Position numbers and translations under genes: made by a program. Shown piece by piece: positions 1 through 64,000 of a DNA stretch of 64,000 nt. Source of the stretch: Actinopolyspora biskrensis. GTDB taxonomy: Bacteria > Actinomycetota > Actinomycetes > Mycobacteriales > Pseudonocardiaceae. Within the stretch, counting starts at the first letter, position 1; each line of letters starts with the position of its first letter. The DNA is taken from positions 682,001-746,000 of the forward strand of contig NZ_JACBYW010000001.1 in the NCBI RefSeq assembly GCF_013408175.1, written 5' to 3'. The notes below the pieces were generated by a model. That model did no database searches, was not told the origin of the DNA, and saw nothing but the letters and a program-made list of their open reading frames with translations.

Positions 1-132
1 CGGCGGTGTGGGCAGACCCGAGCAAAGCACTTTCGGGCGTATTTCTTTGATTTCCTCGGGTGTTGCTGTCAAATTCGGGGTCGGCGCCGACGGCGCCTGG
101 TGAAGAATTCCGAACGAGTGGAGGTGTCTCCT
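1..132 (+). promoter_or_regulatory. Upstream region and ribosome binding site of the RiPP precursor gene
   Basis: No gene is visible here. The stretch from about 35 to 75 is less GC-rich than the rest and could hold the promoter, but I cannot assign clear -35/-10 boxes. A short GC palindrome lies near 88-104. GGAGGTG at 120-126 is a strong Shine-Dalgarno sequence 6 nt before the GTG at 133. It is the main support for the tiny precursor gene. Confidence 0.45.
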
Positions 133-246
133 GTGGATGCTTACAAGGAAGAGCCGTTCGAGGTCGTCGAGAGCCCGGAGCCCGAGGTGGTCCCGTTCAC
201 CATGACCATGACTTTCGTCGCCGCGGATGTCGAGGACGACGAATAG
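133..246 (+). CDS. Putative RiPP precursor peptide (TOMM/YcaO-modified), 37 aa
   Basis: This is a 37-codon GTG-start frame with an ideal ribosome binding site (GGAGGTG at 120-126), directly upstream of a leader-binding/YcaO gene. The N-terminal half is acidic (KEEPFEVVESPEPE, residues 5-18), as leader peptides usually are. The C-terminal half reads VPFTMTMTFVAADVEDDE. Three alternating threonines (T23, T25, T27) lie in a hydrophobic patch, followed by a very acidic tail. There is no Cys, and the only Ser (S14) is in the likely leader. If the YcaO acts as an azoline cyclodehydratase, threonines would give methyloxazol(in)es. If it forms an amidine, backbone amides are the target. The precursor role is inferred from position, size, acidity and RBS; the modification is unknown. 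A different small peptide outside the window remains possible. Confidence 0.75.
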   Translation: MDAYKEEPFEVVESPEPEVVPFTMTMTFVAADVEDDE

Positions 247-275
247 GGGTGCGCCACTCCCCGTTTCGGGTCCGT

Positions 276-303
276 GGGCGGATCTTCGTCCGCGGGTCCG
301 CCC
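276..303 (+). terminator. Hairpin between precursor gene and YcaO gene (possible attenuator)
   Basis: GGGCGGA (276-282) can pair with TCCGCCC (297-303). A competing inner stem, GCGGA (278-282) with TCCGC (289-293), closes a TCTTCG loop. The hairpin sits in the 124-nt gap after the precursor stop. Partial terminators there are common in RiPP operons and let the precursor be made in excess. No U-tract follows, so it may instead be a processing or stabilising stem. The function is inference. Confidence 0.4.
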
Positions 304-370
304 CTCTCTGCCGGGGGCACCTATGGGCTCCGGCGGCATCCCGCATTTGTTCCGTACAGGAAGGTAGTCG

Positions 371-2488
371 GTGGCACCACTGTGGTCGGCGTTGGTCCCG
401 CGCCGTGACGTCAGGTTTCGTCATTCCGGGGAACATCTGTACGTGTGCCGCGGCGACGGTGCGCCGTTGCGGTTGCGCGGCGAGCACGCCGAGGGCGAGC
501 CGCGGTTGTGTGAGCTGCCGGGAACGGCGTTGTCGGATCTGGCCGAGCGCGATCTCCTGGTTCCGAACGACGAACCGATGCGCCGGCACCCGTCCTTCGC
601 GCACTCCTGGAGCACCGACCTGCGGGCCGAGGTCGTCGGTGGGGATCAACTGAGCTCGGCCGTCACCGGCGCGCTGGTGGATTTCGGCGTCGAAGTCGAC
701 GCCGGTTCGGGGGTCGTGGTCCTTCCGCTGACGGCTCCCGACGAGACAGTGCGGGAGCGCTCGGAGCGGGCGGTGCGTGAGGGAGTGCCGGTGCTCGTTT
801 TCGCCGTGGCCGGGGCCCGCGTGTACTTCGCGGTGTTGCGCCCTCCGGACACGGCCTGCCCACTGTGCCTTGCCTCGAGGATCCGGTCCAATCGGTCTGA
901 TCAGGAGCTCGGCCGCCTCCCGCTGGAGATGCTGCTGGGTACCGCCTCCGATGCCGGATGGCCCAGCACCGCCGCCGCGGCGGGTCTGCTGGCGCACCAG
1001 GCACTCCGGGCGATCACCGCTCCCGGATCCTGCCCCGAGGGCCTCGTGGACCTCGATCTGGACACCTGCCGACGAACGACACATCCACTCCTGCACACCC
1101 CCTGTTGCCCGGCGTGCCGGGACCACGTGGGCCCGCCCGCCACGGCGCTCGTCGAGTCGGCCGCCACCGCCGAGTCCGCCTCGTCGGCGGGTAATGCCGA
1201 GCGGCTGCGACGTGCGGTGGACCCGCTGACCGGCATCATCGCAGGAATCCGCGTGACCGGGCCGGACGATCCCGGATCCGCGGTGGACTCCACGATGGCC
1301 TGGGGGCGCGGCGGCACCGATACGACGTGGTTCTCGCCGGTGCGGTCCTCGACGGTGGGTGGGGCCACCAAGCACGATCCGGTCGAGGCCGAGGTGTGCG
1401 CGATCGGGGAAACGCTGGAGCGCTACGCGGCCGGCATCTACGACCCCGACGAGTTCGTCCGCGGCTCCCTGGCGGAGCTGGGCACGACGGCCGTTGACCC
1501 CCGCGATCTCCCGCTCGGTTCGGAACGGGAGTACGAGCGGGCGACGGGCACACTGTTTCCCTACGAGCCGGATCTGGTGATCGACTGGACAGCCGGAGTG
1601 GATCTCGAAACCGGTGAGCAGCACTACGTGCCCGCCTGCGCGGTGTATGTCCCGTACCTGCCGCCCCGCAAGCGGGAACGCCTGTTCCACCCCGTCTCCA
1701 CCGGTCTGGCCGCGGGCAGCGCCCCCGCGCAGGCTCTCCGTGGTGGGCTGCAGGAAACCGCCGAGCGCGATGCGATGGCCGTGTTCTGGTACAACCGCCT
1801 CATCCGCCCGACGCTCGACTGGCGGAGCCTGCCGAGCTGCCGTGCCCGCGACGTTCTGGAGGGGATGACCCGGCGCGGCATCTCGTTGACGGTCAAGGAC
1901 CTCACCACCGACACCGGCATCCCCGCCGTCGTCGTGCTGGGCCGCGTCGACACACCGGAGCGCCCGGTCGCGTTGTGCGGATTCCGGGCCGACGTCGGCC
2001 CCTACGCGGCGCTGCTCGGTGCGGCCGAGGAACTCGAGCACGTCTTCAGCATGTACTGGCGCTTCGCCGCCTCCGGAGGGGAACTGGACCCCACGCGCGA
2101 ACCCAGCGATATCTGGGATTTCACCACCTACTACTGCCACCGCAGCCGGATCCCGATCCTCGACTTCATGCACGAGGGGCCACTGCACCCGGCACCGAGC
2201 CCGCCGTCCGAACCGCTGAGCGACGCGGAGGCGGTTCATCGGCTCGTCGGACTGCTTTCCGGGAGCGGACACCGCTGCCTCGCCACCGACATCACCCCGG
2301 TCGACGTCGCCGAGTGCGGCGTCACCGTGGTCCGGACCGTGGTACCCGGTTTGCAGCCGATCAGTTTTTCCCCGGCCTTCCGGCGGCTGGGCGGTTCCCG
2401 GGTTTACCAGGCCCCGGTACGGATGGGCCTGCGCGCGACTCCGCAGGCCGAGGACGAGCTCAACCCCTACCCGGTTCCCATGGGCTGA
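371..2488 (+). CDS. RiPP cyclodehydratase: leader-binding (E1-like) domain fused to YcaO
   Basis: 705 aa with GTG start; AGGAAGG at 357-363 is the ribosome binding site. Residues 1 to about 280 look like the ThiF/E1-like TOMM leader-binding partner. Two cysteine pairs, C163/C166 (CPLC) and C246/C249 (in CCPAC), would bind the structural zinc. Residues about 290-705 are the YcaO domain, which activates backbone amides with ATP. It contains ATP-site-like acidic motifs such as EAEVCAIGETLERYA and QETAERDAM, and a C-terminal proline-rich end (NPYPVPMG) typical of azoline-forming YcaO proteins. The gene lies between the precursor and an amidohydrolase (5-nt gap). It should bind the leader of the 37-aa peptide and cyclise its core. 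Azole versus macroamidine chemistry cannot be decided from sequence alone. Confidence 0.88.
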   Translation: MAPLWSALVPRRDVRFRHSGEHLYVCRGDGAPLRLRGEHAEGEPRLCELPGTALSDLAERDLLVPNDEPMRRHPSFAHSWSTDLRAEVVGGDQLSSAVTGALVDFGVEVDAGSGVVVLPLTAPDETVRERSERAVREGVPVLVFAVAGARVYFAVLRPPDTACPLCLASRIRSNRSDQELGRLPLEMLLGTASDAGWPSTAAAAGLLAHQALRAITAPGSCPEGLVDLDLDTCRRTTHPLLHTPCCPACRDHVGPPATALVESAATAESASSAGNAERLRRAVDPLTGIIAGIRVTGPDDPGSAVDSTMAWGRGGTDTTWFSPVRSSTVGGATKHDPVEAEVCAIGETLERYAAGIYDPDEFVRGSLAELGTTAVDPRDLPLGSEREYERATGTLFPYEPDLVIDWTAGVDLETGEQHYVPACAVYVPYLPPRKRERLFHPVSTGLAAGSAPAQALRGGLQETAERDAMAVFWYNRLIRPTLDWRSLPSCRARDVLEGMTRRGISLTVKDLTTDTGIPAVVVLGRVDTPERPVALCGFRADVGPYAALLGAAEELEHVFSMYWRFAASGGELDPTREPSDIWDFTTYYCHRSRIPILDFMHEGPLHPAPSPPSEPLSDAEAVHRLVGLLSGSGHRCLATDITPVDVAECGVTVVRTVVPGLQPISFSPAFRRLGGSRVYQAPVRMGLRATPQAEDELNPYPVPMG

Positions 2489-2493
2489 CGCGG

Positions 2494-3699
2494 ATGGACA
2501 GTGCTCGAATCGCGCATGCCGTGTGCCGTGCGTCCGGCCCGTACCGGATCGAGGTCGGCGGCATTCTGGGTCCTGGGGGAGTGGACCGTGGCAGGCGAGA
2601 CATCACGGTGCTGCCCACCGGCGGCTGGAAGGTGGGCCGTGCCGAGGACACGGTCTCGCCCGTCCTGCGGCTTCCCGAGAGCATCGCCGCCCCCGCGCTC
2701 TACGATGCCCACGTGCACCTGCACCCGCAGGTGCGCCTGACCGACTACGTGCGTCACGGCATCGGGAGGATCCGTGACCTCGGTTCCACCGTCGGTGCCG
2801 ACCAGGCGGTTCCCACCGGCCGGTGCTGTGCCGAGCCGGTGCCCGACATCGTTCTCGGCGGCCCGCTGCTGGACCGTCCGGGCAAACAGCGGTTGCCCTT
2901 CGCCGCGCCCTGGCGGGATGCGGCGGAGCTGCCCAACCTGGTGGACGCGGCCGCCGAACGCGGCGCAGCTTGGCTCAAGCTCTACGACCGGTTCCCGGGT
3001 GAGCTGGTCGAACCGGCGGTTCGACTCGCCCACGACCGCGGGCTGCGGGTCACCCTCCATCCCCCGCCGGGAGAGTACCGGGCCGCCCTGGACGCGGGGG
3101 TCGACGAACTCCAGCACTTGGCCTGCCTCACCCCGCGCGGGGACGGCAGCAGGGGAACCCGTGCCGTGCTGCGTCACTGGGCGGGCAGAGACCACGGTGA
3201 CGCCTGGCCGGACCTGCCGCGGGGTACGGCGATCTGTCCGACACTGCTCGTGCAGCACCAGCTGGTCCGCGAAGCCGAAAGCGACTGGACCTTCCCCGAC
3301 CACGCCCCGGGGTGGGCGGCCCTGTGGCGACAGCTTCCCACCGCGGCGCGCCCTTGGGGAGCGACGCAGCTGATCACCGCCCGTCAGGCCGTGGCTCGGT
3401 TGTCCGCGGCGATCGGGGAGCTGGATCACGCGGGCGTGCGCTGGGTGATCGGCAGCGACACCCCGAATCCCGGAGTGCGCCCCGGACGCAGCCTGTGGGA
3501 GGAAATGAACCTGCTGGTCAGCGCGGGGCTGGGTCCACTGCGGATCTACCGTTCGGCCGCCGTCGCACCGGCAGTGGCCGAGGCCGGAGAGCACCCGCTC
3601 ACCTTCCTGCCGCGCGGTGCGTTCGATTCCGGGCGGTTCTCCACTGAGCCGCCGACCGCCACCCTGCTCCACGGCTGCCTGTTCCGTCCGAATCCCTGA
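2494..3699 (+). CDS. Metal-dependent amidohydrolase of the RiPP cluster
   Basis: 401 aa. ATG at 2494 follows the YcaO stop by 5 nt; the longer open frame starting at 1975 overlaps YcaO and is not used. The amidohydrolase metal ligands are all visible: H73 and H75 in DAHVHLH, K162 (candidate carbamylated lysine) in WLKLYD, H189 in VTLHPPP, H208 in ELQHLA and D322 in IGSDTPNPG. It resembles imidazolonepropionase-like enzymes. In bottromycin biosynthesis, and in the streptamidine-type family, an amidohydrolase partners a YcaO in making or maturing a macroamidine. The same pairing is seen here. Its place between YcaO and dehydrogenase argues for peptide tailoring rather than primary metabolism. 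The exact reaction is inference. Confidence 0.82.
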   Translation: MDSARIAHAVCRASGPYRIEVGGILGPGGVDRGRRDITVLPTGGWKVGRAEDTVSPVLRLPESIAAPALYDAHVHLHPQVRLTDYVRHGIGRIRDLGSTVGADQAVPTGRCCAEPVPDIVLGGPLLDRPGKQRLPFAAPWRDAAELPNLVDAAAERGAAWLKLYDRFPGELVEPAVRLAHDRGLRVTLHPPPGEYRAALDAGVDELQHLACLTPRGDGSRGTRAVLRHWAGRDHGDAWPDLPRGTAICPTLLVQHQLVREAESDWTFPDHAPGWAALWRQLPTAARPWGATQLITARQAVARLSAAIGELDHAGVRWVIGSDTPNPGVRPGRSLWEEMNLLVSAGLGPLRIYRSAAVAPAVAEAGEHPLTFLPRGAFDSGRFSTEPPTATLLHGCLFRPNP

Positions 3700-3711
3700 A
3701 CGGAGATGATC

Positions 3712-4767
3712 GTGTCTCGATATCAGCGCAACCCCTGGCTGTTCATGGAGTGGGACGACGGCGACCGCGTGGGCGTCGTCGATGCACGCTCCCACAGCAA
3801 GTACCGCGTCGACCCCTCCCTGCTGCGGCTGCTCAATCGGATGTCCACACCGGCCGGTCCCGGAGAGCTGCACCTGAACGGCTACAGCTCCGAGGAACTG
3901 GACGCCCTGCTGCAGCGCATGGCCCGAGTGGGTCTGGTGGAGGTGGTCGGCGACGACGGGGCCGACGCTCTCCCGCAGTACCATGGCGAATGGTCCACGA
4001 GCGAGCTCGCCGTGCACGCGCGCTCGGGCCGGGGCGGTAAGCAGAAAGTGCGACGGTCCGAGATCCCGGACGCGCGGCTACAGCACGCCGAGGTACTGCA
4101 CACGATCCCGCTGCTCGAATCGGAGCTGCCGAGCAAACCTCTCGACGAGGTGCTGAGCAGCCGCCGCAGCATCCGCGACTTCGCCACCACACCGCTGACG
4201 CTGGACCGACTCGCGGCGTTTCTCGGCACCGCCGCACGCGTGCGGGGATGGCTGGGGGAGTGGACCTGGCAGACGACACGCCGCCCCAGCGCCTCCGGCG
4301 GCGCACGACACAGCACCGAGCTGTATCTCGTCGTCCGCGACGTCACCGGTCTCGAACCCGGTGCTTACCACTACGACCCCTTCACTCACGAACTCCACCA
4401 GTTGCAGCACTGGAACGACGAACACGACGAACTGCAACGCAGATTCCTCTGCGGCCCCATGCTCGTCGACACCCCACCCCCGGTGAGCCTCTACCTCGCC
4501 TCGTACTTTCGGCGCATCCAGTGCAAGTACGGTGCGATGACGCTCAGCCTCATCTACCGCGAAGTCGGCTGCCTGCTGCAAACCCTCTACCTCGTCGCCA
4601 CCGACCTCGACCTCGCTCCCTGCGCCACCGCGCTCACCGAGAGCGATCCCAGCCCCGGCTTCCTCGGTGAGCACCGCGATCAGTTCGTCCACAGCGGCAA
4701 CTTCGCCCTCGGGACGCCTGCCGCCGTGGAACCCGCCGCCCCCGGGTTCCACCCTCTCGGTTCCTGA
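3712..4767 (+). CDS. SagB/ThcOx-type FMN-dependent azoline dehydrogenase
   Basis: 351 aa from the GTG at 3712. GGAG at 3702-3705 is spaced correctly for this start and too close for the ATG at 3706. Residues 1 to about 110 form an N-terminal winged-helix-like region (SRYQRNPWLFMEWDDGDR). Residues about 130-350 are the nitroreductase-fold FMN domain, with SSRRSIRDF (FMN phosphate contact region), the RPSASGGARHSTELYLVV block and a C-terminal NFALGTP. SagB-type enzymes oxidise azolines to azoles in TOMM pathways. This suggests that at least one heterocycle is aromatised, or that another backbone dehydrogenation occurs. It ends the + strand operon before the hairpin at 4888-4934. Confidence 0.88.
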   Translation: MSRYQRNPWLFMEWDDGDRVGVVDARSHSKYRVDPSLLRLLNRMSTPAGPGELHLNGYSSEELDALLQRMARVGLVEVVGDDGADALPQYHGEWSTSELAVHARSGRGGKQKVRRSEIPDARLQHAEVLHTIPLLESELPSKPLDEVLSSRRSIRDFATTPLTLDRLAAFLGTAARVRGWLGEWTWQTTRRPSASGGARHSTELYLVVRDVTGLEPGAYHYDPFTHELHQLQHWNDEHDELQRRFLCGPMLVDTPPPVSLYLASYFRRIQCKYGAMTLSLIYREVGCLLQTLYLVATDLDLAPCATALTESDPSPGFLGEHRDQFVHSGNFALGTPAAVEPAAPGFHPLGS

Positions 4768-4887
4768 CATCGGTCCAGCAACGAGGGGTACGACGTAGGT
4801 CGATCGTCGACACCGCGAACGCGCTGCTGCCACGGGGACGTCGACCGGAGCGCTACCCCGACCTTCGGAAAGGTCGTCAAACGTGAC

Positions 4888-4934
4888 GACGAGCGGCTCG
4901 GTGTTCTTCCGAAGAAGTCACCGAACCGCTCGTC
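4888..4934. terminator. Bidirectional terminator hairpin
   Basis: A 16-nt arm (4888-4903, GACGAGCGGCTCGGTG) pairs with 4919-4934 with a single G-U-type mismatch. Inside it, TTCTTC (4904-4909) pairs with GAAGAA (4911-4916), so the arms fold into one long helix. It lies between the convergent RiPP operon and the EF-hand gene and marks the 3' edge of the cluster. Confidence 0.8.
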
Positions 4935-4952
4935 GAAGTCCGGCACCAATAA

Positions 4953-5495
4953 TCAAGGACGCTCGTTCCACGCGGAAAAGGCCGCGACGACCTCGTCCTT
5001 GCTCACCTCGCCGTCACCGTTCTGGTCGACCTCGGCCAAGTAGGAATCGACATCGACGTCGATTCCCGAATCGGAGACGAAATCCTCGATCACCTTCCGG
5101 GTTATCGCGTCGTTGCCGCTGAGCTCGACAATTCCCCACAGCGACTCGGCGGATGGTCGTACGACATCATCCATGTTCTCCTCGGCGAGCTTGTCCATGG
5201 CTCGACGGAAACCGTCCTTGCTGATCGCTCCGTCGTCGCCCACCTGCGCGACCGACCGGATCTCGCTCCAAAAACCGGTGAAAGCCTCTGCGGCCTTCGT
5301 CGCCTTGGCGGGAGTCTCGGCGCCACCGCTCACCGCTCCCTGCAACGCTCCCGCGGGGTTGGAAACCGTGTTCTCGGTGACCTGCTGCGTCATCGTCCGG
5401 GCAGCCCCGCTCACATCCGACTCCGTGATCCTGCCGTCACCATCGGAATCGAGGCCACTGAAAATAATGTCGGTCACGTACTGCTTGGACAGCAT
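4953..5495 (-). CDS. EF-hand calcium-binding protein (calerythrin-like)
   Basis: 180 aa; ATG at 5495 with GGAGAC upstream. Two canonical EF-hand loops are plain: DSDGDGRITESD near residues 16-27 and DQNGDGEVSKDE near 158-169. Two middle loops are degenerate (VGDDGAISKDGF and SGNDAITRKVIE). Four hands with the middle ones weakened, at about 180 residues and without a signal peptide, is the layout of actinomycete calerythrin-type proteins, which are soluble calcium sensors or buffers. It is convergent with the RiPP operon across a terminator, so a link to the peptide is not implied. Confidence 0.85.
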   Translation of the reverse strand: MLSKQYVTDIIFSGLDSDGDGRITESDVSGAARTMTQQVTENTVSNPAGALQGAVSGGAETPAKATKAAEAFTGFWSEIRSVAQVGDDGAISKDGFRRAMDKLAEENMDDVVRPSAESLWGIVELSGNDAITRKVIEDFVSDSGIDVDVDSYLAEVDQNGDGEVSKDEVVAAFSAWNERP

Positions 5496-6156
5496 ATGGT
5501 CGTAGTCTCCATGTTTCGGATGCGAGAAGTAACTCCTTGCGATCGAAATCGCATCACGCCCGAGTCAAGACCATCAAGTCCGTTAACTCCATGGTGAATA
5601 GATTCTCCTTCGTTGGTGGATTACTGTTCGGCGTTTCGGTTGATGAAATTGTGGACGAGGCAAATTCGCGAAAATATTTCGCGGTGCGGAGTGGATTCCA
5701 TCGAATACCGTCCGGCCTTTCCCGGACAATTCCCGACACGTGACAGGTCCCCAGCTGCCCGTTCCAGGCGATGACACGCAGTGCAACCGCGACCGGATGA
5801 CCGTCTCGGTCAGTGTCCTCGCGATCCCCCGAGGAGGCCTGTCCCGGGAATGCGCGACCGCGAACGCGGCACGAGTCGCCGAGCTGCTCGACGGTTGGGA
5901 CGCGGTCCCGGAGCACGCGGCCGCACGTCCGAAGCCTGTGGTTCCCGCGAGCACCACCAGGACCTGCTCGCCACCGGCGTGGGCGACGTGTTCGGCCCGT
6001 CGATCCGGACCACCGACCACCAGCGTGAAATCGTCGAGCGGCTCCGCCTGACGTCCGGATTCTGTCCGACCGACCCCACAACGGAACCTGGCCCGAGCGC
6101 TCGCTCCGCCCACGTTCGAGGCCGGTGGGATGACACTGTGAGGGCAGGCCCGGCCG
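5496..6156. other. Gene-poor region upstream of the EF-hand gene, with a short palindrome
   Basis: No intact gene is recognised. The 5500-5720 part is AT-richer than the rest of the window and probably holds the EF-hand promoter. A perfect 7-bp inverted repeat with a 3-nt spacer (CGCGAAA ATA TTTCGCG) lies at 5667-5683 and may be an operator. From 5740 to 6120 there is coding-like composition in shifting frames without a recognisable family, which looks like decayed gene sequence. Confidence 0.4.
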
Positions 6157-6625
6157 TTGATTCCGCGGTTTCAACAGCGTCCACAGGGCGGAGGCACGGC
6201 AGCTGGTGATCTTGCGGTGTTGGCCGCGGTCGTGTACGTGCTCGTCAGCGGAGGCGTCTGGCGGGACCTGCCGCCGTCGTTCGGAGTCACCGTGCCCACG
6301 GCACACCGCCGGTTTCAGCGGTGGACCGAGGCCGGGCTGTGGCGCAAGCGGCACCAGGCCGTGCTGGACGATCTCGGTGTCCGGGGCGCGATCGAGTGGA
6401 CCCGTGTGGTGGTCGATGCGGCCACGGTGCGCGCCACGCAAGGGGAGCGCTGACCGGGCCCAGCCCGCCTCGCTCGTGGCAGGGCCGGCTCGACGATCCG
6501 CCTGCTTTCCTCGGGGCGGTCTGCCGCTGGTGGTCTCCGCGGCCGACACCCACGACAGTCACGGCCTGAGTCCATCGGTCAAAGCGATCCCGAAGGTCCG
6601 CTCCCGGTGGGGAGCACGGCGGGCG
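6157..6625 (+). pseudogene. IS5-family transposase relic
   Basis: The first part (6157-6453) encodes an IS5-type N-terminal segment, including VWRDLPPSFGV, AHRRFQRWTEAGLW and the catalytic-domain start RVVVDAATVRATQ. The reading frame then breaks. The expected continuation appears in two other frames (ALTGPSPPR, then GLPLVVSAADTHDSHGL), so at least two frameshifts have occurred. No terminal inverted repeats were found. The element is dead. Confidence 0.8.
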
Positions 6626-6704
6626 TGCGCCGCGGGGAGGACCAGCCGATCACGATGCCTGCTCGCTCCGGTGACGGTCGCTGTTCCGTTCTCGAACCGG
6701 GTGT

Positions 6705-7556
6705 TCACCGCATGTCCTCCCGTGCGGGCGGGTCGTGCGGGCGGTCGACGAAGATGTCGTGCTCGAGCTCGCGGGTACCGCCGTAGGGCGTCAGGTCGGT
6801 GATGCCAGCCTCGTGCAGGACATCGACGTCGAGGAAAGTGTTTCCCGTGCAGGTGGCTGCGGACCGCTCGAGGACGGTGACGGCGGCATCGGCGACGATC
6901 GCGGGTGTCCGGGCTCGCTCCAGCGCCGCGTCCCCGCCGAGGACGTTCTTGACCGCGGCCGTGGCGATGTAGGTCTGCGGCCACAGGCAGTTCGCCGCGA
7001 TTCCTCGCTCGGCGTACTCCTCGGCCCATCCCAGGGTCAACATCGTCATGCCGTACTTGGCCGTGGTGTAAGCGGGGTGCGCGCCGAGCCACCTGGGCGA
7101 CAGGTTGAGCGGCGGTGACAGCGAGAGGACGTGCGGATTGGTCCCCGCGCGGAGGTAGGGCATGGCCGAGCTCGTGAGCAGGTAGGTGCCGCGCAACTGG
7201 ATCTGGGTCATCAGGTCGAACTGCTTCATCGACAGGTGGTCGGTGCCGTCGACGGCCAGCGCGGAGGCGTTGTTGACGACGATGTCGATGCCCCCGAACC
7301 GTGCGGCTGCCTGCGCGACGGCGTTGCTCACCGAGTCCTCGTCCCGGACGTCGCCGACGACCGCCACGGCCTGTCCGCCTGCCTCTTCGATCTCCGCGGC
7401 TGCGGTGTGGACGGTCCCGGGGAGCCGGGGGTGCGCCTGGTCGGTCTTGGCGAGCAGAACGATGTTGGCCCCGCGGCGCGCGGCGGCGGCCGCGACGGCC
7501 AGGCCGATGCCGCGGCTGCCGCCCGACATGAGCAGGGTGCGACCGGTCAGGCTCAT
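6705..7556 (-). CDS. Short-chain dehydrogenase/reductase (HSDL2-like)
   Basis: 283 aa; the ATG at 7556 overlaps the stop of the upstream acyl-CoA dehydrogenase by 4 bp, so the longer open frame above it is not used. The NAD(P) site is SGGSRGIGLAVA, followed by VVNNASAL, and the catalytic YxxxK is in AYTTAKYGM. The long insertion after the first helix and the SLSPPLNLSPRW stretch resemble hydroxysteroid-dehydrogenase-like protein 2. As the last gene of the minus-strand operon it could oxidise a 3-hydroxyacyl-CoA or related alcohol after the acyl-CoA dehydrogenase step. The substrate is inference. Confidence 0.85.
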   Translation of the reverse strand: MSLTGRTLLMSGGSRGIGLAVAAAAARRGANIVLLAKTDQAHPRLPGTVHTAAAEIEEAGGQAVAVVGDVRDEDSVSNAVAQAAARFGGIDIVVNNASALAVDGTDHLSMKQFDLMTQIQLRGTYLLTSSAMPYLRAGTNPHVLSLSPPLNLSPRWLGAHPAYTTAKYGMTMLTLGWAEEYAERGIAANCLWPQTYIATAAVKNVLGGDAALERARTPAIVADAAVTVLERSAATCTGNTFLDVDVLHEAGITDLTPYGGTRELEHDIFVDRPHDPPAREDMR

Positions 7557-8782
7557 CCGGTGATCTCCTTGCCGAAGATGTTGCGGGCGATGACCCACTT
7601 CTGGATCTCGTTGGTGCCTTCGTAGATCTCGCCGATCTTGCTGTCGCGATAGATCGCCTCGACGGGCCCGGAGGTGCTGTCGGCGCTGAGCTCGCGGGCG
7701 AAGCCGAGCCCGCCGAACGCCTGGACGGCGTCGCGGGCCATGTCGACCGAGAGCCGGGTGGCGTAGTACTTGGCCATCGCTGCCTCCGGCTCGGGGAAGA
7801 TATCGTCGGCGTCGCGGCGCAGTGCGGCCTTGAGGTAGAGGCTGCGGGCGTTCTCGAGCTCCGTGGCGCGGTCGGCGAGGAGGAACTGCCAGTGCTGATT
7901 GGCGGCCAGCTTTCGTCCGAAAGCCTCGCGGGCCGACAAGTGCGCGGCAGCGTGGTCGAACGCGGCCTGCGCCATGCCGACACCGGCGGCGGCGATGCCG
8001 ACGCGGCCCAGGGTGAGGGTCGCCAACGCGTGCCGCAGGCCCTGCCCCGGCTCGCCACCGAGCAGGGAGTCGTTCGTCAGCTCGACGTCCTCGAACCACA
8101 CGTCGGCGGTGAGTTGACCGCGGTTGCCCATCTTCTGGTCGGGTGTGCCGACTCGCACTCCGGGCAGGGAGGTGTCGACGATGAACATCGACAACCTGTC
8201 GCCGGTGCGGGTGAGGGTGACTATGAATCCCGCGACGGGTGAGTTGGAGATCCACCGCTTGCGGCCGTTGAGGATCCAGGTGTCGCCCTGCTGGACGGCG
8301 ACGGTCTGGACCGCTTGCGGGCTCAGGTCCGAGGATGCCTCGGGTTCGGTGGTGGCGAAGGCGCCGACGACGGAGCCGTCGGCAACCCGGCTCAGCCACT
8401 GTCGTCGCTGCGCGGGGGTGCCGTGGGTCAGGGCATTGCCGGCGAGGATGCAGTGCACGTCGAACACCGCCGCGATGCTGCTCGAGAAGTAGGCCAGCTC
8501 CTCGATCGCGACGGCGGTCGCCGTGACCGGGTGGACCAGGCCGTCGCCGCCGACCTCGGACCCGAAGGGCACACCGAAGAGTCCGGCGTCGGCGAGGGAG
8601 TCGAACACGTCCCGGGGGAAGCCGTCGGCCTTCTCATCGCCGTTGGCGATCCGGCGCGCGGCAGGCGCGACGCTGTTCTCAGCGATCTCGCGGGTCCGTG
8701 ACCGGACCTCGCGCACCTCGTCGGGCGACAGGAGGTCGTGGCAGAGGCGGTCGGCCTGGCGAACGGGGCTGGTGGTGGGCAT
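7553..8782 (-). CDS. Acyl-CoA dehydrogenase
   Basis: 409 aa from the ATG at 8782. It has the complete acyl-CoA dehydrogenase fold, including FATTEPEASSDL in the FAD/substrate region, LNGRKRWISNSPVA and the C-terminal IYEGTNEIQKWVIARNI. The glutamate in IYEGT is the usual catalytic base and is present. FAD-dependent alpha,beta-desaturation of an acyl-CoA is expected. It follows the aldehyde dehydrogenase by 38 nt and overlaps the SDR start, so it should act on the acyl-CoA made from the acid product of the pathway. Confidence 0.9.
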   Translation of the reverse strand: MPTTSPVRQADRLCHDLLSPDEVREVRSRTREIAENSVAPAARRIANGDEKADGFPRDVFDSLADAGLFGVPFGSEVGGDGLVHPVTATAVAIEELAYFSSSIAAVFDVHCILAGNALTHGTPAQRRQWLSRVADGSVVGAFATTEPEASSDLSPQAVQTVAVQQGDTWILNGRKRWISNSPVAGFIVTLTRTGDRLSMFIVDTSLPGVRVGTPDQKMGNRGQLTADVWFEDVELTNDSLLGGEPGQGLRHALATLTLGRVGIAAAGVGMAQAAFDHAAAHLSAREAFGRKLAANQHWQFLLADRATELENARSLYLKAALRRDADDIFPEPEAAMAKYYATRLSVDMARDAVQAFGGLGFARELSADSTSGPVEAIYRDSKIGEIYEGTNEIQKWVIARNIFGKEITG

Positions 8783-8820
8783 GAGGGCCTTTCGGTCGGT
8801 TGTGTAGTCGGGGGGCGGTC

Positions 8821-10545
8821 CTAGCCGCGGATGGCTGCGGCGAAGATCGCCGGGAGCGATCTCCAGCGTGGACGGGCCGAGAAGGCTGTGAGTCGTCGTC
8901 CGGTGATGTGCGCGGTGCGGTTGTCGACGAACCACGGCGGGGTCGGGCTGATCGAGGGCTCGCCGTGCAGGAGCGAGCGGCGCAGCGGCCGGAACGGACC
9001 GGTGACCACGGTGCGTTCGGGGCGTGCGAGCAGCAGTGCGTTGTGGACGACGCCGATCCCGCTCCGGATGTCGTCGAGGGTGTGCCCGGGGAAGGCGCCC
9101 CAGGTGGCGCGCGGGGTGAGGTAGCCGACACCGGTCCAGGCGTTGATGCCGATCGTGCCGTAGCGGAGGTTCGCGACGGCCTCGTCGAGCCGCGCTCCCA
9201 GCTCCTTGCGAGTGCGCGGGTGGATGACGATGTTGGCGCCCAGCGTTCCGCGCAGGGTCGTGTTGGCCGCGGTGACGGCCGCCGAGAGGAACCCCGCACC
9301 CTCACCGGGCAGCTCGGCGACACCGAGTACGGGGGCGAAGTACTCGGTGCGGAACGCTGGTTCCCGCGGGTCGTCCAGGTCCAGACCGCGGAGCAGGGCG
9401 CGCTCCCGGTCGGCAGCGGCCTCCGCCGTCCGCTCGTGGCGGGCCCGCGCCTCGTTGATGCGCTCCGCTGACCCCGGGTACCAGGCCGTTCTCGGGTGGG
9501 CTGCCGCGAGGGCGGCGCGCAGCTCGTCGAGGAAGGCGTCCTTTTGCTCCCAGTCGCTGCTGACGAGCACGACCTGCGTGGCGATGCAGTTGGAGCCGGA
9601 GTTGTGCAGGCGCTGGGTCGCGACGTGCCGGGCCTGGTACCGCAGGTCGGCCTTCGACCACCGCCCGGGGACGATGATGACGGGGGCGACGCCACCGAGC
9701 TCGCTGGTCACCGGCTTGGCGAGCTGCGGCTCTCCGGCTTCGCGGGCAGCCCGTCCGGCCTCGCCGGTGCCCCACACGATCGCGTCGTGGGTGGCCTCGC
9801 TTCCGGTCATGTGCACGGCGGTGACCACCGGGTGGTCGACCAGCGCCGCTCCCGTGCCGGCCCCGCCGGTCATGATCTCCATGACGCCGAGCTCGAGGAA
9901 GGGGGCGAACACGGCCTCGAACACCGGTTTGAGCGGGTCGGTGACCGGGTTCAGTTTCAGGACGACCACGCGGTTCTCGGCGTAGAGCTGGTACAGCACG
10001 TCCAGCGGGGCGATCGAGAAGATGTTGCCCGCGCCGAGGACCGCGCAAACGCCGCCTGTCTGCTCCGGTCGGAGCAGACCGAGCCCTGCCGTCGCCCTCG
10101 CCTCCTCGACGGTGACCCCCGGCTGCAGCCACACCTCGGCGCGGAACCCGCTCAGCAGGAGCCGGTCGAAGACGTGATGCGGCAGGACGTCGATCGCGAC
10201 GCGGTCCCCGGGCGCCCGGTGGGAGGAGAATCCCGTGAGCGGGCTGGCTCCGCCCGCGAGGTGGTCCAGGGACTCTCCCAGGGCGGTGAGATAGCCGGAC
10301 AGGGCCCACGGTCCGCTGATCCACTCCTCGCCGAGCAGGGGCGAGGTGGCGGACAGTTGCTTGATCGAGGCCGCGACCTCGACCCAGCGCTGGGCGTGCT
10401 CGGCCACCAGCTGCTGCATCCGGGTCAGCAGGGCGCGCCGCTCGGCCAGGCTGGTGGCGGCCCAGGTCTGCTCACCCTCACGCACGTGCCGGACCGCCGC
10501 GTCGACGGCGGCCTCGCCCGTCCCGGTCCCGCGGCGCCCGGTCAA
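8821..10545 (-). CDS. Aldehyde dehydrogenase family protein
   Basis: 574 aa. The frame opens at a TTG (10545) overlapping the stop of the GMC gene; no closer ATG fits, and the first in-frame GTG is about 20 codons in. The nucleotide region (CAVLGAGNIFSIAPLDV), the SELGGVAPVIIVPG motif (general-base glutamate) and the catalytic cysteine in NSGSNCIATQ are visible. It is longer than typical 480-500 aa aldehyde dehydrogenases and belongs to a divergent branch. Placed after a GMC alcohol oxidase, it probably oxidises an omega-oxo acid or aldehyde to the acid. Confidence 0.85.
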   Translation of the reverse strand: MTGRRGTGTGEAAVDAAVRHVREGEQTWAATSLAERRALLTRMQQLVAEHAQRWVEVAASIKQLSATSPLLGEEWISGPWALSGYLTALGESLDHLAGGASPLTGFSSHRAPGDRVAIDVLPHHVFDRLLLSGFRAEVWLQPGVTVEEARATAGLGLLRPEQTGGVCAVLGAGNIFSIAPLDVLYQLYAENRVVVLKLNPVTDPLKPVFEAVFAPFLELGVMEIMTGGAGTGAALVDHPVVTAVHMTGSEATHDAIVWGTGEAGRAAREAGEPQLAKPVTSELGGVAPVIIVPGRWSKADLRYQARHVATQRLHNSGSNCIATQVVLVSSDWEQKDAFLDELRAALAAAHPRTAWYPGSAERINEARARHERTAEAAADRERALLRGLDLDDPREPAFRTEYFAPVLGVAELPGEGAGFLSAAVTAANTTLRGTLGANIVIHPRTRKELGARLDEAVANLRYGTIGINAWTGVGYLTPRATWGAFPGHTLDDIRSGIGVVHNALLLARPERTVVTGPFRPLRRSLLHGEPSISPTPPWFVDNRTAHITGRRLTAFSARPRWRSLPAIFAAAIRG

Positions 10546-12116
10546 CGGTCGGCCTTGATCAGGTCGCAGGCCTTCTCGCCGACCATCATCGTCGGGGCGT
10601 GCGTGTTGCCGTGCGGGATGTTCGGGAAGACCGAGGCGTCGGCGACGCGCAGGCCGGCGATGCCGTGCACGCGCAGGGACGCGTCGACCACGCCTTCGGT
10701 CTCCGAGCCGATCCGCGCCGTGCAGCTGGGGTGGTAGGTGTGGTCGACGCCGGCACGGATCTCCTGCTCCAGTTCCCGGCGGGTCCGCTTCGCGGGGCCG
10801 GGGTGGATCTCCTCGCCGACGAGGCCGCCCATCGCCCTGCTCGCCGCGACCTCGCGGGCCCGTTCGATGCCGGTGACCATCGCCTCCATGTCGCCGGGGT
10901 CGCTGAAGTAGTCGAAACGGACCGACGGTTTGCTCAGGGGGTCGCCGGAGGCCAGCCGGACGGCTCCGGTGCTGCGGGAGCCCACCAGCGAACACCCGAG
11001 TGCGAGCGCCGCGCCGTCGTGGGTGGCGAAACCGTGGTCACGGAAGTAGGCGGGCCCCCCGATCAACTGCATGTCGGGCGCGTCGAGCCCGTCCCTGGTG
11101 TGGAAGAACGCGCCTGCCTCGCCGATGTTCGACGTCAGCAGGCCGCGCCGGGCCGTGAGGTACTTGACCAGCTGGACGGGCGACTCGGCGTTCGCCAGCG
11201 TGCCCTTCGCCGAGGTCTCGTAGTTGAGCATGTACATCGGGTGGTCCATCAGGTGCGCACCGACGTGCGGGTTGTCGACCACGCACTCGATGCCGTGGCC
11301 GGTGAGGTGGTCGGCCGGGCCGACGCCCGAGAGCATCAGCAGGTGTGGTGTCCCGAAGGCGCCCGCGCTGAGCACGACCTCGCGGGTGGCGTGACTCGTC
11401 CGGCGCAGGCCTGCCACGGCGACCTCGATGCCGTACGCCCGTCCGCGCTCGATGAGGACGCGGGTGACCTGGGCCTCGGTCATGACGGTCAGGTTCGGGC
11501 GCTTCCGTGCGGGGCGGAGGTAGCCGTCGTTCGTGGTCCAGCGGCTCCCGCGCTGCTGGGTCACCTGGTACAGGCCCGCGCCCTCCTGGGCGGCGCCGTT
11601 GAAGTCGGTGTTGGCGGCGATGCCGCTGGAGACCATGGCATCGACGAGGCGCCGGCTCAGCGGGTTGGGTGATCGGGGGTCCTCGATGTGCTGCGGTCCG
11701 GAGGCGCCGTGGAACGTGCCGGCTCCGCGGCTGTTGCGCTCCGAGCGGATGAACAGCGGCAGCACCTCGTCGTAGGACCAGCCGGTTGCCCCGTCCTCGG
11801 CCCAGCCGTCGTAGTCCGACCGGTTCCCGCGGATGTAGATCATGGCGTTCTGGCCGCTCGAACCGCCGAGCATCTTTCCGCGCGGGTGGTAGACTCGCCG
11901 CTCCTCGAGGTGGGGCTCGGGTTCGGTGTAGTACTCCCAGTCCAGCGGTGTCTTGAACTGCTTGGCGAAGGCGGCCGGGATCTTGACGTTCGTGTCCGCG
12001 CCCTTGCCGCCCGCCTCGACCAGCAGCACTTGCGCGGCCGGGTCGGAGCTGAGGCGGTTGGCCACGACGGCGCCGGCCGAACCCGCACCGACCACGATGT
12101 AGTCGAAGGTGCTCAT
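10542..12116 (-). CDS. GMC-family FAD alcohol oxidase/dehydrogenase
   Basis: 524 aa, ATG at 12116 with an AGGAG just upstream. The Rossmann FAD motif is VVGAGSAGAVVANRL near the N-terminus. The GMC signature follows in YHPRGKMLGGSSGQNAMI, and the active-site His region is DHTYHPSCTARIG with a final PHGNTHAPTMMVGEKA. Enzymes of this family oxidise alcohols to aldehydes, choline being the best known substrate. Its gene overlaps that of the aldehyde dehydrogenase by 4 bp, so the two likely act in sequence on a hydroxy acid made by lactone hydrolysis. Confidence 0.92.
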   Translation of the reverse strand: MSTFDYIVVGAGSAGAVVANRLSSDPAAQVLLVEAGGKGADTNVKIPAAFAKQFKTPLDWEYYTEPEPHLEERRVYHPRGKMLGGSSGQNAMIYIRGNRSDYDGWAEDGATGWSYDEVLPLFIRSERNSRGAGTFHGASGPQHIEDPRSPNPLSRRLVDAMVSSGIAANTDFNGAAQEGAGLYQVTQQRGSRWTTNDGYLRPARKRPNLTVMTEAQVTRVLIERGRAYGIEVAVAGLRRTSHATREVVLSAGAFGTPHLLMLSGVGPADHLTGHGIECVVDNPHVGAHLMDHPMYMLNYETSAKGTLANAESPVQLVKYLTARRGLLTSNIGEAGAFFHTRDGLDAPDMQLIGGPAYFRDHGFATHDGAALALGCSLVGSRSTGAVRLASGDPLSKPSVRFDYFSDPGDMEAMVTGIERAREVAASRAMGGLVGEEIHPGPAKRTRRELEQEIRAGVDHTYHPSCTARIGSETEGVVDASLRVHGIAGLRVADASVFPNIPHGNTHAPTMMVGEKACDLIKADR

Positions 12117-12137
12117 GTCACTCCTGTTCTGCGAGGT

Positions 12138-12322
12138 TCACGCGAGCTCGCACTTGAGGATCTCGCTCGTGGCGGTCATGGGGAAGCTGTCGACGATCTC
12201 GACGACGCGGGAGTGCTCGTCCTCGCGCAGGAATCCCCGATCGCTCGCGAGACCGTGGGCGTGCCTCACCGTGGTCTCGTCGAACGTGCGCCCCAGATCG
12301 CCCTGGCCGGGAGCGCGTTGAG
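12138..12322 (-). pseudogene. Remnant of an acyl-CoA synthetase (AMP-dependent ligase) C-terminus
   Basis: The antisense frame ending at 12138 gives GDLGRTFDETTV, then VVEIVDSFPMTATSEILK and a stop. This matches the end of AMP-forming acyl-CoA ligases, whose last motif is normally PMTATxKILK or TGKI. Only about 55 residues remain. The invariant A10 lysine position carries glutamate (TSE in place of TSK). The gene order, between a hydrolase and an alcohol oxidase, suggests the operon once carried its own ligase, now lost by deletion. The assignment rests on the short C-terminal motif. Confidence 0.55.
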
Positions 12323-12365
12323 CGAATCGGAGCTCGCCGCGGTCGGGTGGGCTTCGTGGCGCGCA

Positions 12366-13286
12366 TCAGCGGAGCACCCGGCTCAGGAACTCGAGCTGGT
12401 CGGCCAGTGCGCGCCGCTGCCACACGCCGTCGTAGACGTCGAAGTGGTCGACCGGGTACTCCTTGACGACGCCGTTGTCGAGCTTGCTCGCCATCGTGCG
12501 CGCGGCCTTGACCGGCACGACGCGGTCGGCCTTGCCGACCTGCACGAGCACGGGGCAGGTCACCTTGCGGGCGTGGATCGTCGGCCTGTTGCGGCCGACC
12601 TCGAGCGCGTGACGCGCCGCGGTCTCGTTGCGCCAGGTCGGGCCCGCCATCGAGGTGTAGGCCTCTTCGCCGCCGGGCGCGGTGATCATCGAGTCGCTTC
12701 CGGGCCGGCCGACGATCGGGACCATGCGCGGCCCCTTGGCGCGGATGCCGCCGACGAGGTCGGCGATACCGAGGACCGCCAACCGGGCCAGGTGGCCGAC
12801 GCCCTCGGCGGAGGCGATCAGTCCGAGGCCGGCCAGCCCGTCGGAAGCGGGCGTCATCGAGACCACCGCACTCACCCACGGGGAGTGCGCCGCGACGACG
12901 ATCGCGTGGCCCGCCGAGTACGAGGTGCCCCACAGGCCGATCCGGTCGGGGTCCACGCCGGGAAGTCGGCGTACGGCGTCCACCGCGGCGTGGTAGTCCC
13001 GCCGCTGGTCCCGGTAGGAGATCACCTGCCGTGGTCTGCCTTCGGAGGCGCCGAACCCGCGGTAGTCGAAGACGAAGGCGTCGATGCCCGCGGTGGCGAA
13101 CGCCTCGGCGTAGGGCAGCAGGCCGGTGTCGCGCGTACCTCCGAACCCGTGGGCCATGACCACGCAGGGACGGCCGGCCTCGGAGGCGAGGGCGTCGCCG
13201 GTGGCGGGGATGTGCCAGGCGGCGCAGGCGACGCCGCCGCTGGTGAACGTCAGCTCGTGGCGCGATGCCGTGGCCATGCCGTTCAC
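12366..13286 (-). CDS. Alpha/beta hydrolase (esterase/lactonase-like)
   Basis: 306 aa using the GTG at 13286, which overlaps the BVMO stop; the ATG at 13277 is an alternative giving 303 aa. The fold shows MAHGFGGTRDTGLLPYAE (oxyanion region), the nucleophile elbow GLWGTSYSAGHA (Ser), VGKADRVVP near the catalytic Asp and a final DHFDVYDG His. It resembles dienelactone-hydrolase/acylaminoacyl-peptidase-like bacterial hydrolases. Directly after a Baeyer-Villiger-type monooxygenase, opening of the resulting ester or lactone to a hydroxy acid is the natural role. That role is inferred from context. Confidence 0.85.
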   Translation of the reverse strand: MNGMATASRHELTFTSGGVACAAWHIPATGDALASEAGRPCVVMAHGFGGTRDTGLLPYAEAFATAGIDAFVFDYRGFGASEGRPRQVISYRDQRRDYHAAVDAVRRLPGVDPDRIGLWGTSYSAGHAIVVAAHSPWVSAVVSMTPASDGLAGLGLIASAEGVGHLARLAVLGIADLVGGIRAKGPRMVPIVGRPGSDSMITAPGGEEAYTSMAGPTWRNETAARHALEVGRNRPTIHARKVTCPVLVQVGKADRVVPVKAARTMASKLDNGVVKEYPVDHFDVYDGVWQRRALADQLEFLSRVLR

Positions 13287-14863
13287 CGTCCCCGCACGGA
13301 GGTGGCCGTGGCCCGGTGTTCGTCCTCGGGATCGGCCGCTCGGGGGCGGTCCCGGTCTCGGACGCTGCTGAAGTGCAGCTGGGGGTCGTCGACCCGCCCG
13401 TGTCGCAGGCGCTCGACGTCCTTCTCGTAGGCCTGCTCGACGGTCCACGGGCCCTCGTCCCCGGCGTGCGGGAAGGCGGCGATGCCCCGCTGGACGTAGC
13501 CGGCCTGCAGCTCGAGGATCGGGCTGCGGCGCATCCCGGGGTTGTCCGGGACGGGCACGAACGTGTCATGGCCGTAGGCGTCCATGAAGTCGAGCAGGCG
13601 GCAGAGGTGCTCGGCGACCAGGTCGAACTTGAGCGTAGCGGAGATGTTGCTGTAACCGATGGCGTAGGCGAGGTTCGGCAGCCCCGACACCATCATCGAC
13701 CTGAACGCGAACCGCTCGGACAGCTCGGCGGGTTCCCCGTCGACGCTCAGCGAGATCCCGCCGAAGGGCAGCAGGTTGAGACCGGTCGCGGTGACGACGA
13801 TGTCGGCGGAGAGGTGCTGGCCGGACTCCAGCTGGATTCCCGTCGGCGTGAACCTCGCGATGCGATCGGTCACGATCGAGGCATCACCGCTGGAGACGGC
13901 CTTGAACAGGTCGCCGTCCGGCACGATGCACAGGCGCTGCTCCCACGGGTTGTACCGGGGTGCGAAGTGCGTGTCGACGTCGACGTGCTCGGGGAGCTGG
14001 GCCCGCACCTGCGCGATGAGGAGCCTGCGCATCAGCTTCGGGAACCGTTTGCTCCACCTGTAGAGGGTCCTCGTGACGGCGATGTTCTTGCGCCGGACGT
14101 AGCGCTGTGCTCGCCGCTGACCGAGCACCTTGTTGAGAGCGTGGGCGAGGTGGTCGGTCGCGGGGAGCGTGAGGACGTAGCTCGGGGACCGCTGCAGCAT
14201 CGTGGTGTGCCTGGACAGCGGTGCCATCGACGGGATCAGCGTGACCGCGGTGGCCCCGCTGCCGACCACGACTACGTTCTTGTCGGTGTAGACGAGGTCC
14301 TGGGGCCAGAACTGCGGATGCACGACGGTCCCCCGGAAGTCCTCGACACCCTCGAAGTCCGGCGTGAAGGCCGACTCGTAGTCGTAGTAACCCGCGCTGA
14401 CGAACAGGAACCGTGACGTCAGCGTTGTGGGGCGGGGGTTGCCCTCGCGCCGCACGGTGACCGTCCAGAGTCCGGCCGAGGTGTCGAAGTCCGCCGAGAG
14501 CGCCTTGTGACCGAACCGGATGTGCCGCCGGAGATCGCAGTCGTCGACGGTCTTGTGCAGGTACTCGAGGATGTCGGTACCGGAAGCGATCGACAGGGGG
14601 CTCGTCCACGGCTCGAAGCCGAAGCCGTAGGTCGCCATGTCGGAGTCCGAACGCAGCCCCGGGTAGCGGAAGAAGCTCCAGGTGCCACCGATCTCGTCGC
14701 GTGCCTCGAGAATCGCGATCGAGGTGCCGGGGCGAGAGCTCGTCAGGTGGTGGGCGGCGGAGATCCCGGCGATGCCGGCGCCGATGATCAGGACATCGAC
14801 GTGGTTCGGCCCGTCCTCGCCTGCGGTGGGGGCCTGCCGGCCCGTCGGACCCGTCGTGATCAT
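13283..14863 (-). CDS. Flavin monooxygenase, Baeyer-Villiger type
   Basis: 526 aa; ATG at 14863 with GGAG 7 nt upstream. Two Rossmann motifs are clear: IIGAGIAGISAAHHL for FAD and VVVGSGATAVTLIP for NADPH. Between them is the Baeyer-Villiger fingerprint FxGxxxHxxxWP, here FRGTVVHPQFWP. The enzyme resembles the EthA-like branch of BVMOs. It would convert a ketone to an ester or lactone with NADPH and O2. It is the first gene of the operon running down to the SDR and has an operator-like element 23-39 nt upstream of its start. Confidence 0.9.
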   Translation of the reverse strand: MITTGPTGRQAPTAGEDGPNHVDVLIIGAGIAGISAAHHLTSSRPGTSIAILEARDEIGGTWSFFRYPGLRSDSDMATYGFGFEPWTSPLSIASGTDILEYLHKTVDDCDLRRHIRFGHKALSADFDTSAGLWTVTVRREGNPRPTTLTSRFLFVSAGYYDYESAFTPDFEGVEDFRGTVVHPQFWPQDLVYTDKNVVVVGSGATAVTLIPSMAPLSRHTTMLQRSPSYVLTLPATDHLAHALNKVLGQRRAQRYVRRKNIAVTRTLYRWSKRFPKLMRRLLIAQVRAQLPEHVDVDTHFAPRYNPWEQRLCIVPDGDLFKAVSSGDASIVTDRIARFTPTGIQLESGQHLSADIVVTATGLNLLPFGGISLSVDGEPAELSERFAFRSMMVSGLPNLAYAIGYSNISATLKFDLVAEHLCRLLDFMDAYGHDTFVPVPDNPGMRRSPILELQAGYVQRGIAAFPHAGDEGPWTVEQAYEKDVERLRHGRVDDPQLHFSSVRDRDRPRAADPEDEHRATATSVRGR

Positions 14864-14885
14864 CTGCCAGCTCCTAAAAGTAAAA

Positions 14886-14902
14886 ATCGAATCGAAATCG
14901 AG
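14886..14902 (-). promoter_or_regulatory. Operator-like site 1 (upstream of BVMO operon)
   Basis: Read on the minus strand, the 17-mer is CTCGATTTCGATTCGAT. It matches CTCGAACACGACTTGAG, found upstream of the TetR gene, at 11 of 17 positions. It lies in a 108-nt intergenic region that is strikingly A/T-rich, so a promoter overlap is likely. Confidence 0.5.
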
Positions 14903-14971
14903 TATGTGCGGGGCCGGGTGTCCGCGTCAACGGTTCCCGCGGCGTCATCGACACCGCGCGTGGTCTGCGGG

Positions 14972-16333
14972 TCACCGGCCTCGAGGTCGGTTCACCGGCG
15001 CCGCGCCCCGACGTGCGTTGCGCCGGCTGCCGTTGATCCGGTCGTTGAACCGGTCGACGGCCCAGATGGTGCGCAGTCCGGGCGCCCCCATCATCATGGG
15101 CCGCCCGAACTCGGGTTTCTCCCTCCACAGCGCCTTCAGATCCACGTGTCGCTCGCCGTCGACGATCCGGTCGGCGATGAGCGAGCCGAGGTACGGCGCC
15201 TGGCCGAGTCCGTGGCCGTTGCAGGCGATCGAGTAGTAGATGTTGTCCCGGATCCGCCCGGCGAGCGGCAGCCACGTCGAGGTGATCGCGATCCACCCTC
15301 CCCAGGCGCGAGCGGCCGCCACGTCGGCCAGCGCGGGGAAGCGGGTCGCGAACGCGCGGGCGAGCTCGGCCACGAGCGGCTTCCCGGGCTCCTTCAACGG
15401 GAGGGGGTGGGTTTTCCGTCGCTCCAGCCTGCGGACGCCGAACACGATCGTGTTGCGGTTGGTCAGCCGGTAGCTCTCCATGAAGTTGTGCTGAGTCACC
15501 AGCCCGGAGCGGCTGGTCCAGCCCAGTGTGGCCAGTCGCTCGGGATCGATCGGCTCGGTCTCGACCTCGCCGATCCAGATGGGTACGGACAGTCGTTTCG
15601 GTGTGATCGAGAGCTCGCCGCCGAAGGCGTTCGTCGCGAGCACCACATTCCTCGCTTGAATTCGGCCGCCCGGGGTTGTGATGGCCACCCGGTCACCGGC
15701 CGTCCGGACGTCGGTGACCTTCGTCCGCTCGAACACTCGCGCGCCCGAGGAGAGGACGGCGCCCCGGACGCCCATCGTGAACTTCCCGGGGTTCATCGTC
15801 CCGCCGACGGGCTCGCGGAGCCCACCGAGGAATCCGCGGGGAATGCCGAGTTCGGCGCTCGTGCCGAGCTCGACCTTCGCCCCGCACTTCTCCAGGATCT
15901 TCGCGACGCGGCGTACGCGGCCCAGCTGACCTCGTGACACCGCGGCACCGACGTTGCCGGTCGGCTCGTAGTCGCAGTCGATGGCGAGGCGCTCGATCAG
16001 GTCTTCCACGTGGTGCGCCGCGTTCTCCGCGAACCGGACGATGCCGGGCAACTTCTCGCGGTGCAGCATGTTGAGCAGCTGGATGTCACCGCCCGGCCCG
16101 CCGGCCAGCTGACCGGCGTTGCGCGAGCTGGAGCCGTGCCCGCAGAAGTGGGTCTCCAGCAGCACCACGTCCAGGCCGCGCTCGGCCAGGCGCAGCGCGG
16201 TGGACATGCCGCCGAGGCCGCCGCCGACGACGGCGACGTCGCAGGCGAGATCGCCGGAGAGCGCGGACCCGACGTCGCCGGGCGGGTCGATCCATCCGGT
16301 GAAGGTGGTGCATTCGACGTTGTCGGTCCGCAT
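14972..16333 (-). CDS. FAD-dependent amine/amino-acid oxidase (DadA/PuuB-like), copy 1
   Basis: 453 aa. The DAO fold begins FTGWIDPPGD, then the FAD motif VVGGGLGGMSTALRLAE and SSSRNAGQLAGG, a motif typical of gamma-glutamylputrescine-oxidase-like enzymes. The C-terminal FAD-closing region is YYSIACNGHGLGQAPYLG. Such enzymes oxidise C-N bonds of secondary amines or amino acids to imines and then carbonyls. It starts 1 nt after the imine-reductase-like gene. A clear paralogue lies at 24866-26179. The substrate is unknown; an amine carrying a carboxyalkyl or glutamyl tag is one possibility. Confidence 0.87.
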   Translation of the reverse strand: MRTDNVECTTFTGWIDPPGDVGSALSGDLACDVAVVGGGLGGMSTALRLAERGLDVVLLETHFCGHGSSSRNAGQLAGGPGGDIQLLNMLHREKLPGIVRFAENAAHHVEDLIERLAIDCDYEPTGNVGAAVSRGQLGRVRRVAKILEKCGAKVELGTSAELGIPRGFLGGLREPVGGTMNPGKFTMGVRGAVLSSGARVFERTKVTDVRTAGDRVAITTPGGRIQARNVVLATNAFGGELSITPKRLSVPIWIGEVETEPIDPERLATLGWTSRSGLVTQHNFMESYRLTNRNTIVFGVRRLERRKTHPLPLKEPGKPLVAELARAFATRFPALADVAAARAWGGWIAITSTWLPLAGRIRDNIYYSIACNGHGLGQAPYLGSLIADRIVDGERHVDLKALWREKPEFGRPMMMGAPGLRTIWAVDRFNDRINGSRRNARRGAAPVNRPRGR

Positions 16334-16334
16334 G

Positions 16335-17249
16335 TCATCTCCCGTCGCCAGGGCGCGGTGCGGTGGCGGCCGTCCGGCTCTGAGCGCCGAAGCCCTGTCC
16401 GCCCAGACCGGCGTCGGCCGCGGCTCGCAGGTTCGCCACGGCGGCGGCGAGCACGCGACCGTGCTGGCCGGCTCCCCGCAGGACGTCGAGGGCGGGCCGT
16501 GCGGCCTCCAGATAGGTGTCGACCGTGGCCTGGTTCGACGCGTGATCGCCGCTCGCGATGCTCTGGGCGACGTGGGTCGTCTCCTGGTGGAGCTTCTCGA
16601 GGGAGACCTGGCTGAGAAGGCCGAGCATTTCGGGAGTGACGCCGTTGTCCAGGGCGTAGGTCACCGCCTCGACGTAGGCGCTCAGCGCCGGGACGAAGAA
16701 GGCCCCGATCAGGCCGACGTTGAGGACGCTGGCCACCGTGACCTGTTCGGACACGTGCAGCGACGACTCCGCGAGGATGAGCAGGGGCCCCTGGTGCTCC
16801 TCCCACGCCTGTGCCGACCCGGAGTACAGGACGGCTGCCTCCGAGGTGCCGATGTCGTCGGGGTAGCAGATCAGTGCCCCGTCGAGGTGGCGCGCGCCGC
16901 GACCGGCGGCCCACCGGTCGAGGGCGGCGACCTCGGTGGGGGACCCGCTCGCGACGTTGACCAGCGTGACCCCGGTCCAGTCGGCGACCGGGTCGAGTGC
17001 CTCGGTGGTGGCGTCGTAGCTCAGCAGGCAGCTGACGACCAGCGGTGCGGAGGTGACCGCGTGGGCGATGTCGCGCACGGGCTCGATCCGCTCACTCGCC
17101 AGCGCCTCGGCCTTCTCCGCGGTGCGGTTCCAGACCGCCACCGACAACCCGCTCCGTGCGAAGGTGCGAGCGAGCGCGGCGCCCATCAGGCCACACCCGA
17201 CCACGGTGACGTCGTGGGCCTTCCCCACGGATTCCCCGTCAATGCTCAT
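16335..17249 (-). CDS. NAD(P)-binding reductase, imine-reductase/HIBADH-like
   Basis: 304 aa, ATG at 17249, 2 nt after the upstream stop. The N-terminal Rossmann motif VVGCGLMGAALARTFA and WNRTAEKAEAL show NADP preference (Arg after the second strand). A helical C-terminal domain follows, as in 6-phosphogluconate, beta-hydroxyacid and imine reductases. It lacks the classical catalytic lysine block of beta-hydroxyacid dehydrogenases, which favours the imine reductase branch. Grouped with an amine oxidase and a saccharopine-reductase-like gene, it may handle an imine intermediate. This is inference. Confidence 0.75.
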   Translation of the reverse strand: MSIDGESVGKAHDVTVVGCGLMGAALARTFARSGLSVAVWNRTAEKAEALASERIEPVRDIAHAVTSAPLVVSCLLSYDATTEALDPVADWTGVTLVNVASGSPTEVAALDRWAAGRGARHLDGALICYPDDIGTSEAAVLYSGSAQAWEEHQGPLLILAESSLHVSEQVTVASVLNVGLIGAFFVPALSAYVEAVTYALDNGVTPEMLGLLSQVSLEKLHQETTHVAQSIASGDHASNQATVDTYLEAARPALDVLRGAGQHGRVLAAAVANLRAAADAGLGGQGFGAQSRTAATAPRPGDGR

Positions 17250-17251
17250 GG

Positions 17252-18499
17252 TCAGACCACCTCGACGATCTCGTGACGCGGGACGCCCACGCGCTCCAGC
17301 GCGCGGTAGAAGGACGCCGGGTCCGCCCAGTCCTCGGGTGCGAACGATCCCGACCGCTGACCGGCCTCCTCGAGCGCGAGCACGGCGAACGCCGCGCACG
17401 CGGTGCCGGTGACACCGCCCATGTTGTTGAGCGGACTGCTCGGATGCAGTGCCGTGCGCCGACTCGAGCGAGCCGGCTTTCCGTCCTTGGTCCCGTAGGC
17501 GATCGCCAGCAGGCCGCCCTTGTAGGGGTAGAGGCGCCGCGCGGCCGACTTCGCGACGTACTTGCCGAGCACGCCGACGGTGCTCTCTCGGCGGCGGACC
17601 TGGTCGACCATCCCGCCGATGGCGTGCCGCCATCCGCGGAGATCGCCGTAGCCACCGGTGGCGACGTCCTCGATGAAGTCGATCGCCTGCTTGTGAGCGA
17701 TCCGGCCTTGTTGGACCGCCACTCCCATGCCGCGGAAGAGACCGTTCATCGGCGCCGGGTCGAGACCGCCGACGCACCGGATGCGCTCGGCTTCCGGGTA
17801 CCTGCGAGGCAGGGTCACCGGCTCGGGGTGCGCAGTCTCGTAGAGCAGCACGTGCGGCTCGCCCGCGAGTATCGGGAACCTTCCGGTCTCCACGAAGGTC
17901 TCGTGCACGACCCGCCTTCCGTTCTCCCACGTCACGCAGTCGCCTGCGGAGATGTGCAGCATGTGCTCGAGCACGGCGCGCCCGACGTCGGGGCGTTCCT
18001 CGCCGACGAGCCAGCACAGGTCGATCCGGTCGACCGTGTCCAGGTCGTTCGCCGCGTCGACCGCGAGGACGTTGGACATGCCGGGGGAGGCGCCACAACC
18101 GACGTGGATCGGGACGCCCGCTGCCTTGGCCCGCTCGTCGAGGCTCAGGGCGTGCTCGGTGCTCTCGACGTCGTCGTCGAAGTCGAGGTAGGGGATCCCG
18201 GCCTCGAGGCAGGCCTCGATGACCGGCTCCGAGGTGCGGGTGTAGGGCCCCGCGCCGAGTACGACCAGCGCCGCACCCGCGATCACGTCCCGGAGGTCGT
18301 CCCGATCGAACAGGTCGAGCCGTCGGATCGTGGCCACTCCCCGCGGCAGTTCGTCCGCCAACGGGGTGAGGAGTTCGGGGCGGATGTCGGTGAGTACGAG
18401 CTCCCAGTCGCCACCAGCGGAGGCGAACCGTTCGATCGCCACCCGACACATCTCACCGGCCGCGCCGATGAAGACCGCCTTCTTCGTCCCGTTCGTCAC
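17252..18499 (-). CDS. Saccharopine dehydrogenase-like NAD(P)-binding oxidoreductase
   Basis: 415 aa with GTG start at 18499. The N-terminus (AVFIGAAGEMCRVAIERF, then VVLGAGPYTRTSEPVIEAC and YLDFDDDVEST) is typical of the saccharopine dehydrogenase NADP-binding domain family, and CGASPGMSNVLA follows. These proteins form or cleave secondary-amine (opine-like) linkages. As the first gene of the three-gene operon with an imine-reductase-like enzyme and an amine oxidase, it could install or remove an amino-acid adduct on the substrate amine. Its promoter region carries an operator-like palindrome. Confidence 0.8.
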   Translation of the reverse strand: MTNGTKKAVFIGAAGEMCRVAIERFASAGGDWELVLTDIRPELLTPLADELPRGVATIRRLDLFDRDDLRDVIAGAALVVLGAGPYTRTSEPVIEACLEAGIPYLDFDDDVESTEHALSLDERAKAAGVPIHVGCGASPGMSNVLAVDAANDLDTVDRIDLCWLVGEERPDVGRAVLEHMLHISAGDCVTWENGRRVVHETFVETGRFPILAGEPHVLLYETAHPEPVTLPRRYPEAERIRCVGGLDPAPMNGLFRGMGVAVQQGRIAHKQAIDFIEDVATGGYGDLRGWRHAIGGMVDQVRRRESTVGVLGKYVAKSAARRLYPYKGGLLAIAYGTKDGKPARSSRRTALHPSSPLNNMGGVTGTACAAFAVLALEEAGQRSGSFAPEDWADPASFYRALERVGVPRHEIVEVV

Positions 18500-18547
18500 T
18501 GCCGTCTCCGTCCTGTGGGGTGTCCACGGGTATGCGCCAGGTCACAT

Positions 18548-18570
18548 CTCAAATTCGTGTCGAGTTTGAG
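18548..18570 (-). promoter_or_regulatory. Operator-like site 2 (upstream of saccharopine-DH operon)
   Basis: This is a 23-bp near-perfect palindrome: arms of 10 bp (18548-18557 and 18561-18570) flank TGT, with one mismatch. Read on the minus strand it contains CTCAAACTCGACACGAA, 12 of 17 identical to the element at the TetR gene. It lies 49-71 nt before the GTG start at 18499, a normal operator position. Confidence 0.6.
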
Positions 18571-19088
18571 TATTGTTGCGGCGGCTGTCAAGGGATCGGA
18601 CCGGGAGGTTGATTCCCCGTGGGCGTAGGCGGTGAGGCCGGTCCGGCGGGAGCGATCTGCAGCGTGACCGGGTAGAGCGGACGCGCCGGGATCGACAGCC
18701 GCGCGGGGACGACCGGACGAGTTCCTCGACGACCAGTGTCGTCGGGATGCCGACGGAGAACAGCTCGGCGAAGACCCGACGAAGGTCTCCCACGGTCCCG
18801 AGAGCCGCTGCTCCCGGCACGGCGTTGTGCCAGGTCCGCCAGCTGGAGGACAGCGGCGAAAACACGTCTCCGAACGCGAGGGTGGCGATGGTCGGCCACG
18901 GGCCCCGACCTCCGGAGCTCGTGGCGTGATCCCAGCGGCCACCACCGTGATCACAATGCCGGCGGCGTGCAGGACCGGATTGAGCGAGCGCCCGGAGGCG
19001 TCGAAGGTCTCGGCAGGGCCGCTGCCATGTCCCCGCCCGCAGGAGGGGCGTCGCCAGTTGGCACTGATTATCAGCACCATATTTGCAG
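18571..19088. other. Gene-free stretch between the catabolic operon and the CDF gene
   Basis: Open frames here are short and none gives a recognisable family. A minus-strand stretch near 18740-18830 (LGTVGDLRRVFAELFSVGIP) has coding-like composition and could be decayed gene sequence. No tRNA or terminator was seen. Confidence 0.3.
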
Positions 19089-19100
19089 ACATGCGCATGT
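19089..19100. promoter_or_regulatory. Palindrome in the CDF promoter (possible metal-sensor operator)
   Basis: ACATGCGCATGT is a perfect 12-bp palindrome. It is framed by ATAT-type flanks (CATAT at 19078-19082 and ATATG at 19105-19109), in an AT-rich patch 114 nt before the CDF start. The ATAT...ATAT layout is reminiscent of ArsR/SmtB-type metal-sensor sites. No sensor gene is adjacent, so the regulator is unknown. Confidence 0.4.
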
Positions 19101-19213
19101 GTTTATATGTTGTGTCGTGTCGGCCCGGCCCGCGTGTCCAGCGTGCCGCTGCCGGAGCCGAGAGCGGTGAGCAATCGGAGCATGACCGAGCACACGAGGA
19201 GGCCGAGCCGGAC

Positions 19214-20191
19214 ATGGGCGAAGAGCACCCACACGGGGGGCATTCACACGGAGGGCACGCACACGGCGGCGGAGGCCACGCCCACGGAGCCGGGGCGAAC
19301 AAAAGGGCTCTGGGGGTGGTGCTCTCGTTCACCCTGGCCTACATGATCGCGGAGATCGTCGGCGGGTTCGTCACGGGCTCGCTCGCGCTGCTGGCCGATG
19401 CCGCGCACATGGCCTCGGACAACATCGCCCTGGGGCTGGCCCTGTTCGCGTTCTGGCTTTCGGCCAAGCCGGTCACGCCCAACCGCTCGTTCGGCTACAA
19501 GCGCACCGAGATCCTGGCGGCGCTGTTCAACGGGCTCACGATCGTCGCGATCTCGCTGTGGGTCTTCTACGAAGCTTTCCGGAGGCTTCAGGACCCGCCC
19601 GAGGTGCGCGGCGGATGGATGCTGGTCGTGGCCGTGATCGGACTGGTGATCAACCTGGCCGGCCTGCTGATCCTCTCCCGCTCGGCCGGGGAGAATCTGA
19701 ACATGCAGGGTGCCTTGAGGCACATCCTGGCCGATCTGCTCGGGTCGGTCGGGGTGATCGTGGGAGCGGTGGTCGTCCTGGCGACCGGCTGGCGCTATGC
19801 CGACCCGCTGATCAGCGTCTTCATCGGGGTTCTCGTGCTCGTGAGTTCCTGGAAGCTGCTCAAGGACTCGGTGAACGTCCTGCTGGAGTCCTCGCCGACG
19901 GGGATAGACGCCCGCGAGGTCGGTCGGGCGATGGTGGGCCTCGAGGGCGTGGAGGAAGTCCACGACCTGCACCTCTGGACGGTCACCTCGGGCTTTCCCG
20001 CGCTCGCCGCCCACGTGCTCGTCGCAACGGGGAAGGACTGCCACGCGTCCCGGCGGGAACTGGAAGAGCTGCTCGAGCACGAGTACGGCATCGACCACAC
20101 CACGCTTCAGGTGGACCACGTCGGCGACCACGAGGCCGAGAACCAGGAGTTGCGGATCGCCGCCCGGTCCCTGTCGGAGACGCGGACCTGA
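19214..20191 (+). CDS. Cation diffusion facilitator (Zn/Cd/Co efflux)
   Basis: 325 aa from ATG 19214, with GAGGAGG at 19196-19202. The N-terminus is His-rich (HPHGGHSHGGHAHGGGGHAH), a metal-binding tail typical of CzcD/ZitB-like exporters. Six membrane helices follow. The metal-site motifs are LLADAAHMASDN (helix 2; AHxxxD in place of HxxxD order) and HILADLLGSVGV (helix 5; HxxxD). The C-terminal cytoplasmic domain is VHDLHLWTVTSG. It exports divalent metal by proton exchange. It appears unrelated to the surrounding amine genes. Confidence 0.93.
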   Translation: MGEEHPHGGHSHGGHAHGGGGHAHGAGANKRALGVVLSFTLAYMIAEIVGGFVTGSLALLADAAHMASDNIALGLALFAFWLSAKPVTPNRSFGYKRTEILAALFNGLTIVAISLWVFYEAFRRLQDPPEVRGGWMLVVAVIGLVINLAGLLILSRSAGENLNMQGALRHILADLLGSVGVIVGAVVVLATGWRYADPLISVFIGVLVLVSSWKLLKDSVNVLLESSPTGIDAREVGRAMVGLEGVEEVHDLHLWTVTSGFPALAAHVLVATGKDCHASRRELEELLEHEYGIDHTTLQVDHVGDHEAENQELRIAARSLSETRT

Positions 20192-20421
20192 TCCGTGTCG
20201 GACCTCCCGTGGGCCCCGGTCCGGCCGGTGGCTGAGCGGGTCGGGACGGATCGGCGGATTCCTGCTCACTCCGCTGGTGACCGGTCTCGTGGCCAGCGCC
20301 TTCGCCGCGGCGAGGGCACCGCGGACCTCATCGGCTCGGGACTGCCCTTGCACGCGTGCGCACGCCGGGTGGGGAGGCGGGTCGCTTCATCCGGAAGGCG
20401 TCTCCGGCCGCAGCATCATGT

Positions 20422-20444
20422 AAAGTCGAACTCGAATCGACTTT
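20422..20444 (+). promoter_or_regulatory. Operator-like site 3 (upstream of flavin amine oxidase)
   Basis: AAAGTCGA (20422-20429) and TCGACTTT (20437-20444) form a perfect 8-bp inverted repeat with a 7-nt spacer. The core GTCGAACTCGAATCGAC (20425-20441) matches the TetR-gene element at 12 of 17 positions. It ends 31 nt before the start of the amine oxidase gene, in the promoter zone. The 20192-20421 part of this gap shows nothing else. Confidence 0.65.
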
Positions 20445-20474
20445 CTATTCTGTGGCCGCGGGAGTTGAGCGCGA

Positions 20475-21830
20475 ATGAGTACAGCGCAACACGTGCGCGA
20501 GGGGACCTGCGAGGTCGTCGTCATCGGCGCGGGCATGGCGGGGTTGATGGCTGCCACGACCCTCGGCGGCGAGGCCGATGTCGTGGTGCTCGAGGCGGCG
20601 GACCGGCCGGGCGGGCGCGTCGAGACGGTGCGGCGGGGTGACTACTGGATCAACCTCGGGACCCAGTTCGCCGAGGGGACTGGGCCGCTGATCGATGCGC
20701 TCGAGCGCCACGGCGTCGAGATGGGGTCGCTGGCCGGCAAGAGCGTGGGGCTGGACCTCAACGGCAAGGTGGTCGACACGAACAAGCTGTTCGACCTCGT
20801 GTTCCGCACGCGGATGGGTTTCACGGACCGGGTGGGCATGGCGATGGTCGGCGCCCGCGTCCTGTCGGCGGCCCCGTTCCTGGAGTCGGACAGCCGCGTG
20901 GCGAAGAGGGTGCGCGCCAAGCTCGACAAGCGTCTCGCATCGGACCTGCTCCGCGGCGTCCGCTCCGAGTTGACGCAGGACGTGGTCCGGTCGTGGTCGG
21001 GGCAGTGGATGGGGTGCGAACCCGGGGAGACGGCTGCCAAGCAGCTCGTGACGTCGATCGGGATCGCGCTGACGGACCCGGCCAAGGTGCCGAACTTCGC
21101 CCTGCCGGTCGGGGGCAATCAGACGTTGACCGACATCCTCGCCGCCGATCTCGGAAAGCGCCTCCGGCTCAACTCGGCCGTCCGGTCCGTGGAGCGCAGC
21201 GACGACGGGGTCGTGGTGAACTACGTCGGTGAGGACGGTCCGGTGCGCGTGCGCGCGAGGCGCGCGATCGCCGCGATTCCCAGCGATGTCGCCTCGCGGA
21301 TCCTCCCGGAGCTCCCGCAGACCTACCGCAACGCGTTCGCCGACATCCGCTACGGACGGTACGTGATCGTCGGCTTCTTCACCGAGGAGGAGGGGCCTCA
21401 GCCCTGGGACGAGTACTTCGGCGTGTCCACGCCGCAGCTCTCGTTCCAGGCGATGTTCAACCACGCCGCCGCCCTGCGCAAGGGCGACTCGCGGAAGCCG
21501 GGCGGTGCGCTGGCGTGCTTCGCCGGTGGCGCCGCGGCCGACGAGTTGTTCGAGCTCTCCGACGAGGAGATCGTCGCTCGTTTCAGCAAGGACCTGCTCT
21601 CGCTCTACCCCCAGCTCGCGGGCAAGCTCGGGGAGGGGATCGTGCGGCGCCACCGTCGCGTCGTGCCGTTCTGGGCTCCCGGCAGGCGCGAATCGCTGCC
21701 GACGCTGCGCAACCCGCTCGGGCCGATCCACCTGGCCGGGGACTACCAGCTCGAGATGCCTTCGCTCGCCGACGCGGCGACGTCGGGGGAGAACGCGGCG
21801 AAGGCGGTTCTCGCGAGCATGAAGAGCTGA
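20475..21830 (+). CDS. Flavin monoamine oxidase family protein
   Basis: 451 aa; ATG 20475 after a GGGAG. The FAD motif VVIGAGMAGLMAA, then ADRPGGRVETVRRGDYW (the GGR motif of the amine-oxidase superfamily) and the C-terminal GDYQLEMPSLADAATSGENA that closes the FAD site are all present. The family includes cyclohexylamine oxidase and other monoamine oxidases, which turn primary amines into ketones or aldehydes plus ammonia and hydrogen peroxide. With a BVMO, hydrolase, alcohol and aldehyde oxidases nearby, it is a strong candidate for the entry step of the pathway. Confidence 0.87.
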   Translation: MSTAQHVREGTCEVVVIGAGMAGLMAATTLGGEADVVVLEAADRPGGRVETVRRGDYWINLGTQFAEGTGPLIDALERHGVEMGSLAGKSVGLDLNGKVVDTNKLFDLVFRTRMGFTDRVGMAMVGARVLSAAPFLESDSRVAKRVRAKLDKRLASDLLRGVRSELTQDVVRSWSGQWMGCEPGETAAKQLVTSIGIALTDPAKVPNFALPVGGNQTLTDILAADLGKRLRLNSAVRSVERSDDGVVVNYVGEDGPVRVRARRAIAAIPSDVASRILPELPQTYRNAFADIRYGRYVIVGFFTEEEGPQPWDEYFGVSTPQLSFQAMFNHAAALRKGDSRKPGGALACFAGGAAADELFELSDEEIVARFSKDLLSLYPQLAGKLGEGIVRRHRRVVPFWAPGRRESLPTLRNPLGPIHLAGDYQLEMPSLADAATSGENAAKAVLASMKS

Positions 21831-21992
21831 CCTGCTGCCAGCGCGGCGGGGCGGCTCACGACTCCGTCGAATCTTGCACGGACAGCTCTCTCCTCGGGCT
21901 CGACCCGAACCGGGGCACCGGACGCGGAGGCAGAACTCGGATGCCGCGCCGGAGGCCGTTGACCTGCTGGCGACGGTCGGTGGTCGGGCTGG

Positions 21993-23285
21993 TCACCCGA
22001 GCCCGCGGGAGGAGCCGAGCCCCTGCGGGTCGGCCGTGGTCGCGGCGTTGCGGTCCCGTTCGTCGCCGAAGGCCCTGCGGGCCCCGGACCGCACCAGCTC
22101 GAGCTGCGCCTCCACGGCCGGTCGGCGGTAGCTCGGAACGGTCTCGCGCAGGTGCTGGAGCAGTGCCCACAGGCGGCGGACGACCTGCACCGAACCTTCC
22201 CCGAACTGGCGGGTCTCGTCGAGCGCCAGGCTCAGGTAGTCCTCCCAGGAGGGTGCTCGCCAGCGGAGCCGGGCCACCCCCGCGTGGTCGTACGTGGCGC
22301 CGGGCGTGAGCCTGCGGTGGGCGATGACGCGCAGCAGCGTTTCGATCTGGTTGAGCGCCTGCGTCGCGGTGCTCGGGTCGTTGACTCCGGGGGAGAGCGC
22401 CTTGGTGGAGATGTCGGCGAGCAGGCGGAAGGCGAAGGCGGGGTCCTGCTCCATGGACCGCTCGTCACCGACCGCGATCGAGGACCGGAGATCGCCCTCG
22501 TCGAGCGGGCCACTGCCGGCCCGGACCCGGAAGAGCGGGTCGCCCGGGGCCACGAGGTCGCCGATCGCGGGCACCAGCTCGATCACCGCACCGGTCCCGG
22601 CGGTGAGGCGGAGCAGGTCCTTCCGGTCCAGGCCCTGAAGCACTCCCGGCTCACCGCGGTAGACGACGACGCGGCAGTCCTCGGGCAGCGGAGCGAGCCC
22701 GTCCTCGCCGCCTTCGTCGTCCACCGCCGGCTCGGGGTGGACCTGATCGATCACCCTGCGTGCCTCACGAGCGAGCTCCCCCAGCACCGAGGCCACCCGC
22801 AGGCCGGAGGCCGTGTTCGTGATCAGCCGCAGGAACATGAACATGCTCGCCAGGAGCATGAACAGGGCGATCGAGATCGAGTCGTCGGGCACGAACTCCG
22901 GGTTCTCCGGCCTGCCGACGGAGCTCAGCACGAGCAGCGAGTACAGGAAGGTCGCGATGAAGGTGCCGAGCGCGACCTGGGTGATCAGGTCCCGCAGGAA
23001 GAACAGCAGCATGCGCGGGGAGAACTGGCTCGAGCCGAACTGCACCGCCACCAGCAGGGTCGAGAAGACGAAACCGGTGAACGTGATCATCCCGCCCGCC
23101 AGCGAACCGAGCACGCTGCGGGCGGCCTCGGGGTCGAACGTGATCCCGATCGTCGTCCCGGTGCTGCCGTCCACGAGCGGCAGCACGATCCCGGCCGCGA
23201 TCGCCACCACCGCGAACAGCGTCGGAATGATCCAGATCTTGTCGCGCAGGTGCTCCCTGACGCGCCAGCGCACTCGCCAGAGCAT
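21993..23285 (-). CDS. DUF2254 family membrane protein
   Basis: 430 aa. Four hydrophobic segments lie in the first 180 residues (IIPTLFAVVAIAAGIVLPLV; GGMITFTGFVFSTLLVAVQF; IATFLYSLLVLSSV; ALFMLLASMFMFL). A soluble C-terminal domain contains ISTKALSPGVNDPSTA, a motif diagnostic of DUF2254 proteins. The function is unknown. The gene is convergent with the amine oxidase and shows no clear functional tie to it. Confidence 0.9.
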   Translation of the reverse strand: MLWRVRWRVREHLRDKIWIIPTLFAVVAIAAGIVLPLVDGSTGTTIGITFDPEAARSVLGSLAGGMITFTGFVFSTLLVAVQFGSSQFSPRMLLFFLRDLITQVALGTFIATFLYSLLVLSSVGRPENPEFVPDDSISIALFMLLASMFMFLRLITNTASGLRVASVLGELAREARRVIDQVHPEPAVDDEGGEDGLAPLPEDCRVVVYRGEPGVLQGLDRKDLLRLTAGTGAVIELVPAIGDLVAPGDPLFRVRAGSGPLDEGDLRSSIAVGDERSMEQDPAFAFRLLADISTKALSPGVNDPSTATQALNQIETLLRVIAHRRLTPGATYDHAGVARLRWRAPSWEDYLSLALDETRQFGEGSVQVVRRLWALLQHLRETVPSYRRPAVEAQLELVRSGARRAFGDERDRNAATTADPQGLGSSRGLG

Positions 23286-23775
23286 TCGCCGCGAGCCCCT
23301 ACGTCGCCTTCGGTTCGTTCCCGGCCGCCCGGCGGATCGCGTCGGGGCGTTCGCCCGGCGGCTTGCGGGACTGCCCCAGCAAGGTGTGGACGACGGCTGC
23401 CGCGAGGTGGAAGGGGAGCGGTGGGGAGGTCAACTGAGCATCCCTCCGTCTCGGACTCGGCGGTCTCGACTCACTCGGTGTCATTCCCGTGCGGACGATC
23501 ACGCCGCTGACGAGGCTGACCTCCGCGCACGCCGGTCTCGACCGGTTCTCGGCTCGGTACGGGCCGCGTGCGAGCGCGCTCACCACCACCGCTGAACCGG
23601 GTGGCTCGCACGGGACCCGGCGAGTTGCCGAAGTCCCGCCAAAGTAGCAGGGCAGGTGCTGTTCGGCGAGCTGAGCGCCGCACTGCTGCCGCCCGGTACG
23701 GCGCCGGAGGGGGCACCGCCCCGGCGGCACGTCCGATCGCCGCTGCTGCCGCGGGGAGTGCGTCCGGCCGACTCG
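23286..23775. other. Intergenic stretch without a recognisable gene
   Basis: It lies upstream of the DUF2254 gene and downstream of the TetR gene. Frames are long only because of high GC; none shows a family motif, and no hairpin stood out. Confidence 0.4.
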
Positions 23776-24396
23776 TCAGTCGTCGTGCTGTGGGGGGTGC
23801 GACGCGTGTGTCGCGACGTAGGCGGTGATCAGGCGTCGGGCCTCGTCGATGGTGGTGTCGTCGCCAGCGGGGGAGTGCTGGAACGCGACGTCGAAGAGTC
23901 GGTTGCCTGCTTCGAAGGCGAGTCGCAGGACGAACCGGGGCGTGTCGGCGGGGAGGAGTTCGCGCTCGACGAGGGCGTGCCGGAGCCGATCGGCCTGCGA
24001 CTCGTCGAAGGCGCGGACCAGCTCGCTGAGCACCGTGTGGCGTCCCGCGAACCACAGCTCGACGCAACTGGGGTGCCGGCGGAAGTGGTCGCGGTAGCGG
24101 TCGATGACCGCGTCCGTGACGTCGCGCAGCGTTCGCAGCGCAGGGTCCTCCAGCGCGGTGGTGAGGTCCGCTTCCAGCTCGTGCAGGTGGCGCTGCAGCA
24201 GCTCGGCGTCGACCTGCTGGCGATCGGCGAAGTAGTGGTAGACGGACCCGACGGGAATGCCCGCCCGCTCGCTGACCGCCTTGAGCGTGGCGGCCTCGTA
24301 GCCCTGCTCGCCGAGCAGGGCCTCCGCGGCGTCGAGCAGGGCCTGCACGCGCTCGACCCCGCGGCGTTGCACCGGGGTCGGGCGAGCGGGGGCCAC
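23776..24396 (-). CDS. TetR-family regulator, probable regulator of the amine-degradation island
   Basis: 206 aa from the GTG at 24396; earlier GTG (24420) and TTG (24438) codons would put the start inside the operator-like element, so the shorter form is preferred. The helix-turn-helix is ATLKAVSERAGIPVGSVYHYFADRQ at about residues 35-60 (two pieces: TLKAVSERAGIP, GSVYHYF). The C-terminal ligand domain (about residues 75-205) is helical. An element identical in style to those upstream of the BVMO, saccharopine-DH and two oxidase genes lies 16-32 nt upstream, so autoregulation plus control of the island is likely. The ligand is unknown. Confidence 0.85.
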   Translation of the reverse strand: MAPARPTPVQRRGVERVQALLDAAEALLGEQGYEAATLKAVSERAGIPVGSVYHYFADRQQVDAELLQRHLHELEADLTTALEDPALRTLRDVTDAVIDRYRDHFRRHPSCVELWFAGRHTVLSELVRAFDESQADRLRHALVERELLPADTPRFVLRLAFEAGNRLFDVAFQHSPAGDDTTIDEARRLITAYVATHASHPPQHDD

Positions 24397-24411
24397 GGAC
24401 GTCCACTTTTT

Positions 24412-24428
24412 CTCGAACACGACTTGAG
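24412..24428 (+). promoter_or_regulatory. Operator-like site 4 (TetR promoter; reference copy)
   Basis: CTCGAACACGACTTGAG is a 17-bp imperfect palindrome (CTCGAA / CTTGAG arms around CACGA). It lies just before the preferred TetR start and serves as the reference for the other four copies in the region. Confidence 0.6.
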
Positions 24429-24438
24429 ATCGTATCAA

Positions 24439-24865
24439 TCGCGGCCCGGGCGTGCCGGGCTGACGTCGTGGCGGCCGGCGAGGGCGTGCCGCACCGAGTG
24501 GCGGCGAACTGGAGCGGCGTGTGCGAGCGCCCTCGGCTCCGGCGCGGTGTCCGCACCCGTGGAGAGCACGGCCCGAAACCGGGGGCGAGTCGCCGCGCTG
24601 TCTGCGGTGACCACGACTGCCAGGGGGCCGCCCTGTTCGCAGTCCGGGTGGCCTGGTGGTTCAGGCTGCCTCCGGGTTCGGCCGCGCCGGGGCAGCCCGG
24701 TTCCACGGTGATCCCGCCGGGTGGCTCGGGCCGGGGCCCTCCTGCTCGCCTCCGGCAGCGGGACAGCGCGCACGAGCGATGAGCGGTTGTTCGACGCGAC
24801 GGGTGTCCCGCGATGCCGTGACCCGCGAGTCGCTCGCGCCGCTGGTGTCGGTACCGAGGGGCTCC
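24439..24865. other. Intergenic stretch without a recognisable gene
   Basis: This gap lies between the TetR gene and the 3' end of the second oxidase gene. Several overlapping open frames exist on both strands, but none has a family motif or a ribosome binding site. I see no repeat or hairpin of note. Confidence 0.4.
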
Positions 24866-26179
24866 TCAGTGCTGGCGACCGAGGCGGTCCGAGATCCGGT
24901 CGGCCGCCCACGCCGCCTGCAACGTCGGTGTGCTGAGGGCGAACGAGGGCAGGTGCGGTGGCCGCGGCCGCCACACCGCGCGCAGGTCGTCGTGGGGCTC
25001 ATCACCGACGAGCCGGTCGGCCAGCAGCGTGCCGAGGTAGGGCGACTGGGCGAGGCCGTGGCCGTTGCAGCTGACGGCGTAGAAGACGTTCTTCGCGGTT
25101 TCCCCGGCGACCGGGAGGAACGACGTCACCGCGACCCATCCGCCCCACGCCCGCTGCGGCGCGACGTAGCGCAGCGACGGGAACCGCTCGTGGAAGCCGC
25201 GGACGAGGTCCGCCACCACGGCGCGGTCCGGTTCGCGGGCACCCAGTGCTCTCGGTGCCGCCCGGAGCTGGCGGGTACCGAACAGGATCGTGCCGCGAGC
25301 GGTGCGCCGGTAGTTCTCGAGGATCGTGTGCGGAGTGATGATGCCGGTGCGGCTCGTCCAGCCGATCGCTTCCAGCCGGTCGGGATCGACCGGTTCGGTC
25401 TCGACCACGCTGGTCCACACGGGCGTGATCCCGCTCGGGGCGATCGCGAGGTCGCGGGAGTGGGCGTTGGTGGCGAGCACGACCCGCTCGGCGTGGACGC
25501 GGCCGCCGGGAACGTCGAGCACGACCCCCGCGTCCTCGGGCTCGACGGCTCGCACCGCCGTCCGCTCGAACACCTTCGCGCCCGATGCCAGCAGCGCGTC
25601 GCGGAGTCCGAACGCGAGCTTGCCCGGGTTCAGCAGTCCCCCGCCGCGCTCGAATATGCCGCCGAGGAAGGTTTCCGGCAGGCCGAAGTCACGGCCGTCG
25701 ACGAACTCCACGTCCGCTCCCGCGTCGCGGAGGATCCGCATGCCCTTCCGCAGCTGCTTGAGCTGTCCGGCCGAGACCGCGGCGTTGACGTTGCCGGTGG
25801 GGTCGTACTCGCAGTCGATGCCGAGCCGTTCGATCAACCCCTCGGTGAAGCGTGCCGAGTTCTCGGCGTAGCGGGTGAGGTCCCGGAGTTGGCGCCGGTA
25901 CAGCAGGCGCAGCAGCTGCGGATCCCCGGCCAGTGCGTTCGACAGGTAGCCTGCGTTGCGCGAACTCGCACCCCAGCCACAGCACCCGGCCTCCAGCAGC
26001 ACGACATCGGCGCCGCGCTCGGCCAGCCGGAGTGCCGATGCCATCCCGGCGAGGCCGCCGCCGACGACGGCGACGTCGCACTGGACTTCCCCCTCGAGCG
26101 CCGGCGCGAAATCGGTGGGCCGGTCGCACCACCCGGTGAACGCCGAGCAGTTCACACTGCCGGATGTCTTCGTCGACAT
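24866..26179 (-). CDS. FAD-dependent amine/amino-acid oxidase (DadA/PuuB-like), copy 2
   Basis: 437 aa, ATG 26179. It is clearly paralogous to the 14972-16333 protein: both start CxxFTGWxDxP, then CDVAVVGGGLAGMASALRLA, SSRNAGYLSNALAG, ETEPVDPDRLEAIGWTSR and the C-terminal FYAVSCNGHGLAQSPYLG. It belongs to the gamma-glutamylputrescine oxidase-like DAO group and oxidises a C-N bond. Having two copies under the same predicted operator suggests two related substrates or two steps on one substrate. Divergence is substantial, so this is not a recent duplication. Confidence 0.87.
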   Translation of the reverse strand: MSTKTSGSVNCSAFTGWCDRPTDFAPALEGEVQCDVAVVGGGLAGMASALRLAERGADVVLLEAGCCGWGASSRNAGYLSNALAGDPQLLRLLYRRQLRDLTRYAENSARFTEGLIERLGIDCEYDPTGNVNAAVSAGQLKQLRKGMRILRDAGADVEFVDGRDFGLPETFLGGIFERGGGLLNPGKLAFGLRDALLASGAKVFERTAVRAVEPEDAGVVLDVPGGRVHAERVVLATNAHSRDLAIAPSGITPVWTSVVETEPVDPDRLEAIGWTSRTGIITPHTILENYRRTARGTILFGTRQLRAAPRALGAREPDRAVVADLVRGFHERFPSLRYVAPQRAWGGWVAVTSFLPVAGETAKNVFYAVSCNGHGLAQSPYLGTLLADRLVGDEPHDDLRAVWRPRPPHLPSFALSTPTLQAAWAADRISDRLGRQH

Positions 26180-26240
26180 GACTTCTTCCTCTGCTCACTT
26201 CCCCTTGCGCAGGGGCGAACGGTTATCGGTCGGACTTCGC

Positions 26241-26257
26241 TTCGAGTGGTGTTCGAG
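26241..26257 (-). promoter_or_regulatory. Operator-like site 5 (upstream of oxidase copy 2)
   Basis: Read on the minus strand it is CTCGAACACCACTCGAA, 14 of 17 identical to the TetR-promoter copy. It lies 62-78 nt before the oxidase start at 26179. Confidence 0.6.
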
Positions 26258-26269
26258 CGTCACCACGTG

Positions 26270-26700
26270 TCGGGGCTGCGCGCCTTTCCGGGTGCTCACG
26301 GCCCCATTCGTCGTGTACGCGCGCAGGAGCGCCAACGGCGCCTCTGTTGCCTCGCCGGCGTCGAGGCCGGGGGTGAGTGCAGCAGCGATCCGTCGCTGGC
26401 GGTGGCGATCAGCGTCGCCGGCGCAGGCGGTGACCCCGCGACGTCGGCACCCGGGGGTTGTTCGGCGCGCACCAGCCGCGCGAGCAGCCGCCGGTACTCG
26501 GTCGGCGAGGTGGCCATCCGGTCCCGCAGCGCGGGGTCGCGCCCGGACTCCCGCACGGTTTCCCCCAGCACCCCCGAGCCCACGGGGTCGAGGGGAGCCC
26601 GGTTGGTCGCCGAGGCGACCATCCGCGACAGCGCCTCCAGCGTCTCGACGGCGTGGGGTTCGGCTGTCGGGAAGGTACCTTCCACGCTGCGCGGCCTCGC
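26270..26700 (-). pseudogene. TetR-family regulator remnant (paralogue of the next gene)
   Basis: Translated segments VGSGVLGETVRESGRDPALR, SPTEYRRLLARLVRAEQP and ATASDGSLLHS align step by step with VSSGVLMEAMRESERDPALR, LLAEYRRSLAELVDTEQH and LATCDGLLLHA of the intact TetR protein at 26999-27679. After SLLHS the match continues only in another frame (LTPGLDAGEATEAPLALLRA), which shows a frameshift near 26385. The DNA-binding domain is missing. It is a decayed tandem copy. Confidence 0.75.
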
Positions 26701-26998
26701 CTGACTCCGGCGGGTGAGCCGGTGCGGCAACCAGTGCCGCGGCCAATCCGGGCGAGGGGAGGCCGGTGTCGAGGAGGTCGGCGGTGAAATGGCCCGCCAC
26801 CACCTGCGCGGCGGGCCCGCCACGGCGGGCACCGTCCCGGGGGGAGGGAACCCGGAGGACGGGGCCGATCTGTGCGGGGGCGTGATCGCGATGTCCAGTG
26901 CGGTCGTGCACACGCGCAGGATCAAGGCCAGCAGTGCTGTGCACTGCTTGGTCGCCAGGTGGGTCGAGTGCGCGGCCGTGCCGAGTCTCGCGGGGCGT

Positions 26999-27679
26999 TC
27001 ACTCATGGTCCGGTGTGGTTGGCGACCGGGGGTCGGTGGTGGGGGAGTCGGGTCGACCTTCCGAGTCCGCGGACTGCGTGCGCAGCAGCGCGTGCAGGGC
27101 CCGGGTGGCTTCGACGACGTCGAGTTCGGGGTCCAGCAGCGCGTGCAGCAGTAGTCCGTCGCAGGTGGCCAGGAGCAGGGTCGCCAGCGCTGAAGGCGCC
27201 GGACCTGTGGCGACGGTGCCGCGGTGCTGCTCGGTGTCGACCAGCTCGGCCAGCGATCGCCGGTATTCGGCCAGCAGGGTGGAAAGGTGGTGGCGCAGCG
27301 CCGGGTCCCGCTCGGACTCGCGCATGGCCTCCATCAGCACCCCGCTGCTGACCGCGTCGAACGCGCTCTCGTCGTGCATCCAGGCCGTGATGAGCGACAG
27401 CAGGCCTGTCAGCGTCTCGGCGGTTTCGAGTCGGTCGAGGGGAATCATGCGCTCGACCGCGCGCAGCGCCGCCTCCGTGAGGAGCTCCTGCTTGCCGTGG
27501 AAGTGGTAGCTCACCGCGCCGTGGGGCAGGCAGGCCCGCTCCGCGGCGGCCCGCGTGGTTACGCCGCCCCAGCCGCGTTCGGCGATCAGTTCCGCCGCTG
27601 CCGCGAGCAGTCGCTGCCGGGTCTCGTCGGAGCGTGGTCGTTCTTTCGTTCGTTCGTGTTGTCCAACTGGATTGTCCAC
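26999..27679 (-). CDS. TetR-family transcriptional regulator
   Basis: 226 aa with GTG at 27679; no other start lies near the helix-turn-helix. The DNA-binding region is GVTTRAAAERACLPHGAVSY followed by HFHGKQELL at about residues 38-68. The C-terminal domain carries SSGVLMEAMRESERDP and LLLATCDGLLLHALLDP. The last 20 residues are rich in Ser, Pro and Thr. The start codon lies inside a 16-bp palindrome, which suggests a leaderless or tightly autoregulated transcript. A decayed copy follows it at 26270-26700. Its target genes are not evident beyond itself. Confidence 0.88.
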   Translation of the reverse strand: MDNPVGQHERTKERPRSDETRQRLLAAAAELIAERGWGGVTTRAAAERACLPHGAVSYHFHGKQELLTEAALRAVERMIPLDRLETAETLTGLLSLITAWMHDESAFDAVSSGVLMEAMRESERDPALRHHLSTLLAEYRRSLAELVDTEQHRGTVATGPAPSALATLLLATCDGLLLHALLDPELDVVEATRALHALLRTQSADSEGRPDSPTTDPRSPTTPDHE

Positions 27680-27687
27680 GTGGACAA
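27659..27687. promoter_or_regulatory. Two-box palindromic operator at the TetR start
   Basis: TTGTCCACGTGGACAA (27672-27687) is a perfect 16-bp palindrome. A second, weaker copy of the half-site (TTGTCCAACTGGA, 27659-27671) directly adjoins it with 13-bp spacing. The arrangement is typical of a TetR dimer-of-dimers operator, overlapping the regulator's own start codon. Confidence 0.65.
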
Positions 27688-27745
27688 CGCTAGCGCTTCT
27701 CCGTCGGCACGTTGACGGATTGTGAACGGAGTCATGAAAATAAAA

Positions 27746-28196
27746 CCCGAGTCAACTTTGATTTTTGCGGGTGGTGTCGCTCACGTGCGGCGACGCGCGC
27801 AGGACGGAACTGATCATGGCCAGCAGTCGTCGCGGGAGTGCTCACCCGGGTGCGGGCCGAGTGGTCTTCATCGGTGTGGCGGCCGCGTGTCACCACGCGG
27901 GGTGCTGGCGACCGGCGGGGCGCGGCGGAGGAGCTCGGCGCAGCCCGGTGACCGCGCACCGGCAGCGGGGGCTCTGCTCGGCCGTCGGCGGTCGACGCGC
28001 TCATGCGCGGCTCGTGCTCCAGCGGCCGCTGACGTGTCATCGGGATCACCGGTTGCCTGACTGGTCGCCGTGTCAGTCGCCTTGCTGCGGAGCCGGGCCT
28101 GGCCGCGGTTCGCCCCGCGCCTGTCCGCGACTTCCGGTATCGCACGGGATGCGGGAGTGGGACGAATGTCGGATCGAAAGGTACGGTGATCGGGAA
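27746..28196. other. Gene-free region before the MBL gene, with a weak sixth operator-like copy
   Basis: At 27746-27762 the minus-strand 17-mer ATCAAAGTTGACTCGGG shares 10 positions with the TetR-gene element, at the low end of similarity. The remaining 430 nt have no recognisable gene. They may include the promoter and leader of the MBL hydrolase gene. Confidence 0.3.
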
Positions 28197-29087
28197 ATGG
28201 GCACCACGGGGTACACAGCAGCGGAATACGGCGGGGTCAGTGTCCTGCTCGGCCCGAAACGGGGTGCCTACCCGTACAACAACTCGCTGCTCATACGGGG
28301 CACGACCGCATCGCTGGTCGTGGATCCGTCGCTGTCGCTCCTCGAAGCGGCGCCCCCGGCGGACCTGGTCCTCGTCAGTCATGCGCACGAGGACCACATC
28401 GCCGGTCTGGGAAGCTACGACGTCCCCGTCCACATCCATGAAGGCGACCTCGAGGCGCTGCGATCCCGCGCGGAGATGGTAGCCGGTTACGGACTTCCAC
28501 CCGACGCGGTCGAGGACGCCGACGCGATGATGCGGGACCAGTTCCACGTGCGGGGACGTCCGGACGCGACGGGGTTCGAGGACGGCGCCGTGTTCGACCT
28601 CGGCGGCCGCACGGTGACCGCCGTGCACCTGCCCGGCCACACGGCGGGCCACAGCGGCTTCCTGATCGAGCCGGACGGCTTCCTGTTCGTGGCGGACATC
28701 GACCTGACCTCGTTCGGTCCGTACTACGGAGACGTCGGCAGCGACCTCGCGGACTTCGAGGCCTCGATGCGCCGGTGCCGGGAGGTCGACGCGCGCTGGT
28801 ACGGCACGGCGCACCAGAAGGGCGTGATCGAGGGCTCAGCGGAGTTCCGGCGTCGGCTCGACGCCTTCGTCGGTGTCGTGGAGAGACGGGAGGCGGAACT
28901 GCTCGCGTTCCTCGGCGAGCCGCGGACGGTCGAGGAGATCGTCGAGCACAGGCTGGTCTACCGGCCCCACGTCGAAGGACCGCACGTGAGGCCGGTGGAG
29001 CGGAGAACGGCGGTGCAGCACCTGGACCGGTTGGTGAGCGACGGGCACGTCGCGGAGGTCGAACCGGGGCGGTTCCGCGCAACGTAG
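28197..29087 (+). CDS. Metallo-beta-lactamase fold hydrolase
   Basis: 296 aa from ATG 28197; an in-frame ATG at 28149 would add 16 residues. The metal motif is SHAHEDHIAGL (H62, H64, D66, H67). The other ligands are HLPGHTAGHSG (His), FVADIDLT (Asp) and GTAHQKG (His). The last about 70 residues look like a winged helix (TVEEIVEHRLVYRP ... VQHLDRLVSDGHV), as in LACTB2-like hydrolases. Thioester or ester hydrolysis is plausible. It borders the amine island, but no linking operator is convincing. Confidence 0.87.
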   Translation: MGTTGYTAAEYGGVSVLLGPKRGAYPYNNSLLIRGTTASLVVDPSLSLLEAAPPADLVLVSHAHEDHIAGLGSYDVPVHIHEGDLEALRSRAEMVAGYGLPPDAVEDADAMMRDQFHVRGRPDATGFEDGAVFDLGGRTVTAVHLPGHTAGHSGFLIEPDGFLFVADIDLTSFGPYYGDVGSDLADFEASMRRCREVDARWYGTAHQKGVIEGSAEFRRRLDAFVGVVERREAELLAFLGEPRTVEEIVEHRLVYRPHVEGPHVRPVERRTAVQHLDRLVSDGHVAEVEPGRFRAT

Positions 29088-29313
29088 ACCAGAAGCGGAG
29101 GTGCCCCGGCCCCGTCGGCCGCGTGCTGCCGTCGATGCCGCACGGACTTTCGCCCATGGCACCGCCCGAACGAAACTGCAGCGTGCTGGGGCCGAGCAGC
29201 AGCGAAGCAGGATCCTCCGCCGGGTAGGTCACGTGACCGGACCCCGGGCCTGCTGCGACACCCCGGAGCCGCGTGAGAACCGCCGTTCCCTCGGCGGTTC
29301 TGCGCAGGAGGGA

Positions 29314-29690
29314 TCAGACGGCGGAGCGCGACGTGTCGACCTCGGGCAGGGCGTCGATGACGCTGCGCAGGTGCTCGCGCATCGCCTGCTCGGCGGCTGC
29401 GGGATCCACCTCGCGGATCGCCTCGACGATGGCCAGGTGCTGCGGCAGCGACACGGCGGGACGCCCCGGGTGCACGGCCAACCGGAACTGGTGGCGCACG
29501 TTCTGCCCGCGCAACCTGCCGAGCACCTCGTGAGCGGTCCGCTGCCCGCTGACGCGCAGCACCAGGGAGTGCGGCCGCTTGTTCAGCTCGGAGCAGCCCC
29601 ACACGTCGCCGGAGACCGCGCTCCGCATCTGCTCACCGATCTCGCGCAGTTCGGCCTTGTCCTCCTCGGTGGCGCGCTCGGCAGGATCGG
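29314..29690 (-). pseudogene. GntR/FadR-family regulator, C-terminal (FCD) fragment
   Basis: The frame encodes EEDKAELREIGEQMRSAV, SELNKRPHSLVLRVSGQRTA and PQHLAIVEAIREVDPAAAEQ, then MREHLRSVIDAL. This is the ligand-binding FCD domain of GntR regulators, including the HLAIVEAI / AMREHL metal-site region. The winged-helix N-terminus is absent. The homology stops at about 29690, where a hydrolase fragment on the other strand begins, so a rearrangement joined two broken genes. Confidence 0.8.
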
Positions 29691-30355
29691 CGCTTCGTCG
29701 AACTGCACGTCGAGCAGGGCCGTGGCCTGATCGACCTCGGGAGGCCGGTGGCGATCGGCTCGTCGATCATCGGCCACGGACGTTGGCGGATCACCGTAAC
29801 CGGGCAGGGCAACCATGCCGGCACGACCTCGATGTCCGACCGGCACGCCCCCGTGGCTGTGGCGGCCCACATCACCCTGGCGGCCCAGAAGGCGGCACGG
29901 TCAACGCCCTCGGCTCGCGCGACGGTCGGACGTATCGTTCCGGTGCCCGGCGGGACCAACGTCATCGCTTCCTCGGTGGACGTGTGGCTCGATGTCCGGC
30001 ACCCGGACGACGACGTGGTCCGTGGCCTGGTGCGGACCATCGTCGAAGAGACCGGGGAGGTCGTGGCCCAGGAGGGGTGTTCCGTCCCGGTCCGGGAAGA
30101 GTCGTTCAGCCCGACAGCTCACTTCGCCACGGGGCTGCGGCATCACTTGACCCGAGTCCTACCGGACACGCCGATCCTGGACACCGGTGCCGGTCACGAC
30201 GCAGGGGTGCTGGCGCCGTTCGCGCCGACGGCGATGCTGTGCGTGCGAAACCCCTCCGGCGTCTCCCACTCTCCGGAGGAGCACGCCGAGCCGGATGACA
30301 GCCCGAAGCGCTCACGGCCGTGCTGGCAGACCTGACCGGGCAGGAGGCACTTTCC
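29691..30355 (+). pseudogene. N-carbamoyl-amino-acid hydrolase/allantoate amidohydrolase fragment
   Basis: Starting without its N-terminus, the frame reads RRFVELHVEQGRGLI (metal-ligand HVEQG), GHGRWRITVTGQGNHAGTTS (dimerisation-domain motif GxxNHAGTTPM), LDVRHPDDDVV and DTGAGHDAGVLAPFAPTAML, then SHSPEEH. These are AllC/HyuC M20-family hallmarks. The final residues need a frame change near 30300 (ALTAVLADL is in another frame). The part before the HVEQG motif, with the first metal ligands, is lost. It is not functional. Confidence 0.82.
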
Positions 30356-30360
30356 GAGTC

Positions 30361-30901
30361 GACATGACGGTCGAGCTGCGTGATCATTCCGTAGTCGCTT
30401 CCGCCTCGCCGAAAAACCGCGCTTCCCGGTGCGGAGGAATCCGAGTCGGCACGTCGGTCAGTCGAACGGCTCTGCCGCTCCGATGCGACGGCCGCTCGCA
30501 CACCCGCGGAGTGGAGCAGAGCGTTCGAGCGCGCCGAAGTCGGCGCAGAGGGTGCGCTCGACGATCCCCGAACCGGCGGCGATCGTGTCCACGTCCACCG
30601 CATGGATGCCGCGGCCGTAGGGCGGCTCGGGGGAGTCCCGAGGGTGTTCCTGGCCTCGGGGACCGCCCTGTCCTGGGCCGTGATCACCGGCGTGGCGGGA
30701 GCCGTGCTGCTCGCGGTTGTGAGACCGCGTTGACCGTGCTACAGGTCAGCTCGATCACCAGCGCGCCGCCACGGTCGGTTTCGGTGCGAGTTCGTACCGG
30801 CAGACCGTGCGGCTGCTGCTGGACGTGGCGGTATGGACAGTGCAGGGTCCTCGGTGGCGGATCAGACGATCCCTGCGGGTTTTCGAACGGACGGGAGAAG
30901 C
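30361..30901. other. Region upstream of the ACC deaminase gene
   Basis: No intact gene is recognised. A minus-strand stretch near 30430-30620 (GRGIHAVDVDTIAAGSGIVE) has coding-like character but no family I can name; it may be another decayed fragment. The promoter of the deaminase gene should lie in the last 150 nt. Confidence 0.35.
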
Positions 30902-31912
30902 ATGCCCCTGAGCGACTTTCCGCGGTACCCTCTGCTGTTCGGGCCCAGCCCGATTCATCCACTGGAGCGGTTGACCAGCCATCTCGGTGGCGCGCGGGTG
31001 TGGGCCAAGCGGGAGGACTGCAACTCCGGGCTCGCCTTCGGCGGAAACAAGACCCGCAAGCTGGAGTACCTGGTTCCGGACGTCCTGGCCAACGAGTCCA
31101 CGCACCTGGTCTCGATCGGCGGAGTGCAGTCCAACCACACCCGGCAGGTCGCGGCCGTTGCCGCGAAGCTCGGGTTGCGGGCGCGGTTGGTGCAGGAGAG
31201 CTGGGTCGATTGGCCCGATGCGGTCAACGACCGGGTCGGAAACATCCAGCTCTCGCGCATCATGGGCGCGCAGGTCCAGCTCACCGACGCCGACTTCGAC
31301 ATCGGGTTCAAGCAGAGCTGGCAGAACGCGTGGGAGGAGATCCGCGCGGAAGGGGGCACGCCGTACGCGATCCCGGCCGGTGCCTCCGATCACCCGCTCG
31401 GCGGGCTCGGCTTCGCCAACTGGGCCCACGAGGTCGCCCAGCAGGAACGGGAACTCGGCGTCTTCTTCGACACCGTCGTGGTCTGCAGCGTCACCGGTTC
31501 CACGCACGCCGGGATGATCGCCGGTTTCGCCGAGCAGCAACGCCCCCGCCGGGTCCTCGGCATCGACGCCTCCGCGAAGATCGACGGTACCCGCGGCCAG
31601 GTCGGCAAGATCGCGCGCGCCACGGCGGAGCGGATCGAGCTGGGCCGGGAACTGCGGGACGAGGAGATCACCGTGCTCGAGGGGTGGGCAGGTGAGCACT
31701 ACGGGATCCCGGTGGACTCGACGCTGGAAGCGATCCGGCTGACCGGCAGGCTCGAGGGCGTCATCCTCGACCCGGTTTACGAGGGCAAATCGATGGCGGG
31801 GCTGATCGACCTCGTCACCACCGGTGAGATCGGACCGGACAGCAACGTGCTCTACGCGCACCTCGGCGGCCAACCCGCCCTGAACGCCTACAGCGCCCTG
31901 TTCCGGGACTGA
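30902..31912 (+). CDS. acdS: 1-aminocyclopropane-1-carboxylate (ACC) deaminase
   Basis: 336 aa from ATG 30902 with GGGAG upstream; the open frame reaches back to 30833, but [17 protein letters not shown] is the normal family N-terminus. The PLP lysine is K50 in [10 protein letters not shown], followed by [18 protein letters not shown]. The catalytic Tyr and the two residues that separate ACC deaminase from D-cysteine desulfhydrase are present: Y293-E294 in DPVYEGK and L321 in YAHLGG. The known family numbering is Y294, E295 and L322. It cleaves ACC to 2-oxobutyrate and ammonia and lowers plant ethylene. No Lrp-type acdR is adjacent. A root- or plant-associated lifestyle is possible. Confidence 0.94.
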
Positions 31913-32407
31913 CCACGACGTGTGGCGGTGAAGCACCAATGACAGCGGCACGACGGAACCCCGGAAAGGCAGCGCGACTGGTGCGGCAGCAACCGCAGCA
32001 GCCCCACCGACACGACGGCGGTGGCGGCCTCTGCGACAAACACCCAGGGCAGCCACGGGGTGAAACCGCTGGTCGAGGCCATTGAACGGATGCTGCTCCC
32101 TTCGGCGCTTCCGGGGGTTGTGGTAGCCACGCGCCCGCTTCTCGAGCGGACGGACGTTCCGCGACGCAGGGCCTTGCGTCATAGTGCGGGAGTCTTTCCA
32201 CGATGACGGCCTCCCGAGGTGTCCACCCCGGATGGTGGGTGCTGAGTCAGATGGGTGCGCCGTGCTCACCGGAGTTGGCGACACCGTTGGACAAGGTGGA
32301 CGAGGGTGTGGACACGGTGCCGCTGCGAGTGTTGTCGGCCTGTGCGGCGTATTCGCCCGATCCACCTCGTGGAGTGTTATGCCGGGGAGCTCGGGCGGTC
32401 TCACGCG
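31913..32407. other. Intergenic region between acdS and ureD
   Basis: The two genes converge here. A short minus-strand hydrophobic frame (FTPWLPWVFVAEAATAVVSV, near 31990-32090) looks like one or two membrane helices of a lost transporter, but start and family are not supportable. No strong terminator hairpin was seen. Confidence 0.35.
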
Positions 32408-33226
32408 TCACATGTTGGTGAGACCTGTCATGATCCCGCTGTCGAGCGTCTCGTGTATTCGTTGGTGCCCCTCTTCGAGCAGTGTGTTGACCCGACGGGC
32501 ATCGGGCGCTGCTGCCGTCACGAGCACCGCCGATTCGGCAAGGGGGGTGACCATGGCATGCCCGGATCCGGGACTGTTCGACAGCAGGAAGGGAGCGCAC
32601 ATAACTTCGCTCAGCTCGGGGGAGACGTACAGCAGGTTCCCCGTCGCCCGGTGATCGGCCAGTACGACCGGGCTGCTCCATGTGGGGTTTCCCGCGCCGA
32701 AGAGCAGTTCCTGGTCGAGAATCGGTTTGCCCGAGCGGGCGACCGTTAAACACGTCGCCAGTTTTCCCGGTGACTCCTCCGCTCGTCCGAGTACTTGCAC
32801 ATCACGCAGCAGGAGTCGTGCTTTCGGGGCGAGAGTGACGGAGTTCCTCATAATGAGGTCGCTTCCGGCCGCTGCGATAACGGGTTCCGGTGACCAGCAC
32901 AACTCGGCCTCGTCACCAACGGTGATACGCGTGTCGTGCGTAGCGGTTCCCCCGTTGGGGCCGGCCAGGGCCAGTGCGCACCCGGCCGAGTCCACTCGCA
33001 ATCGTGCTCCTGCTGACACGGTGGCATCGATGGTGATCTCGTCTCCTCCGAGCGGACCGGCCATCGTGTCGATGAGGGTGACATGGGCGTGATCTCCGCG
33101 TGTTCGTGAGTGGAACGGCACGAGAGCACCACGGCCGTTGAGAACGGGGAGGACGGTCTCGTCCCCGTCCCGGGCGGGAGCTGCGTGAATGCTCACGGAG
33201 GTGGCGACGGTGGACGTGGTGCTCAT
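32408..33226 (-). CDS. ureD: Urease accessory protein UreD (UreH)
   Basis: 272 aa; ATG 33226 overlaps the ureG stop by 4 bp. It has the beta-rich UreD layout with [20 protein letters not shown] near residue 50 and [20 protein letters not shown] in the middle. UreD is the scaffold that binds apo-urease and receives the UreF-UreG complex for nickel loading. It is the last gene of the urease operon. Sequence identity to the family is mainly structural, which is normal for UreD. Confidence 0.85.
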
Positions 33227-33909
33227 ACCGTGTGCCGGCTCCGGAGGTGGAGTTGTTGGCGGGCCCACTGCGCGACTTCGTCGATACCGTCGGTTCGCGC
33301 CAGCGACGTGAACATCACGGGGAGCTCGCCACGTTGGGCTTTGGCGTCGTTGGCCATGGCTTCGAGATCGGAGCCCACGTATCGAGCCAGGTCGATCTTG
33401 TTGATGACGAGCAGGTCGGCGGTGGTCACTCCTGGTCCGCCCTTACGCGGGATGTCGTCGCCGGCGGCGACGTCGATCACGAAGATCTGCGCGTCGACCA
33501 AGCCTTGGGAGAAGGTCGCGGTCAGGTTGTCCCCACCCGATTCGACCAGGATCAGGTCGAGTGGCCCCCCGGAGTTCTCCAGCGTCTCGATGGCCTCGAG
33601 ATTCGCCGAGATGTCATCACGAATCGCGGTGTGCGGGCAGGCCCCTGTTTCGACGGCGGTGATTCGTTCCGGTGGCAGCACCGCTTCTTGAATGAGGAAT
33701 TCGGCGTCTTCCCGGGTGTAGATGTCGTTGGTGACCACGGCCAGATCGAGGTCCTCGTTCAAGGAACGGCACAGCGCGGCGACCGTGGCGGTCTTGCCCG
33801 ATCCGACGGGACCTCCCAGTCCGATGCGCAATGCGCTGTGCCGACCGCGGGTGTGCTTCGGCGAGCCCGCGTGGGGCGGGGGCGTGGCGTGTTCGTGGTA
33901 GAGGTGCAT
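33223..33909 (-). CDS. ureG: Urease accessory GTPase UreG
   Basis: 228 aa. The P-loop is [14 protein letters not shown]. The CPH nickel motif is in [27 protein letters not shown] is the switch-like segment and NKIDLA is the guanine-binding NKxD. A His-containing N-terminal extension ([15 protein letters not shown]) may hold nickel. UreG delivers Ni to the UreABC-UreDF complex at the cost of GTP. Since ureE is absent from the operon, this N-terminal His cluster may partly replace it. Confidence 0.96.
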
Positions 33910-33936
33910 GGTTCCGTTCCCTTCGGAGGCCGGTTG

Positions 33937-34641
33937 TTACGAGGCGAACAGACGTCGTTGCCAGGTGGCGTGCCATTCGGCGTTGATTTCCAGCAGCGGT
34001 GTCGCAGTTCGCGGGAGTGCGGTGATTCCGTGGCGCTCCGCTCGCTCGGAGCTCTCCACTGCTCGTGCTGTTACCGCGTCGAGTTCCGGTGCGAGCCGAG
34101 CGAGAATCCCGGAGGCTTCGAACGGGTCGATCCCCAGGAGCCGTATCGCTGCGGAAATCGGGCTGTTGACGGTTTCGTACGCGGACACGGCTGCCGCGTC
34201 CTCTCGGTGCAGACCGGCAGCGGCGGCGGCGAGACCGAGCACGATCGGTTGGTGCAGGCCATGTGGTCGCTCGGTTGCGAGTCTGTCCAGGGAGGTGTCG
34301 GGCCATGTGGCTCGTGCTGCCCGTAGCAGCTGTCTGCCGAGTTTGCGACCTGTCGCACGCAAGGACGGTGATGGTGTGCGTGCGTCGACGGCGTCGTCCA
34401 ACAGGAGTGCGTCGATCCCGCTCGCAGCGGCGGCTGCGACGGCCGTCATCACCAGGCCGGTGGTATTCAACCGGGCCCGGCAGAAGCTCTCCAGGCTGTT
34501 GGCGTTCGTGATCTGCCCCAGGTGTACAGCGGCTTCGGCACCTCCGGAATGCGCGTGGTTGCCGGAGGGGAAACGCCCGTCGGCGAGGACGAGCAGCATC
34601 GCCTTGGACGAACTCGTGCCGGCGGCGGTATTGGTGAGCAC
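33937..34641 (-). CDS. ureF: Urease accessory protein UreF
   Basis: 234 aa with GTG at 34641 and AGGAGG about 9 nt upstream. An all-helical protein starting LLVLADGRFPSGNHAHSGG, the UreF hallmark (normally L-DSAFPxGxFAHSxGLE), with a C-terminal EINAEWHATWQRRLFAS. It links UreD to UreG and controls GTPase-dependent metallation. It sits between ureC and ureG with gaps of about 27 nt. Confidence 0.92.
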   Translation of the reverse strand: MLTNTAAGTSSSKAMLLVLADGRFPSGNHAHSGGAEAAVHLGQITNANSLESFCRARLNTTGLVMTAVAAAAASGIDALLLDDAVDARTPSPSLRATGRKLGRQLLRAARATWPDTSLDRLATERPHGLHQPIVLGLAAAAAGLHREDAAAVSAYETVNSPISAAIRLLGIDPFEASGILARLAPELDAVTARAVESSERAERHGITALPRTATPLLEINAEWHATWQRRLFAS

Positions 34642-34669
34642 TCGAAAGGACCTCCTGTGCGGAGGCGAA

Positions 34670-36412
34670 TCAGAACAGGAAATAGCGCTGGGCCATGGGG
34701 AGCTCCCCGGCCGGGGCCGGTGTCTCGACAGCGCCGTCGATGGTGACGCGTTGCGCGTCGGGCTGGACGTCGACTTTCGGTGTGGCGGTGTTTTCCCTCA
34801 AGTCCTCCTTCGTGATCTGACGGGTGTCGTGAGCGACGCTGAATGCGGTGGCCAGGCCGAGACGCTCGGGAAGTCGTTCTTCCAGGGCGAGTTCGGTGAC
34901 GAAGTTCAGCGACAGCGACGCGGGAGCGTCACCGACGGCTCCGTAGCTCGCTCGGGGAAGGACGGGTTGAGGTGTCGGGATAGCGGCGTTGGTGTCGCCG
35001 TTCTGCGCACGGGCGACAGCCCCACCTTTGAGAACTACGGAGGGTTTCACACCGAAAAACTTGGGGTCCCACAGGACGAGGTCGGCGAGTTTTCCTGTTT
35101 CGACGGAACCGACTTCGTGGTCGATGCCGTGTGCGATCGCGGGGTTCACGGTGTATTTCGCGACGTAGCGCCGGGCTCGTGCGTTGTCGGCTCGGGAACC
35201 GCTGTCGGGGAGGATCTTGTTCGTCTTCATGCTGTGTGCCGTCTGCCAGCTTCGCATCACCACTTCGCCGATACGTCCCATGGCCTGCGCGTCGGAGGAC
35301 ATGATGGAGATGGCACCGAGGTCGTGCAGCACGTCTTCGGCGGTGATCGTGCTGGTGCGGATCCGCGACTGCGCGAACGCCTTGTCCTCTTTTACATTGG
35401 GGTTCAGGTGGTGGCACACCATCAACATGTCCATGTGCTCGTCGACGGTGTTGATCGTGTGCGGCTTTGTGGGGTTCGTCGACGCGGGGAGAACGTTGTC
35501 GTGCGACACGAGTTTGATGATGTCGGGAGCGTGCCCACCACCGGCCCCTTCCACGTGAAAGGCGTGGATCGTGCGCCCGTTGATCGCGGCGATGGTCTCT
35601 TCGGCGTACCCGGATTCGTTGAGCGAATCGGAATGCAGTGCTACCTGGGCGCCGGTGGAGTCGCAGACCCGCAGGCACGCGTCCAGCGCCGCCGGGGTGG
35701 CTCCCCAGTCCTCGTGCACCTTGAAGCCGAGCGCTCCCGCTCGGAGTTGGTCGTACATGGAGGCTTCACCGAGGGTGCTCCCCCGGCCGAACAATCCGAT
35801 GTTGACCGGGTAGGACTCCAGCGCCTCGAACATGCGGGCGAGATGCCAACTCCCCGGAGTGACGGTAGTCGCTCGTGTTCCCTCGCTCATGCCGACTCCA
35901 CCACCGATGAGTGTGGTGACTCCTGACGCCAGCGCCTCGTCGGCGAGCTGTGGAGTGGTCATGTGTACGTGCGTGTCGATGGCACCTGCGGTGAGGATCT
36001 TCCCGTTCCCGGCGAGGACCTCCGTTTCCGGGCCGATAACCAGATCGGGATGTACTCCGTCCATCGTTTCCGGATTTCCGGCCTTGCCCATGGCTGCGAT
36101 TCGTCCACCACGCAGGCCCACGTCCGCCTTGATCACCCCCCAGTGGTCCAGCACCAGGGCACCGGTGATCACCGTGTCCGGGGCCCCGCGGATGCGGGAG
36201 CGCACTGACTGGCCCATCGACTCGCGGATGACCTTGCCGCCACCGAAGATGGCTTCGGAGCCCGAATGTTCCGGGCCGCCGGCCAGATCCTGTTCGATCT
36301 CGACGAACAGTTCGGTGTCCGCGAGCCGGACTCGGTCACCCGTGGTGGGGCCGTACAGGTTGGCGTACTTCTCACGGGAGATCGTGGATATCGATTCGTT
36401 GTTGTCGGTCAT
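34670..36412 (-). CDS. ureC: Urease alpha subunit UreC
   Basis: 580 aa. The nickel ligands are H148 and H150 in DTHVHMTTP, carbamylated K231 in GFKVHEDWG, then [24 protein letters not shown] and SSDAQAMGR (Asp). The flap cysteine is C333 in MVCHHLN. All are shifted by 14 from the Klebsiella numbering (134, 136, 217, 319), consistent with a complete active enzyme. It hydrolyses urea to ammonia and carbamate. The 4-bp overlap with ureB shows translational coupling. Confidence 0.98.
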
Positions 36413-36738
36413 CGGTCTTCTCCCGGCCCGTCCAGTGGTCCGCCAACCTGGCCGCGCAATCCGTAAACCACTCGCTCACCTCCGATGGGCACCAGCGCCA
36501 CTTGTTCCTCACCGCCAGTGGGTTCGAAACGCACCGACGTGCCCGCCGCGATGTTCAGACGTTTGCCGTAAGCTTTCGTGCGTTCGAAGTGCAGCTTCGG
36601 ATTGACCTCGGCGAAGTGGTAGTGCGAACCTATTTGGACGGGGCGGTCCCCGGTGTTCTTCACCGCCACCCACGTCACCGGAAGTTCTTTGTTGAACTCG
36701 ATGTCCTCTTCGGCGAAGATGATCTGGCCAGGTATCAT
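36409..36738 (-). CDS. ureB: Urease beta subunit UreB
   Basis: 109 aa, the usual size for a separate beta subunit. It has [17 protein letters not shown] and [17 protein letters not shown], then [17 protein letters not shown], all family hallmarks. It overlaps both ureA and ureC by 4 bp. Confidence 0.97.
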
Positions 36739-37142
36739 GGTGCTTCCTCCGGCTGTCGTGATGAGGTGGCACCGGACGTGGAGTCCGTGCCCGGCTCGTC
36801 ATCCATCGGTGTCAGATCGTGCGGAGGTACATCAGCGGGTTTTTGGATGGGGGTGTGTACGGTGACCAGCTTGGTGCCGTCCGGGAAGGTGGCCTCCACC
36901 TGCACATCGGAGATCATCGAGTCGACACCGTCCATGACGTCGTCGGTGGTGAGCACCTCGCGGCCCGAGGCCATGATGTCCTTGACGGTCTTGCCGTCAC
37001 GCGCTCGCTCCAGAATGTGCGAGCTGATCAAGGCGACCGCCTCGGGATGATTTAGTTTCACTTTTCTTTCCATGCGACGGCGTGCCACGTCGGCGGCGGT
37101 GTGGATCAGCAACTTCTCCTGCTCGTGCGGAGTCAGATGCAT
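36735..37142 (-). CDS. ureA: Urease gamma subunit UreA
   Basis: 135 aa; ATG 37142 preceded by AGGA. The first 100 residues follow the family ([58 protein letters not shown]). A C-terminal tail of about 30 residues rich in Pro, Asp, Ser and Glu extends it beyond the usual 100 aa. Together with ureB it mirrors the arrangement seen in many actinobacteria. First gene of the operon ureABCFGD. Confidence 0.96.
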
Positions 37143-38210
37143 ATCACGTCCTGTGCTTCCTCGCGCTCGATACCCGTGATCCGCCGGGGCGGATCGAACG
37201 GACGGAACCGTAACAACCGCTTCGTTCCAGCGGAATGAAGCCTCGTTTGGAGTGTGTCCCGACGAAACCGGTGGTCACAGTACTGTTGGTCGACTCGGAA
37301 ACGCCGGTGGAACCGCCGGTCGGCGGTGCTTGTTACAACGAAGCAGCGGCAACGCCACACTTTCTGGTGATTTCTGGGCGAAGCATGTGCCGAATCGACG
37401 TGAACGGCCTCCGGTGACGTCGACGGCGCGGTTCGGTTCCCTGCGGATCAGGAGGTTCGTGTATCCCCACGGGGATCACGGTGCGGTGTCGAAGAAGGCG
37501 AATTCTTCGACAGGAACGATCGTAGTCAGGAGGCGCGGAGTGTCAGCAGAGGCTCAGTTCGAGGCGGGCCATCGCCATTGGGCCGCACCGCGGTCCTGTG
37601 TTGAGAGCCCGCCTGTAGGTGTGCCTCGTTCGCTCCGATCACCCGCCGAGGAGCCGGGGCTAAGGCCGCTGGGCCGGGAAGTCCTCCTCCCGGCCCGTCG
37701 ATACCGGCCCGGGAGGAGAGCCGATCCCAGGCGAGGTTCTTTTGCGCGGAACTGAAAGACCCGTCCGGTTGGGGACCAGGCGGTGCGGGAGCGGGTGTTC
37801 CCGCACCTCGAGGTGGACAGCTGGTCCCACTTCACGCTCGATGTCGCCGACCCGTTGATCCGCGCCGCGCGGGATCGGGGCACTCGTGCGGTGACGATGG
37901 CGTGCTGCGCGAGTTGACTTCGATGTTGTTCGCGGCCCGCCACCTGGCAGCCGGGCCCCGGACGGACGTCCCGGATCCGCCGGTGCTGGACGAGCTCGAC
38001 CGGTTCGGCATCGGCCGCGGTGTTGGAGGAGTGCGGCACCTTGTGCCGCGCTGGAGGGCGCGGACGTCTACCCGCTTGTCCCGGAGCGCGGGCTCTCCGG
38101 TCAATCACCATGAAGGTGGTACCTCGTTTGGAGCACTTGTGCGAGCCTGTTGATCACCCGCACACCCCAGACGGCAGGCCGCGACGGGTCGGCCCCGGTA
38201 TTGGAGAAGC
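37143..38210. other. Long intergenic region between ureA and the ACAD-like gene
   Basis: The two genes are divergent, so promoters for both should lie here. The 37200-37560 part has lower GC and contains the likely ure promoter. From about 37750 to 38110 there is coding-like sequence in broken frames (FPHLEVDSWSHFTLDVADPL; MLFAARHLAAGPRTDVPD) that belongs to no family I can name. It looks like a decayed gene. Confidence 0.35.
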
Positions 38211-39428
38211 ATGAACGTCGCAGTTCCGATGGACAGCCTCTTCACCACTGCGAGTCACGACCGTCTCCGTGATGAGGTGCGTCGCTTCGCTGACACCGAA
38301 GTGCGCCCCCACATCCCGGACATGGAAAGCTCCCGATCGGTCCAGCACAAGCTCTCCCGTCTGATCGCCGAACAGGGCTGGCTCGGCGTGACGATCGGGT
38401 CCGAGCACGGTGGCATGGGTCTGGGGCACCTGGCGAAAACCATCATCATCGAAGAGCTTTCGCGGGTCAGCGGCGCGATGGGCGCCATGGTGCAGGCTTC
38501 CCAGCTGGGCGTGGCGAAAATCCTGCACTTCGGGAGTGCGGGCCAGCAGCACCAGTGGCTCCCGAAGATCAGTGCGGGACGCTGCTTACCGACCATCGCC
38601 GTGACCGAGCCCGACTCCGGTGGCCACGTGCTCGGCATGACGGCAACCGCACGCCGCGACGGTGACGACTACGTCCTCAACGGACGCAAGGTCTTCGTCG
38701 GCAACAGTCACGTGGGCGATCTGCACGGCGTGGTGGCTCGTACCGGCGAGGGGTCCCGGGGGTTGTCGGCGTTCCTCGTGGAACCGGACCGCCCCGGGTT
38801 CTCCCTCGGGGAGCACCAGGCCTCGATGGGACTGCACGGTTTCAGTTACGGCGAGCTCGTCTTCGACGAATGCCGCGTCCCGGCCGGAAACCGACTCGGC
38901 GACGAAGGACAGGGCCTCGCCGTGGCCTACAGCTCCAGCATCCTCTACGGGCGGCCCAACCTGACCGCTGTCGCCCTCGGTATCCATCGCGCCCTGGTGG
39001 AGGAGGCCGTCGACTTCGCGACGCGGCAGTATCGCTACGGACAACCCCTGTCCCAGCTGCCGACGGTGCAGCAAAAACTGGGTCAGATGCAGTCCCAGCT
39101 GATGACGGCCCAGCTGGCCGCTTACCACGCCGCGCACCTGCTGGACAACGCGATGCCGTGCGATGCGGAGCTGATGAACGCCAAACTCGTCAACGTGGAG
39201 TACGCGCTCGACTCGGCACGGACCGCGATGGAGGTGCACGCCGCGTACGGGCTCGGTACCGACAGCCCGGTGGAACGCTATCTCCGCGACGCGCACCACA
39301 TCTTCGCCCCCGCGGGCACCTCCGACATTCAGCGGTTACGGCTGGCCGAAACGGCCATGGGAAATTCGCACACCCAGTGGTCCGAGCGACTCGCCCCCCA
39401 GCTCGGCGTCTTTCCGCACTCGAGCTGA
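38211..39428 (+). CDS. Acyl-CoA dehydrogenase-like protein lacking the usual catalytic Glu
   Basis: 405 aa; ATG 38211, with ATG 38229 as an alternative. The fold is that of acyl-CoA dehydrogenases: TIAVTEPDSGGHVLGMTATA (FAD region), LNGRKVFVGNSHVGD, GQPLSQLPTVQQKLGQMQ and YGLGTDSPVERYLRDAHH. The C-terminal signature normally reads IYEGTxEIQR. Here it is IFAPAGTSDIQR, placing A368 where the base glutamate belongs, and no replacement Glu is seen in the helix used by isovaleryl-CoA dehydrogenases. The protein may therefore be an oxygenase-like or natural-product ACAD homologue, or use another base. It stands alone before a strong terminator. Confidence 0.82.
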   Translation: MNVAVPMDSLFTTASHDRLRDEVRRFADTEVRPHIPDMESSRSVQHKLSRLIAEQGWLGVTIGSEHGGMGLGHLAKTIIIEELSRVSGAMGAMVQASQLGVAKILHFGSAGQQHQWLPKISAGRCLPTIAVTEPDSGGHVLGMTATARRDGDDYVLNGRKVFVGNSHVGDLHGVVARTGEGSRGLSAFLVEPDRPGFSLGEHQASMGLHGFSYGELVFDECRVPAGNRLGDEGQGLAVAYSSSILYGRPNLTAVALGIHRALVEEAVDFATRQYRYGQPLSQLPTVQQKLGQMQSQLMTAQLAAYHAAHLLDNAMPCDAELMNAKLVNVEYALDSARTAMEVHAAYGLGTDSPVERYLRDAHHIFAPAGTSDIQRLRLAETAMGNSHTQWSERLAPQLGVFPHSS

Positions 39429-39441
39429 CCCGCTGAAGTCG

Positions 39442-39487
39442 GGCCCCGTTCCCGCCGGTGTGCGCGTGATCCGGCGGGAACGGGGCC
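39442..39487. terminator. Strong bidirectional terminator hairpin
   Basis: Two perfect 17-nt arms (39442-39458 and 39471-39487, GGCCCCGTTCCCGCCGG and its complement) surround a 12-nt loop. It separates the convergent ACAD-like gene and the conservon operon. Confidence 0.88.
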
Positions 39488-39537
39488 AGGTGGGAGGGTG
39501 CAGTCCGAGTGGCACTGCGCTACGTGCTCCTGTGGTG

Positions 39538-40098
39538 TCAGGACCGCTCGCGGCGGTGAATCAGCTCCATCACCTCGGCCGCGAACTTCTTGATCGTCTC
39601 CAGCTCGGGACGACCCCACGATTGAGTCTCGGGCGCGACGGTGCAGACCGTGCCCAGCGTCAGGCCCGTGTGATCGATGAGTGGGGCCCCCATGTAGGAG
39701 CGGATGCCGATCTGATCCACCACGGGGTTACCCGTGAACCGCGGGTACGAGCAGACATCGCCCAGGACGAGCGGCAGCCTGCGGGCCACCACATGAGGAC
39801 AGAACCCGTGATCACGTGGCATCTCCCGGCCCGGTGTCATGGCGGTTTGTGCCGCTTCCATCGCGGCACTGGTCTGGGACTCGGACCGGGTGTACAGGCC
39901 GGTGAAGAATTGCCGCTGGCTGCTGATGAAGTTCACCATCGCGTAGGGTGCGCCCGCGGTTTCGGCGAGCCGGCGCGCGACGGCGTCGAACTGCGGGTCC
40001 GGTTCCTCCCGGATGCCGAGTTCCCGTAACCGCGCCGTTCGTTGCTCGACGTGCGGATCCGGCGGTGTGGTCACGAGGCGCATGTTGTTGTGGGGCAT
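39538..40098 (-). CDS. GAF-domain protein at the end of the conservon
   Basis: 186 aa; ATG 40098 with GGAGGA upstream. Residues about 30-180 form a GAF domain: FDAVARRLAETAGAPYAMVN, RDHGFCPHVVARRLPLVL, SYMGAPLIDHTGLTLGTVC and KKFAAEVMELIHRRE. A conserved cysteine-histidine pair (CPH) lies in the pocket, so heme, bilin or redox sensing is possible. It is 17 nt after cvnD and on the same strand, which makes it a fifth conservon component. Its ligand is not deducible. Confidence 0.85.
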   Translation of the reverse strand: MPHNNMRLVTTPPDPHVEQRTARLRELGIREEPDPQFDAVARRLAETAGAPYAMVNFISSQRQFFTGLYTRSESQTSAAMEAAQTAMTPGREMPRDHGFCPHVVARRLPLVLGDVCSYPRFTGNPVVDQIGIRSYMGAPLIDHTGLTLGTVCTVAPETQSWGRPELETIKKFAAEVMELIHRRERS

Positions 40099-40115
40099 CG
40101 GTTCCTCCCGTGGGG

Positions 40116-40703
40116 TCAGGGGGTGGGCTGGGGCGCCGACGTCGTCAGGACGTACTCGAGCAGCGATATGAGTGTCCTCGTCGCGGATTGGGTGTCGCGG
40201 GCATCGCACAGCAGCAGCGGAACGCTCTCGTGGAGCGCGAGGGCGTTCCGCACCTCGTCGGGGGTGTAGTACATGGCGTTGTCGAATTCGTTGACGGCGA
40301 CCAGGAAGTAGATTCCTCTTTGCTCGAAGAACTCGATCGCTCCGAAGCAGTCCTGCAGTCGGCGCGTGTCGGCGAGCACTATCGCGCCGACGGTGCCGCG
40401 GGACAACTCGTCCCACATGAACCAGAAGCGGTCCTGTCCAGGGGTGCCGAACAGGTACAGCACCACGTTGTCCTCGGGGAAGGTTATGCGGCCGAAGTCC
40501 ATGGCCACAGTGGTCGTGGACTTGCGCTCCACGCCGGCCAGACTGTCCGTGTCGAGACTGGCGGTGGTCAGGTGTTCCTCCGTGCTCAGCGGCTCGATCT
40601 CGCTGGCCGAGCCGACGAAGGTGGTTTTCCCGACACCGAAGCCGCCGGCGATGAGAATCTTGAGCTGCCAGGGGAACGCGTCAGAGTCGGGTCTTGAGCC
40701 CAT
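40116..40703 (-). CDS. cvnD: Conservon GTP-binding protein CvnD (MglA/Arf-like)
   Basis: 195 aa. G1 is GGFGVGKTTFVGS; the switch segment VALYLF-like strand VVLYLFGTPGQDRFWF carries the G3 TPGQ; VAVNEFD stands for the G4 NKxD. Conservon GTPases are Ras-like switches acting with a roadblock protein (CvnB) and a DUF742 protein (CvnC). The gene starts 23 nt before the end of cvnC, so the two are translationally coupled. Confidence 0.93.
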   Translation of the reverse strand: MGSRPDSDAFPWQLKILIAGGFGVGKTTFVGSASEIEPLSTEEHLTTASLDTDSLAGVERKSTTTVAMDFGRITFPEDNVVLYLFGTPGQDRFWFMWDELSRGTVGAIVLADTRRLQDCFGAIEFFEQRGIYFLVAVNEFDNAMYYTPDEVRNALALHESVPLLLCDARDTQSATRTLISLLEYVLTTSAPQPTP

Positions 40704-41037
40704 TGAGTACCGCCTCGATCAGATCCGTGGTGACTTCAGCGGTCGCGGTGGGGTCGTGAGTGGTTACCGCGCCGGTGCCGATGAGATCGGAGAGCAGGAT
40801 TTTGACGACCACTGCTGGCTGCCGCAAGTGTCCTGCCACTTCGGCGACCGTGGTCGGGGAGTGGCACAGCCGCAACGTCTGGGCGTGTTCGGGCCCCAGC
40901 CGGTCGCAGGCCACCCGGCCGGTGCTGCGCACCATGGACAGGAGTTCGAGTGTTGCGCTGGGGTGGGTGCGCCCGTTGGTGACGATGTACGGACGCACCC
41001 CCTGTGCCCTCGAAGGGTGGTCATCGGGAGCGCTCAT
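40681..41037 (-). CDS. cvnC: Conservon DUF742 protein CvnC
   Basis: 118 aa from ATG 41037; the longer upstream frame is out of context. It has VRPYIVTNGRTHPS (DUF742 N-terminus), then LRLCHSPTTVAEVAGHLRQP and VVVKILLSDLIGTGAV, a winged-helix-like core. It ends NGLKTRL. The partner genes cvnB and cvnD flank it. Confidence 0.92.
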   Translation of the reverse strand: MSAPDDHPSRAQGVRPYIVTNGRTHPSATLELLSMVRSTGRVACDRLGPEHAQTLRLCHSPTTVAEVAGHLRQPAVVVKILLSDLIGTGAVTTHDPTATAEVTTDLIEAVLNGLKTRL

Positions 41038-41042
41038 ACTGG

Positions 41043-41450
41043 CTAGCTTTCCTCCGGCGTGGAGTGCCGCGACGGTGTGGCCAAGCTGTTGGGCACTTTC
41101 TTTCCGAGCTGCTGCATCTCGTAGCTGAGAACTCCGGCGTTGACCTTGCTGTCGGCCAGGACGGTGAGGATGCTGCCTGCACTCGCGGCCGTGATGGCCA
41201 GGATGGTGCCGTCGTCGAGTTCGGCGTTGGCCTGGCGCATCCCCTGCCTCCCGCCGAAGCACTTCCCCACCTCCTGGACCAGCGAGCACAGCGGGCTGGC
41301 GAGGGAGGCCAGCTTGTCCGCCTCGTCGCGGTCCAGGCCGTAGTAGAACCGCGGTATCGCATCGGTGGACAGTAAGAGAGCGCTACGCGTGTGGGGAACC
41401 TGGTTGACCAGGTTGCTGAGCAGCCAGGTCAGATCCTGGGGTTGAGTCAC
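41043..41450 (-). CDS. cvnB: Conservon roadblock/LC7 protein CvnB
   Basis: 135 aa with GTG at 41450. A roadblock/LC7 fold: LTWLLSNLVNQVPHTRSALL, STDAIPRFYYGLDRDEADKL and AASAGSILTVLADSKVNAGV. Its last residues (TPSRHSTPEES) are disordered. Roadblock proteins regulate MglA-type GTPases, which matches the CvnD product. Confidence 0.94.
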   Translation of the reverse strand: MTQPQDLTWLLSNLVNQVPHTRSALLLSTDAIPRFYYGLDRDEADKLASLASPLCSLVQEVGKCFGGRQGMRQANAELDDGTILAITAASAGSILTVLADSKVNAGVLSYEMQQLGKKVPNSLATPSRHSTPEES

Positions 41451-41470
41451 GATCGACTCCTCGGTGTCGT

Positions 41471-43036
41471 TCAGTTGGAATTCGAGTGGTCTTCCCGACT
41501 TCCGGAGGTTCCTGGATCACCGGTGTCGGACTGGCCGAAGGCGCCCAGCAATCCCGTGTTGTGTCCGGGGATCGGGGTGACGCTTTCTCGCCGTTCCTGC
41601 AATCCGGCAGGGAGGTTGTCTTTGCCGGGTCTGCGCTGAGGCAGATCCGAAGCGGCGCCTCGGGGGCGATGTCCGCCCGTGGTCGAGCTCGTCGTCTCCG
41701 CCGGTGGGCGGTATGTCCGTGGGGGCTGCGGGGCCGGTTCCGAAGGGGACGGTGTCGAGGCCCGGGCCGGTTCCGGAGGGGGCGGGACCGGGGCCGCTGC
41801 CGGTTCCGGTTGCGGAGGCCCCGGGACCTTGTCGTGTCCACCGGGAGACGGTGCGGGGGCGGGCTCTGCTACGTCGCCCGTCCATCGCGTCATACCGGGA
41901 CGGACGGAACCGGGGGCCGGCTCGGAAGGCACGTTCGGGGACGACGTCGTCGGCAGCTCCTGAGCAGGCTGACCGGGCTGCGCGGGTTCCTGGGGCGGGG
42001 TGCCGAGCAGGCTGTCCGGCAGGAGGACGACCGCCTCCATGCCTCCGTAGATGCTGGTCTGGAGGCGGACCTTGATGTTGTACCGCTGGGCGAGGACCCG
42101 GACCACGGACAGTCCGATCCGTCCGTCCGCGAGAAGCTCGTCGAGGTCGACTCGATCGGCATCATCGAGCAGGCGGTTGTACCGCTGGATCTCCTCGCTC
42201 GTCATACCAAGACCGCGGTCCTGAATTTCGATGGCCAAGCCGGCGGTGACGGTTTCAGTGCGCAACACCACCGGAGTGTTGTCCCTGGAGAATCGGGTGG
42301 CGTTTTCGAGCAGCTCCGCGAGCAGGTGAATCACCTCCGCGATGACGGGGCCCTTGAGCGTCCCCTCGACCGCGGCCATCTTCACTCGGGAATAGTGCTC
42401 GATCTCAGCCACGGCCGAGCGCAGCACTGTCTGCAGGCTCACGTCTTCCTGGGACTGCCGCTGCGGTGCCTTGCCGCCGAGTATGGCCAGGTTCTCCGCT
42501 TGCCTCCGGGACAGGTTGACGAGGTGATCCACCCGGAAGATGCGTCCGAGAAGCTCGGGGTCTTCCACCTGGTGTTCCGCCTCGTCGATTTCCGTGATCG
42601 CCCGGTCGGCCATGGACTCCAGGCGGCGCGCCAATTTGGCGAACGCCGCCTGGAGTCCGTCGTTGCTGTACGGCGAGGAGGACGGCGGATCAGCGGGGGA
42701 AGGCGCTTCGGTGGAGGTGGCCGCGGTGCGGCGAACGCTCTCGTCGTGCTGTCGTCGGAGCAGCCCAACGACGTTCTTGGCCCGCTCGGCGGCGATGAAA
42801 CCGATCAGCAGGGCCACCGTCACCCCGAGAGCGCTGATCGCGAGTGCGGCTATCCAGTAGGAACGATCGACGGCCACGAGCATCGCCATGCCGGCGCCCA
42901 GCACTGCTGTCAAGGGCACCGTCGGCAGCAGAGCGAGCCACGTGATGCGCCCTCGCAGGTCCGCGGCAGCTTCATCCGAGCTCTCTCTAGGGGCGTGGTC
43001 CTCGGAAAAACCAGTGGTAGGTAAGCGTTCAAACAT
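41471..43036 (-). CDS. cvnA: Conservon sensor-kinase-like ATPase CvnA
   Basis: 521 aa from ATG 43036 (GAGGA 6 nt upstream); a TTG 12 nt further up is less likely. Residues 30-85 hold two membrane helices (ITWLALLPTVPLTAVLGAGM; WIAALAISALGVTVALLIGF). Residues about 145-345 carry the dimerisation helix (VDHLVNLSRRQAENLAILGG) and HATPase domain (HLLAELLENATRFSRDNTP for the N box; IEIQDRGLGMT for G1; GLSVVRVLAQRYNI). No receiver or extracellular sensor domain is seen. About 175 C-terminal residues are proline-rich and disordered. It heads the conservon operon. Confidence 0.93.
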   Translation of the reverse strand: MFERLPTTGFSEDHAPRESSDEAAADLRGRITWLALLPTVPLTAVLGAGMAMLVAVDRSYWIAALAISALGVTVALLIGFIAAERAKNVVGLLRRQHDESVRRTAATSTEAPSPADPPSSSPYSNDGLQAAFAKLARRLESMADRAITEIDEAEHQVEDPELLGRIFRVDHLVNLSRRQAENLAILGGKAPQRQSQEDVSLQTVLRSAVAEIEHYSRVKMAAVEGTLKGPVIAEVIHLLAELLENATRFSRDNTPVVLRTETVTAGLAIEIQDRGLGMTSEEIQRYNRLLDDADRVDLDELLADGRIGLSVVRVLAQRYNIKVRLQTSIYGGMEAVVLLPDSLLGTPPQEPAQPGQPAQELPTTSSPNVPSEPAPGSVRPGMTRWTGDVAEPAPAPSPGGHDKVPGPPQPEPAAAPVPPPPEPARASTPSPSEPAPQPPRTYRPPAETTSSTTGGHRPRGAASDLPQRRPGKDNLPAGLQERRESVTPIPGHNTGLLGAFGQSDTGDPGTSGSREDHSNSN

Positions 43037-43845
43037 CGAGGTCCTCAACGCGGCGGTGTACGAAGGACAGGCGTCATGGCGTCACGCATGAGGCGAAGGA
43101 CGTGAAATACCCAGCTCACCCTATTCCGCGTCCCCAGTCGCAGTGCAGCCGATCATGTCCGCCACTCCTAGAGGTGTCATTGGATGGAGTATCCTGCGTG
43201 ATCTTGCGAGCGCAGATCGTACCTCAGTGAGGTGTGCGTGCTCGGATCCGCTGCAGTGAGCAACCACGATCTTGTGCCCAGCGAGTTTCTCGCCGAAGGC
43301 CGCTCCGAATCGATGGCGGGATCGGGCGTCACGGCCACCGGCGGATCCCCGGCCGGGGTGCCGGAGCCGGAACCGTCTTGCCTCGGAGTTTTTCCCACAT
43401 CGGATGTCCACCACCGACGGCCGGCCCTGGCGGGCGCGGACCGAGTTCGTGCGCTGGCACGGCAACGACCGGGAATTCCGCCACCGGTCGGGACGTGCCC
43501 CGCGGGGACTGAACCTGTCCGGTGAGATTCTGCGATCGGTGATTCCGTTCCCGGCTGGTCGGCAGATGCCGGAGGAATTCCTCGGGGAGGCGGGATAGGC
43601 CCACTCGCTTACCCGTGTCGGGACGGAAGCGCCCGCACAGTCGCTATTGGACGGAAACAGCGGGCTCGGCCTGTGGAAACGGCTCCTCGGTATCGAACGC
43701 TTCAACAGCGAGGCGCCTCCAAGCCGCGTTTCCTCTGACTCGGTGCCCACCAACCGCCCACCCGCCCCGACGGCCGACCGCGTTCTCGGCCTCGTGAATC
43801 ACCACGTCCGGAAGGCGAAGAGCGGGTTTGGCTAGAGTCCGGATC
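43037..43845. other. Intergenic region between cvnA and the PhzF-like gene
   Basis: These genes are divergent. Overlapping frames on both strands in 43120-43750 have no recognisable family. The 43080-43200 part is the likely cvn promoter region. I found no repeat or hairpin worth naming. Confidence 0.35.
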
Positions 43846-44634
43846 ATGGAAACCTACGTTGTGGATGCGTTTACCGGCACACCGTTCCGTGGGAACCCGG
43901 CCGGCGTGGTGGTGCTGGAGGAGCCTGCCGAGGATTCGTGGATGCGGGCCGTGGCTGCCGAGCTCAAGCACTCCGAGACCGCGTTCGTCGTAGCGGGCGT
44001 CCCTGAAGGAAGGCCAAAGCCGTTGCGCTGGTTCAGCCCGACCACCGAGGTCGACCTGTGCGGGCACGCGACGTTGGCGACCGCACACGTGCTCGGTGGT
44101 CAGCAACGCTTCGACACCAGTAGTGGCGAACTGACCTGTGAGGACCTCGGGAACGGTTGGATCGGGCTGGACTTTCCCGCCGATCCTCCCGACGTGACCG
44201 AGGTGAGTGCGGAGCTGGCTGCGGGACTGCCCGGTATCACCATCGAGCGGGTCGCGCGGGGTTCGTTCGACGTCCTGGTGCGTGCTGGATCGGCGGCCGA
44301 GGTTCGTTCCCTCGTCCCCGACCTCGAGGCGATAGCACGGGTACCTGTGCGCGGGGTGATCGTCACCGCTCCCGGTGACAGCGATGGCATCGACTTCGTG
44401 AGCCGCTTCTTCGCCCCTCGCTACGGCATGCCCGAGGACCCGGTGACCGGTTCCGCGCACTGCACTTTGGCTTCCTGGTGGTCGGCCGAGTTGGAACGGA
44501 GCGAACAGGGGACGGAATTCGTCGGGGAACAGGCCTCGCCGCGCGGTGGAGTGGTGCGGACGACTCTGCGAGGAGCACGGGTCGGTCTGTGCGGCAGCGC
44601 GGTCACGACCCTCAAGGGGCAGATCGTCGTTTAG
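43846..44634 (+). CDS. PhzF-family isomerase/epimerase
   Basis: 262 aa from ATG 43846; the open frame reaches 43828 by a TTG, but METYVVDAFTGTPFRGNPAG is the canonical N-terminus. The catalytic Glu is in LKHSETAFVV, and both substrate loops are present (GNPAGVVVL; DPVTGSAHCTLASWW). PhzF isomerises a dihydro-anthranilate in phenazine synthesis, but most relatives act on unknown small molecules. No other phz gene is near, so only the family is claimed. Confidence 0.9.
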   Translation: METYVVDAFTGTPFRGNPAGVVVLEEPAEDSWMRAVAAELKHSETAFVVAGVPEGRPKPLRWFSPTTEVDLCGHATLATAHVLGGQQRFDTSSGELTCEDLGNGWIGLDFPADPPDVTEVSAELAAGLPGITIERVARGSFDVLVRAGSAAEVRSLVPDLEAIARVPVRGVIVTAPGDSDGIDFVSRFFAPRYGMPEDPVTGSAHCTLASWWSAELERSEQGTEFVGEQASPRGGVVRTTLRGARVGLCGSAVTTLKGQIVV

Positions 44635-45002
44635 GCAGTGTGGACCGCTGCCGTGCCGGACGCTGGCGGGCACTTCGGGAACGATTCGAGTTGCGGCATT
44701 GAATCAGCTGGTCACGGACTTGGCTCTGGTTGTGTGTTGATCGGGTTCCGAGAGAGTTGAGCTGGCCTGCCGTGCGGGCGGGAAAGTCGTCGACGTGGGG
44801 AAACGCTCCGCGCCGCTCGTGAAGGTTGCTCGCATTCTTTGAGGGTATTCCTCCATCGGAACAACCGATTCCTCCGGTTGATCGAGCGACTACGTGGATT
44901 TCGTGTCCGTCCTTGACGAGGGAGACCTGTCTCCATCAGGCTAAGCGCGTTGATCACGGTGCGCTCACGGAGTGCTGTCTGCTGCAGGAAGGAGGTGCCA
45001 CT
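44635..45002. promoter_or_regulatory. Leader region of the MFS-methyltransferase operon
   Basis: No gene is visible. GAAGGAGGTG near 44988-44997 is an almost ideal Shine-Dalgarno sequence for the GTG at 45003. The promoter should lie upstream, but boxes cannot be placed with confidence. Confidence 0.45.
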
Positions 45003-46223
45003 GTGCGCCAGGGGGTGGACACAGGCCGGGCCTGGGTGGTGCTTGGTGGGGCTACGCTGGGACTGTTCGTTGCCTTCGGCATCGCCTACAGCTACGGTGC
45101 GTTCTTCACCCCGCTCGCGACCTACTTCGGTGTCGGCCCGGGGCTGGCTTCGGTGTTGTTCTCCATCACGTCCTTGCTGTTTTTCTGCTTGGGTGTGGTG
45201 ACTGGTCCGTTGGCCGACCGGGTGGGCCTACGGCTGGTTCTGAGCGTGGGGGCAGTCGTTCTCGCCCTCGGTTTGGTGGGGGCGTCGCTGGCGCACACGG
45301 CCTGGCAGGCTTATCTCGCCTACGGATTCGGCGTGGGGCTCGGTGTCGGTTGCCTCTACGTGCCCGTGGTCAGCGCGGTGGGCAGCTGGTTTGCCCGGTA
45401 CCGGGCGTTGGCCACCGGTGTCGCTGTCAGCGGAATCGGCCTGGGCACGGTCGCCGGACCTCCACTGACCGCATGGCTGGTGGGGCAGATCGGGTGGCGG
45501 CACGCTTTCCAGATCTGGGGGGTCGCGGGGCTGGTCCTGCTGCTGGTGGCCATCGTGCTGCTTGCTCCCGCACCGGAGTCGCAACGCTCCGCCACCACGA
45601 AAGATCCCGCCGTTGCTTCCCGCGGGTTCGTGCGGTTGTACGTGTCAGTACTGCTGATCAACTGTGCGCTGTACGTCCCCTTCGTCCATCTGGCCCCATC
45701 GGCGCTGCGGCTGGGGTTGTCTCCGGTGACCGCCGCGGCTCTCGTCTCGGTCATCGGGGCTGCCAGTATCGCCGGGCGGTTGCTACTGGGGGTGGCCGCC
45801 TCGCGCTACCGCACGATGACTCTGTTCCTGGCCTGCTACGCGTGCACCGTCATCAGCTTGCTCATCTGGGCCAGTGCAACGGGATACCCCCAGCTGCTGA
45901 TTTTCACGCTCGTGATGGGGGTTGGGTATGGAGGCTACATCGCGCTCACACCGGTGATCCTGGCCGAAGAGTTCGGTCCGGCCGCACTTTCCCGGCGCCT
46001 CGGGATCGTTTACACCGCCGTGGGTGTCGGTTCCGCTGCCGGACCAGCCATGACCGGGTTCATCGTCCAGAGCACGCATTCGTACGCTACGGCAGCCTAC
46101 CTGCTGGCCGCCTTTTCTCTCGCCGGATTCCTCATATTGGCTCCGAAAAGCGGTCCGGCGAGTCGGCAACTTGAGAACAGCGTCAGCGACGGTGCTGATG
46201 CCGCTGTCAAGAAGGATTCCTGA
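45003..46223 (+). CDS. MFS transporter
   Basis: 406 aa from GTG 45003 with AAGGAGG directly upstream. About twelve membrane helices are visible, starting WVVLGGATLGLFVAFGIAYS. The MFS loop motif is GPLADRVGLRLVL after helix 2; SRRLGIVYTAVGVGSAAGPA lies in the second half. It resembles the oxalate/formate-antiporter and monocarboxylate type. The C-terminal tail (about 25 residues) is charged. It is 44 nt before a methyltransferase gene on the same strand, so an exporter-tailoring pair, perhaps for resistance, is plausible. Confidence 0.9.
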   Translation: MRQGVDTGRAWVVLGGATLGLFVAFGIAYSYGAFFTPLATYFGVGPGLASVLFSITSLLFFCLGVVTGPLADRVGLRLVLSVGAVVLALGLVGASLAHTAWQAYLAYGFGVGLGVGCLYVPVVSAVGSWFARYRALATGVAVSGIGLGTVAGPPLTAWLVGQIGWRHAFQIWGVAGLVLLLVAIVLLAPAPESQRSATTKDPAVASRGFVRLYVSVLLINCALYVPFVHLAPSALRLGLSPVTAAALVSVIGAASIAGRLLLGVAASRYRTMTLFLACYACTVISLLIWASATGYPQLLIFTLVMGVGYGGYIALTPVILAEEFGPAALSRRLGIVYTAVGVGSAAGPAMTGFIVQSTHSYATAAYLLAAFSLAGFLILAPKSGPASRQLENSVSDGADAAVKKDS

Positions 46224-46267
46224 AAACAGGGTCAGGATTGATCCGGCAAACATAAACAGGGATATTT

Positions 46268-47287
46268 ATGTCTATCGATGATTCCATGAATGCTGGTGCT
46301 GGTGCTGGTGCTGGTGCGACCTCCATGGAAACGAACACTCATGATTTGTTCGGACTCGAAGGTTGCCCGCAGCGGATCAACCGGTCTTTATCGTTGAACC
46401 TGACAGATCATACCTACCTGCCCAAGGCGAAGGACCCGCGACGTGACTGGGTTGCTTCTGTGGCCCTTCCCGCGCTGCGGAGCTACGCGGCGGTTCACGG
46501 AGAATCCTCCGTCGATACGTTCGCAACTATAGGGACTGGAGCCGGAACCGACGTGCTCGCCGCCATCGAGACGCTGAATCCGTCCACCGCTCTGGTGACG
46601 GATTTGCACGAAGAGGTCGTCGAGCACGCCGTTGACAATATTCGACGTAATGTTCCCGATTCGAGCATGCATACCGTGGAAGGATATGTAGGGCATCTGG
46701 GAGAGCCGCTTACGGCGCACTCCGGAACGATCGACCTCCTTTACGAGAACCTGCCGAACATTCCCGCGCCGACGCACGTGGACTTGGCGGCCGGACAAGC
46801 AACTTCCAGCTTTTTCGACACTTCCGCGCTTGCGGGGGTACCCGCAGGGGCACATCGCTATTTGCTGGCACTCCACTGCGCCATGCTCAACCAGGCTCGG
46901 ACGCTGTTGAGTCCTTCTGGACGTGTTGTTTGTTCTATCGGTGCACGCGCTCCGTTGACAGAAATACTCGACGTTCTCAATTCGACTGGTTTTGACACCG
47001 AGCTGCTCGGCTACACGTGGAAAATCCAATCCGAGCCGGAGGAGGTGATCGGAGGGTATGTTGACCAAGAGCGCAAGGGGGGTGGGCCGTTTCACTTCTA
47101 CCCCGTCGATGCGCTGGCCCGGGTACTGTCTCCGTACAGCCCACAGCAGGCCGCTGGGCAAGCCAAAAAGATCGAGCAGGACCTGGCTGGTTCCGCATTC
47201 GATGTCGATACGGCTTTCGAGGCCGTGAAAAGGGGCGACCCCGTCGGGCACACCGTTGTTGCTGTACAGGCCGCTCCCGTCGACTGA
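46268..47287 (+). CDS. Class I SAM-dependent methyltransferase-like protein
   Basis: 339 aa. The first 30 residues include an Ala-Gly repeat (NAGAGAGAGAT). The SAM-binding motif I is ATIGTGAGTDVLAA, followed by ALVTDLHEEVVEHA with the ribose-binding acidic residue. Motif IV is LLYENLPNIPAP, replacing the NPPY of N-methyltransferases. The rest (LALHCAMLNQARTLLSPSGR, VVCSIGARAPLTEIL) fits the fold. Codon use is less GC-biased than in neighbours, suggesting transfer. The substrate is unknown. Confidence 0.78.
   Translation: MSIDDSMNAGAGAGAGATSMETNTHDLFGLEGCPQRINRSLSLNLTDHTYLPKAKDPRRDWVASVALPALRSYAAVHGESSVDTFATIGTGAGTDVLAAIETLNPSTALVTDLHEEVVEHAVDNIRRNVPDSSMHTVEGYVGHLGEPLTAHSGTIDLLYENLPNIPAPTHVDLAAGQATSSFFDTSALAGVPAGAHRYLLALHCAMLNQARTLLSPSGRVVCSIGARAPLTEILDVLNSTGFDTELLGYTWKIQSEPEEVIGGYVDQERKGGGPFHFYPVDALARVLSPYSPQQAAGQAKKIEQDLAGSAFDVDTAFEAVKRGDPVGHTVVAVQAAPVD
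46292..46317 (+). repeat. Hexanucleotide tandem repeat within the methyltransferase gene
   Basis: Four GCTGGT units plus a partial one encode alternating Ala-Gly near residue 10. A 6-bp unit keeps the frame, so slippage would change only the length of a flexible N-terminal stretch. Confidence 0.75.
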
Positions 47288-47479
47288 GGGCAAAAAACCT
47301 TGCACGTGAAATTTTAACGTGTTTGGGAGCGCGGTGAAGTGCTTGAGGAGCGATGGCCTCTTCTGTGAATGTTCAGAGTCACTGAAGCGGTAATTTCGTG
47401 GGAAGAGGAGGTCGTCGTCCTGCTTTTCTGGGTGTGCTCTTTTTCGCGGGGAAAATTTCCTGCGTGCCGGTGAAGTGCT

Positions 47480-48000
47480 GTGTCTGACGAGGTCAGCCGA
47501 GAAAAGCGGGCTGCATCGGGCCGTGCTGGATGAACTCGGTGCTCGAAGGTGGGTTCGACGGATCGGTGACCGGGCTCGGTCCGGTCGACCGCGGCGAGCC
47601 CGGATCGAAGGTCCAGCTGCTGACCGGTCAGCCCGGGACCCCGTTGGCGGTGGTCCTCTCGGCAGCCAGCACCCCACGGCAGAAACGGGTTGAAGCCCTC
47701 GGTCGGGGCCACCCCGCAGGTGCGCTCCCGGAGTGGACCGCGCATGGGCGGGTCCGCCGGGCTGCACGTTGAAAGAGCCTACGACCACCACGTCTTACGC
47801 GGATGGATTCGAGTCGAGGCACCGCTCCACGCGCCCGTACCGGTCCCGGCACGAGCGAAGAACTCGGTCGCTGCCGCTGGAGGCGAGCGCAGCTCGGCCC
47901 GGCCGCCCGGCTGCCGCCGCCTGACTCACCGCTGCGAACGTCATGGGCACCTCTTCGACGCGTTCCTCACGTTCGCCGCCGCCCCTGCCCACTACGGGAA
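47480..48000 (+). pseudogene. IS5-family transposase relic
   Basis: Pieces in different frames follow IS5 order: LHRAVLDELG, then SVTGLGPVDRGEPGSKVQLL and TPLAVVLSAAST, ERAYDHHVLRGWIR, and RLTHRCERHGHLFDAFLTFA at the end. Each is recognisable (VDRGKPGSKxHLL, ADKAYD, RYERRxxHFxAFLxLA). Frame changes and missing parts make it inactive. It borders the methyltransferase gene on its downstream side. Confidence 0.75.
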
Positions 48001-48022
48001 ATCGACCACACGAGACACCGTC

Positions 48023-48595
48023 TCACTCGTACGCGTGCCCGTTCAGCAGTGCTTCCGCTGCTGTACGGGCACGCGCGGCCGGACTGCTTTTCCTGCTCAT
48101 CTCCGAGACCACGATCCCCCCTTCCATCAGGACGAACAGCTGTTCCGCCAATGAGTCCGGGTCCTCAGCCCCGGAATCCGCAACCAGTTTTCTCAGGATC
48201 CGGTAGAAGCTGTCCTTGTGGGATTTGATGGCCTTCATCGCTTCTGGCCCCTGGCTGTGCTCGCTGTGCGCGTTGATGAACGCACATCCATGAAAATCGG
48301 GGTCCTTGACCCATTCGGCGAACATCTCGAAAAATGACAGAATTTTTTCCTTGGGGGTCTGTCCGGGTTCGTTGATGCGCTCCATGAGTTTTTGGTGCCA
48401 CCAGGTGTCGCGCTCCTGCAGATAGGCGGCTACGAGGTCGTCTTTTGAGTTGAAGTTTCGATACAGCGTCATTTTGGCCACGCCGGCCTCCTCGATTACT
48501 GTATCGGTGCCAACATTGTTTATGCCGTGTGCGTAGAACAGTCGGTGGGCGGCCCCCAGCAGTCGTTCACGTCCAGAATTAGTGCGAGCGCTCAT
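48023..48595 (-). CDS. TetR-family transcriptional regulator
   Basis: 190 aa from ATG 48595. The DNA-binding region is LLGAAHRLFYAHGINNVGTD and IEEAGVAKMTLYRNFNSKDD (residues about 10-53). The ligand domain includes FHGCAFINAHSEHSQGPEAM, a motif of the TetR group with a Cys-containing pocket (GCxFxNA) that often controls exporters or redox enzymes. Its codon use, with lower GC, resembles the methyltransferase gene. A regulator of the convergent MFS-methyltransferase pair is plausible, but no shared operator is proven. Confidence 0.9.
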   Translation of the reverse strand: MSARTNSGRERLLGAAHRLFYAHGINNVGTDTVIEEAGVAKMTLYRNFNSKDDLVAAYLQERDTWWHQKLMERINEPGQTPKEKILSFFEMFAEWVKDPDFHGCAFINAHSEHSQGPEAMKAIKSHKDSFYRILRKLVADSGAEDPDSLAEQLFVLMEGGIVVSEMSRKSSPAARARTAAEALLNGHAYE

Positions 48596-48799
48596 GCCCT
48601 GATAGTAACCCGAATTGCGGACAAGGGGGGCGGCCAGGGCACGGCTGAGCGACTTTTGCGCAGCGTCGCCGTCACGGTCGAGATCCCCGTAGAACCTGTC
48701 CGCAAGATCAAGTAATATCGCAGTGACCGCGCTCTCGGACCGGGAGACCGTGAAAATGCCCGTCGAGAGCCGCATCCGACGCACCCTGTGAGAGCCCGA

Positions 48800-49246
48800 C
48801 GTGTCGCGTTGGGGAGGCGGCGCCAGCAAATGAGGTTGGTGGCGAGTGCCAGGAAGCCGTGATGGATGTCAGCACGTCGCTCCCAGCGGGTGCCCGGACG
48901 CCGAAACTGATGCAGCAGGGCCGTGGTTCGTTCGGCACCCCAGCGCACGGTTTGGTCGTCGTCGCGAGTCCTGCGCCGACCGGTGAACGGCTGGATGCCC
49001 CGGTCCCGCGGGTGGGCACGGCAGGTGCTGTGGTCGTAGTCGCGGTCGGTCACGAGAGCTTCGGGTTCGCGGCGCGGTCGTCCGCACCGCCCGTGCACTG
49101 GTGGGAACGCGTCGAACCGCGTGCGGCCGGCCGAAGACACCGGCGGCCCGCCAGCCCCGCGACCGTCGCCAGCACGTCGTCCCGGCCCCGAAGCCCAACT
49201 CCTGGGGCAGGTCTTCCCGGGCGATGCCCGCAGGCAACACGAACAA
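48800..49246 (-). pseudogene. IS5-family transposase relic (second type)
   Basis: On the minus strand the N-terminal VLPAGIAREDLPQELGFGAG and TTCWRRSRGWRAAGVF come first. Further down are ALVTDRDYDHSTCRAHPRDR, WGAERTTALLHQFRRPGTRW and DIHHGFLALATNLICWRRL. These match the start and the DDE C-terminal part of IS5/IS402-like transposases (GIAWEDLP..., VVERTxAWLHxFRRL, AFLxLAAxLICWRRL). The middle part, including the first DDE residues, is deleted and frames shift. Inactive. Confidence 0.8.
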
Positions 49247-49660
49247 GATCCCTCACGGGGTCAGGCGATCCGGCAGCGGGTGAGGACCTGCTTGAGGTGA
49301 TGGCCGGGGCCCGGCCGGGGTGTGCTCGGGGGTGGACGGGAGCCCGGGCGCCGGCGCCAACCGGCACTGGCCCCGGAGCGGCGCAGTTTCCGCTGCGAGC
49401 GCGTTCGACCGGTCGGGAAACCCCAGCACGCTCCAACGGCTCACCGTCGTCCGCCGGGGTGTCGGCTACCGCCGGGAAGGCCCGCTCGCGGAGGGCTCGG
49501 CGGAGGTCGCGGAGTGCTGCTCGGAGTGTTCCGGCGGTTCCGCTTCGTCTCCCGTGGCGGGCTGGGAGTCGCGTGCGCACGGGCTCCTATAATCCTGGCC
49601 GCGCTGGTGTCGTCGTTCTGGGGCGACGCGCGGGAACCGTGATTTCAGGAAAGGGGATCA
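49247..49660. other. Intergenic region upstream of htpG
   Basis: No gene is recognised; open frames are an effect of high GC. The htpG promoter should lie in the 49590-49650 part, where AT content rises, with AAAGGGG near 49650 as the ribosome binding site. No HspR/CIRCE-type repeat was found. Confidence 0.35.
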
Positions 49661-51571
49661 GTGAGTACACAGGCGGAAACGTTCGAATTTCAGGCGGAAT
49701 CTCGCAAATTGTTGCAGTTGATGGTCCACGCCATCTACTCGAACAAGGACACGTTCCTGCGCGAGCTCGTTTCCAACGCCTCGGACGCGCTGGACAAGGT
49801 GCGGCTGGAGTCCTTCCGTGACAAGGACCTGGAGGTGGACACCTCCGATCCGCACATCCTGCTCGAGGCCGACAGGGAGAATCGCACGCTGACGGTGCGC
49901 GACAACGGTATCGGGATGTCGCGTGACGAGGTCCAGGAGCTCATCGGCACGATCGCGAAGTCGGGCACGGCCGAGCTCCTGCAGCAGCTCAAGGAGACCA
50001 ACGACGGCGCGGCCGCCCAGGAGCTGATCGGCCAGTTCGGACTCGGGTTCTACGCCAGCTTCATGGTCGCCGACAGGGTGACGCTGCTGACCCGCCGGGC
50101 GGGCGAGAGCACCGGCACCCGGTGGGACTCGACCGGTGAGGGCACCTACACCATCGAGACGGTCGACGAGGCCCCGCAGGGGACGGCGGTGACGCTGCAC
50201 CTGAAGGCCGAGGACCAGGAAGACAGTCTGCTCGACTACACCGACAGCACGACGATCACCAACATCGTCAAGCGTTACTCCGACTTCATCTCGTGGCCCA
50301 TCCGCATGGAGGTCGAGCGCACCGACTCCGAGGGCGAGACCACGCGGCAGGTCGAGACGATCAACTCGATGAAGGCGCTCTGGGCGCGCCCCAAGGAGGA
50401 GGTCGCCGAGGAGGAGTACCGCGAGTTCTACAAGCACATCAGCCACGACTGGAACGATCCGCTCGAGACGATCCACCTGCGGGCCGAGGGCACGATCGAG
50501 TACCAGGCGCTGCTGTTCATCCCCTCGGTCGCTCCCTTCGACCTCTTCACGCGTGACCACAAGCGCGGTGTCCAGCTCTACGTCAAGCGCGTGTTCATCA
50601 TGGACGACTGCGAGGAGCTCCTGCCGGAGTACCTGCGCTTCGTCAAGGGTGTGGTGGACGCGCAGGACCTCTCCCTCAACGTCTCGCGGGAGATCCTGCA
50701 GCAGGACCGCCAGATCCAGATGATGCGCAAGCGCCTGGTCAAGAAGGTCCTGTCCACGGTCAAGGACATGATGAGCGCGGACCCGGAGCGCTACGCGAAG
50801 TTCTGGGACCAGTTCGGCCAGGCCGTCAAGGAGGGGCTGCTCAACGACGTCGACAACCGCGAGCAGATCCTCGAGATCGCCTCCTTCGAGTCCACGCACG
50901 ATCCGGAGAACAAGACGACGCTGCGTGAGTACATCGAGCGGATGAAGGACGGTCAGGACAGCATCTACTACATCACCGGCAGTTCGCGGTCCAAGGTCGA
51001 GAACTCCCCGCACATCGAGGCCTTTCGGGACAAGGGCATGGAGGTGCTGCTGCTGACCGACCCGGTCGACGAGATGTGGGTGGAGTCGGTGCCGGAGTTC
51101 GACGGCAAGCCGTTCCAGTCGATCGCCAAGGGCCAGGTGGATCTCGACGAGAAGGACGAGGACGGCAAGGACTCCGAGAAGGCTCAGCAGGAGCAGGAGT
51201 TCGCCGACGTGCTGTCCTGGATGACGACCAAGCTCGCCGACGACGTGAAGGAAGTACGCCTCTCCTCGCGTCTGAGCACGTCACCGGCCTGCGTGGTCGG
51301 CGACAGCAACGACATGGGGCCGACCCTGGAGAAGATGTACCGCGCCATGGGCCACGAGGTGCCGCCGGTGAAGCGCATCCTCGAGGTCAATCCCAACCAC
51401 CCCCTCGTGAGCGGGATGCGCGACTCCTACGACAAGAACGGCCAGAGCCAGGAGCTGGAGGAGACGGCCGAGCTCGTCCACGGCATGGCGCTGCTGGCCG
51501 AGGGCGGTGAGCTCCGCGAGCCCGCGCAGTTCACCAGTCTGCTGGCCAACAGGCTAGCCCGGACGCTGTGA
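49661..51571 (+). CDS. htpG: Molecular chaperone HtpG (Hsp90)
   Basis: 636 aa with GTG at 49661. Residues 1 to about 215 are the GHKL ATPase domain: LRELVSNASDALDKVR (N box), VRDNGIGMSRDEV and GTIAKSGT, then GQFGLGFYASFMVAD. The middle domain holds the catalytic Arg region NVSREILQQDRQI, and the C-terminal dimerisation domain ends LLANRLARTL. It is a cytosolic ATP-driven chaperone. Length and motifs are complete. It is followed by a strong terminator. Confidence 0.98.
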   Translation: MSTQAETFEFQAESRKLLQLMVHAIYSNKDTFLRELVSNASDALDKVRLESFRDKDLEVDTSDPHILLEADRENRTLTVRDNGIGMSRDEVQELIGTIAKSGTAELLQQLKETNDGAAAQELIGQFGLGFYASFMVADRVTLLTRRAGESTGTRWDSTGEGTYTIETVDEAPQGTAVTLHLKAEDQEDSLLDYTDSTTITNIVKRYSDFISWPIRMEVERTDSEGETTRQVETINSMKALWARPKEEVAEEEYREFYKHISHDWNDPLETIHLRAEGTIEYQALLFIPSVAPFDLFTRDHKRGVQLYVKRVFIMDDCEELLPEYLRFVKGVVDAQDLSLNVSREILQQDRQIQMMRKRLVKKVLSTVKDMMSADPERYAKFWDQFGQAVKEGLLNDVDNREQILEIASFESTHDPENKTTLREYIERMKDGQDSIYYITGSSRSKVENSPHIEAFRDKGMEVLLLTDPVDEMWVESVPEFDGKPFQSIAKGQVDLDEKDEDGKDSEKAQQEQEFADVLSWMTTKLADDVKEVRLSSRLSTSPACVVGDSNDMGPTLEKMYRAMGHEVPPVKRILEVNPNHPLVSGMRDSYDKNGQSQELEETAELVHGMALLAEGGELREPAQFTSLLANRLARTL

Positions 51572-51582
51572 GCACGTCGTCT

Positions 51583-51618
51583 CGTCGGGGCCGGGGAGCG
51601 GTCGCTTCCCGGCCCCGA
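51583..51618 (+). terminator. Terminator hairpin of htpG
   Basis: Arms of 16 nt (51583-51598, GTCGGGGCCGGGGAGC, and 51603-51618) pair with one G-U-type mismatch around a GGTC loop, 12 nt after the htpG stop. Confidence 0.88.
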
Positions 51619-51797
51619 CAGGGGCGCGTGGGACGGGTGTGGTCGAGCGTGCTGCCTGCAGCGCGATCGGCGCGGCGAGACTCCGGCTGGGGATTCCCAC
51701 CCGAGCCGCCAAGCAGTCCGATCCGTGCCGCTCTCCGCGCCCGGTCACGCCGGTGACGGGTATCGCTACAGCTCCGAGGCGGAGGCGGTGGTCGGCC

Positions 51798-52202
51798 TCA
51801 GTGGCGCCGCAGGGAGCCGCCGGCTGGGGGAGCGTAGGCAACTTTGCTCCATACGAAGTCGGCGGCGAATGCCACTGCCGCGGTGCCACAGAGCAGCTCG
51901 ACCGAGTAGGCAAACGCCAGCGGCCCGACCCATTTCCGGCCGACCTGGTCGGCGACGGTCGCGGCGTAGACGGGGCCGAACACTGCTGGTACCACCAGCA
52001 TCGTGATGGCCGGGTGCGGCCACCGGACAGCGGTTACTACGATCAGGGCCACGGAGGTCAGGAAACCGGCGGTCCGCCACGTCGCGTCATGGTCCTCAGC
52101 CAGTCCGGACCAGAGCAGCCAGCACCCCGCGGTGGCGATTCCTACCGCGACGGTCATGCTGATGTGCCGTGCCGTGCGCCGTCCGTGGTTCTTGTCGCGC
52201 AT
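51798..52202 (-). CDS. Small hypothetical membrane protein
   Basis: 134 aa from ATG 52202. Four hydrophobic stretches are visible: VAVGIATAGCWLLWSGLA, TAGFLTSVALIVVTAV, ITMLVVPAVFGPVYAATVA and VELLCGTAAVAFAADFVW. The ends are basic. No family is recognised. It may be a small integral membrane protein of the actinobacteria; the gene is isolated. Confidence 0.65.
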   Translation of the reverse strand: MRDKNHGRRTARHISMTVAVGIATAGCWLLWSGLAEDHDATWRTAGFLTSVALIVVTAVRWPHPAITMLVVPAVFGPVYAATVADQVGRKWVGPLAFAYSVELLCGTAAVAFAADFVWSKVAYAPPAGGSLRRH

Positions 52203-52472
52203 GTTCCGAGCATGACAACGTGTCGCTGATATCAGCCGGGGTGGTTCGGCACCGAATGCCGGTCACCCGGGCGGAACCGTTCCGGTGAAGCTGGCGGTCG
52301 AGCGCGTCACCGGTGTCGTGTTCGTCGAAGTTGTGCTCGACGAGGTCGGGTGTCGTTCGAAGTCGATATCCGTCTCGTCGTACAGGAAGTTCTTGCCGGG
52401 GCCGCTGCCGATCCGCTCGGGTTCGGTTCCGTTCTCGTTGCCCGGGTACGAGACGCAGAGTCCGTGTTGGGG

Positions 52473-53093
52473 TCACCAGGGGCGCACGCCGCCGTAGAAG
52501 GTGTCCTCGCTGAGCTTGTGCGTCTTGCGCATGACCCTGTCGGGGTTGTCCCCGGTGTTGCCCTCGATCAGGGTGACGTTCTCGCCCCGGACCTCTTCGA
52601 CCACACCGATGTGGTGGCTGGAGTCGGGGGTCTCCGGGCCGGTGCCGAACAGCAGCACGTCGCCCGGCCTGGTCGTCTCCAGCTGCGCGCTGCCGTAGGC
52701 CGTGCCCTCGGTCTGCCCGGTCGTGTAAACGTCGCCGGTGAAGGCGAACTCCTCGTTCTCGACGTCCACGCCCGCCCTCTCCCAGGTCGACATGGCGAAC
52801 AGCGCGCACCAGGGCACGCACTGCTCGGAGTACTTCTGGCAGCTCTTCTCGGCTTCTTCGGTGCCGAGCTCGGCCCGTGCTGCCGTGACGATCTCCTCCT
52901 GCACGGTTCCGGGTGCGGCCGTGATCGCCGGCGCTGTCTGCTCCCCCGCCGGATTCTCGGAAGGAAAAGGCGCGAGCACGGCCACCGCGGTCGCGGCCGC
53001 CACCGCCAGGCGCGTCACGACGCCCAGCACGGCCACGCCCCCGCGGGGCCGGCGCGCGGCCGGTTCGCTGGTCCGATCACCACGGTGCGCCAC
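52473..53093 (-). CDS. Secreted CHAP/NlpC-like cell-wall hydrolase
   Basis: 206 aa with GTG at 53093. A basic start and a hydrophobic segment (VAVLGVVTRLAVAAATAVAV) followed by LAPFPSENPAGE suggest secretion or a membrane anchor. The catalytic domain (about residues 65-205) has the cysteine in EQCVPWCALFAMSTWERAGV, a CHAP-type motif, with RPGDVLLFG and the His in DSSHHIGVVEEV. It probably cleaves peptidoglycan peptide bonds. The substrate bond is inference. Confidence 0.8.
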   Translation of the reverse strand: MAHRGDRTSEPAARRPRGGVAVLGVVTRLAVAAATAVAVLAPFPSENPAGEQTAPAITAAPGTVQEEIVTAARAELGTEEAEKSCQKYSEQCVPWCALFAMSTWERAGVDVENEEFAFTGDVYTTGQTEGTAYGSAQLETTRPGDVLLFGTGPETPDSSHHIGVVEEVRGENVTLIEGNTGDNPDRVMRKTHKLSEDTFYGGVRPW

Positions 53094-53295
53094 CGGCTAC
53101 CTCCTCCCGCCTGGTGCTGCCGGGCTCACCCCTGGTGTTACCCGTTCTTCCGTGGTGGCAAGCACCTAGGGGGGGACAACGAGGTCAGCAACCGCTGACC
53201 ACGCAGCGGTGCGCGTGCCGCCGCGCGTTCTCGGCCGGGGCGGTCCCCGTTGCCGACGGGGAGGAGGCGCGCACGGTGGTCGGCGCCGGGCCGAG

Positions 53296-53877
53296 TCACC
53301 GCCCCCCGGAGTGATCAGCGGCCTCGCCGATCGTGCGCGGCGTCGACGATCTGGCCAGGGGGCCTCCGGTCGTCGGGGACAGGTGGAACATGCGCAGCTC
53401 CCGGCCGGACCTGCGGGTGTAGGTCCGGTAGGGCGGCCAGGTCTCGAGCGCGCTCGGCCACAGCGCGGCGTGCTCGTCGCCGGTGACGTGGCGCGCTCGG
53501 ACCGGCGCGGTGGTCCCGCCGACGGTGATCGCCGCCCGCGTGTCCCGGAGCAGGTTCGTTGTCCACTGTGGATGTCGCGGGCGCCCGCCGTTGGATCCGA
53601 GGACCAGGTAGGAGTCCCCGTGCCGCGTGCATATGACGGGAACGCTGCGCCAACGGCCCGTCCGGGCTCCGCGGGTCCACAGCAGGCACAGCGGCACGCC
53701 CAGCGAACCGCTGATGCTGTGCCGTCCGCCGGTGCTGCGCAACGCGATGCGCTCCGCGGGCGTGAGCCTCAGGGCCAGCTCGCACACCCACGCTCGGTGG
53801 CTCAGGCCGCGGGCGAGTCGCGTCAGGAGAGGCGTCGGGTTCCTGCGTTTCCGGGATAACACGATAGTGATGATCAT
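53296..53877 (-). CDS. Nitroreductase-family deazaflavin (F420)-dependent oxidoreductase (Ddn-like)
   Basis: 193 aa from ATG 53877. Typical Ddn-family segments: PLCLLWTRGARTGRWRSVPV, DSYLVLGSNGGRPRHPQW and TTNLLRDTRAAITVGG, followed by WPPYRTYTRRSGRELRMFHL. These split-barrel proteins use F420H2 to reduce quinones or enones. F420 use is known for the family and is assumed here. The gene diverges from the PKS start with about 100 nt between them. Confidence 0.87.
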   Translation of the reverse strand: MIITIVLSRKRRNPTPLLTRLARGLSHRAWVCELALRLTPAERIALRSTGGRHSISGSLGVPLCLLWTRGARTGRWRSVPVICTRHGDSYLVLGSNGGRPRHPQWTTNLLRDTRAAITVGGTTAPVRARHVTGDEHAALWPSALETWPPYRTYTRRSGRELRMFHLSPTTGGPLARSSTPRTIGEAADHSGGR

Positions 53878-53979
53878 TGGCGGGCGGATCTCTTCTCAAT
53901 ACCTCTTTCGGGGGTGACCAGCACATTGTTGCCCGATTGAGCGACTTGAAGATCGGCAGCTGGCACATAGATTTTCCCC

Positions 53980-56900
53980 GTGTCCGAGGGAGCAGCGGAA
54001 GCGTCATTCAGCAGGCCGAAGTACGACCCGATCGCCGTGGTCGGCATCGGTTGCCGATTCGCGGGAGGCGTGGATTCGCCCGGTGCCTACTGGGAGGTGC
54101 TGGGCGAGGGGCGTGACATGGTCACCGAAGTTCCACCGGACCGGTGGAACGTCGCGGAGGCCTACGATCCGGAACCGGGTGTTCCGGGGAAAACGGTGTC
54201 GAAGTGGGGTGGTTTCCTCCACGACGTCGGCGGTTTCGATCCGGAGTTCTTCGGCCTGTCCGAGCGCGAGGCGGAGGCGATGGATCCGCAGCACCGCCTG
54301 CTGCTGGAAACCGCGTGGGAATCGCTGGAGCACGCCGGTATCCGGCCGCGCGACCTCGGTCATTCGCCGACCGGGCTGTTCCTTGGGATTTCCGGCCAGG
54401 ACTACATGATGCGCACCCCTTACGGGGAGCTGTTCACCAATCCCTACGCGATGACCGGCAATGCGCGCAGCATGGCGGCCGGACGCATCTCCTACCTGCT
54501 CGGGCTGCGCGGTCCCAGCGTGGTGCTGGACTCCGCGTGTTCGTCCGGGCTGGTCGCCACCCACCTCGCGGTGCGGAGCCTGCAGACCGGCGACGCGGAT
54601 CTGGCCCTGGCCGGCGGCGTCAACCTGATCTTCGGCCCCGAGACCACGGTGGCCTTCTCCAGCTGGGGGATGCTCTCCCCGGCCGGGCGCTGCCGGGCGT
54701 TCGACGTCGACGCGAGCGGGTTCGTCCGGGCCGAGGGCTGCGGGGTGCTCGCGCTGAAACGGCTCGCCGACACCGAACGTGACGGTGATCGGGTGCTGGC
54801 AGTGCTGCGGGGCTCCGGAGTGAACCAGGACGGTCGCTCGAACGGCATCACGGCGCCGTCCGGGGAGGCGCAACGCGAGCTGCAGCAGCAGGTGATCGCC
54901 CGCTCCGGGGTCGACCCGTGCCGGGTCGGCCTGGTCGAGGCGCACGGCACCGGTACCCCGGTCGGTGATCCCATCGAGTTCGCCGCGCTGGCCGACAGCT
55001 ACGGACACGGGGACGCGGGCCCGTGCGCGCTGGGCTCGGCGAAGACGAACGTCGGCCACGCGGAGACCGCCTCCGGCATGGCCGGGGTGATCAAGGCGAT
55101 CCTGGCGTTGCGGCACGGCGAGGTCCCGGCCAATCTGCACTTCACCGGCTGGAACCCGGAGATCGACCACGAGAGCACTCGGCTGTTCGTCCCCACGCGG
55201 ACCGAGCCGTGGCCGGTCGGGGACGGACCCCGTCTCGCGGCGGTGTCCTCGTACGGTTTCTCCGGGACCAACGCGCACGTGCTGCTCGAGCAGGCACCCG
55301 TGCTCCAGCCGGGAACCGCGTCCCCCGGGCGTGCGCCGCTGCTGGTGCCGCTCTCGGCGAGCTCACCGCGAGCGCTCTCGGACACGGCGGGCCGGATGGT
55401 CGCGTGGCTGGAGAAGACCGAGCACGTCCCGGTGCACGACCTCGCCTACACCAACGGCGTGCGGCGCGAGCACCGGTCGGCGCGTGCGACGGTGGTCGCC
55501 TCCGACCGGGCGGAGCTCGTCGGGAGGCTGCGCGCCGTCGAGCGGGGGCAGCCGGCGCACGGTGTCGCCGTCGGCACGGCGGCCGCGGGGCGTGAGGGCG
55601 ACCCGGTGTGGGTGTTCTCCGGGCAGGGTGCCCAGTGGGCGGGCATGGGGCGCCGGTTGCTCGACCAGGAGCCCGCGTTCGCCAAGACCGTCGAGGAGCT
55701 GGAGCCGGTGGTGCTCGCCGAGTCGGGGTTCTCGTTGCGTGACAGGCTCTGCGCCGAGGAAGTGGTCACCGGCATCGACCAGGTGCAGCCGGCCCTGTTC
55801 GCCATGCAGGTCGGTCTAGCGGCCGTGTGGCGCTCGCACGGCGTGCGACCGGGTGCGGTGATCGGTCACTCGATGGGTGAGGTCGCCGCCGCGGTGGTCA
55901 GCGGAGCGCTGTCGCTGACCGACGGTGCGGCGGTCGTCTGCAGGCGCTCGCGGCTGATGCTGGAGCTGGCGGGTGCGGGCGCGATGGCCTCGGTCGACCT
56001 GTCCCGCGAGGAGGTCGAACGCGAACTCGAGGAGGCCGGGGCGCGCGGTGTGGTGGTCGCCGTGGTCGCCGCACCGGAGTCCACTGTGGTCGCCGGTGAC
56101 GCGGACGAGGTGGGCCGCCTGGTACGGCGGTGGGACGAGGCCGATCGGATGGTCGGTGAGGTGGCGGTGGACGTCGCGTCGCACTCGCCGCAGGTCGCCC
56201 CGATACTCGACGCCTTGCTGTCCGCGTTGTCCACGGTCACGCCGTGTCGGCCCGAGGTTCCCTTCTACAGCACGGTGCTCACGGGGGAGGAGAGCTCGCA
56301 GATCTCCTTCGACGCGGCCTACTGGGTGGACAACCTGCGTCGTCCCGTACGTTTCGCCGACGCGGTCTCCGCGGCGCTAGCGGACGGGCACCGCGTGTTC
56401 GCCGAGCTCGGCCCCCATCCGCTCCTGACCCGCGCGATCGGTGACACCGCCGCCGCGCGGCACGCGGACGTCGCCGTGGTGGGAGCACTCCGCCGCGACG
56501 AGGACGAACCGGCCGCGGTGCTCTCGGCGATCGGCGAGGTGCACTGCGCGGGCGGTCGCGTCGACTGGTCGGCGCGGCACCCGGAGGGACGGCTGCTCGA
56601 CGTGCCGCTGCCGACCTGGAACCACCGCTGGTTGATGAGCTCCGGGGCGGAGCGCTCCGCCCCGGCGGTGGGGCATCCGCTGTTGGGCGCGCACGTGGAG
56701 ACCCCGCGCGGCGACGGTGAGCACGTCTGGCAGGCCGACATCGGTACCGACACCCACCCGTGGTTGGCCGACCACCGGGTGCGGGGCACGCCGATGATGC
56801 CCGCCGCCGGCTACGGCGAGATGGCGTTGTCCGCGGCGGAGGAGGTCTTTGGTGCCGGCTCCGCGATCGAGGTGTCCGGACTCTCCTTCGACAACGCACT

Positions 56901-59900
56901 CGTGCTGGACGGCCCGATGACCGTGTCGACCACCGTGGAGCGCACCACCGGGCGCCACGGCGGGGTGAGCGTGCTCGGCCGCGGCGTCGACGGCGGCGCC
57001 GTCACGTACGCCCGCGGCCACGCCCGGGTCCTCGACGAGGACGCGGCGCCGCGGGGGGTGGACATCGACGCCCTGCTGGCCGAGCACACCGAGTGGCAGG
57101 ACCCCGAGGCCTACTACGCGAATTTGCGCGGTTTGGGCGTCCAGCACGGCCCGGGGTTCGCGGCGCTGACCGCGATCCACCGCGGAGCGGCCGACCGGCG
57201 CAGCCTCGTCGGCGAGGTCCGGCTTCCGGCCGAACGCCGTTCGGAGGTGGACTCCTACCGCGTGCACCCGGTGCTGTTGGACGCGTGCCTGCAGACCATC
57301 GCCGCGCACCCGGAGTTGATGGATCAGACCGGCCTGTTCCTCCCGCTCGGCATCGGAACGCTCCGGGTGTTCGGCGATGCGCGGAACGCCCGCTACTGCG
57401 TGGCAGCGGTGCACGAGTTCGGCGACCGCTCCGGCCTCGGAAACGCCCAGCTCGTGGACGAGGAGGGCGCGGTGCTGGTGGACGTCCGCGACGCGCGGTT
57501 CGGCACCTCGGCCGAGGAGGCGCCGGACCGGGTGTTCGAGCGGCGCCTGCTCGCCGTCGAGTGGGACGCCGTGCCCGCTCCGCAGCTGGCGTGCGCGGAG
57601 ACCGGGCGGTGGCTGCTGGTCACCGAACCCGAGGGGAGGGGCCTCGCCGATCGCCTCGCCGACGGCCTCCGCTCGCGGGGCGGCACCGCGACCGTGCTGG
57701 CTCCCGACGAGCCCGACGAGCTGGGACCCGCGGTGCTCTCCTGCCCGGAGGGCGTCGACGGCGTGGCCTTCGTGACCTCACCGGAGCACGATCGGCGCGC
57801 CCCGGCCGCGACCTCGCGGCAGCGGGTGGGCCGCCTCACGGCACTGGTCCAGGCGCTCACCGACGGGGAGAGCCGTCGGTCGCCGACGCTGACCGTCGTG
57901 CTGCACGACGCGCAGGAGGTGCTCGGCGGTGACGGCACGAACCTCGCGCAGGCGCCGCTGCGCGGCATGGCCAAGGTGATCGGGCACGAGCACCCCGAGC
58001 TCGCGGTGTCCGTCGTCGACAGCGTGGACACCGATCCCGCCCGGCTCGTCGGCGAGCTGCTGGACGCCCCCGTCGAGGAGGACGAAGTCGCGTGGCGCGG
58101 TGACGTGCGCTATCTCGCGCGCCTGCGGAACAGCCCGCTCTCGGCGGACGAACGCCGCCGAGAGACCGTCCACTTCGGCAGGGACGGGATGGGCGTGCAG
58201 ACCGCGCGCCGGGGAGATCTGGACACGCTCGAACTCGCCGCCCGCGAGCGGGTGCGTCCCGGGCCCGGCGAAGTGGAGATCGAGATCCGCGCCGCGAGCC
58301 TGAACTACGTGGACGCGCTCAACGCGATGGGCCTGTACAACACCGTGGACGACGACCCGCCGCCGCTCGGAGCGGACTGCGCGGGAGTGGTCTCCCGCGT
58401 CGGCCCGGGAGTCACCGACTACCGTCCGGGCGACCGCGTCGCCGCGATGATGTGGGGCGGGCTCGCCTCGCACCTGACGGTGTCCACCGGCAACGTGTTC
58501 GCCGTGCCCGAGCACGTCTCGACCGAGGAAGCCGCCACCATGCCTGCGGTCTACCTGACCGCGTGGTACGGGCTGAGCCACCTGGCCCGGCTGGAGGCCG
58601 GCGAACGGGTGCTGATCCACGCCGCCACCGGCGGCGTGGGCTTGGCCGCGATCCACATCGCGCGCTCCAGGGGAGCGGAGGTCTTCGCCACCGCGGGCAG
58701 CCCGGACAAGCGCGCCCACCTCGTCGAACTCGGCGTCGAGCACGTGATGGACTCGCGTTCGCTGGACTTCGCCGAGCAGGTGCTGGCCGTCACCGGTGGT
58801 GCGGGTGTGGACGTGGTGCTCAACTCGGTCACCGGCGCCGCCCAGCGGGCCGGCATCTCGCTGCTGCGGACCGGCGGGCGCTTCCTGGAGATCGGCAAGC
58901 GGGACATCTACGCCGAGCACCGGATCAGCCTCGCGCCGTTCCGGCACAACCTCACCTTCGCCAGCATCGATCTCAACCTCGTGGTCGACCGGCTCACTTC
59001 GCTGACCGCGAGCATGATCGGCGAGATCGAGCGCGGCGCGGCCGACGGCAGCCTCGTCCCCCTGCCGCTGACCACCTACACGGTGGACGAGCTCTCCGAG
59101 GCCTTCCGCACGCTCGGCGCGGGCAGGCACATCGGCAAGATCGTGCTGCGCATCCCCACCGAGGGCAGTCGGCAGGTTCCGGTGTCCCCGGAGGACGTGC
59201 CGGTGGTGCGGGCGGACGGCGCCTACGTCGTCACCGGCGGGCTCGGCGGGCTCGGTCTGCTGGTGGCCCGTTGGCTGAGCGAGGCGGGAGCAGCGCGGGT
59301 GGTGCTCAACGGGCGCCGGGAACCGGGGGAGACCGCCGCGGGTGTGCTCGACGAGCTGCGTGCGGCGGGCACCGACGTGCGGGTCGTGCTGGGGGATCTG
59401 GCCGAGCCGGACACCGCCCGCGGGCTGCTCGGCGAGGCGAGCGCGGACGGTGTGCCGGTGCGCGGCGTCGTCCACGGCGCTGCGGTCGTCGAGGACGGCG
59501 TGGTCTCCCGCCTCGACGCCGCGGGAACGGACCGGGTGTGGTCTCCCAAGGCGCTCGGGGCGTGGCACTTGCACGACGCGCTCGGCGCAGGCGGCCACGA
59601 GGGCGGGCTCGACTGGATGCTGCTGTTCTCCTCGGCCGCCGCCCTCATCGGAAACCCCGGGCAAGGTGCTTACGCGGCGGCCAACGGGTTCCTGGACGGG
59701 CTGGCCACGCTCCGGCGGTCACGGGGACTCGCCGCCACCAGCGTGTCCTGGGGTGCCTGGGCCGAGCACGGCCGGGGCGCGGACATGGCCGATCGCGGGC
59801 TCGCGATGATCGAACCGGCGGAAGGCATCGAGGCCTGCGAGCGGATCCTGCGGTACGCGCGCACCCGGAGCGGGTACCTGCCGCTGGCCGACGGCAGCTG

Positions 59901-60297
59901 GCTGGACGCGGTCGGCGACCGGGCACGCGGCTCCGCGTTCTTCGCGCCGCAAACGACGCGGTCCGGTGATGGCGGGGACGAGTCCGGTACCGACCACGAG
60001 CTGCTGGCCCGCATCGCCGAGACCGACGAGGCGAGTGCTGTCGACCTGCTCACCGAGTTCGTCGTCGAGCAGGCGGCGGCGATCCTGCGGTTGGACCCGG
60101 CCGGTGTCGACCCGGGGCGGTCCCTGCTCGACTACGGCCTGGACTCGCTGATGGGGCTGGAGCTGCGGACCCGGCTCGACAAGGCGCTGCGGATCCGGGT
60201 GCCGACGAAGAAACTCTGGGCCCACCCGGAGCCGTCCTCGCTCGCCGCCCACCTCGCCGAGCTCCTCGACGGCACCTCCGCTCCCGCGGACGCGTGA
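53980..60297 (+). CDS. Fully reducing iterative-type PKS (KS-AT-DH-ER-KR-ACP), MAS-like
   Basis: 2105 aa from GTG 53980. Domains in order: KS about 14-440 with active C187 (DSACSSGL), H322 (EAHGTGT) and H360 (NVGHAE); AT about 540-850 with S631 (GHSMGE) and VASH at 732-735; DH about 895-1170 with H932 (HRVRGTPMMP) and D1101 (LLDACLQ); ER about 1410-1720 with HAATGGVGLAA at 1547 onward; KR about 1745-1930 with GGLGGLG and Y1898 (GAYAAAN); ACP with S2056 (GLDSLMG). No thioesterase. Size and order match mycocerosic acid synthase (about 2110 aa), an iterative enzyme. VASH is nearer the methylmalonyl YASH than the malonyl HAFH motif, so methyl-branched reduced chains are likely. All catalytic residues are intact. 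Confidence 0.93.
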   Translation: MSEGAAEASFSRPKYDPIAVVGIGCRFAGGVDSPGAYWEVLGEGRDMVTEVPPDRWNVAEAYDPEPGVPGKTVSKWGGFLHDVGGFDPEFFGLSEREAEAMDPQHRLLLETAWESLEHAGIRPRDLGHSPTGLFLGISGQDYMMRTPYGELFTNPYAMTGNARSMAAGRISYLLGLRGPSVVLDSACSSGLVATHLAVRSLQTGDADLALAGGVNLIFGPETTVAFSSWGMLSPAGRCRAFDVDASGFVRAEGCGVLALKRLADTERDGDRVLAVLRGSGVNQDGRSNGITAPSGEAQRELQQQVIARSGVDPCRVGLVEAHGTGTPVGDPIEFAALADSYGHGDAGPCALGSAKTNVGHAETASGMAGVIKAILALRHGEVPANLHFTGWNPEIDHESTRLFVPTRTEPWPVGDGPRLAAVSSYGFSGTNAHVLLEQAPVLQPGTASPGRAPLLVPLSASSPRALSDTAGRMVAWLEKTEHVPVHDLAYTNGVRREHRSARATVVASDRAELVGRLRAVERGQPAHGVAVGTAAAGREGDPVWVFSGQGAQWAGMGRRLLDQEPAFAKTVEELEPVVLAESGFSLRDRLCAEEVVTGIDQVQPALFAMQVGLAAVWRSHGVRPGAVIGHSMGEVAAAVVSGALSLTDGAAVVCRRSRLMLELAGAGAMASVDLSREEVERELEEAGARGVVVAVVAAPESTVVAGDADEVGRLVRRWDEADRMVGEVAVDVASHSPQVAPILDALLSALSTVTPCRPEVPFYSTVLTGEESSQISFDAAYWVDNLRRPVRFADAVSAALADGHRVFAELGPHPLLTRAIGDTAAARHADVAVVGALRRDEDEPAAVLSAIGEVHCAGGRVDWSARHPEGRLLDVPLPTWNHRWLMSSGAERSAPAVGHPLLGAHVETPRGDGEHVWQADIGTDTHPWLADHRVRGTPMMPAAGYGEMALSAAEEVFGAGSAIEVSGLSFDNALVLDGPMTVSTTVERTTGRHGGVSVLGRGVDGGAVTYARGHARVLDEDAAPRGVDIDALLAEHTEWQDPEAYYANLRGLGVQHGPGFAALTAIHRGAADRRSLVGEVRLPAERRSEVDSYRVHPVLLDACLQTIAAHPELMDQTGLFLPLGIGTLRVFGDARNARYCVAAVHEFGDRSGLGNAQLVDEEGAVLVDVRDARFGTSAEEAPDRVFERRLLAVEWDAVPAPQLACAETGRWLLVTEPEGRGLADRLADGLRSRGGTATVLAPDEPDELGPAVLSCPEGVDGVAFVTSPEHDRRAPAATSRQRVGRLTALVQALTDGESRRSPTLTVVLHDAQEVLGGDGTNLAQAPLRGMAKVIGHEHPELAVSVVDSVDTDPARLVGELLDAPVEEDEVAWRGDVRYLARLRNSPLSADERRRETVHFGRDGMGVQTARRGDLDTLELAARERVRPGPGEVEIEIRAASLNYVDALNAMGLYNTVDDDPPPLGADCAGVVSRVGPGVTDYRPGDRVAAMMWGGLASHLTVSTGNVFAVPEHVSTEEAATMPAVYLTAWYGLSHLARLEAGERVLIHAATGGVGLAAIHIARSRGAEVFATAGSPDKRAHLVELGVEHVMDSRSLDFAEQVLAVTGGAGVDVVLNSVTGAAQRAGISLLRTGGRFLEIGKRDIYAEHRISLAPFRHNLTFASIDLNLVVDRLTSLTASMIGEIERGAADGSLVPLPLTTYTVDELSEAFRTLGAGRHIGKIVLRIPTEGSRQVPVSPEDVPVVRADGAYVVTGGLGGLGLLVARWLSEAGAARVVLNGRREPGETAAGVLDELRAAGTDVRVVLGDLAEPDTARGLLGEASADGVPVRGVVHGAAVVEDGVVSRLDAAGTDRVWSPKALGAWHLHDALGAGGHEGGLDWMLLFSSAAALIGNPGQGAYAAANGFLDGLATLRRSRGLAATSVSWGAWAEHGRGADMADRGLAMIEPAEGIEACERILRYARTRSGYLPLADGSWLDAVGDRARGSAFFAPQTTRSGDGGDESGTDHELLARIAETDEASAVDLLTEFVVEQAAAILRLDPAGVDPGRSLLDYGLDSLMGLELRTRLDKALRIRVPTKKLWAHPEPSSLAAHLAELLDGTSAPADA

Positions 60298-60352
60298 GCG
60301 CGCAGCGAGCCGAACGTCTCCGACCACCGCACCAGAAAGGGAAACCCGCAGT

Positions 60353-61528
60353 ATGGCGCGAACGACGCATTCGCCGGTATGGGACGTCGCGGTCGTCGGC
60401 GCAGGTCCGGCAGGAGCGACGGCGGCACGCATCGCGGCCGAGAACGGTTGCAGCGTGCTGCTGCTCGAACGGGAGAGCATCCCGCGCTACAAGACCTGTG
60501 GCGGGGGACTCGTGGGAGCCTCGCTGGCGGCGTTGCCGGAGGGCGCGGACGTGCGGATCTGCGACGAGCTGAGCCGCGTGACCCTGTCCATGCACGGCAG
60601 GCGGGAACGCACGCTGCCCTCCCGGCCACCGCTGGCGAAGATGGTGTTCCGGAGCGAGTTCGACGCGGCGCTGGTCGAACGAGCCGCGGAGGCCGGTGCT
60701 CAGGTTCGCGACAAGTGCCTCGTGAAAGGGGTCGAGGGCGGTGAGGAGCAGGTGTCGCTGCGGGTCGCCAACGGTGACGTCCTGCACGCGCGAACCGTCG
60801 TGGGCGCGGACGGCAGCGCGAGTCGCGTCGCGCGGTTCGTGGGCGTTCGGTGCCGCCAGGTGGACCTGGCCCTCGAGATCGAGGTTCCGGTCGACAGCCG
60901 CACGTCGCGTCGTTGGGAAGGGCGCGCGCTCCTGGAGTGGGGGCCTTTCCCCGGAGCGTTCGGGTGGGTGTTCCCGAAGGGGGACATCAGCACCGTGGGA
61001 GTGGTGGGCAGCCGCGGCCGACCGGACGAGACGCGCAGGTACATGCGCGGTTTCGTCGAGCGTCAGGGGTTCTCCGGGATCGAGCCGATCCACGACACCG
61101 GGCATCTGACCCGCTGCCGGTACGCCGACTCGCCGTTCGCCCGCGACCGCGCGCTCGTGGCCGGGGACGCGGCGGGGTTGGCCGATCCCTGGCTGCGCGA
61201 GGGCATTTCGTTCGCGATGCGTTCCGGGGAGTTGGCGGGGCGTTCCGCGGTCGCGATCGCGGGCTCGGCCACGCGGTCCGACACCGAGGCAGCCGAACGC
61301 GACTACGCGCGCTCCGCCGAGCGCGAGCTGGCAGCCGAGATGTACGCCAGCGAGAAGCTGGCGAAGATCTACTTCGCGAGGCCCGCGCTGGTCCACGCGG
61401 CGCTGGTCGGGGTTCCCCTCGTGTGGCGGCGCGTGGACGACTACCTCACCGGGCGCAAGACCATTCCGGAGATCGTCAACTATCCCGGGGTCCGGCCCCT
61501 GCTGTCCGCCCTCGCCGCGCTCGGTTGA
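60353..61528 (+). CDS. Geranylgeranyl-reductase-family FAD oxidoreductase
   Basis: 391 aa; ATG 60353, 55 nt after the PKS stop with AGAAAGGGA upstream. The FAD motif is VAVVGAGPAGATAARIAAEN, then PRYKTCGGGLVG (family hallmark) and VGADGSASRVARFVG. GDAAGLADPWLREGISFAMR closes the FAD site. Members saturate isoprenoid double bonds or oxidise polycyclic substrates. Being apparently co-transcribed with the PKS, it may reduce or oxidise the polyketide or lipid product. An unrelated menaquinone or lipid role remains possible. Confidence 0.87.
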   Translation: MARTTHSPVWDVAVVGAGPAGATAARIAAENGCSVLLLERESIPRYKTCGGGLVGASLAALPEGADVRICDELSRVTLSMHGRRERTLPSRPPLAKMVFRSEFDAALVERAAEAGAQVRDKCLVKGVEGGEEQVSLRVANGDVLHARTVVGADGSASRVARFVGVRCRQVDLALEIEVPVDSRTSRRWEGRALLEWGPFPGAFGWVFPKGDISTVGVVGSRGRPDETRRYMRGFVERQGFSGIEPIHDTGHLTRCRYADSPFARDRALVAGDAAGLADPWLREGISFAMRSGELAGRSAVAIAGSATRSDTEAAERDYARSAERELAAEMYASEKLAKIYFARPALVHAALVGVPLVWRRVDDYLTGRKTIPEIVNYPGVRPLLSALAALG

Positions 61529-61683
61529 GGCCGCGTCCTGCCGTGCACGCCCGTGGTGGTCCGGGAGCGCCGCAGGGACATTCAGGGATCTGATCGTGTC
61601 TGAGCATACGTAATCCCTGGTCACGAACTCGACCAGTAGTCCTGCGGGCGGTTCGGCTGGACTCCGGCTCGTCGCTGCCCCGG

Positions 61684-61950
61684 ATGGCTGAGCTGCCCCA
61701 CTTCTCGAAGCCGTACCTCGGGCAAGTGGAAACCGGGACACGTGCGGCAGCGATCGACGTAGTGGCCGCCTACGAGCGAGTGTCAGGGGCCGAGATGTGG
61801 CGCAAGGAGATCACCCACCCCGGACTTACCAGGATCAAGGGAGCGCAGCGGCTCTCGACTCTTGCGCAGTCGATCCAATCGGGCAGTCCGGACGTATTCA
61901 GTCGGCTGTGCCTGGCCTCGGACATCTCCCGGTTGACTCAGGTGGACTGA
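61684..61950 (+). pseudogene. XRE-type helix-turn-helix regulator fragment
   Basis: 88 codons encode HFSKPYLGQVETGTRAAAID and VVAAYERVSGAEMWRKEITH, then GLTRIKGAQRLSTLAQSIQS. This is the second half of the helix-turn-helix (HFSKPYLGxxETG) and linker of a large XRE regulator family. The first helix is missing or out of frame, and the protein stops where the long effector part should begin. It is probably a gene remnant. Confidence 0.6.
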
Positions 61951-62691
61951 AGACCTTGCCCCGGTCGTAGGCCGCTGAGACGCTGACAGCGGTTCTCACG
62001 GATCGCTGAGAGCGTCACGGACGGGTGATTGACGTTCCCGAGGGGTAGAGGTCCGCTAGACACGAGAAGGCCCCCGGTTCGTTCCGGGGCGTTGGAGCGG
62101 GTGATTTTCGCGCGTCGGGCAGCGCAGGATCCGGGCGGCTCCGGTCCTGTCGGTCGTAAGTCCCGGCGCTCAGGTTCGCGCACTGTCGGCCCGTCTTCGC
62201 CGCTCTGCGCGTAACTCCCGGTACGGCGGGCCCGTGGCACGACTCGTGGGGTGAAGTTCCGAAGTCACAACTCCGGTACACGGAAGGCAGCCGGACACCC
62301 GTGTCCGGTGCTCCTGCGGCGTTTCCTCTTCCCCCGGCTCGGGTGATCTCTGTCAGTTCGACGGAAGTCGCTCGAACAGAGGGGGCACAGCCTTACGCGT
62401 CCACACGGTGCCGGAAGAAGCTTTCCGCGCCCCCTCCGGGGCCCGGCGACGTCTTCCTGGCTCTCACCGGCAGCGCCGGGGATGAGAGGGTGACCTCCTG
62501 ATGAGCATCGCTACCCCGGGTATTTGCGTGAGTCCGTTACGTGAATCGGCGACGATGCTGCGCGGGCCCTCGAGCACTGGCTGCGGTAGCCGTCGATGAC
62601 GCTGATGCTCCCCGGGCCGCCGAGCACCTTCCTGCTGCTGTTGCCCCACGTGCTCGGCAGCATGCCGGGTGTCGGGCTCGGAGGGATCTCC
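61951..62691. other. Non-coding region with a terminator-like hairpin
   Basis: No gene is recognised. CCCCGG (62072-62077) and CCGGGG (62084-62089) form a short GC hairpin with a TTCGTT loop, preceded by GAGAAGG. This style is common at actinomycete gene ends and may terminate the XRE remnant. The remaining sequence shows nothing I can name. Confidence 0.4.
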
Positions 62692-62716
62692 GGCTGACGT
62701 GCCGAGCACGTCAGCC
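62692..62716. terminator. Perfect 11-bp hairpin upstream of the P450 gene
   Basis: GGCTGACGTGC (62692-62702), loop CGA, GCACGTCAGCC (62706-62716). Without a U-tract it could be a terminator of the preceding region or an operator or leader element for the P450 gene 77 nt downstream. Confidence 0.55.
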
Positions 62717-62792
62717 GCGTGCCGCCGACGATCACCCCGAGGGCCGTGGCGGCGACCGACGCAGTACCGCGACCGACCAGAGAGGAGATCCG

Positions 62793-64000
62793 ATGAGTCG
62801 AACGGTTCCCGTCCCGCACGGCCTGCCCACGGAACGCGATGCGGGGCCCTTCGCCCCGCCCCGCCGGATCACCCGGCTGCGCGAGGCGCGCCCGGTCAGT
62901 CCCATGGTCTTTCCCGACGGTCACGAGGGCTGGATCGTCACCGGCTACGACGCGGTCCGCCAGGTCATGGCCGACACCCGGTTCAGCTCCCGCCAGGACC
63001 TCGACGTTCCCCACGTGCCGTACGAGACCCCCGAGATGTCCGCCCTCACCGAACCGTCCCCGCAGGTGCCGGGCATGTTCGTCACCATGGACCCGCCGGA
63101 CCACACCCGGTTGCGGCGCAGGCTCACTGGCACTTTCACCGCCAAGCGCATGAAGCAGCTCGAAGAGCACGTCATCGGCATCGCCGAGCGGCGGCTGGAC
63201 GAGCTGGCACGTCTGACCCCGCCGGTCGACCTGGTCGAGGAGTTCGCGCTGCCGGTGCCTTCGCTGGTGATCTGCGAACTGCTCGGTGTCCCCTACGCGG
63301 ACCGGGAGAACTTCCAGGGCAACTCGGCCAAGTTCTTGGAGAAGGACGTGTCGCTCGACGAGAAGATCGCCGCGTACAGCGGAATGACCACGTACCTGTC
63401 CGAACTGATCACGAGCAAACGCGCCGCCCCCGGCGAGGACGTACTGTCCGACCTGGCCCGTCATGACGACCTCACCGTCGAGGAACTGACCGGCATGGCC
63501 GTCCTGCTGTTGCTCGCAGGCCACGAGACCACCGCCAACATGCTGGCGATGGGCACCTTCGCGCTCCTGGAGCACCCCGGGAAGCTTGCCGAACTGCGCG
63601 CCGAACCGGACCTGATGCCCGGTGCCGTCGAGGAGCTCATGCGCTACCTGTCAGTCGTCGACACCGTCTACCGCTACGCCACGGAGGACGTCGAAGTCGG
63701 TGGTGAAACGATCGGCAAGGGAGCGACCGTCGTCGTCTCGTTGCTGGCCGCCAACCACGATCCCGAGCGCTTCGACGATCCCGACACCCTGGACCTCCAC
63801 CGCGAGGCCCGCGGTCACCTGACCTTCGGCCACGGCGTCCACCAATGTCTCGGTCAGCAGCTGGCCCGCGTCGAGATGCGTGCCGGGTTCGACGGGTTGC
63901 TGCGTCGCTTCCCGGACCTCGAGCTCGCCGTCCCCGCCGGCGAGGTGAAGCTCAAGACCGACATGAACATCTACGGCGCGCACGAGCTGCCGGTCACCTG
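62793..64000 (+). CDS. Cytochrome P450 (3' end beyond window)
   Basis: At least 402 codons from ATG 62793 (GAGGAG upstream); no stop before 64000. Visible motifs: MDPPDHTRLRRRLTGTF (C-helix heme contact), I-helix LLLAGHETTANM with the acid-alcohol pair replaced by E-T as in many bacterial P450s, EELMRYL (ExxR) and FGHGVHQCLGQQLARVE with the heme thiolate Cys. Near the final residues it is within a few codons of the usual P450 length, so little is missing. A class I bacterial P450 of the CYP105/107-like type that needs ferredoxin. No ferredoxin gene is upstream. A role in the PKS pathway is possible, but 1.3 kb separates them. Confidence 0.93.
   Translation, partial: MSRTVPVPHGLPTERDAGPFAPPRRITRLREARPVSPMVFPDGHEGWIVTGYDAVRQVMADTRFSSRQDLDVPHVPYETPEMSALTEPSPQVPGMFVTMDPPDHTRLRRRLTGTFTAKRMKQLEEHVIGIAERRLDELARLTPPVDLVEEFALPVPSLVICELLGVPYADRENFQGNSAKFLEKDVSLDEKIAAYSGMTTYLSELITSKRAAPGEDVLSDLARHDDLTVEELTGMAVLLLLAGHETTANMLAMGTFALLEHPGKLAELRAEPDLMPGAVEELMRYLSVVDTVYRYATEDVEVGGETIGKGATVVVSLLAANHDPERFDDPDTLDLHREARGHLTFGHGVHQCLGQQLARVEMRAGFDGLLRRFPDLELAVPAGEVKLKTDMNIYGAHELPVT

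Follow-up and report, generated by a model that had tools for sequence, protein, structure and literature searches.

The DNA analysed here, a window of 64,000 nucleotides (G000:C1:682001-746000, in an assembly of 4.95 Mb in 15 contigs), carries a short operon headed by a 37-residue precursor gene. We consider it likely that this operon represents a rare family of azole-forming RiPPs (TOMMs), whose products would be hexapeptides of the form x-azole-x-azole-x-azole with the follower cut off by a BotAH-like amidohydrolase. The features involved are:

47 to 132, forward strand: 5' region, all 86 nt of which match that of the upstream paralogue; contains the ribosome-binding site GGAGG
133 to 246, forward strand: precursor gene P2, 37 aa with a GTG start; has a paralogue and relatives
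245 to 305, forward strand: G+C-rich stem-loop downstream of P2, predicted without a shuffle control
371 to 2488, forward strand: fused TOMM cyclodehydratase (leader-binding E1-like domain and YcaO), assigned through NCBIfam and Pfam, with a PxPxP end
2494 to 3699, forward strand: amidohydrolase, closest among solved structures to the bottromycin amidohydrolase; putative follower-removing role
3706 to 4767, forward strand: SagB-type dehydrogenase (TIGR03605); putative azoline-to-azole role
L003:14771-14884, outside the window, upstream: paralogue P1, core ISATAS

Frame 133-246 encodes M(GTG)DAYKEEPFEVVESPEPEVVPFTMTMTFVAADVEDDE (37 aa), and the GGAGG at 120-124 ends 8 nt ahead of the GTG of P2. 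The operon runs from P2 through the fusion and the amidohydrolase to SagB with gaps of 124, 5 and 6 nt. An initial annotation had described a GTG-start 37-aa gene with a ribosome-binding site, followed by a YcaO fusion, an amidohydrolase and SagB, and the coordinates, the GGAGG and the domain matches agree with it; its wider claim of a YcaO RiPP cluster with a 37-aa precursor was borne out by the TIGR matches, the paralogue and related peptides at five other loci. We infer that P2 consists of a leader (residues 1-21), a core (22-27, FTMTMT) and a follower (28-37). Beyond P21 its Ser, Thr and Cys residues are limited to T23, T25 and T27 (S14 being a leader residue), so for P2 the annotation was right to name these three as the sole cyclisable core residues. 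The 37-aa peptide matched no NCBIfam or Pfam model. A chance origin of P2 was rejected, given the paralogue upstream and the related peptides ahead of the same enzymes in five other loci, and was also contradicted by a precursor profile confined to cluster-bearing genomes. On these sequence relationships, P2 is a genuine RiPP precursor.

A DNA search of the window's own genome found an 85% identical copy of window positions 30-304 directly ahead of the window. This copy contains P1, which encodes VDAYKEEPFEVVESPEPEVVPISATASFVSSDVEDDE (its first V is the GTG start), and the starts of P1 and P2 are 362 bp apart. The 86 nt 5' of the start and 63 nt of leader (149 nt) are identical between the two, and a stem-loop was also predicted downstream of P1, again without a shuffle control. 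Every one of the 14 differences lies within the final 51 nt of the gene, for which the probability is 1.1e-9 if differences are randomly spread over the 200 aligned nt. Eight codons were changed, seven of them nonsynonymously; at residues 23 and 27 Ser and Thr are swapped (2 and 1 nucleotide changes, respectively), and residue 25 is Thr in both. Judged by this alignment, the pattern is that of a RiPP precursor, with the leader fixed, the core variable and the residue class kept at the cyclisable positions. A conserved precursor upstream of position 1 had been set as a refutation of the 37-aa frame. One is present, and it is P1; as a paralogue it strengthens the frame, although it was to have counted against it.

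A scripted search next to the six loci described below yielded 17 precursors, in whose alignment (A6) F9 and P21 are invariant. At E 0.001 or better, the A6 profile matched 22 places in five genomes (2 in the window's own, 10 in Streptoalloteichus hindustanus, 8 in S. tenebrarius, 1 in Saccharothrix carnea and 1 in G079), 17 of which are rows of A6 itself and 5 of which are new. Across 386 genomes of the bacterial family, the profile matched 5, the cluster carriers alone. Weaker matches were seen in G047:C29 (E 0.046) and at four more places (0.65 to 0.99). The family's acidic leader is conserved, its core hypervariable and its follower acidic. Pro precedes the core, and F, L or Y stands at +7 from it, in 22/22 places; the rule P-x-[S/T/C]-x-[S/T/C]-x-[S/T/C]-[F/L/Y] is obeyed at 21, the one outside it having Arg at +4. 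Two extra residues lengthen one S. tenebrarius core, which carries a fourth Ser/Thr/Cys residue, and one of the weaker matches, a member of the S. tenebrarius array with E 0.65, breaks the rule. The core rule is partly circular, as the search regex included it and the profile was built from those rows; P1 was instead found via DNA similarity, and four of the five new places obey the rule. The all-Thr core that had been put forward as the defining trait did not hold up as a hallmark and was rejected. P1 has Ser/Thr/Ser (ISATAS), and Thr stands at +2, +4 and +6 in just two of the 22 places, P2 and the Saccharothrix carnea precursor. Across these precursors the all-Thr core is a variant, not the rule.

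YcaO fusion matches at E 1e-20 or better were present in 119 of 297 genomes of the bacterial family. Six loci in five genomes were set apart from these, comprising the window's own and five with YcaO fusions at 50-61% identity and at least 624 bits; the best YcaO match outside the six had 35% identity and 165 bits. At E 1e-40, the amidohydrolase profile matched 5/390 genomes of the family (the six loci), 2/397 of the order and 1/394 of the class, the window's own genome counted each time, and it had no match in the nine other genomes of the same genus within the 390-genome search. The carriers S. hindustanus (L045), S. tenebrarius (L046 and L048) and Saccharothrix carnea (L047) are all Pseudonocardiaceae; the remaining two loci are the window's own and G079. 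A contig scan with the single YcaO protein gave 126 stretches and no confirmed relative. A scan with the amidohydrolase alignment gave 14 loci (L045-L058), with cluster membership judged in L045-L049; L045-L048 are the cluster, and YcaO is absent, by reading, from the ORF list of the 10-kb contig of L049 (33% identity).

The loci fall into two subtypes. Spaced cores occur in the window's own locus, L045, L046 and L047, where the opposite strand encodes, upstream, a conserved protein of 450-490 aa, and the first three of these loci also have a decarboxylase-like protein. Contiguous cores occur in L048 and G079 (VCSSTC, VSCSCC and ACSCCC; ISSSSS), and both of these loci carry an O-methyltransferase. 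With six loci from few genera, the link between core spacing and accessory genes is suggestive. The proposed four-gene set stood as far as a precursor and three enzymes are concerned. It gave way where the precursors form a family, where amidohydrolase and SagB are a single protein (three of the six loci: L045, L046 and L047) and where, as is often the case, two further genes lie outside the window. Halogenase/VioB-like genes upstream were set aside as part of the cluster; blastp at 1e-8 of six proteins from that region against the other fetched loci gave a sole match, at 28%, to a P450 in L037.

The YcaO fusion scored above the cut-offs of TIGR03882 (49.2 vs 36.9 bits) and TIGR03604 (246.1 vs 219.25 bits) and matched Pfam YcaO at 2.1e-60. 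Its C-terminal PxPxP is found in 6/6 loci, with P699, P701 and P703 invariant. SagB exceeded the cut-off of TIGR03605 (114.5 vs 78.4 bits), and all six copies have a Lys-Tyr pair that we take to be functional. SagB together with a YcaO fused to a leader-binding E1-like domain is the gene set known for azol(in)es.

The amidohydrolase fell under the gathering score of PF01979 (17.8 vs 25 bits), and in NCBIfam it gave a weak match to Xaa-Pro dipeptidase (E 0.0013, 17.9 vs 500 bits). Its profile matched the bottromycin amidohydrolase 6i5s at 1.9e-14 and a second entry at 7.6e-07, and the single sequence matched 6i5s at 7.8e-05. In a Foldseek search with a fair-quality model (pLDDT 68.3, with 77/401 residues under 50), 6i5s ranked first (E 1.7e-14, TM 0.72, 22% identity), followed by prolidase- and carboxypeptidase-like entries. 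Residues H73, H75, K162, H189, H208 and D322, presumably metal ligands, are invariant in 6/6. Because the nearest solved relative by both profile and fold is the bottromycin amidohydrolase, the enzyme's probable role is to cut off the acidic follower behind the last azoline. According to a review, PurAH takes off the bottromycin follower, a statement for which it cites a paper that names the enzyme thiazoline-specific in its title. In S. scabies, the amidohydrolase BtmI was linked to amidine formation, and another hydrolase, BtmH, was proposed for the follower, so the role assigned here is an analogy.

The 450-490 aa protein is encoded directly upstream of the precursor array in its four of six loci, which span three genera. 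The window's own copy (489 aa) gave no Pfam match of weight, no NCBIfam match and no credible match to PDB sequences, and its genome had no match to PF04174 or PF14403. When aligned by hhalign with a twelve-row CP-ATP-grasp alignment, the alignment of this protein reached 67% (E 5.1e-05) in local mode and 0.0 in global mode; a three-row version reached 53% (E 1.4e-04). Among the controls, two other alignments from the cluster scored 0.1 and 0.3%, the reversed target 0.5% and ten column shuffles at most 1.4%. Fold prediction of a 447-aa member failed (pLDDT 33.5). We take the protein, a weak match to circularly permuted ATP-grasp ligases, as a likely ATP-grasp candidate. The two decarboxylase-like proteins tested matched the NCBIfam histidine decarboxylase PRK02769 at 2e-38 and 4.8e-36, under its cut-off. 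His-Lys is found in 3/3 of them, and the gene adjoins the cluster in 3/6 loci, on a side that varies.

Gene content, precursor family, core pattern and enzyme kinship were all seen in the sequence, and from them we infer every chemical step of the pathway. The E1-like part of the fusion would bind the leader, and YcaO would convert Ser, Thr or Cys at +2, +4 and +6, counted from the conserved Pro, to azolines, which SagB would oxidise to (methyl)oxazoles or thiazoles. The amidohydrolase would hydrolyse the amide that follows the last azoline, taking the follower off as PurAH does in bottromycin. The leader would be cut near the conserved Pro by a peptidase; as a Pfam scan of 32 proteins neighbouring the loci found no peptidase families, this enzyme is probably encoded elsewhere. 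The predicted product of P2 is Phe-MeOxz-Met-MeOxz-Met-MeOxz, and that of P1 is Ile-Oxz-Ala-MeOxz-Ala-Oxz; such masses are predictable from the precursors and open to direct testing. The weakest part of this scheme is a C-terminal cap. The carboxylate may be capped with an amine through the possible CP-ATP-grasp ligase of four loci and the decarboxylase found in three of these, and it may be esterified by the O-methyltransferase at both loci whose Ser/Cys/Thr cores are contiguous.

YcaO enzymes are also able to form amidines and thioamides, and bottromycin and streptamidine are examples of amidines. That such a group, and not azolines, is the YcaO product here is very improbable, as the E1-like leader-binding fusion and SagB score above their cut-offs, Ser, Thr or Cys occupies three fixed core positions at 21 of the 22 places, and a TfuA partner is not among the 32 Pfam-scanned proteins. 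The earlier suggestion of a linear-azole or amidine subfamily is therefore kept in its azole part, which the E1-like fusion and SagB favour, and not in its amidine part. The azole-bearing hexapeptide could also be closed head to tail, with the ATP-grasp-like enzyme as the ring closer. This would suit the spaced six-residue cores, which are like those of hexapeptide cyanobactins such as tenuecyclamides, as well as the possible CP-ATP-grasp protein in four of six loci. We regard a macrocycle as quite unlikely, since a PatA/PatG-type protease is absent among the 32 scanned proteins, the decarboxylase of three loci would be superfluous for a ring, and the ligase-like gene is absent from the fetched stretches of two loci.

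Azole formation, our preferred reading, leaves room for other assignments of individual enzymes. The amidohydrolase might be the leader peptidase, or a carboxypeptidase- or prolidase-like trimmer, instead of cutting after an azoline. The 32 scanned proteins offer no other peptidase, the next relatives are arginine carboxypeptidase and prolidase-like structures, there is a weak Xaa-Pro dipeptidase match, and Pro stands ahead of the core at 22 of 22 places; yet 6i5s is nearest by profile (1.9e-14 vs 7.6e-07) and by fold, and we judge this assignment unlikely. It is similarly doubtful that neither the ligase-like protein nor the decarboxylase has a part in peptide maturation and that both are bystanders. 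Two of the six loci lack both, the Saccharothrix carnea stretch also lacks the decarboxylase, and the copies in the window's own genome are encoded on the other strand, next to a halogenase cluster that looks unrelated. Against this, the ligase-like gene adjoins the array in four loci of three genera, and the decarboxylase is found in three.

The cluster appears to be a rare branch within an established natural-product class, and a new TOMM/linear-azole family is our best reading of it. It shares with known TOMMs a fused E1-like/YcaO cyclodehydratase, SagB and a leader-core precursor, and differs in its short core, where three cyclisable residues are spaced out, its acidic follower and its BotAH-like amidohydrolase. 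The available text of the Cox 2015 survey (PMC4603692) does not describe a family of this kind, and 'amidohydrolase' is absent from its main text. Kinship of the amidohydrolase (PurAH/BotAH) and an acidic follower after a cyclised residue are common to bottromycin, whose precursor has no leader, whereas the cluster precursors have a conserved 21-residue leader; the YcaO proteins of bottromycin also stand alone, no C protein being present (PMC4603692), where the cluster has a fusion. As predicted for the cluster, hexapeptide cyanobactins turn six-residue cores with conserved flanks into three azoles (two thiazoles and one oxazole in tenuecyclamides), with several precursors or cores per pathway. 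The cluster differs from them in having no PatA/PatG-type protease among the 32 scanned proteins, another leader and actinobacterial hosts. Telomestatin (TlsC) combines a short precursor and a contiguous Cys/Thr/Ser core (compare those of L048 and G079) with YcaO and a flavin oxidoreductase; it differs in being macrocyclic and in needing the peptidases TlsS and TlsT as well as further proteins. Besides PMC4603692, the comparison drew on passages of PMC10885120, PMC5103208, PMC5469769, PMC8442711, PMC4663559 and PMC6351551. Among the matches listed from openly licensed literature, we did not recognise a description of this gene set.

It is possible, though short of probable, that these loci form a separate RiPP family of Pseudonocardiaceae, with cyanobactin-like [x-azole]3 hexapeptides made by other means, release of the C-terminus by an azoline-specific BotAH-like amidohydrolase, an amine cap from ATP-grasp and decarboxylase, and one enzyme set for many fast-evolving precursors, some scattered far from the cluster and processed in trans. 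If the azole reading is right, a bottromycin-type amidohydrolase would be tied to ordinary azole formation, giving a compact release of azole peptides at a defined C-terminus.

Four of the five new profile places are orphan precursors far from any cluster, and the fifth lies about 0.5 kb ahead of the S. hindustanus array. Three orphans are on other S. hindustanus contigs (C6, C12 and C13), the one on C13 having lost the usual acidic follower, and the S. tenebrarius orphan is on contig C5, about 247 kb away from the cluster. Together with the arrays, these four would constitute a natural experiment on the diversification of RiPP cores behind an unchanging leader. A common core, QTICIC, and matching surroundings link the orphan on C12 to that of S. 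tenebrarius, their flanks being 88% and 81% identical and the stretch around the precursor 75%.

Two orphan precursors, one in each of two Streptoalloteichus species, share the core QTICIC and lie in matching surroundings; the cluster enzymes were not found among the called genes neighboring either. In a further orphan precursor the leader and core are intact and the acidic follower is absent, and this is perhaps a decaying copy.

L072:3346-3438 (-), orphan precursor, core QTICIC
L075:3232-3333 (-), orphan precursor, core QTICIC
L073:3254-3331 (+), follower-less orphan precursor

The stretch L042:839-6505, downstream of the second S. tenebrarius cluster, encodes a DegT-type aminotransferase and two radical SAM proteins, together with a protein that carries an L-amino acid ligase C-terminal domain. 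In the window, the RiPP operon is immediately followed on its 3' side by a gene on the opposite strand.

4953-5495 (-), EF-hand protein

The RiPP cluster is also adjoined by an indole-type cluster, in the stretch before the window.

Within L003:18-10684:
VioB-like protein (TIGR04492, 5.8e-149, below cut-off)
tryptophan halogenase (PF04820, 5.7e-165)
FAD monooxygenase, P450, LuxR-type regulator and flavin reductase
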